From the NCBI RefSeq assembly GCF_007474605.1, contig NZ_VHKL01000005.1, positions 372,001 through 436,000 of the forward strand: a stretch of 64,000 nucleotides of DNA, written 5' to 3'. The stretch comes from Rhodoligotrophos appendicifer. GTDB taxonomy: Bacteria > Pseudomonadota > Alphaproteobacteria > Rhizobiales > Im1. This document shows positions 1 through 64,000 of the stretch, piece by piece (position 1 is the stretch's first letter; each line of letters starts with the position of its first letter). The notes beneath the pieces are model-generated. The model had not been told where the DNA came from, did not search any database, and saw only the letters and a list, made by a program, of their open reading frames with translations. The position numbers were made by a program, and so were the translations under genes.

Positions 1-692
1 AGCATGAACACCCCGTCACCCCGCGGCACCACATAGAAGGGAATGCGCGGATGCAGCAGCCGCACCGGGCGGGAAAGCTGCATCTCGGGGCAGCGGACCA
101 GCAGCATCTCGCCCTTCACCCCGCGCAGATCGCCCAACACGTCACGGGCGGCGAGCCCGCGGCAATCGACCAGCCAGTCCGAGCCTGAACGTCGGCTGAG
201 CCCGTCGGTGTCGAGATGGATCGGCACTCCGAGGGCGTGCAGCCGCGCCGCCAGCACCTGCACGGCACGGCGCGGGTCGAGATGGCTCTCGTCGCGGAAG
301 AACAGGGCCCGCGAAAAGCGGCCTGCCAAGGCCGGCTCGATCTTGGCGATCTCGTCGGGACTGAGTGTCTCGAAGGCGCTGGTGCGGCGGCCGAAGCGGT
401 CGAGTTCGGCGGCATCCCGCCGCTGCGCCACGACGAGGGTGCCGTGCGGGACGACGTCCGGCATGATCCGCGGCCAATAGTCCAGCGCCTCGCGCCCCAG
501 CGACAGCACCAGCGGTTCGGCGCTTTCGCGTTCGCACCACGGCGCCAGCATGCCGCCCGCATAGCGCGAGCAAGAGGCGAGACCGAGGCTCGCGCCCCGC
601 TCCACGACTTCGACGGCGGCGCCGCGCTCCGCGAGAGCGAGGGCGGTCGTCAGTCCGGCAACGCCTGCGCCGATCACAGTGATGGTCGTCAT
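1..692 (-). CDS. thiO: FAD-dependent glycine oxidase ThiO (3' end outside window)
   Basis: About 230 N-terminal residues are visible and the gene runs off the left edge. The protein opens MTTITVIGAGVAGLTTALAL, a Rossmann FAD-binding GxGxxG motif, followed by the D-amino-acid-oxidase-like sequence SRYAGGMLAPW near residue 45. ThiO oxidises glycine to the imine used to build the thiazole ring of thiamine. A TPP riboswitch just upstream on the same strand supports this role over a general D-amino acid oxidase. In alphaproteobacteria thiO usually leads or joins a thiO-thiS-thiG-thiE cluster, which would lie left of the window. The ATG at 692 is chosen because it gives the Rossmann start directly and has a GGAG about ten bases upstream. 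Confidence 0.88.
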   Translation of the reverse strand, partial: MTTITVIGAGVAGLTTALALAERGAAVEVVERGASLGLASCSRYAGGMLAPWCERESAEPLVLSLGREALDYWPRIMPDVVPHGTLVVAQRRDAAELDRFGRRTSAFETLSPDEIAKIEPALAGRFSRALFFRDESHLDPRRAVQVLAARLHALGVPIHLDTDGLSRRSGSDWLVDCRGLAARDVLGDLRGVKGEMLLVRCPEMQLSRPVRLLHPRIPFYVVPRGDGVFM

Positions 693-754
693 GGTCCACA
701 CTCCGCCCGATGGGACGATGTCGAACTGGAGGGGGATGAGACGCCGAGGCAAGA

Positions 755-856
755 TCCATCCCTTCGCCAGCTTGACCTGGATCAGGTTCGAAGGGTCGCC
801 ATGTCGCGCTCGAAAGCGCCAATGGCCTCTCAGCCCCTGACGGGACTCCCCTTGGA
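755..856 (-). promoter_or_regulatory. TPP riboswitch (THI element) controlling thiO
   Basis: On the minus strand the order of conserved TPP aptamer blocks is complete. A GGGG-type helix leads into GGGGCTGAGAGG (top strand near 826-840), followed by GACCCTTCGAACCTGATC (about 781-799) and CAGGTC...GCTGGCGAAGGGATGGA (about 756-780). These are the CTGAGA and ACC-CTT-GAACCTGAT signatures that bind the pyrimidine and pyrophosphate of TPP. The aptamer ends about 65 bases before the thiO ATG. There is no evident terminator T-run, so control is more likely at translation initiation through masking of the Shine-Dalgarno near 705; that last point is inference. Confidence 0.93.
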
Positions 857-939
857 TGGCCCGTGATACGCCGACCGAGCCCGTCCCGTCAAATGGTGTC
901 CGGAGGCGCCTACTGCAAGCATGGTGGTGCAAGCTTGCT

Positions 940-2286
940 TCAGCTGCGCGGGAGAACTTCCCCGATCAGATCGTACTCTTCGCTGTCGATGACGCGGACG
1001 CGGTGGATGGATCCGACTTCGAGGTCCGGCTCGCCGGGCAGGAAGATATTCCCGTCGATCTCCGGTGCATCCCAGATGGTCCGGCCCACCGCTTCTTCCA
1101 TCTCGTCATCGATCGAATCGATGATGACGTCAATCTCGCGTCCCACCTTGGCGCGCATGACGGCGCCGCTGATCTCGGCTTGGGCGGCCATGAAGCGGTG
1201 CCAGCGTTCTTCCTTCACCTCCTCGGCCACGATCCCGGGCAGCATGTTCGCCGTGGCGCCGTCGACGGGTTCGTATTTGAAGCAGCCGACCCGTTCGAGC
1301 CGGGCCTCCTTCATCCAGTCCAGCAGGAACTCGAAATCCTCCTCCGTCTCGCCGGGAAACCCGACGATGAAGGTCGAGCGGATCGCCAGGTCGGGGCAGA
1401 TCTTGCGCCAGGCCTGCAGGCGCTCCAGCACCTTCACCTGGTTCGCCGGCCGGCGCATGTCCTTGAGGACCGTGGGGCTGGCATGTTGGAACGGAATGTC
1501 GAGATAGGGCAGGATCTTGCCGTCCGCCATCAGCGGGATCAGCCCGTCCACATGCGGATAGGGATAGACGTAATGCAGCCGGACCCAGGCGCCGAGTTCC
1601 CCCAGGGCGGTCGCCAGCGGCACGATCTTGGCCTCGAGTTCGCGTCCGCGGAACTTGCTCGTCGCATATTTGAGGTCGAGGCCGTAGGCGCTGGTGTCCT
1701 GCGAGATCACCAGCAGCTCCTTCACCCCGGCGCGCACCAGCTGCTCGGCCTCATACATGACATTCGCCGCCGGCCGGCTTTTCAGATCGCCGCGCAGGCT
1801 GGGGATGATGCAGAACGAGCAGCGGTTGTTGCAGCCCTCCGAGATCTTCAGATAGGCATAATGCCGCGGTGTCAGGCGCAGCCCCTCGGCCGGGACCAGA
1901 TCGACATAGGGGTCATGGACCGGCGGCACGGCCTCGTGCACTGCATGGACCACCGCCTCATATTGGTGCGGCCCCGTGATCGCCAGCACTTGCGGATGCG
2001 CATCCCGGATCCGCTCGGCCTCGACCCCCATGCAGCCGGTGACGATCACCCGTCCGTTTTCGGCGATCGCCTCCCCGATGGCGGCGAGCGATTCTGCCTT
2101 CGCGCTGTCCAGGAAGCCGCAGGTATTGACGATCACCACGTCCGCCCCGCCGTAATCGGGCGAGATGGCATAGCCCCCGGCGCGCAGCTGCGACAGGATC
2201 CGCTCGCTGTCCACGAGGGCCTTTGGGCAGCCGAGGCTGACCATCCCCACGGTCGGGGTGGCACGGATGTCGGTCTTCAATGTCAA
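940..2286 (-). CDS. rimO: ribosomal protein S12 methylthiotransferase RimO
   Basis: 448 residues. A radical SAM enzyme that adds a methylthio group to the conserved Asp of ribosomal protein S12. The N-terminal MTTase domain has the expected Cys at 20, 56 and 85 ([21 protein letters not shown]). The radical SAM domain has CNNRCSFC with Cys 152, 156 and 159. A TRAM-like end follows ([11 protein letters not shown]...). No ATG suits the family length: the only nearby one (2244) would remove the start of the first domain. A TTG at 2286 has GAAGGA six bases upstream and is taken as the start. The long antisense frame over this gene is a shadow. Confidence 0.93.
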
Positions 2287-2332
2287 GATGGATCCTTCAC
2301 CGGCGTCCGCGCTCTTTAGAGCATTTCCGCGT

Positions 2333-3592
2333 TCAAACAAGAGGCGATGGCGCGCTTCCCAGCCATTCCTGGCAGAACAGATGCTCTTCCGGCGCGAATA
2401 CCCCGATCGCATTGGAGAAGCCGTGCAGCATATGCTCGCCCATGGGCCGCCAGCAGCCTTCCAGGCAATTCTTGAATTCCTCGCTCGCCAGAATGGGTTC
2501 GCCCAGCGCTTTGCACAGCTGCTCCAGCCGTGCCACTTCGTTGACGGCGGCACCGAACACCGAGAAGGTCAGCCGCTCCGGCACGCCCACATTGCCAAAC
2601 ATGACGTCGCCCATATGCAGGCCGATGACGCAGTCCAGTTCCGACAGGCCCTGCCGGACCCGCTCTTCGTTCTTGCGCATGAGGTCCATGCGCGCCCCGA
2701 TCGCCGCCCGCAAGGCCGCATCGCAGCCCTGGGAGCCGTTGATCGGGAAAATCGCCAGCACGGCATCTCCGATGAAGCTGAGCACCTCGCCGCCCGCCTC
2801 GATCACCGCATTGGCGACGACGTCGAAATAGGCGTTCAGCGTATCGATATAGTCCTGCCGCGACAGCAGATCGGCGAGCCGGGTCGATCCGCGCATATCC
2901 GCATACCAGATCGCTGCATTGATGGTCTCGCCGTCGCCGCGCTTGATCTGGCCGGACAACACGCGCTCTCCGGCCTGCCCCCCGAGATAGGTTTTCACCA
3001 CGATGGTGGTGAGCCGGGTCCGCACCGCCATCTTGCAGGCCACCGCCAGGCGCCGCTGGATGCGCTTCAACGCCAGCATCTCGGCGTCCGTGAAGATCCT
3101 GTCCGACGCCCAGGAGCCGAACATGCCGCGCATGTCCTCTTCGCCCACATCCTGGAAGGGGACCAGGAAGGCGTAATAATCGACAGCTCCCAGGGCGATC
3201 AGGTCCTTGAAGACCGTGAACTCGTTTTCGGTGCTCTTGTTCAGCTGGCGGCGGATGAAGGTGACTTGGTCCTTGAACATCTGCGCGAAGGGACTGCCCG
3301 AATAGCCTTCCGGCTTCGCACCGCCCGGCTGATGCAGATATTTGTCGACCGTGATCCCCGAGCCCCTGATCCAGGTATAGCCGACCGCCCGATAGAGCGG
3401 GTGGATGGTGGAGAACGCGAAGTAGCTGCGCAGCAGCGGCACGCCGGCATCCACCAATCTTTCGCAGCAGCCGGCCACGATCGTGCCGATCTCATGGTCC
3501 TTGAGTGCCTGCTCCATCAGCCACTCGGCGGTCTCCTCGATCAGCTCCATATCTAGGGAGCCAACGTCTCTTTCGATGTCGATAGTGCTCAT
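2333..3592 (-). CDS. class III adenylate/guanylate cyclase
   Basis: 419 residues. The C-terminal half is a class III cyclase catalytic domain (about 220-360). Metal-binding Asp232 lies in WYADMRGST, Asp276 in [10 protein letters not shown], and the transition-state pair is Asn351/Arg355 in [12 protein letters not shown]. The N-terminal 215 residues have no transmembrane segment and no sensor domain I can name; they are rich in aromatic residues and look globular. The position usually held by the adenine-selecting Lys in bacterial relatives (KFIGD) is Ser272, so substrate identity is uncertain. It is divergent from the carboxylase gene and ends 46 bases before the rimO start, so the two may be cotranscribed. 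Confidence 0.88.
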
Positions 3593-3689
3593 TCGCGCCC
3601 TCGAGGCTTTCGATCAGTAGTTTACGCCTGTAAGCCGGCCCGCTAAAAGCCGGCACACCCTTACATCAGCTGGGAGTAGGCAAGACGTC
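3593..3689. promoter_or_regulatory. divergent promoter region, cyclase / acyl-CoA carboxylase
   Basis: A 97-base gap between divergent genes must hold both promoters. It contains a near-perfect inverted repeat, GTTTAC-GCCT-GTAAGC (3620-3635), and a hairpin with GCCGGC arms (3634-3639 and 3649-3654). The first looks like an operator. I cannot assign a regulator. Confidence 0.3.
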
Positions 3690-5702
<2,013 letters not shown>

Positions 5703-5756
5703 TCGGCGGGGAGGCCCCCCGAAGGGTCTCGCCCACGCCCTTGCCCGATAATCTCG

Positions 5757-5769
5757 ACTAGTTTACTAG
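5757..5769 (+). promoter_or_regulatory. candidate Rrf2 operator / promoter
   Basis: A direct repeat ACTAG-TTT-ACTAG lies 35 bases before the Rrf2 start. It overlaps a possible promoter, TTGCCC (5741-5746), 17 bases, TACTAG (5764-5769). Rrf2 regulators commonly repress their own promoters, so this is a candidate self-operator. The promoter match is weak. Confidence 0.3.
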
Positions 5770-5803
5770 ATTTAGGCGACTGGCCTGTGCTCGATCCCCA
5801 CGC

Positions 5804-6286
5804 ATGATCTCTCAGAAGACAAAATATGCTCTGCAGGCGATGATCGCCCTCGCGCGGTCCGAGCAGGGCAGTGTGGTCAATATTGCCGATCTCGCCGAGG
5901 CCCGGGGGATTCCGCAGCGGTTCCTCGAACAGATCCTCCTGGTGTTGAAGCACAATGCCCTGGTGGCGAGCCGTCGTGGCCCCCGGGGCGGCTACATCCT
6001 GATCAAACCGGCCTCGGAGATCACCATCGGCTCCATCGTGCGCATGATCGAGGGCCCGATCGCGCCGCTTCCATGCCTGTCCAAACGCGCCTACCGGCGC
6101 TGCGACGACTGTCGTGACGAGGCCTCCTGCGAGATTCGCCGAATCTTCTTCGAGGTGCACCAGGCCACCACGAATATTCTCGATCGCGTCACCCTGCAGG
6201 ACGCGATTTCGGATGGCCCCCTCTGGCACGCCGCCATCGCCGAGGCAGAACCGGCGTCGGCCTTGCCCGCCACGCTCCCCGCCTGA
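5804..6286 (+). CDS. Rrf2 family transcriptional regulator, four-cysteine type
   Basis: 160 residues. The N-terminal winged helix is typical of Rrf2 (MISQKTKYALQAMIALA, then RFLEQILLVLKHNALVASRRGPRGGYIL). Cysteines at 91, 100, 103 and 109 lie where IscR and relatives bind a [2Fe-2S] cluster, but the spacing C-X8-C-X2-C-X5-C differs from IscR's three cysteines. It directly precedes a complete sulfate importer on the same strand, which suggests a CymR-like role in sulfur control. That link is inference from position. Confidence 0.85.
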   Translation: MISQKTKYALQAMIALARSEQGSVVNIADLAEARGIPQRFLEQILLVLKHNALVASRRGPRGGYILIKPASEITIGSIVRMIEGPIAPLPCLSKRAYRRCDDCRDEASCEIRRIFFEVHQATTNILDRVTLQDAISDGPLWHAAIAEAEPASALPATLPA

Positions 6287-6416
6287 GAGAACCGGCGGAC
6301 CCTGCGGCGGGGAAGCGCGCGGGATCTGGCCAGTTGCGAGACGCGGGGCCCACCGGCCTTTCGCGCAAGGTCCCAGCCGAGAGCAAGAGACAAATCTGTG
6401 GATTAAATTCCTGACT

Positions 6417-6444
6417 TCGTGGGGCGTCGAATCCACGATTGACA
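6417..6444 (+). promoter_or_regulatory. candidate sulfate-operon promoter and operator
   Basis: An inverted repeat TCGTGG-N10-CCACGA (6417-6438) abuts a consensus -35 TTGACA (6439-6444). A second, wider pairing GTGGATT (6398-6404) with AATCCAC (6430-6436) shares the right arm. A good -10 is not evident at the expected distance, so binding of an activator or repressor here is likely but unproven. The target would be the sulfate-binding protein gene starting at 6494. Confidence 0.35.
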
Positions 6445-6493
6445 AACTCTACCAAATCGATCGACATTGATGCCATCAATGAGGGACGGCATC

Positions 6494-7522
6494 ATGGCAC
6501 AGTCAGTTTCGAGACGGCTTTTGACCCGCGTCGCATTCCTGGCGCTTCCGCTTGTTCTGGCGGCAACCCTGGCCCAGGCCGCCAATATCACGCTCTTGAA
6601 CGTCTCATATGATCCCACCCGTGAGCTCTATAAGGCCTATAATTCCGCTTTCGCGAAGCATTGGGCGGAGAAGACCGGCGACAAGGTCAGGGTGAGGGTT
6701 TCTCACGGTGGCTCCGGCAAGCAGGCCCGCACGGTCATCGACGGTCTTGATGCCGATGTCGTGACCCTCGCGCTGGCCGCCGACATCGATGCCATTGCGA
6801 AGGCGACCCAGAAGCTCCCGGCCGACTGGCAGTCAAAGTTTCCCCATAACAGCGCGCCTTACACCTCGACCATCGTATTTCTGGTGAGGAAGGGAAATCC
6901 CAAGAACATCAAGGATTGGGATGATCTGGTGAAGGACGGCGTCGCGGTGATCACCCCCAATCCGAAGACCTCAGGCGGTGCACGGTGGAATTATCTCGCA
7001 GCCTGGGGTTATGCGCGCGACAAGTATGGCAGTGACGAGAAGGCGCGCGCATTCGTGCAGTCGCTGTTCCGGCATGTTCCCGTGCTCGATACCGGCGCGC
7101 GCGGCTCCACCACGACCTTCGCTCAGCGCGGCATCGGCGATGTGCTGCTGGCTTGGGAAAACGAAGCCTTTCTCGCCATCAACGAGTTGGGCCCCGAGGC
7201 CTTCGAAATCATTGTCCCCTCAGTATCGATCCTTGCGGAGCCACCGGTTGCCGTCGTTCCGGGCAATACGGATGCGAAGGGCACGACCGCCGTCGCGACG
7301 GCCTATCTCGATTATCTCTATTCGGTGGAGGGGCAGAAGATCGCCGCCGAGAACTATTATCGGCCCGTCAAAACGGAAGGTATTGATCCTGCGCTTATGA
7401 AGCGGTTCCCCGAGGTTAAGCTCTTCACGATCGATGATAAGTTCGGCGGCTGGGCGAAGGCGCAGGAGGAGCATTTCAGCAATGGCGGGATCTTCGATCA
7501 GATTTTCAAGCCAGGGAATTGA
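6494..7522 (+). CDS. sulfate ABC transporter, periplasmic substrate-binding protein
   Basis: 342 residues, of the Sbp/CysP family. A Sec signal peptide covers residues 1-29 (basic SRRLLTR, hydrophobic core, cleavage after AQA). The mature start [19 protein letters not shown] and the later motif [25 protein letters not shown] are characteristic of sulfate/thiosulfate-binding proteins. It captures sulfate in the periplasm for the permease encoded next. The ATG at 6494 is chosen over upstream TTG/ATG codons because of GAGGG eight bases before it and because it gives a clean signal peptide. Confidence 0.92.
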
Positions 7523-7525
7523 GGG

Positions 7526-8383
7526 GTGACGCGGGGGGCGGCAGGGCAGGGCATCCGGTTTGTGAAGCCGAGTGTGCTGCCGGGCTTCGGCTTGGCCCTT
7601 GGCTTCACGCTCACCTATATGGGCCTGATCGTGCTGCTGCCCTTGGCGGCATTGGTGCTGAAAACCGCATCCCTCGGCTGGGGTGAGATCTGGGCCATCA
7701 TCACCGAGGCGCGGGTCCTCGCGGCCCTGCGCCTGAGTTTCGGAACCGCCTTCATTGCCGCCGCCCTCAATGCCGTCTTCGGGCTGCTGGTGGCTTGGGT
7801 CTTGGTCCGCTACCGCTTTCCCGGGCGGAGGCTGTTTGATGCCGTTGTTGACCTGCCTTTCGCTCTTCCCACGGCGGTGGCTGGCATCGCCCTCACGGCC
7901 CTCTATGCGCCCAATGGCTGGATCGGCAAGCTGCTTGAGCCCTTGGGGCTGAAGGTGGCCTATACCCCCCTCGGCATCGTCATTGCGCTCACCTTTATCG
8001 GCTTGCCCTTCGTCGTGCGCACGGTCCAGCCGGTGCTCGAGGATCTCGATCGTGAGACGGAGGAGGCCTCCGCGACCCTCGGCGCCAGGCGCCATCAGAC
8101 CCTGGCCAGGGTCGTCCTGCCGACGCTGCTGCCGGCCTTGCTGACCGGTTTTGCTCTCGCCTTCGCCCGCGCCGTGGGCGAATATGGCTCCGTGATCTTC
8201 ATCGCCGGCAACATTCCCTACGTCTCGGAAATCGCGCCCCTGCTGATCGCCATCAAGCTTGAGGAATTCGATTATGCCGGCGCGACCGCCATCGCGACGG
8301 CGATGCTCGCGCTCTCCTTCACGATCCTGCTGGTCCTCAATCTGATCCAGGCCTATGGACGCAGGAGATACGGCCATGACTGA
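7526..8383 (+). CDS. cysT: sulfate ABC transporter permease CysT
   Basis: 285 residues with about six membrane spans. The cytoplasmic EAA loop ([30 protein letters not shown]) contacts the ATPase. It forms the heterodimeric channel with CysW in the inner membrane. It follows the binding-protein stop by three bases. The GTG at 7526 is used; the ribosome site is poor and an internal GTG about 36 bases later is possible, so the N-terminus is uncertain. It overlaps cysW by eight bases. Confidence 0.93.
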
Positions 8384-9245
8384 TGCCGCAGTTCCGCGCA
8401 ACCGGCCCTCCGTTACCCAGGAACCGGTCCTTGTCCGCATCCTGGCCATCACCGTGGCCCTGGCTTTCCTCAGCCTCTTCCTGCTGATGCCGCTGATCCT
8501 CGTTTTCGCCGAGGCCTTGCGCGAAGGCATGGGCGCCTATGTCGACGCCATCCTCGACCCCGATGCCCTCGCTGCCATTCGTCTCACGCTGTTGGTGGCG
8601 GCGATTGCAGTCCCCGCCAATTTGATCCTCGGCCTGGCCGCCTCCTGGGCGGTGGCTAAGTTCGAGTTCAAGGGCAAGAGCCTGCTCACGACCTTGATCG
8701 ATCTCCCCTTCTCCGTGTCGCCCGTGATCTCCGGCCTGATCTATGTCCTGCTGTTCAGCGCTCATGGCTATTTCGGCCCCTGGCTCAAATCCCACGGTGT
8801 CGAAATCATCTTCGCGGTACCGGGGATCGTGCTGGCGACGATCTTCGTGACGTTTCCCTTCGTCGCCCGCGAACTCATCCCGCTGATGCAGGAGCAAGGC
8901 AAACAGGATGAGGAGGCGGCCCTCTCCCTGGGCGCCAGCGGATGGCAGACCTTCCTCTACATCACTCTGCCCAATGCCAAATGGGCGCTGCTCTACGGCG
9001 TCCTGCTCTGCAACGCCCGCGCCATGGGTGAGTTCGGCGCCGTCTCCGTCGTCTCGGGCCATATTCGCGGCGAGACGAACACGATGCCCTTGCAAGTCGA
9101 GATCCTCTACAATGAATATGCGTTCACCAGTGCTTTCGCCGTCGCCTCGTTGCTGGCTTTGCTGGCGCTGGTGACATTGGCCATCAAGACCTTTCTCGAA
9201 TGGCGTTACGCCGGCGAGATGGCCGCCTCGACGCGGCTCGATTGA
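8376..9245 (+). CDS. cysW: sulfate ABC transporter permease CysW
   Basis: 289 residues with about six membrane spans and the EAA loop [31 protein letters not shown]. It is the partner of CysT in the sulfate channel. The ATG at 8376 lies inside the end of cysT, with GCAGGAGA seven bases upstream, and is preferred to the in-frame ATG at 8355. The overlap implies translational coupling. Confidence 0.93.
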
Positions 9246-9257
9246 GGACCACGAAGG

Positions 9258-10382
9258 ATGGATGCCCGCACGATGCCCTTGTCGCGACCGGAGACCGACG
9301 CCCCTGCCGCCATTGGGCTGGGCCAGGACCATTGGGGCGAGCCCATCGAGGTCAATGTCGAGGGCGTCAGCAAGGCCTTCGGCGACACCGCCGCCCTTCA
9401 TGACGTCTCCCTCGCCATCAAGCCGGGCGAGTTGATCGCCCTTCTGGGGCCCTCGGGTTCGGGCAAGACGACGCTTCTGCGCATCCTGGGCGGGCTTGAC
9501 GAGCCCAGTGCCGGCCGCGTCATGTTCGGCCCGGAGGATGCGCTGAAACTCTCCGTCCAGGAGCGCAATGTCGGCTTCGTCTTCCAGCAATACGCGCTTT
9601 TCCGCCACATGACCGTGCTCCAGAACGTGACCTTCGGATTGAAGGTCCGGCCCAGCGCCACCCGGCCGTCCAAGGCGGAGATCCGCCAGCGGGCCCTCGA
9701 TCTGATCAAGCTCATCCAGCTCGAGGGTCTGGACGGTCGCTATCCCTCGCAGCTGTCCGGCGGCCAACGGCAGCGGGTGGCCCTCGCCAGGGCTCTGGCG
9801 ATCCAGCCGCGGATCCTTCTGTTGGATGAGCCCTTCGGCGCCCTCGACGCGAAGGTGCGCAAGGAGCTGCGGCGCTGGCTGCGCGAGCTCCACCAGCACA
9901 CCGGCCACACGACCGTCTTCGTCACCCATGATCAGGAGGAGGCCCTCGAGCTCGCGGACCGGGTCGTGGTCATGAACAGGGGCAGGATCGAGCAGGTGGG
10001 CACTCCCGACGAGATCTATGACCGTCCGGCGACGCCCTTCGTGGTGGGCTTCATTGGCGAGGCCAGCCGCTTCGACATCCATGTCGACCGCTCTCGCGCC
10101 TTTCTCTTCGAGCGCCCTGTCAGCCTCCCCTCAATCCCCGAGGCCGATGGCCGCTATGTCGTCTTCGTCCGCCCCCAGGACATCCTCCTGGGTCCCCGCG
10201 CGGCCGGCGACATCCCGGGGATCGTCCGCGCCCTGCGCCGCCATGGCGCCGTACGGCGGGTCGAGATCGGCGTTGCCGACGGGTCCTCCGTCATCGAGGC
10301 CGACTGCGCTGGCCGGGAGGACATCCGCACCGGCCAGCAGGTCGGGCTCACCTTCCGCAACGTCGCCATCTTCCCCGCCTGA
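9258..10382 (+). CDS. cysA: sulfate ABC transporter ATP-binding protein CysA
   Basis: 374 residues. Walker [10 protein letters not shown] (64-72), signature LSGGQ (166-170), Walker B ILLLDE (186-191), and the switch His in [16 protein letters not shown]. After about residue 270 comes a TOBE-like C-terminal regulatory domain. It powers the CysTW channel. About 30 residues precede the usual family start at [14 protein letters not shown]; the SD is ambiguous, so a shorter form is possible. It is the last gene of the importer operon. Confidence 0.93.
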
Positions 10383-10680
10383 AAGCGGACCGGCCCCGGC
10401 CAGCATATCGACGCCCGCGTCATTCCGGCTTCCAACCTGTCACCCTCGGTCCCCTTCTTCACCATCCTCGGGCGTCTTCTTCGTCATCCTCGGGCTTGCC
10501 CCGAGGATCCAGGGGCCGGGCGGAAGATGCTTTCCCCGAGGGTCCTGCCTCCCCTCGAACAAGCCTCAGCACCGGCCGCAAGACGCCGCTCGCTCCGCTC
10601 TCTTCGCCTTTACGCCTAGCCAAACGTGTCGCTCTGCGTTACGCACCGCACCGGGCGCACACGCAGCCGGAGGGGGGCAC
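10383..10680. repeat. intergenic tract with a Rhizobiales-type palindromic repeat
   Basis: A perfect hairpin, ATCCTCGGG (10486-10494), loop cttgc, CCCGAGGAT (10500-10508), is followed by CCAGGGG. A partial copy of the left arm, ATCCTCGGG, lies upstream near 10465. Such GTCATCCTCGGGC...GAGGATCC elements recur in Rhizobiales intergenic DNA. No T-run follows, so it is not a clear terminator. I see no gene in the rest of the gap. Confidence 0.55.
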
Positions 10681-11022
10681 ATGGCGGTCGACTGGAAGTT
10701 TTTGTTTCTCAGCTACGAGGGCCGCATCAACCGGGCGCTGTGGTGGCTCGGTCTGATTTGCACCGTCCTGCTCTCCGGCCTCGGCGTCATAGTCTTCGGC
10801 CATGACAGCGTGCTGGCCTGGCTCTGGAACCTGATCCTGCTCTATCCCTCGCTCTGCATCTATATCAAGCGCTGCCATGACCGCGACCAGTCCGGATGGT
10901 GGGTCCTGCTGCTGTTGGTGCCGGTGGTCGGCTTTCTCTGGGCGCTGATCAATCTTGGCATCATGCAGGGCACGCGAGGGCCGAACCGCTTCGGGCCCGA
11001 CCCTCTTGGGCGTGTGATCTAA
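10681..11022 (+). CDS. DUF805 family membrane protein
   Basis: 113 residues. It has the DUF805 pattern: SYEGRINRALWWLGL at the start, an aromatic-rich set of three or four membrane spans, and the conserved YIKRCHDRDQSGWW motif before the last spans. It ends GPNRFGPDPLG, also typical. The family has no established function. The ATG is set by a strong GGAGGGGGG seven to ten bases upstream. A longer in-frame reading back into cysA is spurious. Confidence 0.85.
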   Translation: MAVDWKFLFLSYEGRINRALWWLGLICTVLLSGLGVIVFGHDSVLAWLWNLILLYPSLCIYIKRCHDRDQSGWWVLLLLVPVVGFLWALINLGIMQGTRGPNRFGPDPLGRVI

Positions 11023-11045
11023 GCGAAGGCCGCGGCCGGACGAGG

Positions 11046-11612
11046 CTACTCGGCAGCCTGCCGCCGTTCATGCCGTCCTTCGAGGATCTCCTCCGCGATC
11101 TTGTTCGAGAACGCCTCGAGATCGCCTGGATTGCGGCTGGTGATGATCCCCTGGTCGGTCACCACCTCCTTGTCGGCCCAGTGGGCGCCGGCATTGATCA
11201 TGTCGGTCTTGATCGATTTGTACGATGTGGCGTTGCGGCCTTTGACCAGCCCCGCTTCGATCAGCAGCCAGGGGCCATGGCAGATGGCGGCGATCACCTT
11301 CTTCTGCGTGTCGAACGCCTTGATGAGATCGATCACGGTGGCTTCGACCCGCAGCAGGTCGGGATTGATCTGGCCGCCGGGCAGGACGATCGCATCATAG
11401 TCATCCGCCTTGATGTCCTTGACGGAGGTGTCGACGGGGACTTCGCGGCCCCAGTCCTTCTTGTCCCAGCCGGTGATTTTTGCGCCGTCCAGCGAGGCGA
11501 CATGGACGGTCGCGCCCTTCTCCTTGAGCAGGTCGCGCGGCACTTCAAGCTCAGATTGCTCGAAGCCGTTGGTGGCGACGATCAGCACCCGCTTGCCTGA
11601 CAGATCATGCAT
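11046..11612 (-). CDS. DJ-1/PfpI family protein (class I glutamine amidotransferase-like)
   Basis: 188 residues. PfpI-type fold with the nucleophile-elbow Cys111 in AAICHGPW, an N-terminal Glu in FEQSELEVPRD, and VLPGG near 77-81. Relatives act as intracellular proteases, glyoxalase III or protein deglycases; the exact activity cannot be told from sequence. The start at 11612 has AGGAGA about six bases upstream. It lies downstream of uvrA on the same strand, with a 106-base gap. Confidence 0.87.
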   Translation of the reverse strand: MHDLSGKRVLIVATNGFEQSELEVPRDLLKEKGATVHVASLDGAKITGWDKKDWGREVPVDTSVKDIKADDYDAIVLPGGQINPDLLRVEATVIDLIKAFDTQKKVIAAICHGPWLLIEAGLVKGRNATSYKSIKTDMINAGAHWADKEVVTDQGIITSRNPGDLEAFSNKIAEEILEGRHERRQAAE

Positions 11613-11718
11613 GGGGAAGTCTCCTGTTGAGTTTTGAGTGTGCCGCCGCATCTGTCGACGCAGCCGGCCCTGATCACTCAACGGCAGAAGAAATCAGCGG
11701 TTCCCTGGTGCCTCCAGG

Positions 11719-14628
11719 TCATTCTGCCGCTTGGCTGTCCGCCATCGGTCGCCGTGCCAGCACGCCCTTGAGGAAAGAGCCGGTATGTGACCGTGGATTG
11801 CTGGCGATCTGCTCCGGCGTGCCCACGCCCACGATCTCGCCGCCGCCGTCGCCGCCTTCGGGGCCGAGATCCACGATCCAGTCGGCGGTCTTGATGACTT
11901 CGAGATTATGCTCGATCACCACCACGGTATTGCCCTGCTCGACAAGCTCGTGGAGCACCTCCAGCAGCTTGGCCACGTCGTGGAAATGCAGCCCCGTGGT
12001 CGGCTCGTCGAGAATATAGAGGGTCCGTCCCGTCGCCCGGCGCGACAATTCCTTGGCGAGCTTCACGCGCTGTGCTTCGCCCCCTGATAATGTCGTCGCC
12101 TGCTGGCCGACTTTGATGTAGCCGAGGCCGACGCGCTCCAGCGTCTCCATCTTGTCGCGTACCGCCGGCACCGCCTTGAAGAAGTCGCGCGCTTCCGAGA
12201 CGGTCATCTCCAGCACATTGGCGATGGACTTGCCCTTGAACGTCACCTCCAGCGTCTCGCGATTATAGCGATGGCCATGGCAGACATCGCAAGTCACATA
12301 GACGTCCGGCAGGAAATGCATCTCGATCTTGATCAGCCCGTCGCCCTGGCAGGCCTCGCAGCGCCCGCCTTTGACGTTGAATGAGAACCGCCCCGGCTGA
12401 TACCCCCGCGCTTTCGCTTCCGGCAATCCGGAGAACCATTCCCGGATCGGCGTGAAGGCGCCTGTATAGGTCGCCGGATTGGAGCGGGGCGTCCGCCCAA
12501 TGGGGGACTGGTCGATGTCGATGATCTTGTCGAGATGTTCGAGCCCCTCGATCCGGTCGTGCTCGCTGGGTTGTTCGCGGCTGCCCATCAGCTTTCGCGC
12601 GGCGGCCTTGTAGAGGGTGTCGATGGTGAAGGTCGACTTGCCCGACCCCGAGACCCCGGTGACGCAGCTGAACAGGCCCAGCGGCAGGTCGGCGCTGACA
12701 TCCTTGAGATTGTTGCCGCGCGCTCCGATCACCTTGAGCTGGCGTTTCTTGTCGAACTTGCGGCGCTTGCGGGGGATCGGAACCTGCAAGCGCCCGGTGA
12801 GATACTGGCCGGTCAGGCTGTTCGGCGACGCCATGATATCTTGCGGGCTGCCCTGGGCGATGATCTCGCCCCCATGGATGCCTGCGCCCGGCCCGATATC
12901 GACGACATAGTCGGCCAGCAGGATCGCATCCTCGTCATGCTCCACGACGATGACCGTATTGCCGAGGTCGCGCAATCGCTTCAGCGTTTCCAGCAGCATG
13001 GCATTGTCGCGCTGATGCAGGCCGATCGACGGCTCGTCCAGCACGTAGAGCACGCCCGTGAGGCCCGAGCCGATCTGGCTCGCCAGTCGGATCCGCTGGC
13101 TCTCGCCGCCCGAGAGGCTCCCTGAGTTCCGCGACAGCGTCAGGTAGTCGAGCCCGACATTGACCAGGAACCGAAGCCGCTCCCGGATCTCCTTCAGGAT
13201 GCGGCCGGCGATTTCGCGCTGCTTTGAGGTCAGCGTCGTCTCGATCGTCTCGAACCAGTCCCGCGCCACCCGGATTGACTTCTGCGACACCTGCCCGATA
13301 TGCAGGCCGCCGATCTTCACCGCCAGTGCCTGGGGCTTCAGCCGATAGCCGTTGCAGCTCTCGCACGGGTGGTCGGACTGGTAGCGCGACAGCTCCTCCC
13401 GAACCCAGGCCGAATCCGTATCCCGCCAGCGCCGTTCGATATTGGTGACCACGCCTTCGAAACTCTTGCGCGTCTTGTAGCTGCGCAGCCCGTCATCATA
13501 GACGAAAGTGATCTCCTCCTTGCCCGAGCCGTGCAGGATCACGCTCCGCACCGTCTCCGGCAGCTCGCTCCATGGCACTGTCATGCTGACGCCGAAATGC
13601 TTGGCGATCGCCTGCAGGGTCTGGACGTAATAGGGGGAGGTATTTCCGGTGCGCGCCCAGGGCAGAACCGCGCCCTCCTTGAGGCTTAAGGAGGGGTCAG
13701 GCACCACGAGGTCGCCTTCGAATTTCAGCTCCGTGCCCAGCCCGTCGCATCTGGGGCAGGCGCCATAGGGATTGTTGAACGAAAACAGCCGCGGCTCGAT
13801 CTCGTCGATGGTGAAACCCGAGACTGGGCAGGCGAATCGCTCCGAGAAGATGACGCGCTTCGGATCGCCCCGCTCGTCCTTCTCATCCGCATATTCGGCC
13901 ACCGCGATGCCATCTGCGAGGCTGAGCGCCGTCTGCAGGCTGTCCGCCAGGCGGCTGGCGATGTCCGGGCGCACGACGATGCGATCGACCACGACGTCGA
14001 TATCGTGTTTGAACTTCTTGTCGAGGGCAGGGGCCTGTTCGATCTCATGGAACTCGCCATTGATCTTGACCCGCTGAAACCCGGCCTTCTGCAGGTCTGC
14101 CAGCTCCTTGCGATATTCACCCTTGCGGCCGCGGACGATGGGCGCCAGCAGATAGAGCCGCGCGCCCTCCGGCAATTCCAGGATCCGATCGACCATCTGC
14201 GATACGGTCTGGCTCTCGATCGGCAATCCGGTCGCCGGCGAATAGGCGATGCCCACCCGGGCGAACAAGAGCCGCATATAGTCGTAGATCTCCGTGACCG
14301 TTCCCACGGTCGAGCGGGGATTTCGCGACGTCGTCTTCTGCTCGATGGAAATGGCCGGCGAGAGCCCGTCGATCTGGTCGACATCGGGCTTCTGCATCAT
14401 CTCCAGGAACTGGCGCGCATAGGCCGACAGCGATTCCACATAGCGTCGCTGGCCCTCGGCATAGATCGTGTCGAAGGCCAGCGAGGATTTGCCGGACCCG
14501 GACAGCCCCGTGAACACGATCAGTTCGTCGCGGGGGATCTCGATCGAGATGTTCTTGAGATTGTGCTCCCGCGCACCCTGGATCGAAATCACCTTGCGGG
14601 CATCATGGTGCCGGACATTACTGGTCAT
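11719..14628 (-). CDS. uvrA: excinuclease ABC subunit A UvrA
   Basis: 969 residues, full length for the family. It has two ABC ATPase modules: Walker [10 protein letters not shown] at 41-49 and a second GVSGSGKST in the C-terminal half, with signature motifs [11 protein letters not shown] and [11 protein letters not shown]. Zinc-binding CxxC pairs are present ([26 protein letters not shown]). It recognises DNA damage and loads UvrB in nucleotide excision repair. A perfect LexA box lies 93 bases upstream, so SOS induction is expected. Confidence 0.97.
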
Positions 14629-14720
14629 GGGTGAGCGAAGTCCCTAGTGCGGCGGCCTGCGACGCCTCGAGAGAGAATGGTCTTCACCGCTCCCGGCCCG
14701 TGACGGACTCAGGGTGCTGT

Positions 14721-14735
14721 GAACAATACAAGAAC
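14721..14735 (-). promoter_or_regulatory. LexA (SOS) box upstream of uvrA
   Basis: The top strand reads GAAC-AATACAA-GAAC, that is GTTC-N7-GTTC on the uvrA strand. This is the perfect direct-repeat LexA operator known from alphaproteobacteria. It lies 93 bases before the uvrA ATG. Confidence 0.85.
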
Positions 14736-14839
14736 ATAGATTCGCCGCCGAGCGCAATGGGCTGTGGTTGGGACCACGGCTTCTCAGCCACAGCGGAAGG
14801 TAATCACTCGGCTCTGCTTTGACAATGCGACGCTGGCGT

Positions 14840-15793
14840 TCAGGTCTCGCCGTCACCTGGCGGGTGGGGTGCGGTCCCCCTCTCGGCGGCGAGCAGGGCC
14901 TCGAACCGCTGCTGGCTGGCCTGCATTTCCTCTTTGATCCACACCCGGAACAGGCTCGCAGCCCGGCTCTCGCGTGTGCCGGTGGGACGGATCAGGTAAT
15001 AGGCATCCTGGGGCAGATCGACAGTGAAGGGGCGGATCAGCCAGCCTTCAAGGAGACTGTCCACGGCCAGCACATTATCCGCCAGGGCGAAGCCTTGGCC
15101 GGATTCGGCGGCTTCCACCGCGAGGTGGTTTTGCAGCATAGGTCCGCGCGAGCCGTCCAGCCCCGTGGCGCCCGCCGCCGCCAGCCACTCCTCCCACCAT
15201 TCCCGGGATTGTTCGTGGATGAGCGTAAAGGTCTTCAAGTCGTTCACGTCCCGCAAGGGCCGCTCGCGCAGCAGGTCGGGGCTGCAGACCGGAAAAACGA
15301 CGAGCTTCACCAACAGCTCGCTGTCTACGTCCTCCCACTCTCCATCCCCGAAGCGAATGCCGAGTTCCGCCGGATCGGCCCGGAAATTGGCCAGCGTATC
15401 GGTCGGATCGAGATTGATGTCGATGTCGGGATGCCGTGCAGCAAACCGCCCGAGCCTCGGGACCAGCCATCGCGCCGCAAAGGCGGTCTGCACGGTTACC
15501 GACAACTCCCGGTGTCCCGCCTTTTCCGCGGTGATCTCGCTGACCGCATCCGCGAGTTGATCGAACAGCGGCGTGATCCGCTCGCTCAGCCTGAGCCCCT
15601 CGGGCGTCAGCGTGACGCCGCGGCCGGTGCGGCGGAACAGCGAAGTTCCCAGCCAGGTTTCCAACTCGCGGATATGCCGGCTGACCGCCGCATGGGTCAC
15701 GAACAACTCGCCGGCCGCGCGTGTGAAGCTGGCATGGCGTGCGGCGGCCTCGAAGGCGCGGAGGGCACGAAGGGAGGGGAGGCGGCGGCTCAT
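14840..15793 (-). CDS. LysR family transcriptional regulator, GcvA-like
   Basis: 317 residues. The N-terminal winged helix (SLRALRAFEAAARHASFTRAAGELFVTHAAVSRHIRELE) is followed by a LysR effector domain from about residue 90. The pattern resembles the GcvA/AmpR subgroup. Start ATG 15793; the frame extends 20 codons further but without a better start. It is divergent from a possible 38-residue peptide gene, which would be the natural target. Its effector is unknown. Confidence 0.88.
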   Translation of the reverse strand: MSRRLPSLRALRAFEAAARHASFTRAAGELFVTHAAVSRHIRELETWLGTSLFRRTGRGVTLTPEGLRLSERITPLFDQLADAVSEITAEKAGHRELSVTVQTAFAARWLVPRLGRFAARHPDIDINLDPTDTLANFRADPAELGIRFGDGEWEDVDSELLVKLVVFPVCSPDLLRERPLRDVNDLKTFTLIHEQSREWWEEWLAAAGATGLDGSRGPMLQNHLAVEAAESGQGFALADNVLAVDSLLEGWLIRPFTVDLPQDAYYLIRPTGTRESRAASLFRVWIKEEMQASQQRFEALLAAERGTAPHPPGDGET

Positions 15794-15897
15794 GACCTGT
15801 GACTTTATCTTACATCTAGCGTGACATAAACCCGTTTGTCTGTTGCGTCGCAAACCGCCATTTATGGATCATGAAATTCGCCCTACGGAGAACGGAA

Positions 15898-16014
15898 ATG
15901 AATTGGATCCTAAGAGCTTACGCTGATTTCTACGAGGCGCTCCTCGCTCCCGTCAGCGGCGGCCGCCCGGCCGGCTCGGTGCGTCGCACCATGCCTTCGC
16001 AGCGAGATTTTTGA
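15898..16014 (+). CDS. possible 38-residue peptide, unknown function
   Basis: This short frame reads MNWILRAYADFYEALLAPVS, then a Gly/Arg-rich tail ending PSQRDF. An amphipathic N-terminal helix is likely. CGGAG lies eight bases before the ATG. It begins 105 bases from the divergent LysR gene, a usual place for a LysR-controlled gene. It is too short for coding statistics and I recognise no family. It could be a regulatory peptide, a leader or chance. Confidence 0.42.
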   Translation: MNWILRAYADFYEALLAPVSGGRPAGSVRRTMPSQRDF

Positions 16015-16097
16015 GGCGCGTGATTGACCACGAGGCAATGCCGGCGCTCTCACGACTTGGGAGTGCGCCAATGCCTTGTGGTTCTTTCTCGAGTATA

Positions 16098-16112
16098 GAA
16101 CAAAAGAAGAAC
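16098..16112 (+). promoter_or_regulatory. LexA (SOS) box upstream of ssb
   Basis: GAAC-AAAAGAA-GAAC is a perfect alphaproteobacterial LexA operator in reverse orientation. It is 103 bases before the ssb ATG. It overlaps a possible -10 TATAGA (16094-16099), though a matching -35 at the right spacing is not evident. Confidence 0.8.
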
Positions 16113-16171
16113 GATGGAGAGTGACATCACCTTGTGGGGAAAAGCGCAGGGATGGTGGCGCAATCTCGTTG

Positions 16172-16198
16172 GAGTCACTATTTTGACTCCGAGTGACG
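16172..16198 (+). promoter_or_regulatory. ssb leader with two mutually exclusive hairpins
   Basis: GGAGTC (16172-16177) pairs with GACTCC (16186-16191), and GTCACT (16175-16180) pairs with AGTGAC (16193-16198). The left arms share three bases, so only one stem can form. The structure ends 16 bases before the ssb ATG, close to its ribosome site. It may tune translation or be chance. Confidence 0.3.
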
Positions 16199-16214
16199 CG
16201 GCAGGAGAAGTGTG

Positions 16215-16715
16215 ATGGCAGGCTCGGTGAACAAGGTTATCCTGATTGGCAATCTGGGAAAGGACCCGGAAATCCGCCATACCAAGGATGGTCGTCCCGT
16301 GGCCAGCTTCAGTCTTGCCACCACGGAGAACTGGCGGGACCGTCAGTCCGGCGAGCGCAAGGACCGGACGGAGTGGCACAACATTGTCATTTTCAGCGAA
16401 GGCCTCTGCAAGGTCGCGGAGCAATATTTGAAGAAGGGCGCGAAGGTTTATATCGAGGGCCAGCTTCAGACGCGCAAATGGCAGGATCAGACGGGCAATG
16501 ACCGCTACACGACGGAGATCGTCCTGCAGGGGTTCAATTCGACGCTGACCATGCTCGACGGTCGCCAGGGCGCAGGCGGCGGGAGCAGCGACTTTGGCCC
16601 CGATTCGGGCGCCGGCGACTTTGGTCGCGGTGGCGCCGGCGAGCGGAGTTCGAGTTCGCGGCAGCGACCGCTCCAGAGTTTCTCCGAGGAACTCGACGAT
16701 GAGGTTCCCTTTTAA
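16215..16715 (+). CDS. ssb: single-stranded DNA-binding protein SSB
   Basis: 166 residues. N-terminal OB fold ([42 protein letters not shown]) to about 110, a Gly/Ser-rich flexible linker, and the acidic tip DDEVPF (161-166) that docks partner proteins. It coats single-stranded DNA in replication, recombination and repair. Start ATG 16215 with AGGAG six bases upstream; an adjacent GTG at 16212 is less likely. A LexA box upstream predicts SOS control. Confidence 0.96.
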
Positions 16716-16878
16716 CGGGAGCCGTAATATACTTCCGGTTGAACCGATCCGGGGCGCGGTCTTTCCGCACTGAGGAATCATTGCCTTCTTTAGGGCATAG
16801 TTTCCCGATAGATGCCGCGGCCCTGTAACGATGCCGTTGATGTCGTCGTGCGATCCAAATCTTGGGAGCTGAGGGTAA

Positions 16879-17259
16879 ATGCGGAAGACCGCGGCCTTTG
16901 TCATATCTCTGCTGGCCCTGTCCGGGGCGGCCATCCTGCCGGCAAACAGTACCGTCAACGCGGCTGAGCCGGTGAAGGCCTCCGCCCTCAAGGCATTGTT
17001 CCCCGGCAAGTTCGAAGGTGTCTGGAAGGGCAAGCAGCAGGTGCAGATTGGCGCCGATGCGAATGGCACCCTGAAGGGCTTTGCCGACGGCAAGTTCGAC
17101 ACCGGCAAGTGGGAGATCAAGGGCGATAAGCTCTGTGTCTCCTTTGCCGTGTGGACCAAGGGCGAGCGTCGCTGTGGCGAGGTCTATCGCAGTCAAGGCT
17201 GGTATCTCGGCTTGGTCAAGAAGTCCGGTGAGGCGAACTTGAAGTTCCGTCCCAAGTAG
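16879..17259 (+). CDS. small secreted protein, unknown function
   Basis: 126 residues. A Sec signal peptide ([18 protein letters not shown]..., likely cleavage after VNA near residue 28) precedes a beta-rich mature part with repeated GxxxGxW patterns ([23 protein letters not shown]) and two Cys (KLCVSF, ERRCGEV) that may form a disulfide. It resembles the DUF995-type periplasmic proteins of Rhizobiales. A GGGAG run lies upstream of the start. No function is assigned. Confidence 0.75.
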
Positions 17260-17372
17260 GACATCGCCCGGCAGTCCAGCTGAAGGACCTGGGATTTTCC
17301 GCATTCGCTCTTGCTGCCGTGGCGGCCTGGCGTTACGAGCAGGAATGTAGCGATCCGAATGCGGAGGCGCAG

Positions 17373-18545
17373 ATGCTTGCCAATGATTTTCGATCCCTCG
17401 ATTTCGGCCTCGGCGATACGGCGGACATGCTGCGCGACACGGTGCGGGGCTTCACCGCCGACGAGATCGCGCCGTTGGCCGCCGACATCGACCGATCGAA
17501 CGAGTTTCCGCGTCACCTCTGGACGAAGCTGGGGGACCTGGGGCTCCACGGCATCACCGTGCCTGAGGAATATGGCGGCTCGGGTCTGGGCTATCTCGAA
17601 CATTGCATCGCCATGGAAGAGATCTCCCGCGGCTCTGCCTCCGTCGGACTGTCCTATGGCGCCCACTCCAATCTCTGCATCAATCAGATCAGCCGCAACG
17701 GCTCCGAGGAGCAGAAGCGGCGCTATCTGCCGGATCTGATCTCCGGGCGCCATCTCGGCGGCTTGGCCATGTCCGAGCCCGGCGCAGGCTCCGACGTCGT
17801 GTCCATGAAGCTGCGCGCCGAAAAGCGCGGCGATCGCTATGTCCTCAACGGCACGAAGTTCTGGATCACCAACGGTCCCGGCGGCGACGTCATCGTAGTC
17901 TACGCCAAGACCGATCCCGAGGCCGGCCCGCGGGGCATCACCGCCTTCATCGTCGAGACCGGCTTCAAGGGATTTTCCGTCGCCCAGAAGCTCGACAAGC
18001 TCGGCATGCGTGGCTCGGACACGGGCGAGCTCGTGTTTCAGGACTGCGAAGTGCCGGAGGAGAATGTCCTGGGCTCCCTCGGGCGCGGTGTGAACGTGCT
18101 GATGTCGGGCCTCGATTATGAGCGCGCCGTGCTCGCCGCCGGGCCCCTGGGCATCATGCAGGCCTGCCTCGATGCGGTTCTGCCCTATGTTCACGAGCGC
18201 AAACAGTTCGGCCAGTCGATCGGCACCTTTCAGCTGATGCAGGGCAAGCTTGCCGACATGTACACCACGATGAGTGCCTGCCGTGCCTATGTCTATGCCG
18301 TGGCGCAGGCATGCGATCGCGGCCAGACGACCCGCAAGGATGCGGCCGGCGCCATCCTCTACGCTGCCGAGAAGGCGACCTGGATGGCCCTGGAGGCGAT
18401 TCAGTGCCTGGGCGGCAATGGCTACATCAACGATTATCCCACCGGCCGGCTTCTCCGCGACGCCAAATTATATGAGATCGGCGCCGGAACCTCCGAGATT
18501 CGCCGCATGCTCATCGGCCGCGAGCTCTTCGACGAGACGATGTGA
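17373..18545 (+). CDS. ivd: isovaleryl-CoA dehydrogenase
   Basis: 390 residues, the family length. It catalyses FAD-dependent oxidation of isovaleryl-CoA to 3-methylcrotonyl-CoA in leucine breakdown. The catalytic Glu is at 250 in [16 protein letters not shown], the position used by isovaleryl-CoA dehydrogenases. The C-terminal position used by other acyl-CoA dehydrogenases is occupied by GAGTSEIRR with no Glu, which supports this assignment. FAD motifs [13 protein letters not shown] and FWITNG are present. Start 17373 with GGAGG five bases upstream. No mcc genes follow. Confidence 0.9.
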
Positions 18546-18603
18546 AGACGCCCTGTTTTAGACCATTGACTGTGTACGCTTCTCAGTCAGGGCATGATCC
18601 CCT

Positions 18604-19800
18604 ATGGTGCGGGCGCCGATGGCGGAACGCCGTGCCCTGATGACCCTCGACATCTACACGATCCTCATTCTCCTGGTCGCTGTCTGCGCCTTGATTTGCT
18701 GTGTGCTGCTGGTCACCTGGTGGCGCCACCGGGAAACCCAGGCCTATCTGTGGTGGAGCGGCGCCTGTAGCTTGGGCGGCATCGGCCTGATCCTGATCCT
18801 GCTGCGGGGTCAGATCCACGACATTCTTTCGATCTCGCTCGCCAATGCCTTGGTCTTGCTGGGTGTGGGAATGGCGTGGGCAGGGACACGCTCCCTGTTC
18901 CGGCGGCCGGTGAAGCTCTGGCAACTGCTTGGGCCATCCGTGCCGTGGCTGATCGCGCTGTGCTTCGATCCGGTGATGGACGACCCTGCGATCCGCACGA
19001 TTCTGCTTTCGGCGATCGCCGCTGTGTCCTGCTTTGCCATTGCGCTCGAGCTATGGCGGGGGCGCAGCGAGTATCTCCCCTCCGGCGGCCCCCTGATCGC
19101 GCTGACCGTCCTGAACGGCGCCTTTTATGCCGTGCGCGGCGTGGTGGCGGCCTCTCGCACTGTGCCGGACGACTTGGCCATTCAGGGTTTCTGGTTCGGG
19201 CTCAGCCTCGTCGAGGCGACATTGTTCATCATCGCCGCCGCCATGTTTGCGGTCACCCTCATCCGCGAGCGCAGCGAACGGCGCCTGATGGCGATCGCCG
19301 CGCGCGATCCTCTGACACAAGTGTTGAACCGGCGCGGGTTCTTCTCCTCTGCCGAGGCCTTGCTCGCTGTCCTCCGCGGCAGCGGCCGCACGGTGGCGCT
19401 CCTCCTGTTCGATCTCGACAGCTTCAAATCCGTCAATGACCGCTACGGCCATGCCGCCGGCGACGTCGTGCTGGAGAAATTCGGCCAGATCGCCAGCGAG
19501 ATGCTGCCGGCCGAGGCGCTTCTCTGCCGTCTCGGCGGGGAGGAGTTCGCAGCCCTGCTGCCGGATATGCAGGCAGCCGCCGCCACCGATCTGGGCGAGC
19601 ATCTGCGCGCCCGCATCGCGGCCCAGGCCTTCGTCTACCGCGGCAGCCAGGTGCGTGCGACCGTCAGCGTCGGAGTGGCCGTCCTCACCGGTGAGGCCAT
19701 CGAGTTGCAGCGGCTGATGACCATTGCCGACCATGCCCTCTATGAGGCGAAGGCGGCCGGACGCAATCGGGTCAGGTTCAGCGCCGCGCCCGTCGCCTGA
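18604..19800 (+). CDS. membrane-bound diguanylate cyclase (GGDEF)
   Basis: 398 residues. About six membrane spans cover residues 15-220 and a GGDEF domain occupies about 230-395. The active-site loop is GGEEF (311-315), with FDLDSFKSVNDRYGHAAGD supplying metal and substrate contacts. It should make cyclic di-GMP. The inhibitory I-site RxxD expected just before the loop is absent (PAEALLCRL), so product inhibition may be lost. Starts at 18619 or 18640 are also possible; none has a strong ribosome site. Confidence 0.87.
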   Translation: MVRAPMAERRALMTLDIYTILILLVAVCALICCVLLVTWWRHRETQAYLWWSGACSLGGIGLILILLRGQIHDILSISLANALVLLGVGMAWAGTRSLFRRPVKLWQLLGPSVPWLIALCFDPVMDDPAIRTILLSAIAAVSCFAIALELWRGRSEYLPSGGPLIALTVLNGAFYAVRGVVAASRTVPDDLAIQGFWFGLSLVEATLFIIAAAMFAVTLIRERSERRLMAIAARDPLTQVLNRRGFFSSAEALLAVLRGSGRTVALLLFDLDSFKSVNDRYGHAAGDVVLEKFGQIASEMLPAEALLCRLGGEEFAALLPDMQAAAATDLGEHLRARIAAQAFVYRGSQVRATVSVGVAVLTGEAIELQRLMTIADHALYEAKAAGRNRVRFSAAPVA

Positions 19801-19897
19801 GACGCGAGGGCTGGTCTTTTTGCTGTCTCACCTCCCGCGGAGGCTGTAAGAGGTCGACCATGGCCTGGCCCCTCCGGCGTCTCTCATCGTCGTCGTC

Positions 19898-21097
19898 ATG
19901 ACACTCAATGTTCGCCACCCGATCTGGCTGCCGGCAGCACCGCAACCCGGCGCCATGGCCTTCGCCATCCTCTTCGTGATCGAATCTTTCGCCCGCGCTC
20001 TGGTCGCGAGTGTCGTCCCGATCCAGGCCTATGATGTCCTCCGCAACGAGCAGTCGGTCAGCTTTCTCTATACCGCCGTGGGTTTGCTGAGCATCACGGG
20101 CTCGCTGTTCATCCCGGCTCTGGTGCGGCGCTTCACCCGACGCTGGGTCTATACCCTCGGCGCGGTCTGCCTGATCCTCGCCTCGATCGCCTTCGTGACC
20201 CACACGCTTCTGGGCCAGGCCACGGGCATGCTGGTGCGCGTCTTCGGCGTCGCCTGTCTGAACATCACGCTCAATCTCTACATCATGGACTATATCCGCC
20301 GCCACGAATTCGTCCGTTCCGAGCCGCTGCGCCTGGCGACCTCCACCATTTCATGGACGGTCGCCCCCTTCCTCGGCGTCTGGCTGTATACGACCCAGGG
20401 GCTCTTGGCCGTGCACGGTCTGACGGCCCTCTGGGCCCTGCTGCTCATCGCCGTCTTCTGGTATTATCGCCTCTCCGAGAACAAGCTCATCGCGCCGGGC
20501 CGCATCGCGCCCACCGATCCCATCAACAACATCCGCCGCTTCGCCGAACAGCCGCGTCTCAGGCTCGCCTGGGTCATCGCCTTCGGTCGTTCGGCCTTCT
20601 GGTCCACCTTCTTCGTCTATGGTCCGATCCTGATGGTCTCGACCGGGCAGGGCAATTTGGCCGGCGGCGCGCTCGTCTCGGCCGGCAATGCCGTGCTGAT
20701 CTTTGCCATTGTCTTTGGCCGACTGGGCTCCCGCCACGGCGTCCGCACGGTGATCACCGTCGCCTTCTTCGCCCTGTCCCTGCTGTGTATCTGCGCCGGC
20801 ATGATCGGCGCATCGTCACCATGGCTCACCGCCGGATTTCTTCTGCTCGGCACCTTGGCCTGCGCGGCCCTCGACGCCCTGGGCGGCATTGCGTTCCTGC
20901 GGTCGGTGCACCCCCATGAGCGCGCGCAGATGACGGCCGTCTACCGGACCTACACCGATGCCTCCGACCTTCTGCCGGCCTTCATCTACGGCATCTTGCT
21001 CGGCTATTTCGGCCTCGGCTCGGTCTTTGCCGTCCTGGGAGTCTTCCTCCTCTTTTGCAGCTGGCTCACCTGGCGCTTTCTGCCAAGATCCATGTAG
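19898..21097 (+). CDS. MFS transporter
   Basis: 399 residues with about twelve predicted membrane spans in two halves. The loop between spans 2 and 3 has a basic motif PALVRRFTRRWVYTLG, like MFS motif A. It is a polytopic inner-membrane carrier. The substrate cannot be inferred and the neighbours give no hint. Spacing from the diguanylate cyclase is 97 bases. Confidence 0.78.
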   Translation: MTLNVRHPIWLPAAPQPGAMAFAILFVIESFARALVASVVPIQAYDVLRNEQSVSFLYTAVGLLSITGSLFIPALVRRFTRRWVYTLGAVCLILASIAFVTHTLLGQATGMLVRVFGVACLNITLNLYIMDYIRRHEFVRSEPLRLATSTISWTVAPFLGVWLYTTQGLLAVHGLTALWALLLIAVFWYYRLSENKLIAPGRIAPTDPINNIRRFAEQPRLRLAWVIAFGRSAFWSTFFVYGPILMVSTGQGNLAGGALVSAGNAVLIFAIVFGRLGSRHGVRTVITVAFFALSLLCICAGMIGASSPWLTAGFLLLGTLACAALDALGGIAFLRSVHPHERAQMTAVYRTYTDASDLLPAFIYGILLGYFGLGSVFAVLGVFLLFCSWLTWRFLPRSM

Positions 21098-21138
21098 CGA
21101 GGTGGGCGATGCCCGAGACGGGTCAAGCGGAGGATCTG

Positions 21139-21804
21139 ATGGACAGGATGCACATCTATCTCGGCAACAAGAACTATTCCTCCTGGTCCCTGCGCCCCTG
21201 GCTTCTCATGCGCCATGGCGGCCTCGACTTCGGCGAGACCGTCCTACCTCTGGATCTGGATACGCCTGAGGAGACCCGCGACCCCCGAATCAGCGAGATT
21301 TCCCCCTCCCATCGGGTGCCGGTGCTGCGGCATGGGGGCATCACCATCTGGGAATCCCTGGCCATCATGGAGTATCTCGCCGAAACCTTTGCCGAAAAGC
21401 AGTTCTGGCCCCATGATCGGGAGCGGCGCGCCCATGCCCGCGCCATATCGAATGAAATGCATGCAGGCTTCGGTGCTCTTCGCCATGAATGCCCGTGCAA
21501 CCTGCGCCGTCCGGTCTCGCGCCTTGAGGTGAGCCCCGCCTGTCGGCGCGACGTCGCCCGCATCGCCTCCATTTGGAAGGAGTGCCGCGAGACCTACGGT
21601 TCTGACGGACCCTTCCTCTTCGGCGCATTCTCGATCGCCGACGCCATGTACGCACCCGTGGTGAACCGCTTCCACATCTACGAGCTCTCCTCGGATCCAG
21701 CGGTTCAGGCGTATATGGAGACGATTCTCTCCTTGCCTGCTTATGGCGAATGGAAGTCTGCGGCGGAGCAGGAGCCATGGGTCATTCGCGCGGAAGAAGT
21801 CTGA
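21139..21804 (+). CDS. glutathione S-transferase family protein
   Basis: 221 residues. The N-terminal thioredoxin-like domain ([25 protein letters not shown], with PSHRVPVL and [12 protein letters not shown]) contains the glutathione-binding cis-Pro and Glu-Ser pair. The C-terminal helical domain runs from about 90. Tyr/Ser residues in NYSSWS are candidate catalytic positions. Start 21139 is chosen for GGAGG five bases upstream; a start at 21109 is the alternative. The substrate is unknown. Confidence 0.86.
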
Positions 21805-21818
21805 GCGCCCGCTTCGGC

Positions 21819-21847
21819 TTGCATTCCTCCTCTTCCGCGCGTATATG
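21819..21847 (+). promoter_or_regulatory. candidate sigma-70 promoter for rpsB-tsf
   Basis: TTGCAT (21819-21824), a 17-base spacer, then TATATG (21842-21847). Transcription would start near 21854, leaving a leader of about 120 bases before rpsB, long enough for S2 autoregulation. Confidence 0.55.
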
Positions 21848-21973
21848 GCGCCCATAAACCTCACACGCGGACGCTGGGCTGTCGCACCTTACATAGCGGC
21901 GGTCCTTCCGGTGTCGGCACAGGCCGGCTCACACGTTCGCGGCGGATCAACCGGAAAAAGGGAGCGTGCTGGC

Positions 21974-22993
21974 ATGTCATTGCCGGAATTCACTATGCGT
22001 CAGCTTTTGGAAGCGGGCGTTCACTTCGGCCACCAGACTCACCGCTGGAACCCCAAGATGGGTAGCTACATCTATGGGGACCGTAACGGTATTCACATCG
22101 TGGATCTGGCGCAGACGGTGCCGCTGTTGCACCAGGCGCTCGTCACGGTTCGTGACGTGGTCGCTGCCGGCGGCCGCGTCTTGTTCGTCGCCACGAAGCG
22201 TCAGGCCTCCGAGGCCATCGCTGAGAGCGCACGGCGGTCGGCCCAATATTACATCAACCACCGCTGGCTCGGCGGCACGCTGACGAATTGGAAGACGATT
22301 TCCCATTCGATCCGCCGTCTGCGTCAGTTGGAAGAGATGCTGGCTCAGGAACATCTGGGGTTGACCAAGAAGGAAACCCTGAACCTGACCCGTGAGCGCG
22401 ATAAGCTTGAGCGCGCTCTGGGCGGCATCAAGGATATGGGCGGCATCCCCGACCTGATGTTCGTGATCGACACGAACAAGGAATCGATTGCCATTCAGGA
22501 AGCCAAGAAACTGGGCATTCCGGTGGTGGCCATCATCGACACCAATTGCGATCCCCAAGGCATCAATTTCCCCATTCCGGGCAATGACGACGCCGGCCGG
22601 GCGATCAGCCTCTACTGCGATCTGATCTCCCGTGCGGCCTTGGACGGCATCTCCGTGGCCCAGGGCGGTGCCGGCATCGATATCGGCGAAGCCGAGAATC
22701 CGATGCAGGAGCCGGTTCTTGAGGAAGTTGCCGAAGCCGATCCCGAGACCGCTCTAGCCTTCCCGGTGCTGAAGGAGCCGCGCGGCTCGGCCGACGATCT
22801 GAAGAAGATCACGGGCCTGGGTCCCACCGTCGAGAAGAAGCTCAACGATCTGGGCGTCTTCCATTTCTGGCAGATTGCCGAGATGAACGGCGATCAGCTC
22901 TCGGCTCTCGATGATGCGCTCCAGTTCCACGGCCGCGTGGACCGCGACGATTGGGTCGGTCAGGCGCGGGCCTTGATCGGCAGCGACGCCTGA
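21974..22993 (+). CDS. rpsB: 30S ribosomal protein S2 with C-terminal helix-hairpin-helix extension
   Basis: 339 residues. The S2 core occupies about 1-235 ([47 protein letters not shown]). A further hundred residues contain an acidic linker and a helix-hairpin-helix-like segment at 274-335 ([22 protein letters not shown]). Similar tails occur on S2, L21 and NuoE in Rhizobiales. Start ATG 21974 follows GGGAG. It leads the rpsB-tsf-pyrH-frr series. Confidence 0.97.
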
Positions 22994-23002
22994 TGCGTCG
23001 GG

Positions 23003-23028
23003 CGGGCAGGGCGGCAGCGTCTTGCCCG
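23003..23028 (+). terminator. rpsB-tsf intergenic hairpin, possible attenuator
   Basis: CGGGCA (23003-23008) and TGCCCG (23023-23028) form a stem followed by only a short T-run. It lies between rpsB and tsf and could attenuate or process the transcript. It is weak as a full terminator. Confidence 0.35.
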
Positions 23029-23060
23029 TTTATGGACATACCGAGAATTTGAGGATTGCG

Positions 23061-23984
23061 ATGGCTGAAATCACTGCCAGCATGGTGAAGGAACTGCGCG
23101 AGAGCACTGGCGCAGGCATGATGGACTGCAAGAGCGCTCTGGCCGAGAACGATGGCGACATGGACGCCGCCATTGATTGGCTGCGCAAGAAGGGCCTGTC
23201 CAAAGCAGCGAAGAAGTCTTCGCGGGTCGCCGCCGAAGGCTTGATCGGTGTCTCCAGCAAAGGGCTCAAGGGCGCCATCGTCGAGGTGAATTCCGAAACC
23301 GATTTCGTGGCGCGCAATGAGCGTTTTCAGGCCATGGTGTCTGAGATTGCAGATTTGGCGCTGGTCGCCCGCGGCGACGTCGATGCGCTGAAGGCCGCGA
23401 GCATGAGCGATGGCAAGTCCGTCGCCGATTATGTGACCGAGGCGGTTGCGACCATCGGCGAGAACATGAATGTTCGTCGCACCGGTTACGTCGAAGTCAG
23501 CGACGGGATCGTCGCCACTTATGTCCACAGCCAGGTCGTCCCCGGTCTCGGCAAGATCGGTGTCCTGGTCGGGCTTGAGTCCGGCGGCGACAAGGCCAAG
23601 CTGGCGGCGCACGGCCGGCAGCTCGCCATGCATATTGCGGCGGCGAGCCCCATTGCCGTCAATCCGCAGGACGTCGACTCTTCCCTGGTCGAGCGTGAGC
23701 GCGACGTGCTGGCGGCCCAGGCCAGGGAATCCGGCAAGGCTGAGGAGATCATCGCCAAGATGATTGAAGGCCGCCTGCGCAAATACTACGAAGAAGTTGT
23801 GCTTCTTCATCAGGTCTACGTCATCGACGGCGAAAACACTGTCGGCAAGGCCATCAAAGAGATGGAGAAGGACGTAGGGGCGCCGATCACGGTTGCAGCC
23901 TTTGTCCGCTTTGCCATCGGCGAGGGCATCGAGCGCGAGGCGGGCGACTTCGCCTCCGAAGTCGCCGCCGCGGCAGGGGCCTGA
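23061..23984 (+). CDS. tsf: translation elongation factor Ts
   Basis: 307 residues. The N-terminal UBA-like part ([26 protein letters not shown]) is followed by the EF-Ts core with the EF-Tu-contact motif ([12 protein letters not shown]). It is the nucleotide exchange factor for EF-Tu. The ATG at 23061 matches the family N-terminus. It lies between rpsB and pyrH in the conserved order. Confidence 0.97.
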
Positions 23985-24022
23985 TCGCTGCCGTCACGGG
24001 TCGTCGGGAGAGGATCGAGCAG

Positions 24023-24769
24023 ATGGTGAACCCACGTCCTCCCTTCCGCCGCGTGCTGCTGAAGCTGTCCGGCGAAGCCCTGATGGGCGACCAGTCATAT
24101 GGTATCGATATGGCTGTCGCCGATCGGGTTGCCGCTGAGATCCGCGACATCGTCGATCTCGGCGTGGAGCTCTGCATCGTCGTCGGCGGCGGCAACATCT
24201 TCCGGGGCCTGGCCGGCGCCGCCCAGGGCATGGACCGCGCCAATGCCGATCACATCGGCATGCTGGCGACCATCATGAATGCGCTGGCCCTGAACAACGC
24301 GCTCGGACATGCCGGGGTCGATTCCCGGGTGATGTCGGCCATTCCCATGCCGACGGTCTGCGAATCCTATATCCGGCCCCGCGCCTTACGCCATTTGTCC
24401 AAGGGTCGAGTGCTCATCTTCGCTGCGGGAACCGGAAACCCTTATTTCACGACTGACACCGCCGCCGCGCTGCGGGCCGCCGAGATGGGATGCACGGCCC
24501 TGTTCAAGGGCACCAGCGTTGACGGTGTTTATGCCGCAGATCCCAAAAAGCAGCCCGATGCGGAGCGCTATGACAGCCTGACCTACCAGGATGTCCTCGC
24601 CCGCGATCTTCGGGTGATGGATTCGGCAGCCGTAACCCTTGCGCGCGACAATGATATTTCGGTAATCGTGTTTTCGATCAGAACGCCGGGGAGCCTGGGG
24701 GCCGTCATGAGGGGCCAGGGCCGATGCACCGTCATCGGAACCGCGGGCGTGGCAGGGAATCGGGAATAG
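24023..24769 (+). CDS. pyrH: UMP kinase
   Basis: 248 residues, of the amino-acid kinase fold. [14 protein letters not shown] at the N-terminus binds ATP, and [10 protein letters not shown] and [14 protein letters not shown] are conserved in PyrH. It phosphorylates UMP to UDP in pyrimidine synthesis. The gap to tsf is 38 bases. Confidence 0.97.
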
Positions 24770-24783
24770 AGGCGAGAGCTCCG

Positions 24784-25347
24784 ATGGTAGACGCAGCGAT
24801 GAAAACCGACGAACTGAAGCGCCGTATGCAGGGTGCCTTTTCCAAGCTCAAAGAGGAATTTGCCGGATTGCGTACGGGCCGCGCATCGATCCATCTTCTG
24901 GAACCGATCACGGTGGAGGCCTATGGATCGGCCATGTCCCTGAACCAGGTGGCGAATGTCTCCGTGCCTGAGTCGCGCATGTTGAGTGTGCAGGTCTGGG
25001 ATCGTGGCCTGGTATCTGCGGTCGAGAAGGCCATTCGGAACTCCAGCCTGGGGCTCAATCCCATCACCGAGGGACAGACTTTGCGGGTTCCTGTGCCCGA
25101 ATTGTCTCAGGAGCGACGCAAGGAATTGGCCAAAGTCGCCCATAATTACGCTGAAGCCTCCAAGGTTGCTGTGCGCAATGTGCGCCGCGACGGTATGGAG
25201 CAGTTGAAGCGGCTCGAAAAGGATGGCGAGATCAGTCAGGATGAGCAGCGCGCCTGGGCCGACGATGTTCAGAAGCTGACCGATCAGTTCATCAAAGACA
25301 TTGATGAGGCTTTGACGCACAAGGAAGCGGAGATCATGCAGATATGA
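24784..25347 (+). CDS. frr: ribosome recycling factor
   Basis: 187 residues, the expected length. Conserved segments are [37 protein letters not shown] and the terminal helix around [20 protein letters not shown]. It splits post-termination ribosomes with EF-G. The start at 24784 ([15 protein letters not shown]) is chosen over upstream in-frame codons by family length and spacing to pyrH (14 bases). Confidence 0.97.
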
Positions 25348-25394
25348 TCTTCGCTTGACCTAGCCTCGTGGTGCTCAACCGCGGATGGAGTTCG

Positions 25395-26168
25395 ATGTCC
25401 CTGCGGGTAACACGACAGACGGAAGAGCAGTCGGAGAGCCAGGGAGGGTTTCCGGGGGCCGTGCCACGCCATGTCGCCATCATCATGGATGGCAATGGCC
25501 GCTGGGCGGGTCGCCGGGGTCTGCCGCGGTCGGCCGGTCACAGCAAGGGTGTTGAATCCGTGCGCCGTGCCGTCGCGGCGGCGCTGGATTTCGGCGTCGA
25601 ATATCTCACGCTCTACAGCTTCAGTTCTGAGAACTGGCGGCGTCCCAAGGAGGAGGTCGGCTATCTCCTCAACCTGCTGCGCAGATTCGCCAATCGTGAC
25701 GTCTCCGAGCTGCATGCTCAGGGTGTCCGCATCAAGGTGATCGGCGAGCGGTCTTCCCTCGCGCCCGATATCGTCACCTTGATCGAACGCGCCGAGGAGA
25801 TGACGCAAGCCAATTCCGCCATGACCCTCATGGTGGCCTTCAATTATGGGGGCCGGGACGAACTCGCCCGTGCTGTTCGCGAGCTGGCTCAACAGGTCCT
25901 GTCGGGGCATCTTCTGCCGTCGGAGATCACTCCGGACCTGATTTCGAACCATCTCGACACCGCCAGCATCCCTGATCCGGAGCTCGTCATTCGCACCAGC
26001 GGCGAGCAGCGCCTGTCGAATTTTCTGCTGTGGCAAAGCGCCTATTCCGAATTCGTCTTTGTCGAGGAGGCATGGCCGGATTTCGATCGCGAGATCTTTG
26101 CCAGCGCCTTGAAGCAATACATGCTGCGGGATCGCCGTTTCGGTGGTCTGGCGGCGACGTCGTTGTAA
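25395..26168 (+). CDS. uppS: undecaprenyl diphosphate synthase
   Basis: 257 residues, of the cis-prenyltransferase family. The catalytic loop HVAIIMDGNGRWA has Asp32, and LTLYSFSSENWRRPKEE and the dimer motif RTSGEQRLSNFLLWQSAYSEF follow. It makes the C55 lipid carrier for peptidoglycan and O-antigen. About 20 extra residues precede the core. Start ATG 25395. Confidence 0.96.
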   Translation: MSLRVTRQTEEQSESQGGFPGAVPRHVAIIMDGNGRWAGRRGLPRSAGHSKGVESVRRAVAAALDFGVEYLTLYSFSSENWRRPKEEVGYLLNLLRRFANRDVSELHAQGVRIKVIGERSSLAPDIVTLIERAEEMTQANSAMTLMVAFNYGGRDELARAVRELAQQVLSGHLLPSEITPDLISNHLDTASIPDPELVIRTSGEQRLSNFLLWQSAYSEFVFVEEAWPDFDREIFASALKQYMLRDRRFGGLAATSL

Positions 26169-26185
26169 CGGCCGTAGCCGTCTCG

Positions 26186-27031
26186 ATGGCCAGCAGCGGG
26201 AACACAGGAAAATGGGCTGATCTCGCCATTCGCTCGGCCTCCGCCGCTGTCCTTGTGCCGATCGTCGTCGCCGCGGTCTGGCTCGGGGGGCCGATCTTCG
26301 CGGCGTTGCTCGCCGTGGTGGGTCTCCTCATGGCGACCGAGTGGCTGAGGCTGGTCTATCCACAACGGTCTCCGGTCCAGATGACGCTCCATATCGCGGC
26401 GGTGGTCGGGGCCGTGCTGGCGGCATTGTTCATGGGGCCTTTCGTGGCCTCCGTCGTCGTGCTCCTGGCCTGGGCGGCAAGTGTGGCGCATCTGCTGATC
26501 CGGCGTCCGCCCGTCCGGTCCTGGAGCGCCCTCGGCATTGGCTATGTCGCGATCCCTGTCCTGTCGCTGCTGGCCTTGCGGTTGGATCCCGCTTATGGTC
26601 TGGCCGCCATCATCTGGTTGCTGCTGATCGTCTGGAGTGCGGACACCGCCGCCTACCTTGTCGGCAGATTGATCGGCGGGCCCAAGCTGGCCCCGCGGAT
26701 TTCACCGGGCAAGACGAGATCTGGATTTGGCGGGGCTCTCCTGGGAGGCGCCATCGCGGCAGGGGCCACAGGCTTCGTGCTGCAGCTCCCGTCTTTGGCG
26801 ATGCTGATGCTGCTGGGTGCGGTCATTGCCGCCATATCCCAGCTCGGCGACCTTTTTGAATCCTTGCTGAAGCGTCACGCGGAAGTGAAGGATTCAGGCC
26901 ACCTCATCCCCGGTCATGGGGGCATACTCGACCGGGTCGACGGTTTGATCACTGCGGCCATAGCCGCCTGGGCCATTGGCGCGGTGCATGGCGGCTTCGA
27001 AAACATCGCATCGGGATTGCTCGTGTGGTGA
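26186..27031 (+). CDS. cdsA: phosphatidate cytidylyltransferase
   Basis: 281 residues with about seven or eight membrane spans. The C-terminal signature SQLGDLFESLLKRHAEVKDSGHLIPGHGGILDRVDGL is the CDP-diglyceride synthetase motif with its metal-binding Asp residues. It makes CDP-diacylglycerol for phospholipid synthesis. Start ATG 26186, 17 bases after uppS. Confidence 0.96.
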   Translation: MASSGNTGKWADLAIRSASAAVLVPIVVAAVWLGGPIFAALLAVVGLLMATEWLRLVYPQRSPVQMTLHIAAVVGAVLAALFMGPFVASVVVLLAWAASVAHLLIRRPPVRSWSALGIGYVAIPVLSLLALRLDPAYGLAAIIWLLLIVWSADTAAYLVGRLIGGPKLAPRISPGKTRSGFGGALLGGAIAAGATGFVLQLPSLAMLMLLGAVIAAISQLGDLFESLLKRHAEVKDSGHLIPGHGGILDRVDGLITAAIAAWAIGAVHGGFENIASGLLVW

Positions 27032-27088
27032 AGTTGGTAACTTTACTAAAACCTTATGCGTGTAGCATGCGAGCTTGGAGAGAAGATC

Positions 27089-28303
27089 GTGGCATTGATT
27101 GCTGAAAGTTTTGAGCCACTTGTGGCGCCTAAGCGACTGACCGTCCTTGGCTCCACCGGCTCTGTCGGCTGTTCGACGCTCGATCTTATCGGGCGCGATC
27201 TCGATCGCTATGAGGTTGACGCGCTCGTCGGCAACTCGAACGTGCTGCGGCTTGCGGAACAGGCGCGGGCGGTGAATGCGCGCTGTGCCGTCACCGCCGA
27301 CGCCAAGGCGTACACGGCCTTGAAGGCGGCGTTGTCCGGCACCGGGATCGAAGTGGCCGCTGGCCCCGACGCGGTCATCGAGGCCGCTCAGCGTCCTGTG
27401 GATATTGTCATGGCCTCCATCGTCGGTGCCGCCGGCCTCGCACCAACCATCGCCGCCGCGCGCAACGGCACCACGATCGGCCTGGCGAACAAGGAATGCC
27501 TCGTCTCCGGCGGCACCTTCTTCACCAGCACCGCAGCGCGCGCCGGTGCCAAGATTTTGCCCGTGGACTCCGAGCACAGCGCCGTCTTTCAGGTCCTCAA
27601 TCCCGACCATCGCGACCAGATCTCGCGCATCATCCTCACTGCTTCTGGCGGTCCGTTTCGCACCTTTTCTCAGGCCCAGCTCGATGCCGCGGGCCCGGAG
27701 CAGGCCCTCAAGCATCCCAATTGGAGCATGGGCCAGAAGATCACCATCGATTCAGCCAGCCTCATGAACAAGGGGCTTGAGCTCATCGAGGCGTTTCATC
27801 TGTTCGATGTTGACATCGACCAGCTCGACGTCCTGGTGCACCCGCAATCCATTATCCATAGCCTCGTCGAATATCGCGATGGCTCGACTTTGGCGCAGCT
27901 TGGCATGCCGGATATGCGCACGCCCATCGCCTATGCTTTGGCGTGGCCCGGTCGCATTGAGGCGCCAGTGGCACAGCTTCGCCTCGAGCAGATCGGCCAG
28001 CTGACTTTCGAGGCTTTGGACGAAAAACGCTTTCCTGCCGTGGCCTTGTGCCTGGCGGCTCTGGCCCGTGGCGGCAGTGCCACGACGGTTCTGAATGCGG
28101 CCAACGAAATTGCCGTGGCCGAATTTTTGTCGAAACGGATTCCGTTTCCGGGTATCACTGCGCTTGTCAGTGGGGTGCTGGACCGAGCCGAGGGCGATGA
28201 TATGCTCTGTCCATTGACGGCTCTTGACGATGTCTTCGCGGCCGACGCTTATGGCCGACGGATCGCCGCCGAGCTGGTGGCCTCTGGATTTTGTAGCCGG
28301 TGA
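27089..28303 (+). CDS. dxr: 1-deoxy-D-xylulose 5-phosphate reductoisomerase
   Basis: 404 residues. The NADPH-binding start is RLTVLGSTGSVGCSTLDLI; LANKECLVSGG and VDSEHSAVFQVL are the family active-site motifs, and GGPFRTF and LMNKGLELIEA follow. It commits pyruvate/glyceraldehyde phosphate carbon to the MEP isoprenoid pathway. The GTG at 27089 is preferred because GGAGA lies about eight bases upstream and the length then fits the family; an ATG at 27056 has no ribosome site. Confidence 0.95.
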   Translation: MALIAESFEPLVAPKRLTVLGSTGSVGCSTLDLIGRDLDRYEVDALVGNSNVLRLAEQARAVNARCAVTADAKAYTALKAALSGTGIEVAAGPDAVIEAAQRPVDIVMASIVGAAGLAPTIAAARNGTTIGLANKECLVSGGTFFTSTAARAGAKILPVDSEHSAVFQVLNPDHRDQISRIILTASGGPFRTFSQAQLDAAGPEQALKHPNWSMGQKITIDSASLMNKGLELIEAFHLFDVDIDQLDVLVHPQSIIHSLVEYRDGSTLAQLGMPDMRTPIAYALAWPGRIEAPVAQLRLEQIGQLTFEALDEKRFPAVALCLAALARGGSATTVLNAANEIAVAEFLSKRIPFPGITALVSGVLDRAEGDDMLCPLTALDDVFAADAYGRRIAAELVASGFCSR

Positions 28304-28367
28304 CGGGACGGTAGGACCGGTCCTCTGCGTTGAATGGAAGAGTTGCCGGTAGGGTAGGTGGGAGAGA

Positions 28368-29516
28368 ATGGATTTTTCGCATATGGTCGGCTCTGGATTA
28401 TGGACGACTTTGTCCTATCTTGTGCCGTTCCTGTTCGTCCTCACGATCGTCATTTTCTTCCATGAGTTGGGGCATTTCCTGACGGCGCGAGCCTGTCGCG
28501 TGAAGATCGACGCCTTCGCGGTGGGCTTCGGCAAGTCTCTGTTCACCTGGCTCGACAAGCACGGCACCCAGTGGAAGATCGGCTGGCTGCCCTTGGGCGG
28601 CTATGTGAGTTTTCGCGGCGACAGCTCTGTTGCCAGCACGCCCGACCGAGAGGTTCTCGAAGCCGCCGAGAAGGATCCGGTGGAGGCAGCCCAGCTCTTC
28701 CATAACAAGCCGCTCGCTCAGCGTGCGGCGGTTGTGGCGGCGGGCCCCATCGCTAACTTCATCGTTGCGATTCTCATCTTTGCTCTGACTTTCATGGTCG
28801 TTGGCCGTCAGGTGAGCCCGCCGATTGCCGATACGGTGCAGCCGGACACGCCGGCCGCCGCGGCGGGAATTGTGGCGGGCGACGAGATCAGGAAGGTCGA
28901 TGGACGGACCATCGAGACCTTCGGGGACCTGCAGAGAATCGTCGGCGATAATGCGGGAACGCCGCTCCGGATCGAGGTGCTCCGCAACGGCCAGACGATC
29001 AATCTCGACGTAACCCCGGCGGCTCGCGAGATCACCGACCGCTTTGGCGGCAAGCATGTTGTGGGTGTGCTCGGCATCGCCCGCGACGCCAATGAGGAGG
29101 TTCGCGTCGAGCGCTTTGGCCCGGTGATGGCGCTGTGGAAGGGCACCGAGCAGACCTGGTATGTGATCACCCGCACCCTGTCTTACGTGGGTCAGGTGAT
29201 CGCCGGGACTCAGAGTGCCGACCAGTTGGGCGGCCCGCTGCGGATCGCTCAGATGTCGGGTGAGGTTGCGACGATTAGTTTCCTCGCGCTTCTGAATTTG
29301 GCTGCGGTCCTGTCTGTAAGCATCGGATTGGTCAACTTGTTTCCGATTCCGATACTTGATGGAGGTCACCTTTTGTATTACGCCATCGAGGCGGTGCGGG
29401 GGCGGCCGCTGAGCGCCAGGGCTCAGGATATGGGGTTTCGAGTGGGAATGGCTTTGGTGTTGATGCTCATGCTGTTCGCGACGTGGAACGATCTCGTCCA
29501 CTTCGAACTGTTTTGA
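28368..29516 (+). CDS. rseP: RIP metalloprotease RseP (site-2 protease)
   Basis: 382 residues. The zinc site HELGH is at 32-36 in the first membrane span and the third ligand motif LDG at 330-332 near the C-terminus. One PDZ domain is evident around 150-225 (QPDTPAAAAGIVAGDEIRKVDG). It cleaves transmembrane anti-sigma factors and signal-peptide remnants in the inner membrane. The SD is GGTGGGAGAG. It is shorter than the two-PDZ E. coli enzyme, as usual in alphaproteobacteria. Confidence 0.95.
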   Translation: MDFSHMVGSGLWTTLSYLVPFLFVLTIVIFFHELGHFLTARACRVKIDAFAVGFGKSLFTWLDKHGTQWKIGWLPLGGYVSFRGDSSVASTPDREVLEAAEKDPVEAAQLFHNKPLAQRAAVVAAGPIANFIVAILIFALTFMVVGRQVSPPIADTVQPDTPAAAAGIVAGDEIRKVDGRTIETFGDLQRIVGDNAGTPLRIEVLRNGQTINLDVTPAAREITDRFGGKHVVGVLGIARDANEEVRVERFGPVMALWKGTEQTWYVITRTLSYVGQVIAGTQSADQLGGPLRIAQMSGEVATISFLALLNLAAVLSVSIGLVNLFPIPILDGGHLLYYAIEAVRGRPLSARAQDMGFRVGMALVLMLMLFATWNDLVHFELF

Positions 29517-29581
29517 ATTTGACACTATGGTCGGGGAAATGGCCATGCTGGACATCATCAGGTTTTCAGCGCTGATGAAAC

Positions 29582-29606
29582 CGCGTACAACAACTTGTTA
29601 CACGCG
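29582..29606. promoter_or_regulatory. 25-base palindrome upstream of bamA
   Basis: CGCGTACAACAA, centre C, TTGTTACACGCG: ten of twelve positions are symmetric. It sits 43 bases before the bamA start. ACAACAACT from its left half recurs at 29625-29633. It could be an operator or a leader hairpin; the regulator is unknown. Confidence 0.35.
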
Positions 29607-29648
29607 TTTCGTCCAGGGGCGGGGACAACAACTAATGATTGGTAACTT

Positions 29649-31967
29649 ATGCGCTACCGGTTCGTAATTGCCGCCTTTTTGGCCATGCTGTTTACCGTTC
29701 CGGGACCGATCGCGGGGATCGGCTTCGGGGTGAGCGAGGCGTATGCGCAGACTGTGTCGCGCATCGTTGTCGAGGGTAATCAGCGTATCGATCCAGAGAC
29801 CGTCGAAGCTTATATGCAGCTCGGCCCTGGCGATGCTTTCGACTCAGAGCGCGTCGACCAATCTCTGAAGACCCTCTTCCAAACAGGTCTTTTCTCTGAC
29901 GTTCAGATCTTTCAGCGCGGCAATGTGCTGGTGGTGAAGGTTGAGGAGAACCCGCTGATCAATCAGATCAGCTTCGAGGGCAACAGCGAGATTACCGACG
30001 TCAATCTCGGCAAGGAAGTCGAGCTGAAGCCGCGCATGGTCTTCACCAGGGCCCGGGTTCAGAGCGATGTTCAGCGCTTGACTGCACTCTACAGGCGCTC
30101 CGGGCTCTTCGCGGCGCGGATCGAACCCAAAGTCATCCGTCTGCCTCAGAACCGCGTCAATCTGGTCTTTGAGATCAACGAAGGCGAGACCACGCGTATT
30201 CAGCGCATCGCCTTCGTCGGTAATGAGGCCTTCTCCGATGGCCAGCTGCGCGATGTGATCACCACCGAAGAATCGCGTTGGTGGAAGATCCTCACCTCGT
30301 CGGACAATTATGATCCCGATCGCCTGGCCTACGACAAGGAACTGCTCCGTCGCTTCTACCTGAACAGCGGTTACGCCGACTTCCAGGTGCTGTCGGCCAC
30401 GGCGGAACTGTCGCCTGACGGCGAGAACTTCTACATCACCTTCACGGTGCAGGAGGGTCCGCAGTACAATTTCGGACCTGTGGCGGTGGATCCTGGCACC
30501 ACGGGCCTCAATCCGGAAGAGTTGATGACCAAGGTCAAGACCCGCGAGGGCGAGATCTACAACGCCGAACTGGTCGACAATTCCGTGGAGCGCATCACCG
30601 TCGATGCGGGCACGGCCGGCTATGCTTTCGCCAAGGTGCGTCCTCGGGTGGACCGCGACGAGGCGACCCGGACGGTTGGTCTGACTTACACTCTCGAAGA
30701 AGGCCCTCGCGTCTATATCGAGCGGATCGACATCGTCGGAAACACCCGGACACAGGATAATGTCATCCGTCGTGAAATCCGCTTGGTGGAAGGTGACGCC
30801 TATAATCGCGTTCTCGTGGACCGCGCGCGGCGGCGGATCACGGCCCTCGACTTCTTCGGCAAGGTGGACATCATCGAGCAGCCGGGCAGTGCGCCCGACC
30901 GGGTGCTCCTGACTGTTCAGGTTGAAGAGAAGTCGACCGGCACTCTGAACTTCGCAGCCGGTTACTCGACCTCTGAAGCGGTGGTGGGATCGGTGAGCGT
31001 CACCGAGCGAAACCTCTTGGGTAAGGGCCAGTTCGTCCGTTTGGCGACATCCTTAAGCTTCAAGCGTCAGGAACTGGATTTCAGCTTCACCGAGCCCTAT
31101 TTCCTCGGCCGCAACCTTTCTGCCGGTATCGACGCCTATGGAACGCGGACCGACCAGCAGAATGAATCGTCATTCGATCTCAGACAGGTCGGTGCGGGCT
31201 TCCGTTTGGGCTTCCCGCTGTCGGAAAACAGCCGGGTGACCACGCGCTATAACTTCACCAACCGCAAGATCTCGGACGTCCCGGATAATGCTTCGCAGGC
31301 CATTATCCAGTCCGAAGGCACCACCAACATCTCGCTGGTGGGAGCGACTTATGTTTATGACATGTTGGACAACCCTCTGCGTCCGACTCAGGGCTATCGC
31401 TTCCAGATGTCGGCGGATATCGCCGGCCTTGGCGGCGATGCGAAATGGGCCCGCAGTGAAGTCGCCGCCTATTACTTCTATCCCATCTGGGATGGCGTGG
31501 TGCTGATGGCCCGTGGTACGGCCGGTCACATGGAGCCGCTGAGCGGTGAGATCCAGCCGGTCGACCGGTTCTTCAAGGGTGGCAACTCCTTCCGCGGCTT
31601 CGAGCGTGCCGGTATCGGCCCGCGCGATACATCGACCTCGCGGGATGACGCTCTCGGCGGCTACACCTACGGCATCGGTACCGTTGAGGTAACGTTCCCC
31701 CTCGGCCTGCCGGAAGAGTTCGGCATCAGGGGTGCGGTCTTCTCCGATTTCGGTACGCTGTTCAACGCGCCGGATAACTTCTCCTGCTCCAACGGCAAGA
31801 GCGATTGCTTGGTCGGCGACAATTCGGCGCTGCGCGCCTCAGTCGGCGCCAGCGTGATCTGGGAATCGCCGTTCGGACCGCTCCGCTTCGACTTCGCCGA
31901 TGCGCTGCTGAAGGAAAAATACGACAAGACGGAATGGTTTAGGTTCAGCGTCGGAACCTCCTTCTAA
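29649..31967 (+). CDS. bamA: outer membrane protein assembly factor BamA
   Basis: 772 residues. A signal peptide ends near EAYAQ (about 35), then five POTRA repeats to about 430 (VSRIVVEGNQRIDPETV, INQISFEGNSEITD, TRIQRIAFVGNEAFSD, and so on), then the C-terminal 16-strand Omp85 barrel ending WFRFSVGTSF with a terminal Phe. The barrel motif GNSFRGF (VRGF/Y type) is present. It inserts beta-barrel proteins in the outer membrane. The ribosome site is weak. A strong terminator follows, and neither skp nor lpxD comes after it. Confidence 0.96.
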   Translation: MRYRFVIAAFLAMLFTVPGPIAGIGFGVSEAYAQTVSRIVVEGNQRIDPETVEAYMQLGPGDAFDSERVDQSLKTLFQTGLFSDVQIFQRGNVLVVKVEENPLINQISFEGNSEITDVNLGKEVELKPRMVFTRARVQSDVQRLTALYRRSGLFAARIEPKVIRLPQNRVNLVFEINEGETTRIQRIAFVGNEAFSDGQLRDVITTEESRWWKILTSSDNYDPDRLAYDKELLRRFYLNSGYADFQVLSATAELSPDGENFYITFTVQEGPQYNFGPVAVDPGTTGLNPEELMTKVKTREGEIYNAELVDNSVERITVDAGTAGYAFAKVRPRVDRDEATRTVGLTYTLEEGPRVYIERIDIVGNTRTQDNVIRREIRLVEGDAYNRVLVDRARRRITALDFFGKVDIIEQPGSAPDRVLLTVQVEEKSTGTLNFAAGYSTSEAVVGSVSVTERNLLGKGQFVRLATSLSFKRQELDFSFTEPYFLGRNLSAGIDAYGTRTDQQNESSFDLRQVGAGFRLGFPLSENSRVTTRYNFTNRKISDVPDNASQAIIQSEGTTNISLVGATYVYDMLDNPLRPTQGYRFQMSADIAGLGGDAKWARSEVAAYYFYPIWDGVVLMARGTAGHMEPLSGEIQPVDRFFKGGNSFRGFERAGIGPRDTSTSRDDALGGYTYGIGTVEVTFPLGLPEEFGIRGAVFSDFGTLFNAPDNFSCSNGKSDCLVGDNSALRASVGASVIWESPFGPLRFDFADALLKEKYDKTEWFRFSVGTSF

Positions 31968-31976
31968 GAACTTGAG

Positions 31977-32009
31977 ACAGGCCGGCACTTCGCCGGCCTG
32001 TATCTTTTT
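31977..32009 (+). terminator. rho-independent terminator after bamA
   Basis: A ten-pair perfect stem, ACAGGCCGGC / GCCGGCCTGT, with loop acttc and then ATCTTTTT. It starts 10 bases after the bamA stop and separates bamA from fabZ. Confidence 0.85.
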
Positions 32010-32089
32010 GAGCCATCGCTTGCGGTCGTGGTGTTCTGTTGCTAGCTATGCCTCTCCAAGTCCGAGGCATCAGTAAAGGCGACGCCGAC

Positions 32090-32566
32090 ATGGCGGAGAG
32101 CACCCCAGCAGTGACACTCGAGTCGGCCGATATCGGGCGCATCATGCGCCTCTTGCCCCATCGCTATCCGTTTCTGATGATCGACAGGATCGTCGACATG
32201 AACGGGGACCTCTCCGGCGTCGGCATCAAGAATGTCACCATCAACGAGCCGTATTTCGCGGGTCATTTCCCTGAATTTCCGGTGATGCCGGGGGTCCTGT
32301 TGATCGAAGCCATGGCGCAGACGGCAGGCGGGATCGTCATCGCCAGCCGCGGCGAGGAAGGCATGGGCAAGCAGGTCTTCTTCATGACCATCGACAAGGC
32401 GCGCTTCCGCAAGCCGGTGACGCCCGGCGACACCGTGCGGGTCCATGTGCAGCTCCTGCGCAAGCGCTCGAGCGTATGGAAATACAAGGGCGAGGCTTGG
32501 GTCGAAAAGCGCCTCGTGGCGGAGGCCGAGATCAGCGCCATGCTCACCGATGGCAAGGTGCTGTGA
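32090..32566 (+). CDS. fabZ: 3-hydroxyacyl-[ACP] dehydratase FabZ
   Basis: 158 residues. Hot-dog fold with [14 protein letters not shown] near 22, catalytic His59 in [15 protein letters not shown] and Glu73 in [10 protein letters not shown]. It dehydrates 3-hydroxyacyl-ACP in fatty acid synthesis. It stands between two terminators with no lpx gene on either side, although in most alphaproteobacteria it lies between lpxD and lpxA. Start ATG 32090 fits family length. Confidence 0.95.
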
Positions 32567-32587
32567 GTGTATCCGCTTCCGCCCAAT

Positions 32588-32618
32588 AAAAAAGCCGCCG
32601 GAGTTCGGCGGCTTTTTT
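32588..32618. terminator. bidirectional terminator between fabZ and gltA
   Basis: A6, stem GCCGCCG, loop gagtt, stem CGGCGGC, T6. The A-run and T-run make it work on both strands. It ends transcripts of fabZ (plus) and gltA (minus). Confidence 0.92.
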
Positions 32619-32639
32619 GGAGTTGGACTATTCGCAGCC

Positions 32640-33944
32640 CTATTTCCGCATGTCGATCGGAACGTAGCCCCGCTGCGTGGCCCCCGTATAGAGCTGCCGG
32701 GGCCGGCCGATCTTCTGGCTGGGATCTTCGATCATTTCCTTCCACTGGGCGATCCAGCCCACCGTGCGGGCGACCGCGAACAGCACCGTGAACATGGATG
32801 TCGGGAAACCCAGCGCCTTCAGCGTGATCCCCGAATAGAAATCGATGTTTGGATAGAGCTTCTTCTCGATGAAATACTCGTCATGCAGCGCGAGCTGTTC
32901 GAGTTCCTTGGCCACGTCGAACAGCGGGTCATCCTTGATCCCGAGCGCGTCCAGGACCTCGTGAGTGGTCTGCTGCATGATCTTCGCGCGCGGATCATAA
33001 TTCTTGTAGACCCGGTGCCCGAAGCCCATCAGCCGGAACGGATCGTTCTTGTCCTTGGCCTTTTCGATGAATTTCGGGATGTTTTCGGGATGCCCGATCT
33101 CCATCAGCATGTTCAGCGCCGCCTCGTTGGCTCCGCCATGGGCCGGCCCCCACAGGCAGGCGATGCCGGCGGCGATGCAGGCGAAGGGATTGGCCCCTGA
33201 CGATCCCGCCAGGCGCACGGTGGAGGTCGAGGCGTTCTGCTCGTGATCGGCATGCAGGATGAAGATCCGGTCGATCGCCCGCGCCAGAACCTTGTTCTGC
33301 TTGTAGGGCTCGCAGGGGACGCCGAAACACATGTAATGGAAGTTGGAGGCGTAATCGAGGTCGTTGCGCGGATACATGAAGGGCTGGCCGACCGAATACT
33401 TATACGCCATGGCGGCGATGGTCGGCATCTTCGCGATCATGCGCCGGCTGGCGACTTCCCGTTGCCAGGGATCATGGATGTCGGTTGAATCATGGTAGAA
33501 GGCGGCGAGGGCGCCGACCACGCCGACCATGATCGCCATGGGATGCGCATCGCGGCGGAATCCGGAGAAGAACCGGTTCATCTGCTCATGCAGCATGGTG
33601 TGATAGGTGATCGCCGTCTCGAACTCCGTCCGCTGCGCCGGATTGGGAAGGTCCCCATAGAGCAGCAGGTAGCAGGTCTCGAGAAAATCGCCCTGCTCGG
33701 CGAGTTCGTCGATCGGATAGCCGCGATACAGCAGGACGCCCTCGTCCCCATCGATATAGGTGATCTTGGATTCGCAGCTGGCCGTCGAGGTGAAGCCGGG
33801 ATCATAGGTGAAATTGCCGGTATCGGCATAGAGCGACGAGATGTTGATCACGTCAGGCCCGATCGTGCCCTTGCGGACCGGCAGATCTCTGGTCTGTCCG
33901 TTGATCGTCAGGCTGGCGGTCGGGTTCTTGACGTGCTCGTCCAT
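32640..33944 (-). CDS. gltA: citrate synthase
   Basis: 434 residues, of the type II hexameric citrate synthase class. Conserved parts include [58 protein letters not shown] and [15 protein letters not shown], which carry the catalytic His and Asp residues. It condenses acetyl-CoA and oxaloacetate in the TCA cycle. It is read away from gltX with a 174-base gap and ends at the bidirectional terminator. Confidence 0.97.
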
Positions 33945-34118
33945 GGCTCGTGCCCTTTGTCATTTCCGGATATGATACGGAGGATCGGAGAAAGAGTGCA
34001 TTGCCGCAAGCAGACAAATCACTCCGACACTTCACCGTGACGGCGCCCGTATCCGTCTTCGCTACTCCAATCCGCAGATTGCCGCAAGCTCTGGCAACCG
34101 TGGAATTTTGCCTAGATT

Positions 34119-35546
34119 TTAGGCAGGTACGACTTGATCTCGCAACCGTCCTAAAGCCTCGTCCCGTCCCAGCACCCAGAGCACGTCGAAGATCCCCGGC
34201 GAGATATTCGACCCCGTCAGCGCCGCCCGCAAGGGCTGCGCGACCTTGCCGAGTTTCACCTGGCGTTCCTCCGCCACTGCCCTGACCGCCGCCTCCAGGC
34301 ACGGAACCTCCCAGTCCGGCAGCGCCTCCAGCGCAGGCACCAGAGCTGCGATCAAGCGCCGAGCCTCGTCGTCCAGCAACTCGGCCGCCTTGTCGTTCAG
34401 CGGCAGAGGTCGCTCTGCAAACAGAAAATAGGCGTTTGCAGCGAGTTCTACCAGGGTCTTTGCCCGTTCTTTGAGACCGGGCATGGCCGCCAGCAGCTTG
34501 CCCCGCAGCGAGGTGTCGAGCTTGGCCAGCATGGCCTCTCCGCCCGCGGCATGGGGCAGAAAGGCGATCAGGGCCTCGAGCAGGGCGGCATCGTCCATGT
34601 GCCGGATGTAATGCCCATTGATGCTTTCGAGCTTGGCGAAATCGAACCGCGCCGGCGATCGGCCGACGGCGCCGAGCCCGAACCACTCGACCATCTGCTC
34701 TGTGGAAAAGATCTCGTCATCGCCGTGGCTCCACCCGAGCCGCACGAGATAGTTGCGCATGGCCTCCGGCAGATATCCCATGTCCCGATAGGCCTCGACT
34801 CCCAGCGCCCCGTGGCGCTTGGAGAGCTTCGCACCATCGGGTCCGTGGATCAGCGGGATATGCGAGAAGCTCGGCACCGTCCAGCCCATGGCGGCGTAGA
34901 TATGGCTTTGCCGGGCGGCATTGGTCAGGTGATCGTCACCGCGGATGATATGGGTGATCGCCATGTCGTGGTCGTCCACCACCACCGACAGCATATAGGT
35001 GGGTGTGCCGTCGGACCGCAGCAGCACCAGATCATCCATGTCGCTATTCGGGAAGACCACGCGGCCCTGCACCTGATCGTCGATGACCGTCTCCCCTGAG
35101 AGCGGCGCCCTGAGGCGGATCACGGGTTTCACGCCTGCGGGAGCCTCGCTGGCATCGCGATCGCGCCACCGGCCATCATAGCGCGGCGCCCGTCCCTCGG
35201 CGCGGGCCTTGTCCCGCATCTCCGCCAGCTCCTCTTGGCTGGCATAGCAGAAATAGGCGCAGCCCCTGCGCATCATCTCGTGTGCGACTTCCTGGTGGCG
35301 GTCGACCCGCTTCGACTGAAACACCGGCGCCTCGTCCCAGTCGAGGCCGAGCCATTCGAGGCCGGCGAAGATCGCCGAGATGGCCTGGTCCGTCGACCGT
35401 TCCCGATCCGTGTCCTCGATCCGCAGCAGCATCTTGCCGCCGGTGTGGCGGGCATAGAGCCAGTTGAACAGGGCGGTGCGTGCGCCCCCGATATGGAGGT
35501 AGCCGGTGGGCGAGGGGGCAAAACGCGTAATGACGCTTGTGGACAT
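34119..35546 (-). CDS. gltX: glutamyl-tRNA synthetase
   Basis: 475 residues, class I synthetase. [24 protein letters not shown] carries the HIGH-type motif (17-20), and [11 protein letters not shown] is the KMSKS-type loop. It charges tRNA-Glu, and often tRNA-Gln in alphaproteobacteria, which use GatCAB. Start ATG 35546 matches the family N-terminus. It is divergent from comEC. Confidence 0.96.
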
Positions 35547-35685
35547 GTGAAGATCCGACGGTGCAGGAGCAGGGGAAGCAGAATAGCATGTTTGGGAGGG
35601 GCCCTTACCATGAGCCGGGTGACTTTCCAAATTTCACGCGGCACGGCACGGGCGCGCCAACTCATCGCACGCCGCGGGGGCTTTC

Positions 35686-37911
35686 GTGTCGACTGAGACC
35701 TCATCGACCTCAGGATGGCACCGTCCTTTCGGGTGGCATTGGCCTCCCTGGCGGCAGGGGCGGCGCTGGGATCGCGTCGCCGAATTCATCCGCCGTTTGC
35801 CATCCTGGGACGGGAGGATCCTGACCGATGCGCTGCGCCGCGAGCGCGCCGGGACAATTCTCTGGTGCCCCGTCTTTCTGGGCCTTGGCATTGCCGGCTT
35901 CTTCGCTCTGGATGAGGATCCCGGGCTTCTGGTTTTAGGCCTCGCTGGCCTGCTCACGGCGAGCTGCATCGCGGTTTCCCTGATCTGGCATCGGGTGGCG
36001 ACCCCGGCCTTCCTCCTCGCCTGCCTCGGCATCGGCTTCGCCATGGCCTTCATGCGCAGCGCGGCCTTGGACACGCCCTTATTGCTGTGGCCGACCGCCA
36101 CCGTTCAGGTGACGGGAGACGTGAAGCTCGTGGAGGGCGAGCCCGGTCGTCGGCGGATGGCCATTCTCGACATCGTCCAGATCGAGGGATTGAGGGCCAA
36201 TCCGGCACCGGCGCGCATCCGGATCGCTGTCGGCCGCAATGGCGCAGCCCTCCGTCCCGGCGATCGCGTGAGCCTGTCCGCGAAGCTCTTTCCCTTGCCG
36301 CGGCCGACCGTGCCCGGGGGGTACGATTACGGTCGCAGCCTCTGGTTCGAGGGCGTCGGGGCGACGGGAATAGGTTATGGCGAGATCCAGACCATTCCGC
36401 ACGACCCATTATTCGGCCAACGCCTCCGCATCGCCATCGAGACTCTTCGCGGCAGCATCGCCGCAGCGATCCGGACGGTTCTTCCCGGCCCCAGCGGCGG
36501 CATGGCCGTGGCCCTGGTGATCGGCGATCGCAGTGGCATCCCGAAGGACGTGACCACAGCCTTCCGCATCTCCGGCCTGTCCCATGTGATCTCCATTTCC
36601 GGCCTGCATATGAGCCTGATCGCAGGCACCACCTTCTGGCTCGTCCGCGCCCTCCTGTCCCTGTGGCCCGCGCTGACGATCCGCCTTCCCGTCAAGAAGA
36701 TCGCGGCGACGGCGGCCCTGGTCACCGCCTCGGGCTATTTCCTGATCTCCGGCTTCGATGTCGCCACCCAGCGCTCCTTCGTGATGATCGCCATCATGTT
36801 CTTCGCCATCTTGCTGGATCGTCCTGCGATCTCCATGCGCAATGTGGCCCTGGCCGCCATCCTGGTTTTGATCCTCGCCCCCGAGGCGGTCCTCTCGGTG
36901 AGCTTTCAGCTGTCCTTTCTGGCGGTCATGGCCCTGGTGGCCATGTTCGCAGCCTTGTATGAAAACCGCTCGAGCGACGAGACGGGCTCGGGCCCAAAAA
37001 CGCCGGTCGGCGCCTCCGTGCGGTTTGCCCAAAGAGCGACCGGTGCGGCCGTCATGACGACCTTGACCGCCGGCCTGGCGACGGCACCGGTGGCCGCCTA
37101 TCACTTCCAGCGCCTGGCCTCATACTCTTTGCTCGCCAATCTTCTGGCGACGCCCGTGATCGGCATCCTCATCATGCCGATGCTGCTGCTGAGCCTGGTC
37201 TTGATGCCCTTTGGTCTCCATGACTGGCCCTTATGGTCGGCAGGGATCGGAATCGACCTGCTCATCGGCATCGCCCGATGGGTCTCCTCCCTGCCGGGAG
37301 CGGAAGGCATCGTCCCCGCCATGCCTCTGTCGGCCATCATGATGATCAGCGCTGGAGCCCTGGTGCTCCTGCTGTGCCGCACGGGGCTGCGTTATACGGG
37401 CATCGGGATCGCCGTGGCCGGTTTTGCTGTCGCAGCCTTTCCTTCCCACCCGGCCATGGTGATCGACGGGGAGGGCAAAGTGGTCGCCCTTCGCAATTCC
37501 GAAGGCCTCCTTGTGCTCAGCGACGCCCGCAAGGCGACGTTCGCGGCCCGACAATGGCTGGCGCGCGACGGCGACGCGGCCTCTCCCGCTGCAGCGGCAC
37601 GTCGATCGGGATTTGCCTGCGATGCCCAGGCCTGCGTCGGCACCCTGGAGGAAGTCCTGCCCGTATCCGTCGTCAAGTCTCGCGCGGCCCTGGACGAGGA
37701 ATGCCGGCGGGCTGCCATCCTCATTACCGACTTCCCCGTCGACCGGCCCTGTGCGACGCCGAAGATCGTGATCGACCGTCGAGCCCTGATGCGCAGCGGT
37801 GCCCATCAGCTTGATTTGGACGGCGACGGCCGGCTTCGGGTGAAAACGGTACGAAGCGAAAGCGGCAACCGTCCCTGGGTGATCGAGGCCCAGCGCGCCA
37901 AGCGCCGGTAA
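35686..37911 (+). CDS. comEC: ComEC/Rec2 family DNA uptake channel protein
   Basis: 741 residues. Early membrane spans (about 55-115) and an OB-like DUF4131 region (about 135-220) are followed by the Competence domain with many spans (about 270-580); FRISGLSHVISISGLHMSL is its hallmark. The C-terminal 130 residues lack the metallo-beta-lactamase metal motifs (HxHxDH). ComEC carries single-stranded DNA across the inner membrane during transformation, but most alphaproteobacteria keep the gene without proven competence. Start GTG with weak SD. A 22-base tandem duplication spans its stop codon. Confidence 0.88.
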   Translation: MSTETSSTSGWHRPFGWHWPPWRQGRRWDRVAEFIRRLPSWDGRILTDALRRERAGTILWCPVFLGLGIAGFFALDEDPGLLVLGLAGLLTASCIAVSLIWHRVATPAFLLACLGIGFAMAFMRSAALDTPLLLWPTATVQVTGDVKLVEGEPGRRRMAILDIVQIEGLRANPAPARIRIAVGRNGAALRPGDRVSLSAKLFPLPRPTVPGGYDYGRSLWFEGVGATGIGYGEIQTIPHDPLFGQRLRIAIETLRGSIAAAIRTVLPGPSGGMAVALVIGDRSGIPKDVTTAFRISGLSHVISISGLHMSLIAGTTFWLVRALLSLWPALTIRLPVKKIAATAALVTASGYFLISGFDVATQRSFVMIAIMFFAILLDRPAISMRNVALAAILVLILAPEAVLSVSFQLSFLAVMALVAMFAALYENRSSDETGSGPKTPVGASVRFAQRATGAAVMTTLTAGLATAPVAAYHFQRLASYSLLANLLATPVIGILIMPMLLLSLVLMPFGLHDWPLWSAGIGIDLLIGIARWVSSLPGAEGIVPAMPLSAIMMISAGALVLLLCRTGLRYTGIGIAVAGFAVAAFPSHPAMVIDGEGKVVALRNSEGLLVLSDARKATFAARQWLARDGDAASPAAAARRSGFACDAQACVGTLEEVLPVSVVKSRAALDEECRRAAILITDFPVDRPCATPKIVIDRRALMRSGAHQLDLDGDGRLRVKTVRSESGNRPWVIEAQRAKRR

Positions 37912-37933
37912 CGCCCGCGCCAAGCGCCGGTAA
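37895..37933 (+). repeat. 22-base tandem duplication across the comEC stop codon
   Basis: GCGCCAAGCGCCGGTAA occurs at 37895-37911 and again at 37917-37933, including the TAA stop. It looks like slippage or a recent duplication at the edge of the repeat tract. Confidence 0.75.
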
Positions 37934-38832
37934 GCCCTGGGGCGAGCCCTCCAAGATTCAAACCAGCGCGGCCGAGCCCCGTGGACCGTGCGGCCAAGGG
38001 AGCGCCCGTCGCCACCAAGGCCCGCGGCGGGTGCTGCTCAGGCCCAGGGCGCGCGCGGAAGGCCCACGGCGAGAGCAGCTGAAGACCCACCCGGCACCGC
38101 CAATCCTCGTGGACCGAGCCGTCTACGGCGTACCCGCAGCAACCGAGGCCCGCGGCGAGTTCTGCTCAGGCCCACGGCGCGCGTGGCAAAGGTCGATATT
38201 GAGCGCGGCCGATAGTCCCGCCTACGGGCGCCAAGCCGTGGGACCAGTGCCGTGAAAGTCCATGCCCACACCCTTGAGACCGCGGCGAGCGAAGCTCAGG
38301 CCCCGCGACCAGCATCGCTTAGCCAGGGGAACCGAACCGGTCAACGATGGGAGCAGCGTTTTGAAACTGCTGGCAAGTTGTCTGAAACCCGACCCGGCCA
38401 TCCCGCGCCCGAGACGTGAAGGGATGATCGACGCCGGCTTGGAGAACCAGGTCGGTGGTGACGACGGGGCGCTGAGGCCGCTGAGGCCGCCAGGACGCTG
38501 GAGGCGCAGTCAAGCGTCCTTCAAGACGGACGATCCGCAAATCCGCAAGGCTACGCAAACGCCAACCGCAGGCAAGGCGAACCGCTGGGAACGACAGCGC
38601 ACCGGCAATGACAGCGCACCGGCTTTCACAGCGCACCGGCTTTCACAGCGCACCGGCCACGCTAACGTACCGGCCACGCGAAGGCCCGGCATCACGAACC
38701 ACCGGCACAGCGAACGCGCCGCTGTCGACGATTCACCGTTGGCTCCGCCGCCAAAAAACGGCAGCGCAGCGGAGAGGCGTTGCGGAGCATCGGCAGGCTT
38801 CGTTGGCCGCCTCTCAGCCCCCCAGCCGCTTC
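37912..38832. repeat. 921-base non-coding repeat tract between comEC and lexA
   Basis: No convincing gene. The left half has three diverged copies of a unit of about 128 bases starting at 37981, 38109 and 38238. Each begins GTGGACC or similar and carries CCGCGGCG...GCTCAGGCCC about 40-65 bases in. The right half has four 17-base tandem repeats (38594-38661) and a short GCTGAGGCC doublet near 38470. The frames here translate to Arg/Pro-rich low-complexity sequence. Convergent flanking genes mean no promoter is needed. It may be decayed DNA or a repeat nursery. Confidence 0.65.
38594..38661 (+). repeat. four tandem 17-base repeats
   Basis: Units begin at 38594, 38611, 38628 and 38645. Each is ACAGCGCACCGGC followed by a four-base variable part: aatg, tttc, tttc, cacg. 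The 13-base core is identical in all four. A partial relative, ACCGGCCACG, follows. Confidence 0.85.
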
Positions 38833-39540
38833 TCAATACCGGCGGATGAGGCCGATGAGCTTGCCTTGGATCTTCACGCGATCCGGACCGAAGATGCGCG
38901 TTTCATAGGCCGGGTTGGCGGCTTCCAGCGCGATCGAATCGCCTTTACGGCGGAGGCGCTTCAGGGTGGCTTCCTCGCGGTCGACGAGCGCGACGACGAT
39001 TTCACCGTTATTAGCCTGATCAGCGCGTCGGATCAGCACCGTGTCCCCATCGAGAATGCCGGCCTCGATCATGGAATCGCCTTTGACCTCGAGGGCGAAA
39101 TGCTCCCCGGGGCTGAGCATGTCGGCCGGGACGCTGATATTATGGGTGTGATCCTGGATGGCATCGATGGGCACGCCGGCCGCGATGCGTCCCATCACCG
39201 GCACGATCGCGGGCTCGGCCCTGCCAGTGTCGCCCGCGGCCATGGGGCGGATCTTGCCCAGGGACCCTTCAATGATATTCGGATTGAATCGCCGCTGCGG
39301 CGCCGACGCAAGTCCGCCATTATAGGATTCGGGCAGGCGCACGACCTCGAGCGCCCGAGCCCGGTGCGGCAGTCTGCGAATGAATCCGCGCTCCTCGAGA
39401 GCGGTGATCAGCCGGTGAATGCCCGATTTGGAGCGCAGGTCGAGCGCCTCTTTCATCTCCTCGAACGATGGCGGCACGCCGGCCTCCTTCAGTCGCTCGT
39501 GGATGAACATCAGCAGCTCGTGTTGCTTGCGCGTCAGCAT
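38833..39540 (-). CDS. lexA: SOS repressor LexA
   Basis: 235 residues. N-terminal winged helix ([33 protein letters not shown]) and a C-terminal S24 peptidase domain. The self-cleavage site is likely Ala121-Gly122 in GRIAAGVP; the catalytic Ser156 is in VKGDSM and Lys194 in ATLKRL. RecA filaments trigger its cleavage and derepress SOS genes. Its own promoter has a LexA box in the spacer, so it is autoregulated. A TTAA-N7-TTAA box lies just upstream. Confidence 0.97.
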
Positions 39541-39618
39541 ATCGGATCGGCCTACTTTTGGCCCGGAGCCGCAAGCCTCTTTTCGAGGCCCGACTCAAGG
39601 GAGAACAAAGACGAAACC

Positions 39619-39647
39619 TTTATAGGCGTTCTATATATGTTCAGCAA
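39619..39647 (-). promoter_or_regulatory. lexA promoter
   Basis: On the minus strand: -35 TTGCTG (39642-39647), 17-base spacer, -10 TATAAA (39619-39624). Transcription would start near 39612, about 72 bases before the ATG. The spacer contains the LexA box. Confidence 0.75.
39628..39642. promoter_or_regulatory. LexA (SOS) box in the lexA promoter
   Basis: GTTC-TATATAT-GTTC is a perfect alphaproteobacterial LexA operator. It fills the -10/-35 spacer, so binding would block RNA polymerase. A weaker GAAC-N7-AAAC lies at 39603-39617. Confidence 0.92.
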
Positions 39648-39649
39648 GG

Positions 39650-39664
39650 TTAAAGCAGGATTAA
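39650..39664. promoter_or_regulatory. CtrA-type box upstream of lexA
   Basis: TTAA-AGCAGGA-TTAA matches the CtrA consensus TTAA-N7-TTAA exactly. It ends two bases from the -35 of lexA, a position suited to activation or to competition with polymerase. Confidence 0.5.
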
Positions 39665-39748
39665 GGACGCCCGATCACTCAAGCTCCCGCAGGACGGCAA
39701 GTGCTCGGTCGGCTTCGCCGCGGAACACAGCCGTGGCTCAGAGGCTCT

Positions 39749-40102
39749 TCAGTTGAAGACTTTGTAGATGAACTGGGCGATGTCGCTCTCGAGCGGGAAG
39801 GAGAGCATGCCCATGACCGAATAGCCCAGCAGCCAGGGCATCAGATAGAAGCGGATCATGAAGAAGAACCACGCCACGTAGAGCGGCACCAGCGGGTCCA
39901 CAAGGAAAGCGGGGGTGATGGGGCGGAAGACGCGCAGCAGGGGATTTGTGGCCCGCACGAACACCCGCATGAAGAAGAATTCGGAATCCTCCCGCAGGAA
40001 GAGGTTCATGGCGGCCCGGCCGATCAGCGTCCACATGACGAGACCGAGGACATAGTCCACCACGATGACCCAGAGCGGGTGGATGGTGATGAGGTGTTCC
40101 AA
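39749..40102 (-). CDS. YggT-like small membrane protein
   Basis: 117 residues. Two hydrophobic segments (about 8-35 and 70-100) flank RATNPLLRVFRPITP, which resembles the conserved stretch of YggT family proteins. No ATG fits. A TTG at 40102 preceded by GAGGCGGGGA is the likely start; TTG 40117 is the alternative. It follows the symporter on the same strand after a very strong hairpin, so it may be the last gene of that operon. Function unknown. Confidence 0.65.
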   Translation of the reverse strand: MEHLITIHPLWVIVVDYVLGLVMWTLIGRAAMNLFLREDSEFFFMRVFVRATNPLLRVFRPITPAFLVDPLVPLYVAWFFFMIRFYLMPWLLGYSVMGMLSFPLESDIAQFIYKVFN

Positions 40103-40126
40103 GGATCCCCGCCTCAAGATGCAAGC

Positions 40127-40153
40127 GGGGGGCGGGATCAGATCCCGCCCCCC
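40127..40153. promoter_or_regulatory. perfect 13-base inverted repeat between symporter and YggT-like gene
   Basis: GGGGGGCGGGATC, centre A, GATCCCGCCCCCC, with flanking TGCAA/TTGCA that can extend the pairing. No T-run follows on the minus strand. It probably stabilises the upstream transcript or attenuates the downstream gene. It is not a standard terminator. Confidence 0.6.
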
Positions 40154-40173
40154 ATGTCATTGCATAAAGCCGT

Positions 40174-42000
40174 TTAGTGTCCGGCTGCAAGCATTGTGCG
40201 GCCGCCGGGGATCCGGACCTCGTCGACCATGTCCTGGATCTCCTTGGACGGCACTCGCGTCATCAGCGAGACCGCGACCATGGCGACCAGGCTGACGGCC
40301 ATGCCGACGATGCCGAAGCGGACGTCGTCGATGCCGAGCCAGGGCGTCATGATCTTGTTGAAGACCAGATACAGATAGAGCGATCCGGCGACGAAGCCGC
40401 CGACCATGCCGGCGATCGCCCCTGGAGCATTCGCCCGCTTCCACCAGATGCCGAGCACAAGGGGGAAGAACAGTCCCGAGCAGGCGAAGTCGAAGGCCCA
40501 GGCCACGGCGCCCAGGATCCCGGTGAGCTTGAGCGAAGCGATGAACGCCGCCGCGGCTCCGATGAAGAGCAGCAGCACGCGGGCAACAATCAGGCGCCGG
40601 CGCGTGTCGGCCTTGGGATCGATGATCTTGTAGTAGAGATCATGCGACAGTGCGTTGGCGATGGCGAGCAGCAGCCCGTCCGCGGTCGACATGGCGGCCG
40701 CAAGGCCACCCGCGGCCACGAGGCCCGAGATCACATAGGGAAGGCCGGCAATTTCAGGCGTGGCGAGCACGACGATGTCGGGCCGCATGAAGAACTCGTT
40801 CAGCTGCACGATGCCGTCGCCATTCTGGTCGACGACCGCGAGCATGCCGACGGAGCTCCAATGCTTCACCCATTCGAGGTTCGAGACGTCGGCGAAGGCT
40901 TTGCCGATGACCGAGGTTGCCAAGGTGGGATCCAGAAGCTGCAGCTTCGTCAGCGTGGCCAGGGCCGGCGCCGAGAAATAGAGCAGGAAGATGAACAGGA
41001 GCGACCAGCCGACCGAGCGGCGGGCTGAGCGGACCGTTGGCGTTGTGAAGTAGCGCATGAGGATATGCGGCAGCGAAGCGGTGCCCGCCATCATGCAGAT
41101 CGCCAGTGAGACCATGGCCCAGCCATTGCCCGCTGGGTTGTTCTGCGGGTTCACCAGGACCGACAGGCCGGGGATGGGTTGCGCCGCCGGTGCCAGGCCG
41201 TACTGGGCCTCCAGCTCGGTGATCCGGGCGAGGGCACCGCCATAGTTGAAATGCGGGATGATGCCGAAATCCTGGCGGTTCGACATCCAGATGATGGGCA
41301 CCAGATAGGCGATGATCAGCACGATATACTGCGCAACCTGGGTCCAGGTCACGCCGCGCATCCCGCCCAGCATGGAGCAGATGAAGATGCCGAGCAGGCC
41401 CAGCCAGACGCCGAGTTCGAAGGGGATGCCGAGCGTCTGTGCGGCGATCGTCCCGGTGGCGTTGATCTGTGCCGTCACATAGGTGAAGGACGCGACCACG
41501 AGGATGATTACTGCGCAGAGGCGCGCGGTATTGCCGCCATAGCGGGTCCCGACGAAGTCCGGCACGGTGTAGCAGCCGAACTTGCGCAGATAGGGTGCCA
41601 TGAGGGAGTTGACGAGCACATAGCCGCCCGTCCATCCGACGATATATCCAAGATAGGGATAGCCGCCGAAATAGACCCCGCCCGCGAGGGCCACGAAGGA
41701 GGCGCCGGACATCCAGTCCGCCGCTGTGGCCATGCCGTTATAGAGTGCGGGGACTTCCCGGCCGGCCACGTAATAGGCATCCACTTCCGCAGTGCGCGAC
41801 AGCCAGCCGATGATGGCATAGATGGCGATGGTGAACAGCAGGAAGCCGACGCCGATGACTTCGGCGCCGACGCCGAGACTTTCCAGGACCGCCATGAAGG
41901 CGAAGAAAATCAGAAACCCGACTGTATAAAGAGTATAGACCAACCCAAGGTTGTCTATGAACCGCTTGTCGCGGACTGCTTCCTCATTGTTGTTAGCCAT
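40174..42000 (-). CDS. sodium:solute symporter (VC_2705/ActP-like) with an EF-hand loop
   Basis: 608 residues with about thirteen membrane spans. SSS-family marks include AGREVPALYNGMATAADWMSGASFVALAGGVYFGGYPYLGY and SAPALATLTKLQLLD. The paired small subunit upstream places it in the VC_2705 group, related to acetate/pyruvate-type carriers; the substrate is not proven. Residues 391-402 (DQNGDGIVQLNE) form a canonical EF-hand calcium loop in a segment between spans. It lies within a cassette between lexA and moeA. Confidence 0.87.
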   Translation of the reverse strand: MANNNEEAVRDKRFIDNLGLVYTLYTVGFLIFFAFMAVLESLGVGAEVIGVGFLLFTIAIYAIIGWLSRTAEVDAYYVAGREVPALYNGMATAADWMSGASFVALAGGVYFGGYPYLGYIVGWTGGYVLVNSLMAPYLRKFGCYTVPDFVGTRYGGNTARLCAVIILVVASFTYVTAQINATGTIAAQTLGIPFELGVWLGLLGIFICSMLGGMRGVTWTQVAQYIVLIIAYLVPIIWMSNRQDFGIIPHFNYGGALARITELEAQYGLAPAAQPIPGLSVLVNPQNNPAGNGWAMVSLAICMMAGTASLPHILMRYFTTPTVRSARRSVGWSLLFIFLLYFSAPALATLTKLQLLDPTLATSVIGKAFADVSNLEWVKHWSSVGMLAVVDQNGDGIVQLNEFFMRPDIVVLATPEIAGLPYVISGLVAAGGLAAAMSTADGLLLAIANALSHDLYYKIIDPKADTRRRLIVARVLLLFIGAAAAFIASLKLTGILGAVAWAFDFACSGLFFPLVLGIWWKRANAPGAIAGMVGGFVAGSLYLYLVFNKIMTPWLGIDDVRFGIVGMAVSLVAMVAVSLMTRVPSKEIQDMVDEVRIPGGRTMLAAGH

Positions 42001-42012
42001 TGGTCCGCCCCC

Positions 42013-42270
42013 CTATTCGATTCCGAATTCGTCATCGATGCGATCCTGCATCCAGTTCTGGATCCAGATCAGTGCGACGAAGGCGATGAGCGATCCCTGT
42101 ACGCTCATGTAGTAACCCAGAGGAAATCCGAGAAAACTAAAGGAATTTAGGGACGCAGCGTTCCAGGGAATGATGATTCCGAAAAGCGCCCACAGCGCGA
42201 GGACGACATAGGTCAAGTTTCTGGTCTTGATCCAGTGGCGATCCATGGCACCAGTGTCTGTACTGGACAT
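42013..42270 (-). CDS. DUF4212 sodium/solute symporter small subunit
   Basis: 85 residues with two membrane spans (about 17-37 and 50-70). The pattern HWIKTRNLTYVVLALWALFGIIIPW and GFPLGYYMSVQGSLIAFVALIW is that of DUF4212 proteins, which are always found beside a VC_2705-type symporter. Start ATG 42270 with GAGGGGAGGA upstream. It is separated from the symporter by 12 bases, so it is surely cotranscribed. Confidence 0.9.
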   Translation of the reverse strand: MSSTDTGAMDRHWIKTRNLTYVVLALWALFGIIIPWNAASLNSFSFLGFPLGYYMSVQGSLIAFVALIWIQNWMQDRIDDEFGIE

Positions 42271-42433
42271 GTAATGTTCCTCCCCTCTCTCAAATGCAAA
42301 TGTGTTCCCTGCATTTCGAGGCCCGCTTCCTAAGTGGAATCGGTACCTGCACAATGATTACAAGCGGATTTCAATTGCGCAAATAAGCCTATCGTAGCAT
42401 TCCATTGTTGTTTTCGATGTTTCATCTGGAGCC
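42271..42433. other. divergent intergenic region, symporter operon / conserved unknown gene
   Basis: 163 bases between divergent genes, relatively AT-rich in the middle (AATTGCGCAAATAAG near 42372). It must hold the symporter promoter. I see no convincing -10/-35 pair or known operator. Confidence 0.4.
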
Positions 42434-43099
42434 ATGAAGCAAATCCCGGCCCAATTGATCGACGCTGCCAGGTGGGTGATAGATCTCGCAGCCGGATTCT
42501 CGTCGCGCCACGACACGGCACCCATCGACACGGTTCAGCGCCTCTTTCACTTCGCCAGCACCCGCTCGGCTCTGGTCACCCAGAAGAAGCTCTATGGCTA
42601 TCTGAAGGAGCGCATGGGGATGGGCTATCCGAAGATGTTCGAAGACGAGGTCTTCAGCGTCTCCATCCGGATCGCCAACATGAACATCTTCGCGGCGTCC
42701 TTGTCCGACCTGACCATCCATGCGGTGGCCCATGTGGCGCCCTCGCGGAGCGAGGCGCCGGCCCGCGATCCGATGGCCCGTGCCTGCTACCGGTCAGGGC
42801 TCGCCGACAACAGCGAGAGCGTACAGGATCTGGATGCACCTCGGGCATGGACGGCGGCGTTCGAGCAGCGCCTGGCGGAAACCCATTGGGAGAACATCGC
42901 CGCCGGCGCCAGCGCCTTCACGCACAGCCCCAAGGCCCTGGTGGAATGGGCGCCCATCGCGGAAGATCTGAAGAAATACGACCGTGAGATCGTCGAGAGC
43001 TCGATGCGCTTCGCCTGGAACGAGATCCGCGAGGATTTCCGCAACCGGACCGATGCGCCGGCCGTCCTTGCCGATTGGTACCGGAAGCCGCAGGGCTAA
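42434..43099 (+). CDS. conserved alphaproteobacterial protein of unknown function
   Basis: 221 residues, no signal peptide, no clear membrane span, mostly helical. The central stretch (DTVQRLFHFASTRSALVTQKKLYGYLKERMGMGYPKMFEDEVFSVSIRIANMNIFAASLSDLTIHAVA) looks highly constrained and recalls uncharacterised Rhizobiales proteins, sometimes labelled esterase without basis; no GxSxG motif is present. GGAG precedes the ATG by four bases. It is convergent with moeA. Confidence 0.78.
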   Translation: MKQIPAQLIDAARWVIDLAAGFSSRHDTAPIDTVQRLFHFASTRSALVTQKKLYGYLKERMGMGYPKMFEDEVFSVSIRIANMNIFAASLSDLTIHAVAHVAPSRSEAPARDPMARACYRSGLADNSESVQDLDAPRAWTAAFEQRLAETHWENIAAGASAFTHSPKALVEWAPIAEDLKKYDREIVESSMRFAWNEIREDFRNRTDAPAVLADWYRKPQG

Positions 43100-43110
43100 G
43101 CGGCAACGAC

Positions 43111-44316
43111 TCAGAAGTCGAGCCGCAGGATCTCCACCGCGCTGCCGGCCTCCGCGGTGGGGGCATGGGGCGGCCGGATGATCAGGCAGTCGGCATTGGC
43201 GAGGCTGCGCTGCATGGAGCTGTCCTGGATCTCCATGGCCCGGGCGCAGAGCCGTCCGCCGGCGTCCCGCACGAGCTTCGCCCGGATATAGTCTTGCCGC
43301 TCGTCATTGGCCTTGAGCCCCTCCGCCAGCGGCACGGTCTCGACATCGTCGCCGGCGGTACGACCGAGCAGCGCCATCATCAGCGGATGCAGGAACACCC
43401 GGGCGCAGACCAGGGCCGAGACGGGGTTGCCCGGCAGGCCCAGGACCCGCTTTCCCTCCAGATGGCCGAACATCAGCGGCTTCCCCGGCCGGATCGCCAG
43501 CCGCCAGAAGGCGAGCTTCAGGCCCGATCGGACCAGCGCCTCCTGGACCAGGTCGTGATCGCCCACCGAGGCGCCGCCGATGGTGACCAGCACATCGGCA
43601 TCGAGGCCCCGCTCGATGGCAGCCTCCAGTGCCGGAAGCGTGTCGCCGACGATGCCCAGATCGACGGCCAGCCCTCCAAAACTGCGTACGAAGCTGCTGA
43701 GAGCATGATTGTTCGAGGACAGGATCTGGTCGTCGCGGGGCAGCGAGCCCGGCTCCACCAACTCGTCCCCGGTCGGCAGGATGGCGATCACCGGCTTGCG
43801 CCGCACCGCGAGATGCGCCTGGTTGGCGGAAGCCGCGAGCCCGATATGCCGCGCCGTCAGCAGAGTCCCCGCCGCGATCAGCATGTCGCCGCGGGCGACG
43901 TCCAACCCCTTCTTCCGGATGTGGCGCGGCCGCGATTCCGCTTCGTTCACTTGCACCCTGTCGCCATCGGCGGTGACGTTTTCCTGGACCACCACGGCAT
44001 CTGCGCCCTCCGGCACGGGAGCACCGGTGAAGATGCGCACGGCCTCTCCCGGCTTCAGCCGCTCGGCAAACCCGTGTCCCGCGCGGGAGAGGCCCACCAG
44101 CTTGAGCATCGGCGTCTTGCCCACCACGTCTTCGAAGCGGACGGCGTAACCATCCATGGCGGAGGCATGGAACGGCGGCTGATCGCGCTCTGCGATGACC
44201 GGCATGGCCAGCGTCCGCCCCAACGCGTCATCCAGCGCGACGATCTCCTCGCCCACGGGCACCACGTCCGCAAGGATCTGGCGCAACGCGTCTTTCACGG
44301 GCAGGAGGTTTGCCAT
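43111..44316 (-). CDS. moeA: molybdopterin molybdotransferase MoeA
   Basis: 401 residues. Typical MoeA parts: LDDALGRTLA, PPFHASAMDGYAVR, RIFTGAPVPEGADAVVVQE, the MoCF-like domain with ILPTGDELVEPG and TIGGASVGDHDLV, and GLPGNPVSALVC. It inserts molybdate into molybdopterin to make active cofactor. It starts one base after moaC and ends the trp-moa run. Confidence 0.95.
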   Translation of the reverse strand: MANLLPVKDALRQILADVVPVGEEIVALDDALGRTLAMPVIAERDQPPFHASAMDGYAVRFEDVVGKTPMLKLVGLSRAGHGFAERLKPGEAVRIFTGAPVPEGADAVVVQENVTADGDRVQVNEAESRPRHIRKKGLDVARGDMLIAAGTLLTARHIGLAASANQAHLAVRRKPVIAILPTGDELVEPGSLPRDDQILSSNNHALSSFVRSFGGLAVDLGIVGDTLPALEAAIERGLDADVLVTIGGASVGDHDLVQEALVRSGLKLAFWRLAIRPGKPLMFGHLEGKRVLGLPGNPVSALVCARVFLHPLMMALLGRTAGDDVETVPLAEGLKANDERQDYIRAKLVRDAGGRLCARAMEIQDSSMQRSLANADCLIIRPPHAPTAEAGSAVEILRLDF

Positions 44317-44317
44317 C

Positions 44318-44803
44318 TCAGCCTTCTTGGTAATGTCCGGATTTCCCGCCGAGCTTCTCGATGACGCGGATGTCGCCGATGCGCATGCCGCGATCCACCG
44401 CCTTGCACATGTCGTAGAGGGTGAGGCAGGCGACGCTCACCGCCGTCAGCGCTTCCATCTCGACCCCGGTCTTGCCATTGACCTTGACCCGGGCGGTGAC
44501 GTCGATCCGCGAGGCGTCGCGGTCGACCTCGAACTCGACAACGGCCTTCGTGATGCCGAGCGGATGGCACAGGGGAATCAGCTCGTGGGTGCGTTTGGCG
44601 GCCATGATCCCGGCGATGCGGGCGGTGGCGATGACGTCGCCCTTTTCGGCGTCTCCGGCGAGGATCATCGCCAGGGTTTCCGGCTTCATCCAGACGCTGC
44701 CGCCGGCCAGCGCCATGCGCGCCGTCTCCGCCTTGTCCGAGACGTCGACCATCATCGCCCGGCCCTTGTCGTCGAGATGGGTGAGGCCGCGGGACTCTGT
44801 CAT
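44318..44803 (-). CDS. moaC: cyclic pyranopterin monophosphate synthase MoaC
   Basis: 161 residues, the family length. [25 protein letters not shown] at the start, [29 protein letters not shown] in the middle, and [28 protein letters not shown] near the end are MoaC signatures. It acts with MoaA to form cPMP. Its ATG overlaps the trpC stop by four bases. Confidence 0.97.
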
Positions 44804-45618
44804 GATGAGCCTTCCTTGTCGCTGCTTGCGCCCTGGAGCAGCATCCGCGTCGCCGCGGCGACGTCGTCCTGCCGCATCAGGCTCTCGCCCACCAGGAAGC
44901 TCAAGACATGGGCGCGCGCCAGCCGCTCGAGATCGGCCGTCGTGAAAATCCCGCTCTCCCCTACGATCATCCGGTCCCTCGGGATCATCGGTGCAAGCCG
45001 CTCGGTGGTCTCTAGCCGCACCTCGAAGGTTTTCAGGTCGCGGTTGTTGATGCCGATCAGCGGCGAGTCGAGCCGCAGGGCGAGCGCGAGTTCCGCCTCG
45101 TCATGCACCTCCACCAGCACGTCCATCCCGTACTCAAAGGCTGCGGCCTCGATCTCCCTGGCGAGGGCGTCGTCGATCATCGCCATGATGATCAGGATGC
45201 AGTCCGCACCCCACACCCTGGCTTCCGCGACCTGGTAGGGATCGAGCAGGAAGTCCTTGCGCAGCAGGGGAAGGGCGACGGCTGAGTGGATCTCTCGGAG
45301 ATAGGTGAGGTCGCCCTGGAACGAGGGTCCATCCGTGAGCACCGACAGGCACGTCGCGCCGCCGGCTTCATAGGCCTGTGCAAGGGCAACGGGGTCGAAG
45401 TCGGCGCGAATCACGCCCTTGGACGGGCTTGCCTTTTTGATTTCCGCGATGAGCGCGAAGGACCCGTTTCGGACCCGCTCCTGGAGATGGCGGGCGAAAC
45501 CGCGGCACGCCCCGGCCTCGCGCGCATCCCGGTCCAGGGCCGCAAAGCTCGTCCGCGCTTTGCTGGAGGCGACCTCCTCGCGCTTATAGGAGGCGATTCT
45601 GTCCAGGATGGTGGTCAT
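44800..45618 (-). CDS. trpC: indole-3-glycerol phosphate synthase
   Basis: 272 residues, TIM barrel. [40 protein letters not shown] contains the catalytic Lys, with [26 protein letters not shown] and [14 protein letters not shown] following. It closes the indole ring in tryptophan synthesis. It is a single-function enzyme, not fused to TrpF. Start ATG 45618, ten bases after trpD. Confidence 0.97.
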
Positions 45619-45628
45619 CGGCCTGTCG

Positions 45629-46645
45629 CTATTCCTTGTTCGAGATGAAGACGAGCTGCTCCAGCACGGTCGCCGCAGCACCCGAGTCGATGGCCTCGGC
45701 GGCCAGGGCGACGCCGTCCTTCAATGTCGCGCATTTGTCGGCGACCACGAGAGCGCCGGCTGTCGTCAGCAGCACGATGTCGCGAAACGCACTGCGGCCG
45801 CCCGCCAGCACGGTACGGATGGCTGCGGCATTCTGCTCGGCGTCCCCACCCCGAATCTCCTCCAGCGACGCCCGCGAAAGTCCGGCATCTTCGGGAGTGA
45901 TCTCGAAGCTCCTCACCGCGCCGTCCTTCAACTCCGCCACATAGGTCGTGCCCGTGATCGTGATCTCGTCGAGACCGTCGGAGCCATGGGTGATCCAGAC
46001 GCGGTCGGATCCGAGATTGCGAAGGACATGAGCCAGGGGTTCGACCCAGGCGCGCGCATAGACGCCGACCACCTGTCGCTTGACGCCGGCGGGATTGGAG
46101 AGGGGGCCGAGGAGGTTGAAGATGGTTCTTGTGCCGAGCTCCACCCGGGATGGGCCCACATGGCGCATGGCGGCGTGATGGGCGGGGGCAAACATGAAGC
46201 CCACGCCTGCGCCCTCTATGCATTCCTGGATCTTCGCCGGCGATGTATCGATATTGACCCCCAGCGCCATCAAGGCGTCTGCGGCCCCCGATTTCGAGGA
46301 CAAGGCTCGGTTGCCGTGTTTCGCGATCCTGAGCCCGGCGCCGGCCGCGACCAAAGCCGAGCAGGTGGAGATGTTGAAGGTTCGGCTGCCGTCGCCGCCG
46401 GTGCCGACGATGTCGAGGGCATCGGCCGGGGCACTCACGCGCGTCATCTTGGAGCGCATGGTCTCCACCGCGCCGGTGATCTCGTCGATCGTTTCGCCGC
46501 GGACCCGCAGCGCCATGAGGAAGCCGCCGATTTGCGACGGCGTCGCAGCCCCCGACATCATGATGTCGAAGGCCTGCTGGGCCTCCTCCCGGCTCAGGGG
46601 CTGCCCGTCTGCGGCTTTGGCGATCAGAGGCTTGAAGTCGGTCAT
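45629..46645 (-). CDS. trpD: anthranilate phosphoribosyltransferase
   Basis: 338 residues. Conserved [54 protein letters not shown] binds PRPP, and [21 protein letters not shown] follows. Second step of tryptophan synthesis. It overlaps trpG by four bases. Confidence 0.97.
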
Positions 46646-47226
46646 TGCTTCGCGGTCACACCGGCGAGGTCCAGGAAATTGCGCAGCAGCTGGTGGCCAT
46701 GTTCGGAGGCGATGCTCTCGGGGTGAAACTGGACCCCATGCACGGGATGCGCCTTGTGCTGCAGCCCCATGATGAGTCCGTCCTCCGTCTCGGCCGTGAT
46801 CATCAGCGCGTCCGGCAGGCTGTCGCGATCCACGATCAGCGAATGATAGCGCGTGGCCTGGAAGTCGCTGTTGATGCCGCGGAATACGCCCTGACCCTCA
46901 TGGTGGATCTTGGACAGTTTCCCATGCATGACATGGGGTGCGCGGATGACCTCGCCGCCATAGACCTGTCCGATGGCCTGGTGGCCAAGACAGACGCCAA
47001 GAATGGGGATGCTCGGGCCGGCGCGCTCGACCAGCTCGACCGAGATCCCGGCCTCCTTCGGAGTGCAGGGACCGGGGGAAAGCACGATCGCCTCGGGCTT
47101 CAGCTCCATGACGCCGGAGGCCGAGATCTTGTCGTTGCGATAGACTTGAACCTCAGCGCCGAGTTCGCCCAGATAATGCACCAGATTATAGGTGAAGCTG
47201 TCGTAATTATCGATGAGGACGAGCAT
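46642..47226 (-). CDS. trpG: anthranilate synthase component II (glutamine amidotransferase)
   Basis: 194 residues, class I amidotransferase. Cys79 in [13 protein letters not shown] is the nucleophile; His and Glu are in [29 protein letters not shown] is the usual N-terminus. It feeds ammonia to TrpE. It could also serve PabB. It is not fused to trpE. Confidence 0.96.
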
Positions 47227-47256
47227 GGGCTTCCTCCACTGTGACGGGTTGGGGGG

Positions 47257-48777
47257 TCATTGTCCCATCCCGGCTTCCCCGGCGAAGCGCACCGCTTCTT
47301 CCGCAGCGCGGAACAAGGCCTTCGCCTTATTGACGCATTCCTGATGCTCGGCCTCCGGATCGCTGTCGGCGACGATGCCGGCTCCGGCCTGGACATACAT
47401 TTTTCCGCCTTTGAGAATGGCCGTTCTCAGGACGATGCAGGTGTCCATGTCGCCACTGGCTGAGAAATAGCCGACGCAGCCGGCATAGGGGCCGCGCTTT
47501 TCCTTCTCCAGCTCCGCGATGATTTCCATGGCCCGAACCTTTGGGGCGCCCGACACCGTTCCCGCCGGAAACCCCGCCACCAGGGCGTCGATCGCATCAT
47601 AATGGGGATCGAGCTCGCCTTCCACATGCGAGACGATGTGCATGACCTGGCTGTAGAATTCCAACGCGAACTGGTCCGTGACCTCGACCGTGCCGATCTT
47701 TGCCACCCGCCCCACGTCGTTGCGGCCGAGGTCGAGCAGCATGAGGTGCTCCGCCCGCTCCTTCGGATCGGCCAGCAGTTCCTTCGCCCGCGCTTGATCC
47801 TCCGCCGGGTTGGAGCCGCGCGGCCGGGTGCCCGCCAGCGGCCGGATGGTGACCTGGCCTTCGCGCACGCGCACGAGGATTTCGGGGCTCGAGCCGATGA
47901 TGGAGAAATCGCCGAAATTCAGGAAATAGAGAAACGGGGAGGGATTGACCCGCCGCAGCGCCCGGTAGAGCGACAAGGGGCTGAGGCCGAAAGGTGCCTC
48001 GAACCGCTGGCTGAGGACGACTTGGAAGATGTCGCCGGCGAGGATGTAGTCCTTGGCCCGGCGGACCATCTCGCGGAATTCATCCGCTGAGGTGTTCGAT
48101 GCGGCCGGCTGCACCGGTGCCACGTCCGCTTCGATGTGAAGATTGTGGTCGAGCGGACGGTTCAGCGCCGCCATCACGTCGCTTAGCCGCTCCTGTGCCC
48201 GCGCATAGGCGGCTTTCGCCTTGACCGAGGGGAGGGGGAAGACCGGCGTGACGATGGTCACTTCATCCTTCACAGAATCGAAGATGGCCATGATCGTGGG
48301 CCTGATCAGGATGCTGTCCGGGACGGCGAGGACGTCCGGGCCCGGCTCCGGCAGCCGCTCCATGAACCCCACCATGTCGTAGCCCATATAGCCCAGGACG
48401 CCGGCCGCCATGGGAGGCAGATCGGCGGGCAGGTCGATGCGGGACTCCGCCATGAGCTCTCGCAGGGCGTTGAGCGGTGCCTCGGCGATTTCCACGAAGG
48501 GCCCCTCGGGATCGGCCAAGGCTCCCCGATTGATGAAGGTCTTGCCGTTCTCCACCTTCCAGATGAGGTCCGGCTTGATGCCGATGATCGAGTAACGGCC
48601 GCGCACGGCGCCGCCTTCTACGGATTCCAGCAGCAGGCTGTAGGGTTCATGGCGTGCGATTTTGAGCATCGCCGAGACCGGCGTCTCCAGGTCTGCGACG
48701 AGACGCGCCGAAACGACCTGCGCCTCGCCCCGCTCATAGAGGCGGGCAAAGGCTTCGTAGTCTGGTGTGGAAAGCAT
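47257..48777 (-). CDS. trpE: anthranilate synthase component I
   Basis: 506 residues. The N-terminal regulatory part has a LLESVEGGAVRGRYSIIG segment with the LLES tryptophan-feedback motif. The chorismate-binding domain has FLYFLNFGDFSIIGSSPEILVRV, RPLAGTRPRG, HLMLLDLGRNDVGRV and FPAGTVSGAPKVRAMEII. It converts chorismate and ammonia to anthranilate. The 35-base gap to the upstream peptidyl-prolyl isomerase gene has no room for a leader-peptide attenuator. Confidence 0.97.
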   Translation of the reverse strand: MLSTPDYEAFARLYERGEAQVVSARLVADLETPVSAMLKIARHEPYSLLLESVEGGAVRGRYSIIGIKPDLIWKVENGKTFINRGALADPEGPFVEIAEAPLNALRELMAESRIDLPADLPPMAAGVLGYMGYDMVGFMERLPEPGPDVLAVPDSILIRPTIMAIFDSVKDEVTIVTPVFPLPSVKAKAAYARAQERLSDVMAALNRPLDHNLHIEADVAPVQPAASNTSADEFREMVRRAKDYILAGDIFQVVLSQRFEAPFGLSPLSLYRALRRVNPSPFLYFLNFGDFSIIGSSPEILVRVREGQVTIRPLAGTRPRGSNPAEDQARAKELLADPKERAEHLMLLDLGRNDVGRVAKIGTVEVTDQFALEFYSQVMHIVSHVEGELDPHYDAIDALVAGFPAGTVSGAPKVRAMEIIAELEKEKRGPYAGCVGYFSASGDMDTCIVLRTAILKGGKMYVQAGAGIVADSDPEAEHQECVNKAKALFRAAEEAVRFAGEAGMGQ

Positions 48778-48812
48778 GATGTCACGTCACTGGATGGAGG
48801 GCAGGGGATTGG

Positions 48813-50708
48813 TCAGGATTGCGGTGAACTGATCCTCGACCAAACCTCATTGTTCATCGTGACGCCCAGATCCTTCTCCAGGTCGGCGACATATTCGCCG
48901 AAGATATCGCCGGACAGGCTCTGCTCGAGCGTCCGTTGCAGCGCGGCGGCCTGCGGTCCGTCCGGATCGAATGCCGGGACGGCGATCTTCGTGGTCTGGA
49001 TGAGCTGCGTGGTCTTTGTCTCCGGGTCGTTGGCGACCCCCACGCCGCCTTCGGGTGTGGCGAACAGGGCGGCGACGCCGGCCTTGGTCAAGCCGGGCGC
49101 TTCGCCATTGCGTTTGAGGGGGGGGGTGGTTTGGGGAGCCAGGGATAGCTCCTGCGCCAGTTGATCGAAGCTCTTCGCACCGCTGCGGACCTCGGTAGCG
49201 TAACCCTCGGCCTTCGCCCTCAAGGCCTCGCCGGCACGCTCTGTGGAGATGAGCTTGATGATCTCGGGCCGCACCTCGTCCACGGACTTCGCCGCTTCAG
49301 GCGAGATGTCCGCGACGTCGAACCAGACGAAGCCCTCGTCTTCGGTGCTGACGGGATCGTTCTCGACCCCCACATCGCTCTCGAAGGCGGCTGCCACGAC
49401 GCGGTCGAGGGCAGGCAGATTGGTGATCGGCGCCCCGTCCGGGCCCTTGCCGCTGCGGTCGACCCCATCGATCTGCAGGACCGGCAGGTTCATCTTCTCG
49501 GCGGCCTCGCGCAGGCTCGCACCGCTTGCCCGTTCATCTTCGAACTCATCGTGAAGCGTCCCGATCCGATCCGTGGCCTTTGCGACCTTGAGCGACTGGA
49601 GCAGCTTGTCCCTCACCTCGGCCAGGGGCGTCACCTGCCCGGGTTGGATGTCGGTCACTTTCAGCAGCATGACCGAAAGCCGTCCCTCGACGGGCTGGCT
49701 GACCTGGTCCTTCTGGAGGGAGAAGGCGGCGTCGGCGAGCGCCGTGTCCGGGATCTGTCGCTTGGTGACCAGACCCATGGTGTAATCCGCCTCCGTCAGC
49801 CCCTGCTCCTTCGCGAGGGCGACGAAATCGGCCCCCGATTGCAGCTTGGCGCGCGCGGCCCGGGCGGCGGCCTCGTCCGCAAAGGCCATCTGCAGGACTT
49901 GGCGCTTCTCCGGCACCGAGAACTGGTCCAGCCGCTGTTGATAGGCGGCCTCGACTTCGGCCTCCGGAATCTCGATGCCTTTGGCGACGTCCTCCGGCTC
50001 CATCGCCACCACGGTCAGGGTGCGGAACTCCGGCGCAGTGAAGCTGCGCTTGTGCTCATTGTAGTACTCGGTGATCTCCGCCTCGGTCGGCGCGGGAATG
50101 TTTTCGAGGGTCGGGGCGGGCAGGGTGATATAGGTGCCGACGCGTTCGCTGGCCTGGTTCTCGAAGGCCGCCTTGATCAGGGTCTCCGGCACCTGGAACT
50201 GGCGATCGACGGCGCTGGCGATGGACTCCCGCAGCATTTGCGTCCGCTCGAGCTCGAGGTACTGGGCCTCGGTCAGGCCGTTCGCCCTCAGCACTTGCAG
50301 GAAAGTGCTGCGATCGAACTCGCCGCGCGGGTTGCGGAAGGCGGGGATCCGGGCCGCCCGCTCGGCAATGGCGATGTCGGGCACGGCCAATCCAAGGTTC
50401 TGGGCCTGCACCTCGAGGGCGGTGTTTCGCACCATCTCGTTCAGCACCTGCAGGTCGAAGCCGAATTGCCGTGCCTCCTCGAGGGTGATGGACCGGCCGA
50501 GTCGTTGCGACAGCGACCGCATCTGCTGCTGCAGCGACTGCTGATACTGCTCGACCCCAATCTCGCGATCGCCGACCGTGGCCACGGCCACGTTGCGCGG
50601 CCCTGTGAAGATGTCCGAGACGCCCCAGACCGCGAAGCTCATCGCAATGAGCGCGATGAACAGTTTAGCCACCCAACCGGCGGCTTTGCTTCGCATGACA
50701 GAAAGCAT
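48813..50708 (-). CDS. ppiD: peptidyl-prolyl cis-trans isomerase, PpiD/SurA-like
   Basis: 631 residues. A single N-terminal membrane anchor (about 12-30, AAGWVAKLFIALIAMSFAVWGVSDIF) is followed by a SurA-N-like helical domain, a parvulin-type region around 240-360 and a C-terminal SurA-like part. Such PpiD proteins are inner-membrane-anchored periplasmic chaperones near the Sec exit. It leads the run into trpE and is divergent from tpiA. Confidence 0.88.
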   Translation of the reverse strand: MLSVMRSKAAGWVAKLFIALIAMSFAVWGVSDIFTGPRNVAVATVGDREIGVEQYQQSLQQQMRSLSQRLGRSITLEEARQFGFDLQVLNEMVRNTALEVQAQNLGLAVPDIAIAERAARIPAFRNPRGEFDRSTFLQVLRANGLTEAQYLELERTQMLRESIASAVDRQFQVPETLIKAAFENQASERVGTYITLPAPTLENIPAPTEAEITEYYNEHKRSFTAPEFRTLTVVAMEPEDVAKGIEIPEAEVEAAYQQRLDQFSVPEKRQVLQMAFADEAAARAARAKLQSGADFVALAKEQGLTEADYTMGLVTKRQIPDTALADAAFSLQKDQVSQPVEGRLSVMLLKVTDIQPGQVTPLAEVRDKLLQSLKVAKATDRIGTLHDEFEDERASGASLREAAEKMNLPVLQIDGVDRSGKGPDGAPITNLPALDRVVAAAFESDVGVENDPVSTEDEGFVWFDVADISPEAAKSVDEVRPEIIKLISTERAGEALRAKAEGYATEVRSGAKSFDQLAQELSLAPQTTPPLKRNGEAPGLTKAGVAALFATPEGGVGVANDPETKTTQLIQTTKIAVPAFDPDGPQAAALQRTLEQSLSGDIFGEYVADLEKDLGVTMNNEVWSRISSPQS

Positions 50709-50928
50709 CTCTCGGGTCCCAACCTTGCAGGCGCGCCAAAACCCTTCTCCGGCGCGGAGGCCGCATCATATGGATCGCGTGCCCTGGGGGCAAGTCCAGC
50801 GCCCCACACATATGTGCAATTGATTGCGGATGCTTGCGTCTTTAGGACGTACGGGCTTCACTGTCGCCCTGGGGACAGGCGCGGGGGTCGGATCCGTCCT
50901 CTCGCGGGATCTAAAACATGGATGGAGA

Positions 50929-51693
50929 ATGGTTGCCACAACCCTAATGCCGCTCGTCGTCGGCAACTGGAAAATGCATGGCCTATCGGCCTCGCTTGCC
51001 GAAATCCGCTTGCTGGCCGCCATGCTGGAGGGCGTGGAACTGGCATGCGACGTCGCGATCTGCCCTCCGGCGACGCTGCTGCGGTCGGTCTCCGAGGCTC
51101 TGGAGGAGAGCGTCATCGCCGTCGGGGGTCAGGATTGCCGTCCCGAGCCCTCCGGTGCCTACACCGGCGACGTCTCCGCCGAGATGATTCGCGACGCCGG
51201 CGCCACCCTGGTGATTGTTGGCCATTCCGAGCGGCGCGGTTTTCACGGGGAAACCGATGAGCTGGTGAGGGAGAAGGCTGCCGCTGCCCATCGCGCCGGT
51301 CTGGTGAGCATCATCTGTATCGGCGAGACGGAGGCCCAGCGCGATGCGGGAAACACCCTCGACGTCATCCGAAGCCAGCTCGATGGATCGGTGCCCGCGA
51401 CGTCGACGGCGGGGAACACCGTGCTCGCCTATGAGCCCGTCTGGGCCATCGGCTCGGGCCGGACCCCGACGGAGGAGCAGATCGGCGAGGTTCATGATGT
51501 GATCCGCAGCCATCTGACCTCCGGCCTCGGCCGTGACGCGGACGAAATTCGGCTGCTCTATGGTGGCTCCATGAAGCCTCAGAACGCGGCATCCATTCTG
51601 AAAATTCCCAATGTGGACGGTGGTTTGGTGGGCCAAGCGAGCCTGAGTGCAAAGGACTTTCTTGGGATCATCGCGGTCTTTGCGCCGCTGTGA
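50929..51693 (+). CDS. tpiA: triosephosphate isomerase
   Basis: 254 residues, TIM barrel. NWKMHG carries the catalytic Lys, VIVGHSERRGFHGETDE the catalytic His, and VLAYEPVWAIGSGRTPTEEQ the catalytic Glu; LLYGGSMKPQNA binds phosphate. It interconverts dihydroxyacetone phosphate and glyceraldehyde 3-phosphate. Start 50929 follows GGATGGAGA closely; ATG 50947 just before PLVVGNWK is also possible. Confidence 0.96.
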   Translation: MVATTLMPLVVGNWKMHGLSASLAEIRLLAAMLEGVELACDVAICPPATLLRSVSEALEESVIAVGGQDCRPEPSGAYTGDVSAEMIRDAGATLVIVGHSERRGFHGETDELVREKAAAAHRAGLVSIICIGETEAQRDAGNTLDVIRSQLDGSVPATSTAGNTVLAYEPVWAIGSGRTPTEEQIGEVHDVIRSHLTSGLGRDADEIRLLYGGSMKPQNAASILKIPNVDGGLVGQASLSAKDFLGIIAVFAPL

Positions 51694-51824
51694 ACATCCT
51701 GGTCGGATGCTTGATCTCGCACCGACGGGCGACCAAATGGCAGTTTGCACTGGGATATGTTTCGCGCTAAAGCCTGCCGCCGCGTGACGGCGCCGATCCT
51801 GGCGGCGCGAACTGGGTTGAGAAC

Positions 51825-52349
51825 ATGGAAGAGGTTATTCTCGTCATCCACCTGCTCGTGGCGATCGGTCTCGTCGCGGTCGTGCTCTTGCAGCGCTCCG
51901 AGGGCGGCGCTCTGGGCATCGGTGGCGGCGGCGGCGGGTCCATGTTCTCCAGTCGCGGTGCTGCGAATCTTCTCACGCGGGCCACGGCCATTCTCGCGGC
52001 CATGTTCTTTGTCACATCCATGGTGCTGACCCTCATTCACAGCCGTGGCGGCGGCGGTTCGGTCTTCGATCAATTGATGCAGCGCGAGGCGCCTGCTGGC
52101 CAGGCCCCGGCGGGCGCACCGGCCGGCGGTGGCTCGGTGCTGCCGAATCTGCCATCAGCGCCCAGCTCATCGGCGCCGGCACCCACAGCGCCAAGCTCAT
52201 CGGCACCGGCACCCACGGCGCCGAGCTCGTCAGCGCCGGGTTCATCGGCGCCGAGTTCATCGGCGCCGGCAACGACGTCGCCAGCACCCTCGAGTGCACC
52301 GGCGTCACCTGCGAGCCCGGCTCAGCCGCAAGTTCCGGCGCCGAATTGA
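51825..52349 (+). CDS. secG: preprotein translocase subunit SecG with long Pro/Ala/Ser tail
   Basis: 174 residues. Two membrane spans (about 3-22 and 52-72) with LLQRSEGGALGIGGGGGG between them are the SecG core, which assists SecYEG. The tail from about 85 to 174 is Ala/Pro/Ser-rich. At 112-131 it has two exact copies of a ten-residue unit APSSSAPAPT, then looser copies to about 151. Sits between tpiA and pyrG, a common alphaproteobacterial order. Confidence 0.94.
   Translation: MEEVILVIHLLVAIGLVAVVLLQRSEGGALGIGGGGGGSMFSSRGAANLLTRATAILAAMFFVTSMVLTLIHSRGGGGSVFDQLMQREAPAGQAPAGAPAGGGSVLPNLPSAPSSSAPAPTAPSSSAPAPTAPSSSAPGSSAPSSSAPATTSPAPSSAPASPASPAQPQVPAPN
52158..52277 (+). repeat. 30-base tandem repeats in the secG tail
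   Basis: DNA coding for the APSSSAPAPT units; the 30-base period is visible with few changes over two copies and degrades afterwards. Slippage could change tail length between strains. Confidence 0.65.
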
Positions 52350-52386
52350 TGTCTGGTGAACACGACGCAAAACCTCTTGCGCATAA

Positions 52387-54066
<1,680 letters not shown>

Positions 54067-54151
54067 CGGTCGGCCTTCAAATGGCCTTGGTCCTCCGTGA
54101 TCAACCGATGCGAAAAGCGCGCTGGTGCGCGTCCTCGATGATGCAGGGCAG

Positions 54152-56551
54152 ATGAAAGCGCGAGCGGTCCATCCTTCGATATGTCTGCTGAGATGGTTGA
54201 TGGCCTTCATGGCCATCACGATGGTTTTGGCTGCCCCTGTCTTGGCGCAGGATGCCGTGCTGGAGCGCGTGCAGCGCCAGGTTCAGCCGCTGACGCAGGA
54301 AATCGAACAGCTGAAGCAACAGCTGGCGCGGCCGGACATCAGCACCGGCGACCTGAATTCCACCAGGGCCAGGATCGAGACCATCCGCACGGACACCCTG
54401 CGGATGAGCGAGCAGTTGCAGCCTCTCCTGAACGCGGCAAATCAGAGCCTCGATCAATTGGGGCCCTTGCCCGAGGGGGAGGTGCAGGAAGCGCCCAGCG
54501 TCGCGGAGCAGCGCAAGCAGTTGACGGCGCGACGGGATGCCATTCGTTCGGTGCAGGCGCAGTTGGACCTGTTGCGGGTGAGTAGCCAGCAGCTCTCCGA
54601 GCAGGCCTCGGAAATCCAGCACAGCCGTTTCTTCCAGAAGGTCTTCATCACCGATCGATCGGTGATGGATCCGCGCCTCTGGCTTGAGGGACTGAACACT
54701 GTCGACCCCTTCGTCACGCGGTTCCTGACGGTCTTCAACAACTGGTGGAGCAGGTTGGTCGGCTCCCTCACCGGCTTCTCGCTCATCCTTCTGTTGGGTG
54801 AGCTCGCTGCGGCGATCGCGGCCGCCGTGGTGACCAGACGGGCCTTGAAGTGGCTGCTGCAGCCGCGACGCAACAAGCCCAACCCTACCGATCTGGAACG
54901 CTTGTGGAACGTTCCGGCGAGGGTGATCGTCGTCTCGGCCTCGATCCTGGTAGGCATCCTGCTCATCTACTTCGCACTGTCCACCACCATTGAGACCAGC
55001 CAGCAGGCGACTCGCATCTACTGGACCCTCGCTCTGTCCTTTGCCTTCATGGCGGGAGGGCGTGCTTTCGTGCGCGCGATGCTCTCGCCGCGGAACGGCA
55101 CATGGCGGGTTGTTGAACTGTCCGATGGGATGGCCCATCGGCTGTGCCAGCTGCTCGAATTGCTGATCATCCTGCACATGACCGACGCAGCGCTGCGCCG
55201 GCTGACGGAAATTCTCTTCATTCCTGTGCAGTTTTCCATCGCTCAGAGTGCCGTAAACTCGATCCTGACGGCTGTGCTGCTTGTCTTCATTCTGTTGACG
55301 GCGCGCCGTCCCGAAGATCCGGCCGAGGATCACGCGCCCTCGAGCGTCCAAGGGCGATTCGGGTGGTTTGCCAATCTCTCGCTGCTCTATTGGGCCCTCG
55401 TCGGCATCATCTGCGGCGCCCTTCTCCTCGGTTTTATTGCCCTGGCCCAATATGTCAGCCAGCAAATCGTGGTGCTGACGGGCCTGGTCGTCATCCTCAT
55501 GCTGATCCGGTATCTTGCGGATCAACTTGTTTCCCACGGCTTGAAGCCCCACAGCCTCGTGGGCCGCTTCCTTCGGAGCGCTTTGTCGCTGAGCAATCGC
55601 GGGGTAGATCGCTTCGGCGTCATCATCACCACCCTGGTGGATTTCGGCCTCGTCTTCGTTGGCCTGCCGCTTGTCATCCTCCAGACCGCCGTCACCTGGG
55701 TCGACATCACCAGCTGGATGAACACGGCCTTTTTCGGCTTTCGCCTCGGCGGCCTCACGATCTCGCTCTACACCGTCGTGGCGGCGGCGGCGGCCTTCGT
55801 CATCGGCTTCCTCCTCACCAAGCTCTTCACCCGGTGGCTCGATGCGCGCGTCCTGTCCCGCACCCAGCTCAACAAGGGCGTGCGGGACAGCATTCGCACC
55901 GGTGTCGGCTATCTCGGCCTCATCCTGGCGGCCCTCTTCGCCCTGACCTATGCCGGGCTGAATTTCGACAATCTGGCCATCGTTGCGGGTGCTCTCGGTG
56001 TCGGTATCGGTTTCGGTCTGCAGAGTATCGTCAACAATTTTGTCTCAGGCCTGATCCTTCTCGCCGAACGGCCGATCAAGGTCGGAGACCTGATCAAGGT
56101 CTCAGGCGGCCAGGGGATCGTGAAGCGGATCAATGTGCGCTCGACGGAGATCGAGACGGGAGAGAAGTCCTCCATCATCGTGCCGAACTCCAGCCTGATC
56201 ACCGAATCGGTCCAGAACTGGACGCACTCCGACACCATGGGCCGGATCGCCATTGCGGTGCGGGCCGATCCCGCCGTGGACCCCGAGACGGTGATCAAGC
56301 TTCTGGTCTCTGCAGCTCAGAAGCATGACAAGGTCTTGCCGTTCCCTGCGCCCATGGCCCTGTTCCAGAATTTCGGCGCGACGGCCAACGAGTACGAGCT
56401 TTACGGCTATGTCGCCGACGTGCTCACGGTGGGCGGTGTGGCCAGCGATGTGAGGATCGCCATTGCCAGGCTCTTTGAGGAGAACAAGATAGGGATGCCC
56501 TTCGGGCCCCAGGAGCTTAAGATGGTCGGCGACGGCAAGCCGCCGGTGTGA
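54152..56551 (+). CDS. DUF3772 MscS-family mechanosensitive channel
   Basis: 799 residues. A signal peptide ends near LAAPVLAQ; a periplasmic helical DUF3772-type domain follows (about 35-180), then about ten or eleven membrane spans, and a C-terminal MscS domain with the pore helix FDNLAIVAGALGVGIGFGLQSIVNNFVSGLILLAERPIKVGD. It probably relieves osmotic stress; large MscS forms of this type may also sense envelope state. Start 54152 is chosen over GTG 54125 for its CAGGG ribosome site and clean signal peptide. Confidence 0.9.
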   Translation: MKARAVHPSICLLRWLMAFMAITMVLAAPVLAQDAVLERVQRQVQPLTQEIEQLKQQLARPDISTGDLNSTRARIETIRTDTLRMSEQLQPLLNAANQSLDQLGPLPEGEVQEAPSVAEQRKQLTARRDAIRSVQAQLDLLRVSSQQLSEQASEIQHSRFFQKVFITDRSVMDPRLWLEGLNTVDPFVTRFLTVFNNWWSRLVGSLTGFSLILLLGELAAAIAAAVVTRRALKWLLQPRRNKPNPTDLERLWNVPARVIVVSASILVGILLIYFALSTTIETSQQATRIYWTLALSFAFMAGGRAFVRAMLSPRNGTWRVVELSDGMAHRLCQLLELLIILHMTDAALRRLTEILFIPVQFSIAQSAVNSILTAVLLVFILLTARRPEDPAEDHAPSSVQGRFGWFANLSLLYWALVGIICGALLLGFIALAQYVSQQIVVLTGLVVILMLIRYLADQLVSHGLKPHSLVGRFLRSALSLSNRGVDRFGVIITTLVDFGLVFVGLPLVILQTAVTWVDITSWMNTAFFGFRLGGLTISLYTVVAAAAAFVIGFLLTKLFTRWLDARVLSRTQLNKGVRDSIRTGVGYLGLILAALFALTYAGLNFDNLAIVAGALGVGIGFGLQSIVNNFVSGLILLAERPIKVGDLIKVSGGQGIVKRINVRSTEIETGEKSSIIVPNSSLITESVQNWTHSDTMGRIAIAVRADPAVDPETVIKLLVSAAQKHDKVLPFPAPMALFQNFGATANEYELYGYVADVLTVGGVASDVRIAIARLFEENKIGMPFGPQELKMVGDGKPPV

Positions 56552-56567
56552 TGCGAAAGGTTCGATC

Positions 56568-57440
56568 ATGAAGGGTATCGACCATCTGGTGCTCTGCGCC
56601 GATGATCTCGACATGGCCACGGCCCGGTACAAGTCCATGGGGTTCACGGTGATGCCGCGGGCCGTCCATCCCTTCGGCACCATGAACAATCTTGTCCAGT
56701 TCGACGGCTCCTTTCTGGAGCTCGTCGCCCTCAACGATCGCTCCATCATCCCCGAGCATGGCGAGCGTTTCTTCAGCTTCGCCGCCTTCAACCGGGATTA
56801 TCTCGAGGAGGGCGAGGGCTTTTCCATGCTCGTCCTCGATTCGGACGATGCCCGCGCCGATCAGCAGCGCTTTACCGAGACCGGCATCTCCCGCTTCGAC
56901 CCCTTCGATTTCAAGCGCCTGGCCACACTTCCCGACGGCGAGCAGGTGACGGTGGGATTCTCCCTGGCCTTCGCGACACATCAGGCGATGGAGCGTGCGG
57001 CCTTCTTCGTCTGTCAGCAGCAGGCCCCGCAACATTTCTGGAAGCGCGACTATCAGATCCATTCCAATGGCGCGCTGGGTTTGGGCGATGTGCTGATGCT
57101 AAGCGACGAACCGCAGCGCTATGCGCCGTTCATGTCGGCCTTTACCGGGGTCGAGCCGCAAGTCACCGCGCCCGACGACATCTGCTTTCCCCTGCAGCGG
57201 GGCGGGGTCCGCATGCTCACTCCGGAAGCCTGGGACGTCCATTTCCCGGCAGCCTTTGCCCCGGACCTGGCCCGGGGCCCGTGCTTTGCCGGCTACACGG
57301 TGCTCGTCCGCGATCTCGCCCAGGCGACCGAATCCCTCGATGACGGCCATATCGCCTATCTGCGTGACGGCGAGCATCTCATCGTGGCCCCCGACGATGC
57401 CTTCAACACCATGATCCTGTTCCAGGCCCGGCGCCCATGA
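56568..57440 (+). CDS. VOC family (glyoxalase-like) protein
   Basis: 290 residues. The N-terminal half is a glyoxalase/bleomycin-resistance-like fold ([39 protein letters not shown]). His6 and Glu in LELVAL are candidate metal ligands. The second half is a looser repeat. Substrate unknown. It overlaps kdsA by four bases, but a link to Kdo synthesis is not established. Confidence 0.82.
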
Positions 57441-58282
57441 TCAACGCGACCGTCAACATCGGCGCCGTCCCCTTCGGCAATGACCGGCCCCTCGCGCTGA
57501 TCGCGGGACCCTGTCAGCTCGAATCGCGCCAGCACGCCTTCGACATCGCCGGCGCCCTGAAGGACATCACCGGCCGCCTGGGGCTCGGGCTCGTCTACAA
57601 GACCTCCTTCGACAAGGCCAACCGCACCAGCCTTTCCGGCAAGCGCGGCCTGGGCCTTGCAGCCGCCTTGCCGGTCTTCCAGGACATCCGCCGCGAGCTC
57701 GCTCTGCCGGTCCTCACCGACGTGCACGAGATCTCTCAATGCGCCGAGGTGGCCGAAGCCGTCGACGTCCTGCAGATCCCGGCCTTTCTCTGCCGCCAGA
57801 CCGATTTGCTGATCGCTGCGGCTGCCACCGGCAAGCCGGTCAATGTGAAGAAGGGCCAGTTCCTCGCGCCCTGGGACATGCAGAACGTGGTCGCCAAGCT
57901 CGAGGGCGCCGGGGCCTCCGACATCCTGGTGACGGAGCGCGGCGCCTCCTTCGGCTACAACACCCTCGTCTCCGACATGCGCGCTTTGCCGATCATGGCC
58001 CGCTTCGGCGCGCCCGTGATCTTCGACGCGAGCCATTCGGTGCAGCAGCCGGGCGGCCTCGGCGGTTCCTCGGGCGGTGATCGCGACTTTGTGCCCGTCC
58101 TCGCCCGCGCAGCCGTGGCCGTGGGTGTCGCCGGCATCTTCATCGAGACCCATCAGGATCCCGACCGCGCCCCCTCCGACGGCCCCAACATGGTTCCCCT
58201 GAAGGACATGGAGGCCTTGCTCGCCCGCCTCATGGCCTTTGATCGGCTGGCCAAGGATCAAGCCCCCGGCACGTCCAGATAA
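57437..58282 (+). CDS. kdsA: 3-deoxy-8-phosphooctulonate synthase
   Basis: 281 residues. Family motifs [64 protein letters not shown] and [12 protein letters not shown] are all present. It condenses PEP with arabinose 5-phosphate to make Kdo 8-phosphate for the inner core of lipopolysaccharide. Its presence implies that lipid A is made, despite the absence of lpx genes near fabZ. Confidence 0.97.
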
Positions 58283-60482
<2,200 letters not shown>

Positions 60483-60543
60483 ATGTGACCGGTTGCACGG
60501 CGAGCGTATGATCTCTCGGGTGGCGCTCTGACAAGGCAACAAC

Positions 60544-61254
60544 ATGCCGAAGCACAACGAACATGGCCGCACGCCGGTCCCGCCGGAGCCGAACTCCAAA
60601 GGGGTGCAGCCGAAGCCGGGCGATTACGCGAAGATTCAGCTGATCATGAGCCTGCGCAATCAGGGCATCCGCAATACGGCTGTCCTCGACGCCATTGAGC
60701 GCGTGCCCAGGGAGCTCTTCATCGAGGCGCCCTTCGGCGAACAGGCCTATGCCGATCAGTCACTGCCCATCGCCTGCGGTCAGACGATTTCTCAGCCCTT
60801 CATCGTCGCCTTCATGACCGAGAAGCTTGAGGTCACCGATCGCATGAAGGTCCTCGAGATCGGGACGGGCTCTGGCTATCAGACGGCGGTGCTCGCTCAT
60901 CTCTGCCGTCGTGTTTACACAATTGAGCGGTATCGCCTTCTCCTGAGAGCCGCGGAAGAGCGGTTGGCGAAGCTGAAGCTGACCAATGTGACGTCTGTTT
61001 CTGGCGATGGGACTAAGGGGTGGAAGAGCCAGGCCCCGTTCGATCGAATATTGGTGACGGCCGCTGCCGCATCCGTGCCGGAGGCCTTGATTGATCAGTT
61101 GCGGGTCGGCGGAATCATGATCATTCCGGTCGAAACCTCGCCCGGTCGCCAGGAGCTCCAGCGGATCATTCGCACGGAGCGGGGCTATGATCGCCAGTCG
61201 TTGTTGCCGGTGAGGTTTGTACCTCTGGTTGCAGGATTGCCCAAGGAAGGGTGA
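60544..61254 (+). CDS. pcm: protein-L-isoaspartate O-methyltransferase
   Basis: 236 residues. Family segments: VLDAIERVPRELFIEAPFGEQAYADQSLPIACGQTISQPFIVA, the SAM motif VLEIGTGSGYQTAVLAHL, and FDRILVTAAAASVPEALIDQL. It repairs isoaspartyl damage. About 25 residues precede the usual start (MPKHNEHGRTPVPPEPN...); an internal start, for example near MSLRNQ, is possible. Confidence 0.95.
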   Translation: MPKHNEHGRTPVPPEPNSKGVQPKPGDYAKIQLIMSLRNQGIRNTAVLDAIERVPRELFIEAPFGEQAYADQSLPIACGQTISQPFIVAFMTEKLEVTDRMKVLEIGTGSGYQTAVLAHLCRRVYTIERYRLLLRAAEERLAKLKLTNVTSVSGDGTKGWKSQAPFDRILVTAAAASVPEALIDQLRVGGIMIIPVETSPGRQELQRIIRTERGYDRQSLLPVRFVPLVAGLPKEG

Positions 61255-61329
61255 TTTCCAATGCAGGAAATCAAGATCCTTGAGGACTGGCTCAGGGCGC
61301 GGTGTTCAATGTTTAAGGCCGCCGCAACC

Positions 61330-61344
61330 TTAAGTGTCTTTTAA
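61330..61344. promoter_or_regulatory. CtrA-type box upstream of the nlpD-like gene
   Basis: TTAA-GTGTCTT-TTAA matches CtrA consensus exactly, 53 bases before the ATG. A third TTAA (61346-61349) follows at once. The position suits control of the lytM-factor gene. Confidence 0.55.
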
Positions 61345-61397
61345 CTTAACTCATTCACTATGTTGCTCGATTGGTTCAGTTGCGGGAGTTCAGATTA

Positions 61398-62723
61398 ATG
61401 CGTTGCTCCACCATTAGCCCCTTGCGGGCAAGGCGCGTTGCACGGCTTGCAGGCGCGGTGGCGCTGGCCGGCCTCTCGGCGGCATGCAGCGCGGATATGA
61501 GCCGCTTCGGTCCGGCCACCACGGGATCGACGGGTGGCTATGCGACCTCGGCCGCGCCGGTGAGTTCGGCGCCGACTGATGCGGTACAGACGTCTCAGGT
61601 CCCTCCGGCCGGTGGGGGCGCCTATTCCACGGGCGCCTATCAGGGTGGCGGCGCTTACCAGCCGCCGTCCGGCTACGCATCCGCTCCAGCCTCGGCCCCG
61701 GTTCCCACCAACACCTACGCCGCCACCAGCGGCGGCGGCAATCAGATCACCGTCCGCTCCGGCCAGACCCTGTATGCCGTCGCTCGCGAGAATGGCGTCT
61801 CCGTTAACCAGATCGTCGCAGCCAACGGCCTGACACCGCCTTACGAGGTGCGCGCCGGTCAGATCTTGCGGCTGCCGGGTGGGGCCAGCGCAGCGGCGGG
61901 AGGCAATGGCAGTGTCTCCGGCGTGCGGAACGCGAGTGCCTCCGCTCCTCTGAGCGCGGGCGGCAGCCATACGGCCAAGTCGGGAGAAACTCTCTACAGC
62001 CTTGGCCGCGCCTATAATGTCTCGCCCATGGCCATTGCTGATCTCAACGGGTACACCACCTCCTATCAGCTGCGGGTCGGCGAGACGGTGAAGATCCCCA
62101 ACGGCGCCTCCGCCATGACCGAAAACGGCCGCAGCCAATCGACGGCCGCGGGCACCAAGGTGGCATCCCTTGGACCCACCAGCATGGCAGCCGCACCCGG
62201 TCCCTCTACTCTGGGAACATTGAAGACCGATGGTTCCGGCGCTGTCAGCGGGAATGCGCTGCCACAGCAGGTGCCCTCGGCGTCTCCGGCGCAATCGGCA
62301 TCGCTCCCGGCGCCCGAGACGCGCAGCGCGGCGAGCTTCCGCTGGCCGGTGAAGGGTCGCATCATCTCCAAATATGGCGATAAGCCGAACGGCTCCCGCA
62401 ATGACGGCATCAATATTGCGGTTCCGGAAGGCACCAGCGTCAGGGCTTCCGAGAACGGCGTCGTCGCGTATTCGGGGAGCGAGTTGAAGGGCTTCGGCAA
62501 TCTGGTTCTGATCCGCCACGAGGGCGGCTGGGTTACGGCCTACGCCCACAACAAGGAACTGCTCGTGAAGCGTGGCGAGCAGGTCAAGCGCGGTGACATC
62601 ATTGCCAAGGCCGGCGCGACCGGGTCCGTGACCAGTCCGCAGGTCCATTTCGAAATCCGCAAAGGGGCTCAGGCCGTTGACCCCATGGGCCATCTCGGCT
62701 CGACCTATCTGGCGAGCGACTAA
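61398..62723 (+). CDS. LysM / degenerate LytM lipoprotein, NlpD/DipM-like amidase activator
   Basis: 441 residues. Lipoprotein signal with lipobox LSAAC (Cys30). Ala/Gly/Ser-rich linker, LysM 1 at 115-160, LysM 2 at 190-233, linker, and an M23/LytM domain at 315-430. Zinc ligands are lost: the usual HxGxD reads NDGIN (Asn335, Asn339) and HxH reads QVH (415-417). It should therefore bind peptidoglycan and activate amidases, not cut. Its place after surE-pcm matches nlpD. A CtrA-type box upstream suggests timing with division. Confidence 0.88.
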   Translation: MRCSTISPLRARRVARLAGAVALAGLSAACSADMSRFGPATTGSTGGYATSAAPVSSAPTDAVQTSQVPPAGGGAYSTGAYQGGGAYQPPSGYASAPASAPVPTNTYAATSGGGNQITVRSGQTLYAVARENGVSVNQIVAANGLTPPYEVRAGQILRLPGGASAAAGGNGSVSGVRNASASAPLSAGGSHTAKSGETLYSLGRAYNVSPMAIADLNGYTTSYQLRVGETVKIPNGASAMTENGRSQSTAAGTKVASLGPTSMAAAPGPSTLGTLKTDGSGAVSGNALPQQVPSASPAQSASLPAPETRSAASFRWPVKGRIISKYGDKPNGSRNDGINIAVPEGTSVRASENGVVAYSGSELKGFGNLVLIRHEGGWVTAYAHNKELLVKRGEQVKRGDIIAKAGATGSVTSPQVHFEIRKGAQAVDPMGHLGSTYLASD

Positions 62724-62726
62724 GAC

Positions 62727-63389
62727 ATGCTGACGGTCTGGGGCCGAGCCAATTCGATCAATGTCCAGAAGGTCATGTGGACCATTGGTGAGCTCGGTCT
62801 CGAGCATGAGCGAATTCCAACCGGAGGTTCGTTCAAGGGCACTGACCGTCCTGAATATCGGGCGATGAATCCTGGGGGATTGGTTCCGACCATCAAGGAT
62901 GGTGAGACGATCCTCTGGGAATCCAATGCGATCGTCCGCTATCTTGCGTCCCGCTATGGCGGAGAGCCCCTCTGGCCCCTTGACCCCGCAAAGCGTGCCG
63001 ACGCCGACCGCTGGATGGACTGGAGCCTGTCGGAGGTCAGTCCGAGTCTGACACCGGTCTTCTTCGCGACGGTGCGCAAGCCGAAGGCGCAGCATGATGC
63101 GGCAGCGATCGCCCAGGCCGCCGAGCGGCTGCATCCGGTCTTCCGGCGCATCGACGACGTGCTCGGACGGAGCGAATTCATCGCGGGCCCGGCGCTGACC
63201 ATGGGCGATATCGCCATTGGCGCCTATGTCGCCCGCTATGTGCGGATGCCCATCGAACGGCCCGCTTTGGCCAATGTCCAACGCTATATGGACGTCTTGT
63301 CCTCTCGGCCGGCCTTTGCGAAGCACATCCTCATTCCCTTCGGCACCTGCGCTGAGGAATGGGATGCCAATGAGCGCAAATTCGGCTAG
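62727..63389 (+). CDS. glutathione S-transferase family protein
   Basis: 220 residues. The N-terminal thioredoxin-like domain starts MLTVWGRANSINVQKVMWTIGELGLEHERIPTGG; NPGGLVPTIKDGETILWESNAIVRYLA has the cis-Pro and glutathione-binding Glu-Ser pair. The helical C-terminal domain includes LTMGDIAIGAYVARY. The Ser in RANSINVQK is the likely catalytic position. Substrate unknown. It starts three bases after the lipoprotein gene and may be cotranscribed. Confidence 0.88.
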   Translation: MLTVWGRANSINVQKVMWTIGELGLEHERIPTGGSFKGTDRPEYRAMNPGGLVPTIKDGETILWESNAIVRYLASRYGGEPLWPLDPAKRADADRWMDWSLSEVSPSLTPVFFATVRKPKAQHDAAAIAQAAERLHPVFRRIDDVLGRSEFIAGPALTMGDIAIGAYVARYVRMPIERPALANVQRYMDVLSSRPAFAKHILIPFGTCAEEWDANERKFG

Positions 63390-64000
63390 TTCGCGAAAAC
63401 CGGCGGCAGGCTCGCTGAGGGGTCCCTGTCGAAGAACCCATAGGGTCGCAGGACGAAGCCATGCCACATGGTGGGCAGGATCGGCCAGTCCTCGGGCCGC
63501 GTCACATGCCGGAAGCCCACCGTGTACCAGAACACGAGATCCTGATTTTCGATCGGCTCCGGCGGGGTGACGAAGCGCGGCAGTCCGTCGTCGAGGGTGA
63601 CCAGCGGAAAGTCGCCGACGGGGTAAAGTTCTGAAGGATTGGCCCGGCTCACCCACAGGGTTGAGGCGGAGAATGCCGCCCGCCTCTGGGCGGGATCATC
63701 GGCCTTCAGCATCGACGTGGCGGTGCCGTGTTCCGGCATGATTTCGTAGCCGGGGGCATAGCCGAGCGCCGTCCGCCGATCCGGATTGATGACCCGCCAG
63801 ATCTCCCCGGCCGCTCCGTGATGCGAGCCCGAAACCGGCCCCTCTTCTCTGATGATTTCGGGCTGCAACCGCCAGAGGCTGCCACGCACATTCTCTGCGG
63901 GCAGCTGTTCCGGGACGAACCGCTCGGCGACGAGCGTGTTCTGCGGCCCGTCAATGTCGAGATCCAGCCGGAAGGCGAAATAATGATCGTGATAGGGAGC
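63386..64000 (-). CDS. primary-amine (copper) oxidase, C-terminal part (5' end outside window)
   Basis: 204 C-terminal residues are visible. The first visible residues HDHYFAFRLDLDIDGPQN correspond to the HxH copper ligand motif of copper amine oxidases. Near the end, ENQDLVFWYTVGFRHVTRPEDWPILPTMWHGFVLRPYGFFDRDPS matches the conserved C-terminus with the third copper His (HVTRPEDWP). It oxidises primary amines using a topaquinone cofactor, whose Tyr would lie outside the window. It is convergent with the GST and overlaps it by four bases. Confidence 0.9.
   Translation of the reverse strand, partial: APYHDHYFAFRLDLDIDGPQNTLVAERFVPEQLPAENVRGSLWRLQPEIIREEGPVSGSHHGAAGEIWRVINPDRRTALGYAPGYEIMPEHGTATSMLKADDPAQRRAAFSASTLWVSRANPSELYPVGDFPLVTLDDGLPRFVTPPEPIENQDLVFWYTVGFRHVTRPEDWPILPTMWHGFVLRPYGFFDRDPSASLPPVFAN

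Follow-up and report, generated by a model that had tools for sequence, protein, structure and literature searches.

The window analyzed here is a stretch of 64,000 nucleotides (G000:C5:372001-436000) from a Rhodoligotrophos appendicifer genome of 5.59 Mb in 33 contigs that is rated 100% complete. Its gene order runs uppS-cdsA-dxr-rseP-bamA and fabZ; next come gltA and gltX, both on the minus strand, and after them comEC. The features that bear on lipid A are collected in Table 1. The hairpin between fabZ and gltA was seen by eye in the sequence and is absent from the output of the hairpin scan; it occupies the position of lpxA-lpxI-lpxB in lpx-bearing relatives. LpxD, LpxA, LpxI, and LpxB queries from Pseudovibrio had no match in the window among open frames of at least 60 codons. 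A TPP riboswitch (minus strand) and an Rfam rpsB match, at window positions 742-862 and 21862-21968, both look ordinary.

Table 1. Features of the window at and around the bamA-fabZ-gltA locus, with kdsA
Feature	Position	Strand	Basis and remarks
bamA (772 aa)	29649..31967	+	Last gene of uppS-cdsA-dxr-rseP-bamA; Omp85 and five POTRA stretches
Terminator-like hairpin 3' of bamA	31977..32001	+	Hairpin scan; site is the lpxD position in lpx-bearing relatives
fabZ (158 aa)	32090..32566	+	PF07977; FabA domain; alone between bamA and gltA
Perfect hairpin A6-GCCGCCG-GAGTT-CGGCGGC-T6, probable bidirectional terminator	32588..32618	.	Read directly by eye
gltA, citrate synthase	32640..33944	-	Adjoins the lpx block in many lpx-bearing relatives
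kdsA, Kdo-8-phosphate synthase	57437..58282	+	NF003543, 423.7 bits (cut-off 242)

Pseudovibrio has the order bamA-lpxD-fabZ-lpxA-lpxI-lpxB, and genomes of seven lpx-bearing families show it complete, most of them with gltA as the adjoining gene. The bamA-fabZ order without lpx recurs in the other three genomes of the family and is therefore more than chance. The same order is found in an alphaproteobacterial MAG (L013), an uncultured Rhizobiales MAG (L014), and Aestuariivirga sp. YIM B02566 (L021); by their identical coordinates the two MAGs correspond to genomes G038 and G078 in the order sample. gltA directly follows fabZ only in some lpx-less genomes, its place being taken by other genes in G001 and G002 and by kdsA in G023 (L160). 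An earlier note on this DNA had described a terminator behind bamA, a solitary fabZ, and a bidirectional terminator leading to gltA, with four lpx genes absent from an otherwise intact neighborhood. This description is confirmed throughout, terminator status being probable, and the absence is borne out by the window search and the gene order of the relatives. The note was also right that the case would be informative about lipid A evolution.

Whole-genome searches gave the same result as the window. LpxC (PF03331) has no match in the whole genome of G000, with E. coli and Caulobacter controls positive, and none in 4/4 family genomes, two of which are single contigs; LpxC is present in 258 of the 297 genomes of the order sample, for which the name Hyphomicrobiales (Rhizobiales) was taken from its named members. 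WaaA (PF04413) is missing from all four family genomes, and the controls, including Caulobacter, were positive. LpxD, LpxA, LpxI, and LpxB are also missing from all four, in which a joined Pseudovibrio LpxD-FabZ-LpxA-LpxI-LpxB query matched FabZ only; all five genes were recovered by this query in 5/5 lpx-bearing controls. LpxD, LpxA, and LpxB of the query exceed curated cut-offs, and LpxI was named from its sole match, which lies under the cut-off. Of the lipid A and Kdo transfer genes, the searches covered LpxC, LpxA, LpxB, LpxD, LpxI, and WaaA. The LpxC and lpxA/lpxB steps that mark the ordinary LPS-bearing type are thus absent from the family genomes.

An assembly gap is rejected as the cause of the absence by the agreement of the two single-contig genomes, and the whole-genome searches reject a move of the genes to another place. 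The earlier note had considered the genes probably moved or replaced. No moved copies were found, and replacement is supported in a sense that the note did not foresee, through a sphingolipid pathway that has an LptF/LptG pair of its own. The note had also named an outcome that would undo its reading, that sister genomes never had lpx genes here. Sister genomes are indeed without them, which makes the loss ancestral to the lineage, but other families have lpx at this very place, which makes it a real loss.

The loss is old and clade-wide, covering about seven families of Hyphomicrobiales, and a separate loss took place inside one other genus (g35). A neighborhood tree of nine proteins (34 rows, 3841 columns) joins the family at 100/100 with f22, f36, f37, f38, and f47, none of which has lpx; f14, also lpx-less, is close by. 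An affiliation of G000 with the sphingomonads was rejected, since its clade includes relatives under the titles Rhizobiales and Aestuariivirga and two of the named MAGs belong to the order sample. The number of families is approximate because support is weak for the branches around Parvibaculum and G015. Genus g35 contains a separate lpx-less group, and a third lpx-less pair, G052 and G066, is placed elsewhere. The lpx states on the tree need four changes, two of them forced by well-supported branches. In 19 distinct lpx-less genomes the only matches to LpxA, LpxI, or LpxB are weak ones to hexapeptide repeats (E about 1e-4); the LpxC search covered 17 of these, all but G299 and G300, and found them LpxC-less. 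G111 has an LpxD remnant next to fabZ, and distant LpxD-like frames occur elsewhere in G038 and G079. G089 is LpxC-less but has LpxA, LpxI, and LpxB; with a genome completeness of 84%, incomplete sampling may explain why LpxC is missing.

Two further groups stand apart. G052 and G066 are without LpxC, LptD, LptF/LptG, KdsA, and Spt over the cut-off, and keep BamA; six f51 genomes are without LpxC and without Spt over the cut-off. Both groups look like a different, deeper kind of LPS loss.

A sphingolipid gene cluster is present in G000 on another contig (C4, locus L103). Its first half encodes an aspartyl hydroxylase, an ABC exporter, a GNAT-type ceramide synthase, two nucleotidyltransferases, a metallophosphatase, and a HIT-like protein; the second half consists of lptF, lptG, and genes for a CDP-alcohol transferase, a lipid kinase, and a CpgC-like protein, followed by spt and genes for an acyl carrier protein, a reductase, and an acyl-AMP ligase. 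About 3 kb separate the LptF/LptG pair from spt. Spt scored 587.9 bits (cut-off 500) and the acyl-AMP ligase 764.4 (cut-off 600), the ceramide synthase match is borderline at 20.8 bits (cut-off 20.7), and the HIT-like protein match is under its cut-off. Domains were assigned to the lipid kinase (PF00781), the CDP-alcohol transferase (PF01066), and the nucleotidyltransferases, one of them of cytidylyltransferase type (PF00483 and PF12804/PF02348); the CpgC-like protein has no Pfam match and is labeled from position only. The CpgA/B/C/D names are putative, given from domains, gene order, and the functions described in PMC11324152. A 178-aa gene at the cluster end was considered as a candidate LptC2, a role for which no support was found: its product matches no Pfam family and has its hydrophobic stretch at the C terminus.

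Other members of the family, and sister families, also carry the cluster. A largely similar order is found in G001, G002, G092, G300, G048, G079, and G039, and with gaps in others. Spt is over the cut-off in 4/4 family genomes and in 26/39 LpxC-less versus 2/36 LpxC-bearing genomes, counts that are not independent because the genomes are related; it is the two separate losses that matter most. G007 is counted among the LpxC-bearing genomes. Weaker Spt-like matches, at 466-472 bits, occur in LpxC-bearing G020 and G051 (about 467) and in LpxC-less G278 and G089. The 13 LpxC-less genomes without Spt over the cut-off comprise f51 (6/6), G066, and six genomes that are <90% complete (G062, G089, G114, G123, G161, and G278). 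Lipid A can therefore be lost without sphingolipids, since Spt is absent from the LpxC-less f51 genomes and G066.

The cluster pair belongs to a distinct kind of LptF/LptG. Exactly two LptF/LptG genes are present in 4/4 family genomes. The trees of 28 LptF and 29 LptG sequences part lptD-linked from cluster-linked copies at 100/99 in each, and the LptF2/LptG2 of the sphingolipid cluster form a clade separate from ordinary LptF/LptG. Copies labeled ordinary in these trees lie beside lptD, with the exception of G007 L138, which was labeled beforehand and has no neighboring lptD in view; copies labeled spt lie in the sphingolipid cluster, with spt itself on another contig in G023 and G015. The cluster rows of G020 are very long branches to be discounted. 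A joint LptF/LptG tree was a quick search with long branches, and the claims rest on the separate trees. Both cluster proteins of G000 score under the NCBIfam cut-offs for the LPS transporters (LptF 204.9 versus 230; LptG 210.3 versus 240). The window-trained codon model is poor on G007 (L138, L139), G104 (L118), and partly G038 (L111); trees and locus maps were built from plain open frames instead of its gene calls.

Scores against the two kinds agree with the trees for further copies. The ordinary kind is present in the twelve lpx- or LpxC-bearing genomes examined, G007 apart. Among the 24 lpx-less or LpxC-less genomes with classified copies, it occurs only in G015, as one LptG; in G113 the pair beside spt was left out of the classification. 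Extra single LptF-like genes nearer to the cluster kind are found in G037, G068, G104, G113, and G185. G007 has LpxC, Spt, and both LptF/LptG kinds, and no LpxA, LpxI, LpxB, or LpxD was found in it despite LpxC. A third, divergent LptF/LptG-like pair was seen in G038, G079, and lpx-bearing G042 (L183, L184, L188).

Genus g35 holds both states and allows a close comparison. Five species have lpxD-fabZ-lpxA-lpxI-lpxB (G035, G076, G141, G169, and G251), and in five others fabZ is accompanied by no more of this set than an LpxD-like gene or its remnant (G111, G192, G214, G234, and G268). In the lpx-less species the LpxD-like gene lies between bamA and fabZ (L126:8713, L127:9288, L176, L177); it is cut down in G111 and nearly full length in G268. 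Four of these five species were placed in the neighborhood tree, where they form one clade (99/98). LptF/LptG genes number four in the four lpx-bearing species searched, G169 not being among them, and two in the five lpx-less species, both of the cluster kind. These counts and kinds indicate that ordinary LptF/LptG vanishes with lpxA/I/B and that the sphingolipid-linked pair stays.

LpxC-family matches in this genus were recorded separately. Each of the five lpx-bearing species has two, so that the second LpxC-like gene may serve another role. In G192, G214, and G234 a match at about 1e-67 to 1e-70 was found, versus about 1e-97 in relatives, and lpxA, lpxI, and lpxB are absent.

LptD is present in 4/4 family genomes. 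In G000 lptD-surA-pdxA-ksgA is kept at its old place without lptF-lptG in front, and lptD is preceded by ABC-transporter-type genes on the opposite strand (named by eye). In eight lpx-bearing genomes (G036, G042, G016, G024, G053, G020, G035, and G251) lptF-lptG stands directly before lptD-surA-pdxA-ksgA, and this lptF-lptG-lptD operon does not occur in G000. LptD of G000 is well over the Pfam cut-off but, with a score of 100.9, falls far short of the NCBIfam equivalog cut-off of 683. The LptD of G092, a single-contig genome, falls in two frames (L153:8346-9158 region) and may be broken or carry a sequence error. LptD and LptF/LptG are kept in 17/19 distinct lpx-less genomes, G052 and G066 being the exceptions. 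Between-family LptD identity is 38.8% among lpx-bearing genomes, 41.5% among lpx-less genomes, and 32.6% across the two. The corresponding values show little gap for pdxA (52.2/50.2/49.4) and ksgA (62.7/59.7/58.9), and a gap like that of LptD for surA (29.2/31.1/23.1). The LptD identities fit a shifted but maintained protein and are no proof of a changed cargo.

The Kdo pathway is kept as well. KdsA is present in 4/4 family genomes, a KdsB-type CTP_transf_3 match of 122-144 bits is found in each of them, and kdsB of G000, outside the window (L123:9624-10433), passes the KdsB equivalog cut-offs. KdsA is kept in 13/19 lpx-less genomes and missing in G039, G052, G066, G078, G079, and G104. The earlier note had reasoned from kdsA to Kdo and hence to lipid A; this step fails, as KdsA and a KdsB-type gene are kept in all four LpxC-less, WaaA-less family genomes, and the presence of kdsA cannot safely be read as a sign of lipid A. 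With kdsA and kdsB retained in genomes that have neither waaA nor lpxC, the acceptor of CMP-Kdo would seem to be something other than lipid A. In G000 kdsA and kdsB are surrounded by what appear to be housekeeping and transporter genes. Inspection by eye of the 20 kb around kdsB of G000 and G092 revealed no capsule or glycan cluster, and a Kdo-using capsule cluster beside kdsB is rejected for this span. The acceptor of CMP-Kdo is the main loose end, and replacement by sphingolipids does not account for the retention of KdsA and KdsB.

Along with the gene losses, the cluster, the identity of the LptF/LptG paralogs, and the co-loss, all of them observed, the analysis gives a lipid structure and a transport route that are predicted from sequence. 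The lineage has probably given up lipid A, which anchors endotoxin, and with it ordinary LPS, and has put in its place anionic phosphosphingolipids exported by LptF2/LptG2 through LptD. Spt and its partners would make dihydroceramide, to which the Cpg-type enzymes would add phosphoglycerate, and the ABC exporter would flip the resulting phosphosphingolipid. LptF2/LptG2, with the presumed LptB, LptC, and LptA, would then lift it from the inner membrane, and LptD would insert it in the outer leaflet. Several observations weigh against this reading: the ordinary LptG in G015, the combination of LpxC, Spt, and both LptF/LptG kinds in G007, the Spt-like matches of LpxC-bearing G020 and G051, the LpxC-less f51 genomes and G066 without Spt, the kept KdsA and KdsB, the low NCBIfam score of LptD, and the borderline or sub-threshold matches of the ceramide synthase and the HIT-like protein. 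A wider formulation has about an even chance of being right: the LPS transport machine changed cargo when a clade of about seven families and one separate genus dropped lipid A synthesis with its LptF/LptG, LptF2/LptG2 took over the shared LptD, and CMP-Kdo decorates another lipid via another transferase. If true, LptF2/G2-LptD would be the missing bacterial sphingolipid transporter.

The alternative that survives best, although unlikely, is that lipid A was lost and sphingolipids are made, but LptD and LptF2/LptG2 carry some other lipid, for example a Kdo-bearing glycolipid, and the sphingolipids reach the surface otherwise. The 13/19 lpx-less genomes with KdsA speak for this, since WaaA is absent in the four tested and CMP-Kdo should have another acceptor. 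Against it, LptF2/LptG2 lie inside the sphingolipid cluster and not with kdsA or kdsB, and the f38 genomes G039 and G079 keep LptD and LptF/G but are without KdsA.

It is highly improbable that the remaining Lpt components and KdsA are decaying leftovers from the lipid A loss. Lpt would have nothing to carry if lpx alone were lost, LptD, LptF/G, and KdsA are gone from G052 and G066, and the G092 LptD lies in two frames, all as decay would have it; yet the loss is common to about seven families while LptD and LptF/G persist in 17/19 lpx-less genomes, and LptD is 41.5% identical between lpx-less families versus 38.8% between lpx-bearing ones. That lipid A is still made, by moved lpx genes or unrecognized replacements, would agree with the kept KdsA, KdsB, LptD, and an LptF/LptG pair, but is scarcely credible with LpxC, WaaA, and LpxA/B/D/I missing from four family genomes, two of them single-contig, and with a remaining LptF/LptG of the sphingolipid-linked kind after the ordinary pair has gone.

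Replacement of lipid A by phosphosphingolipids, the favored reading, makes this order a case of natural genetics, in which lipid A is gone, ordinary LptF/LptG is gone, and LptF2/LptG2 and LptD stay. If confirmed, it would add another large group without lipid A beside the Sphingomonadaceae, and would be likely to affect the response to polymyxin and LpxC inhibitors and the outcome of endotoxin assays.

Sphingomonadaceae are described as Alphaproteobacteria without LPS that have glycosphingolipids or ceramide lipids in the envelope (PMC7956469). The family of G000 resembles them in lacking the lipid A synthesis genes searched for and in having Spt and ceramide genes. S. wittichii is reported to have orthologs of 16/17 genes of the Caulobacter region, including the second Lpt genes, and the Sphingomonas genes are described as scattered (PMC11324152), whereas in G000, which belongs to a different taxonomic order, the genes form one cluster with lptF-lptG inside. 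The head group predicted for G000 is phosphoglycerate, in contrast to the glycosphingolipids of the Sphingomonadaceae. Anaplasmataceae and Wolbachia are reported to have lost Kdo2-lipid A genes (PMC3087551); these are intracellular, whereas most lpx-less genomes of the order sample are 2 to 7 Mb and keep LptD and LptF/G.

The cluster of G000 also resembles the Caulobacter crescentus region CC_1168-CC_1152 for ceramide diphosphoglycerate (CPG2), which includes a second LptC/LptF/LptG set, LptC2/LptF2/LptG2 (PMC11324152). By domains and order, G000 has the same kinds of genes, with a second-type LptF/LptG pair beside spt and the ceramide genes. In that paper a role of Caulobacter LptF2/LptG2 in phosphosphingolipid transport is only suggested, not investigated (PMC11324152), and according to a 2024 paper flippases and transporters for bacterial sphingolipids had yet to be identified (PMC11087976). 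Caulobacter keeps lipid A (its LpxC and WaaA matches are positive), whereas G000 has lost both the lipid A genes and the ordinary pair, which leaves LptF2/LptG2 as the sole pair. Laboratory Caulobacter without LPS is reported to be viable in part through CPG2, an anionic sphingolipid (PMC12275187); that strain is a mutant, whereas in several Hyphomicrobiales families the lipid-A-free state is predicted to be natural. The main text of the Aestuariivirgaceae genome paper (PMC8555084) does not contain the terms lipid A, lipopolysaccharide, lpx, or sphingo by term search, and searches of open-licence full texts yielded no account of lipid A being lost and replaced by sphingolipids in Hyphomicrobiales. 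LPS-less bacteria with sphingolipids are a known kind; as far as these searches reach, what is new is the lineage in question, the clean loss of ordinary LptF/LptG together with lpx, and the retention of the Kdo pathway.
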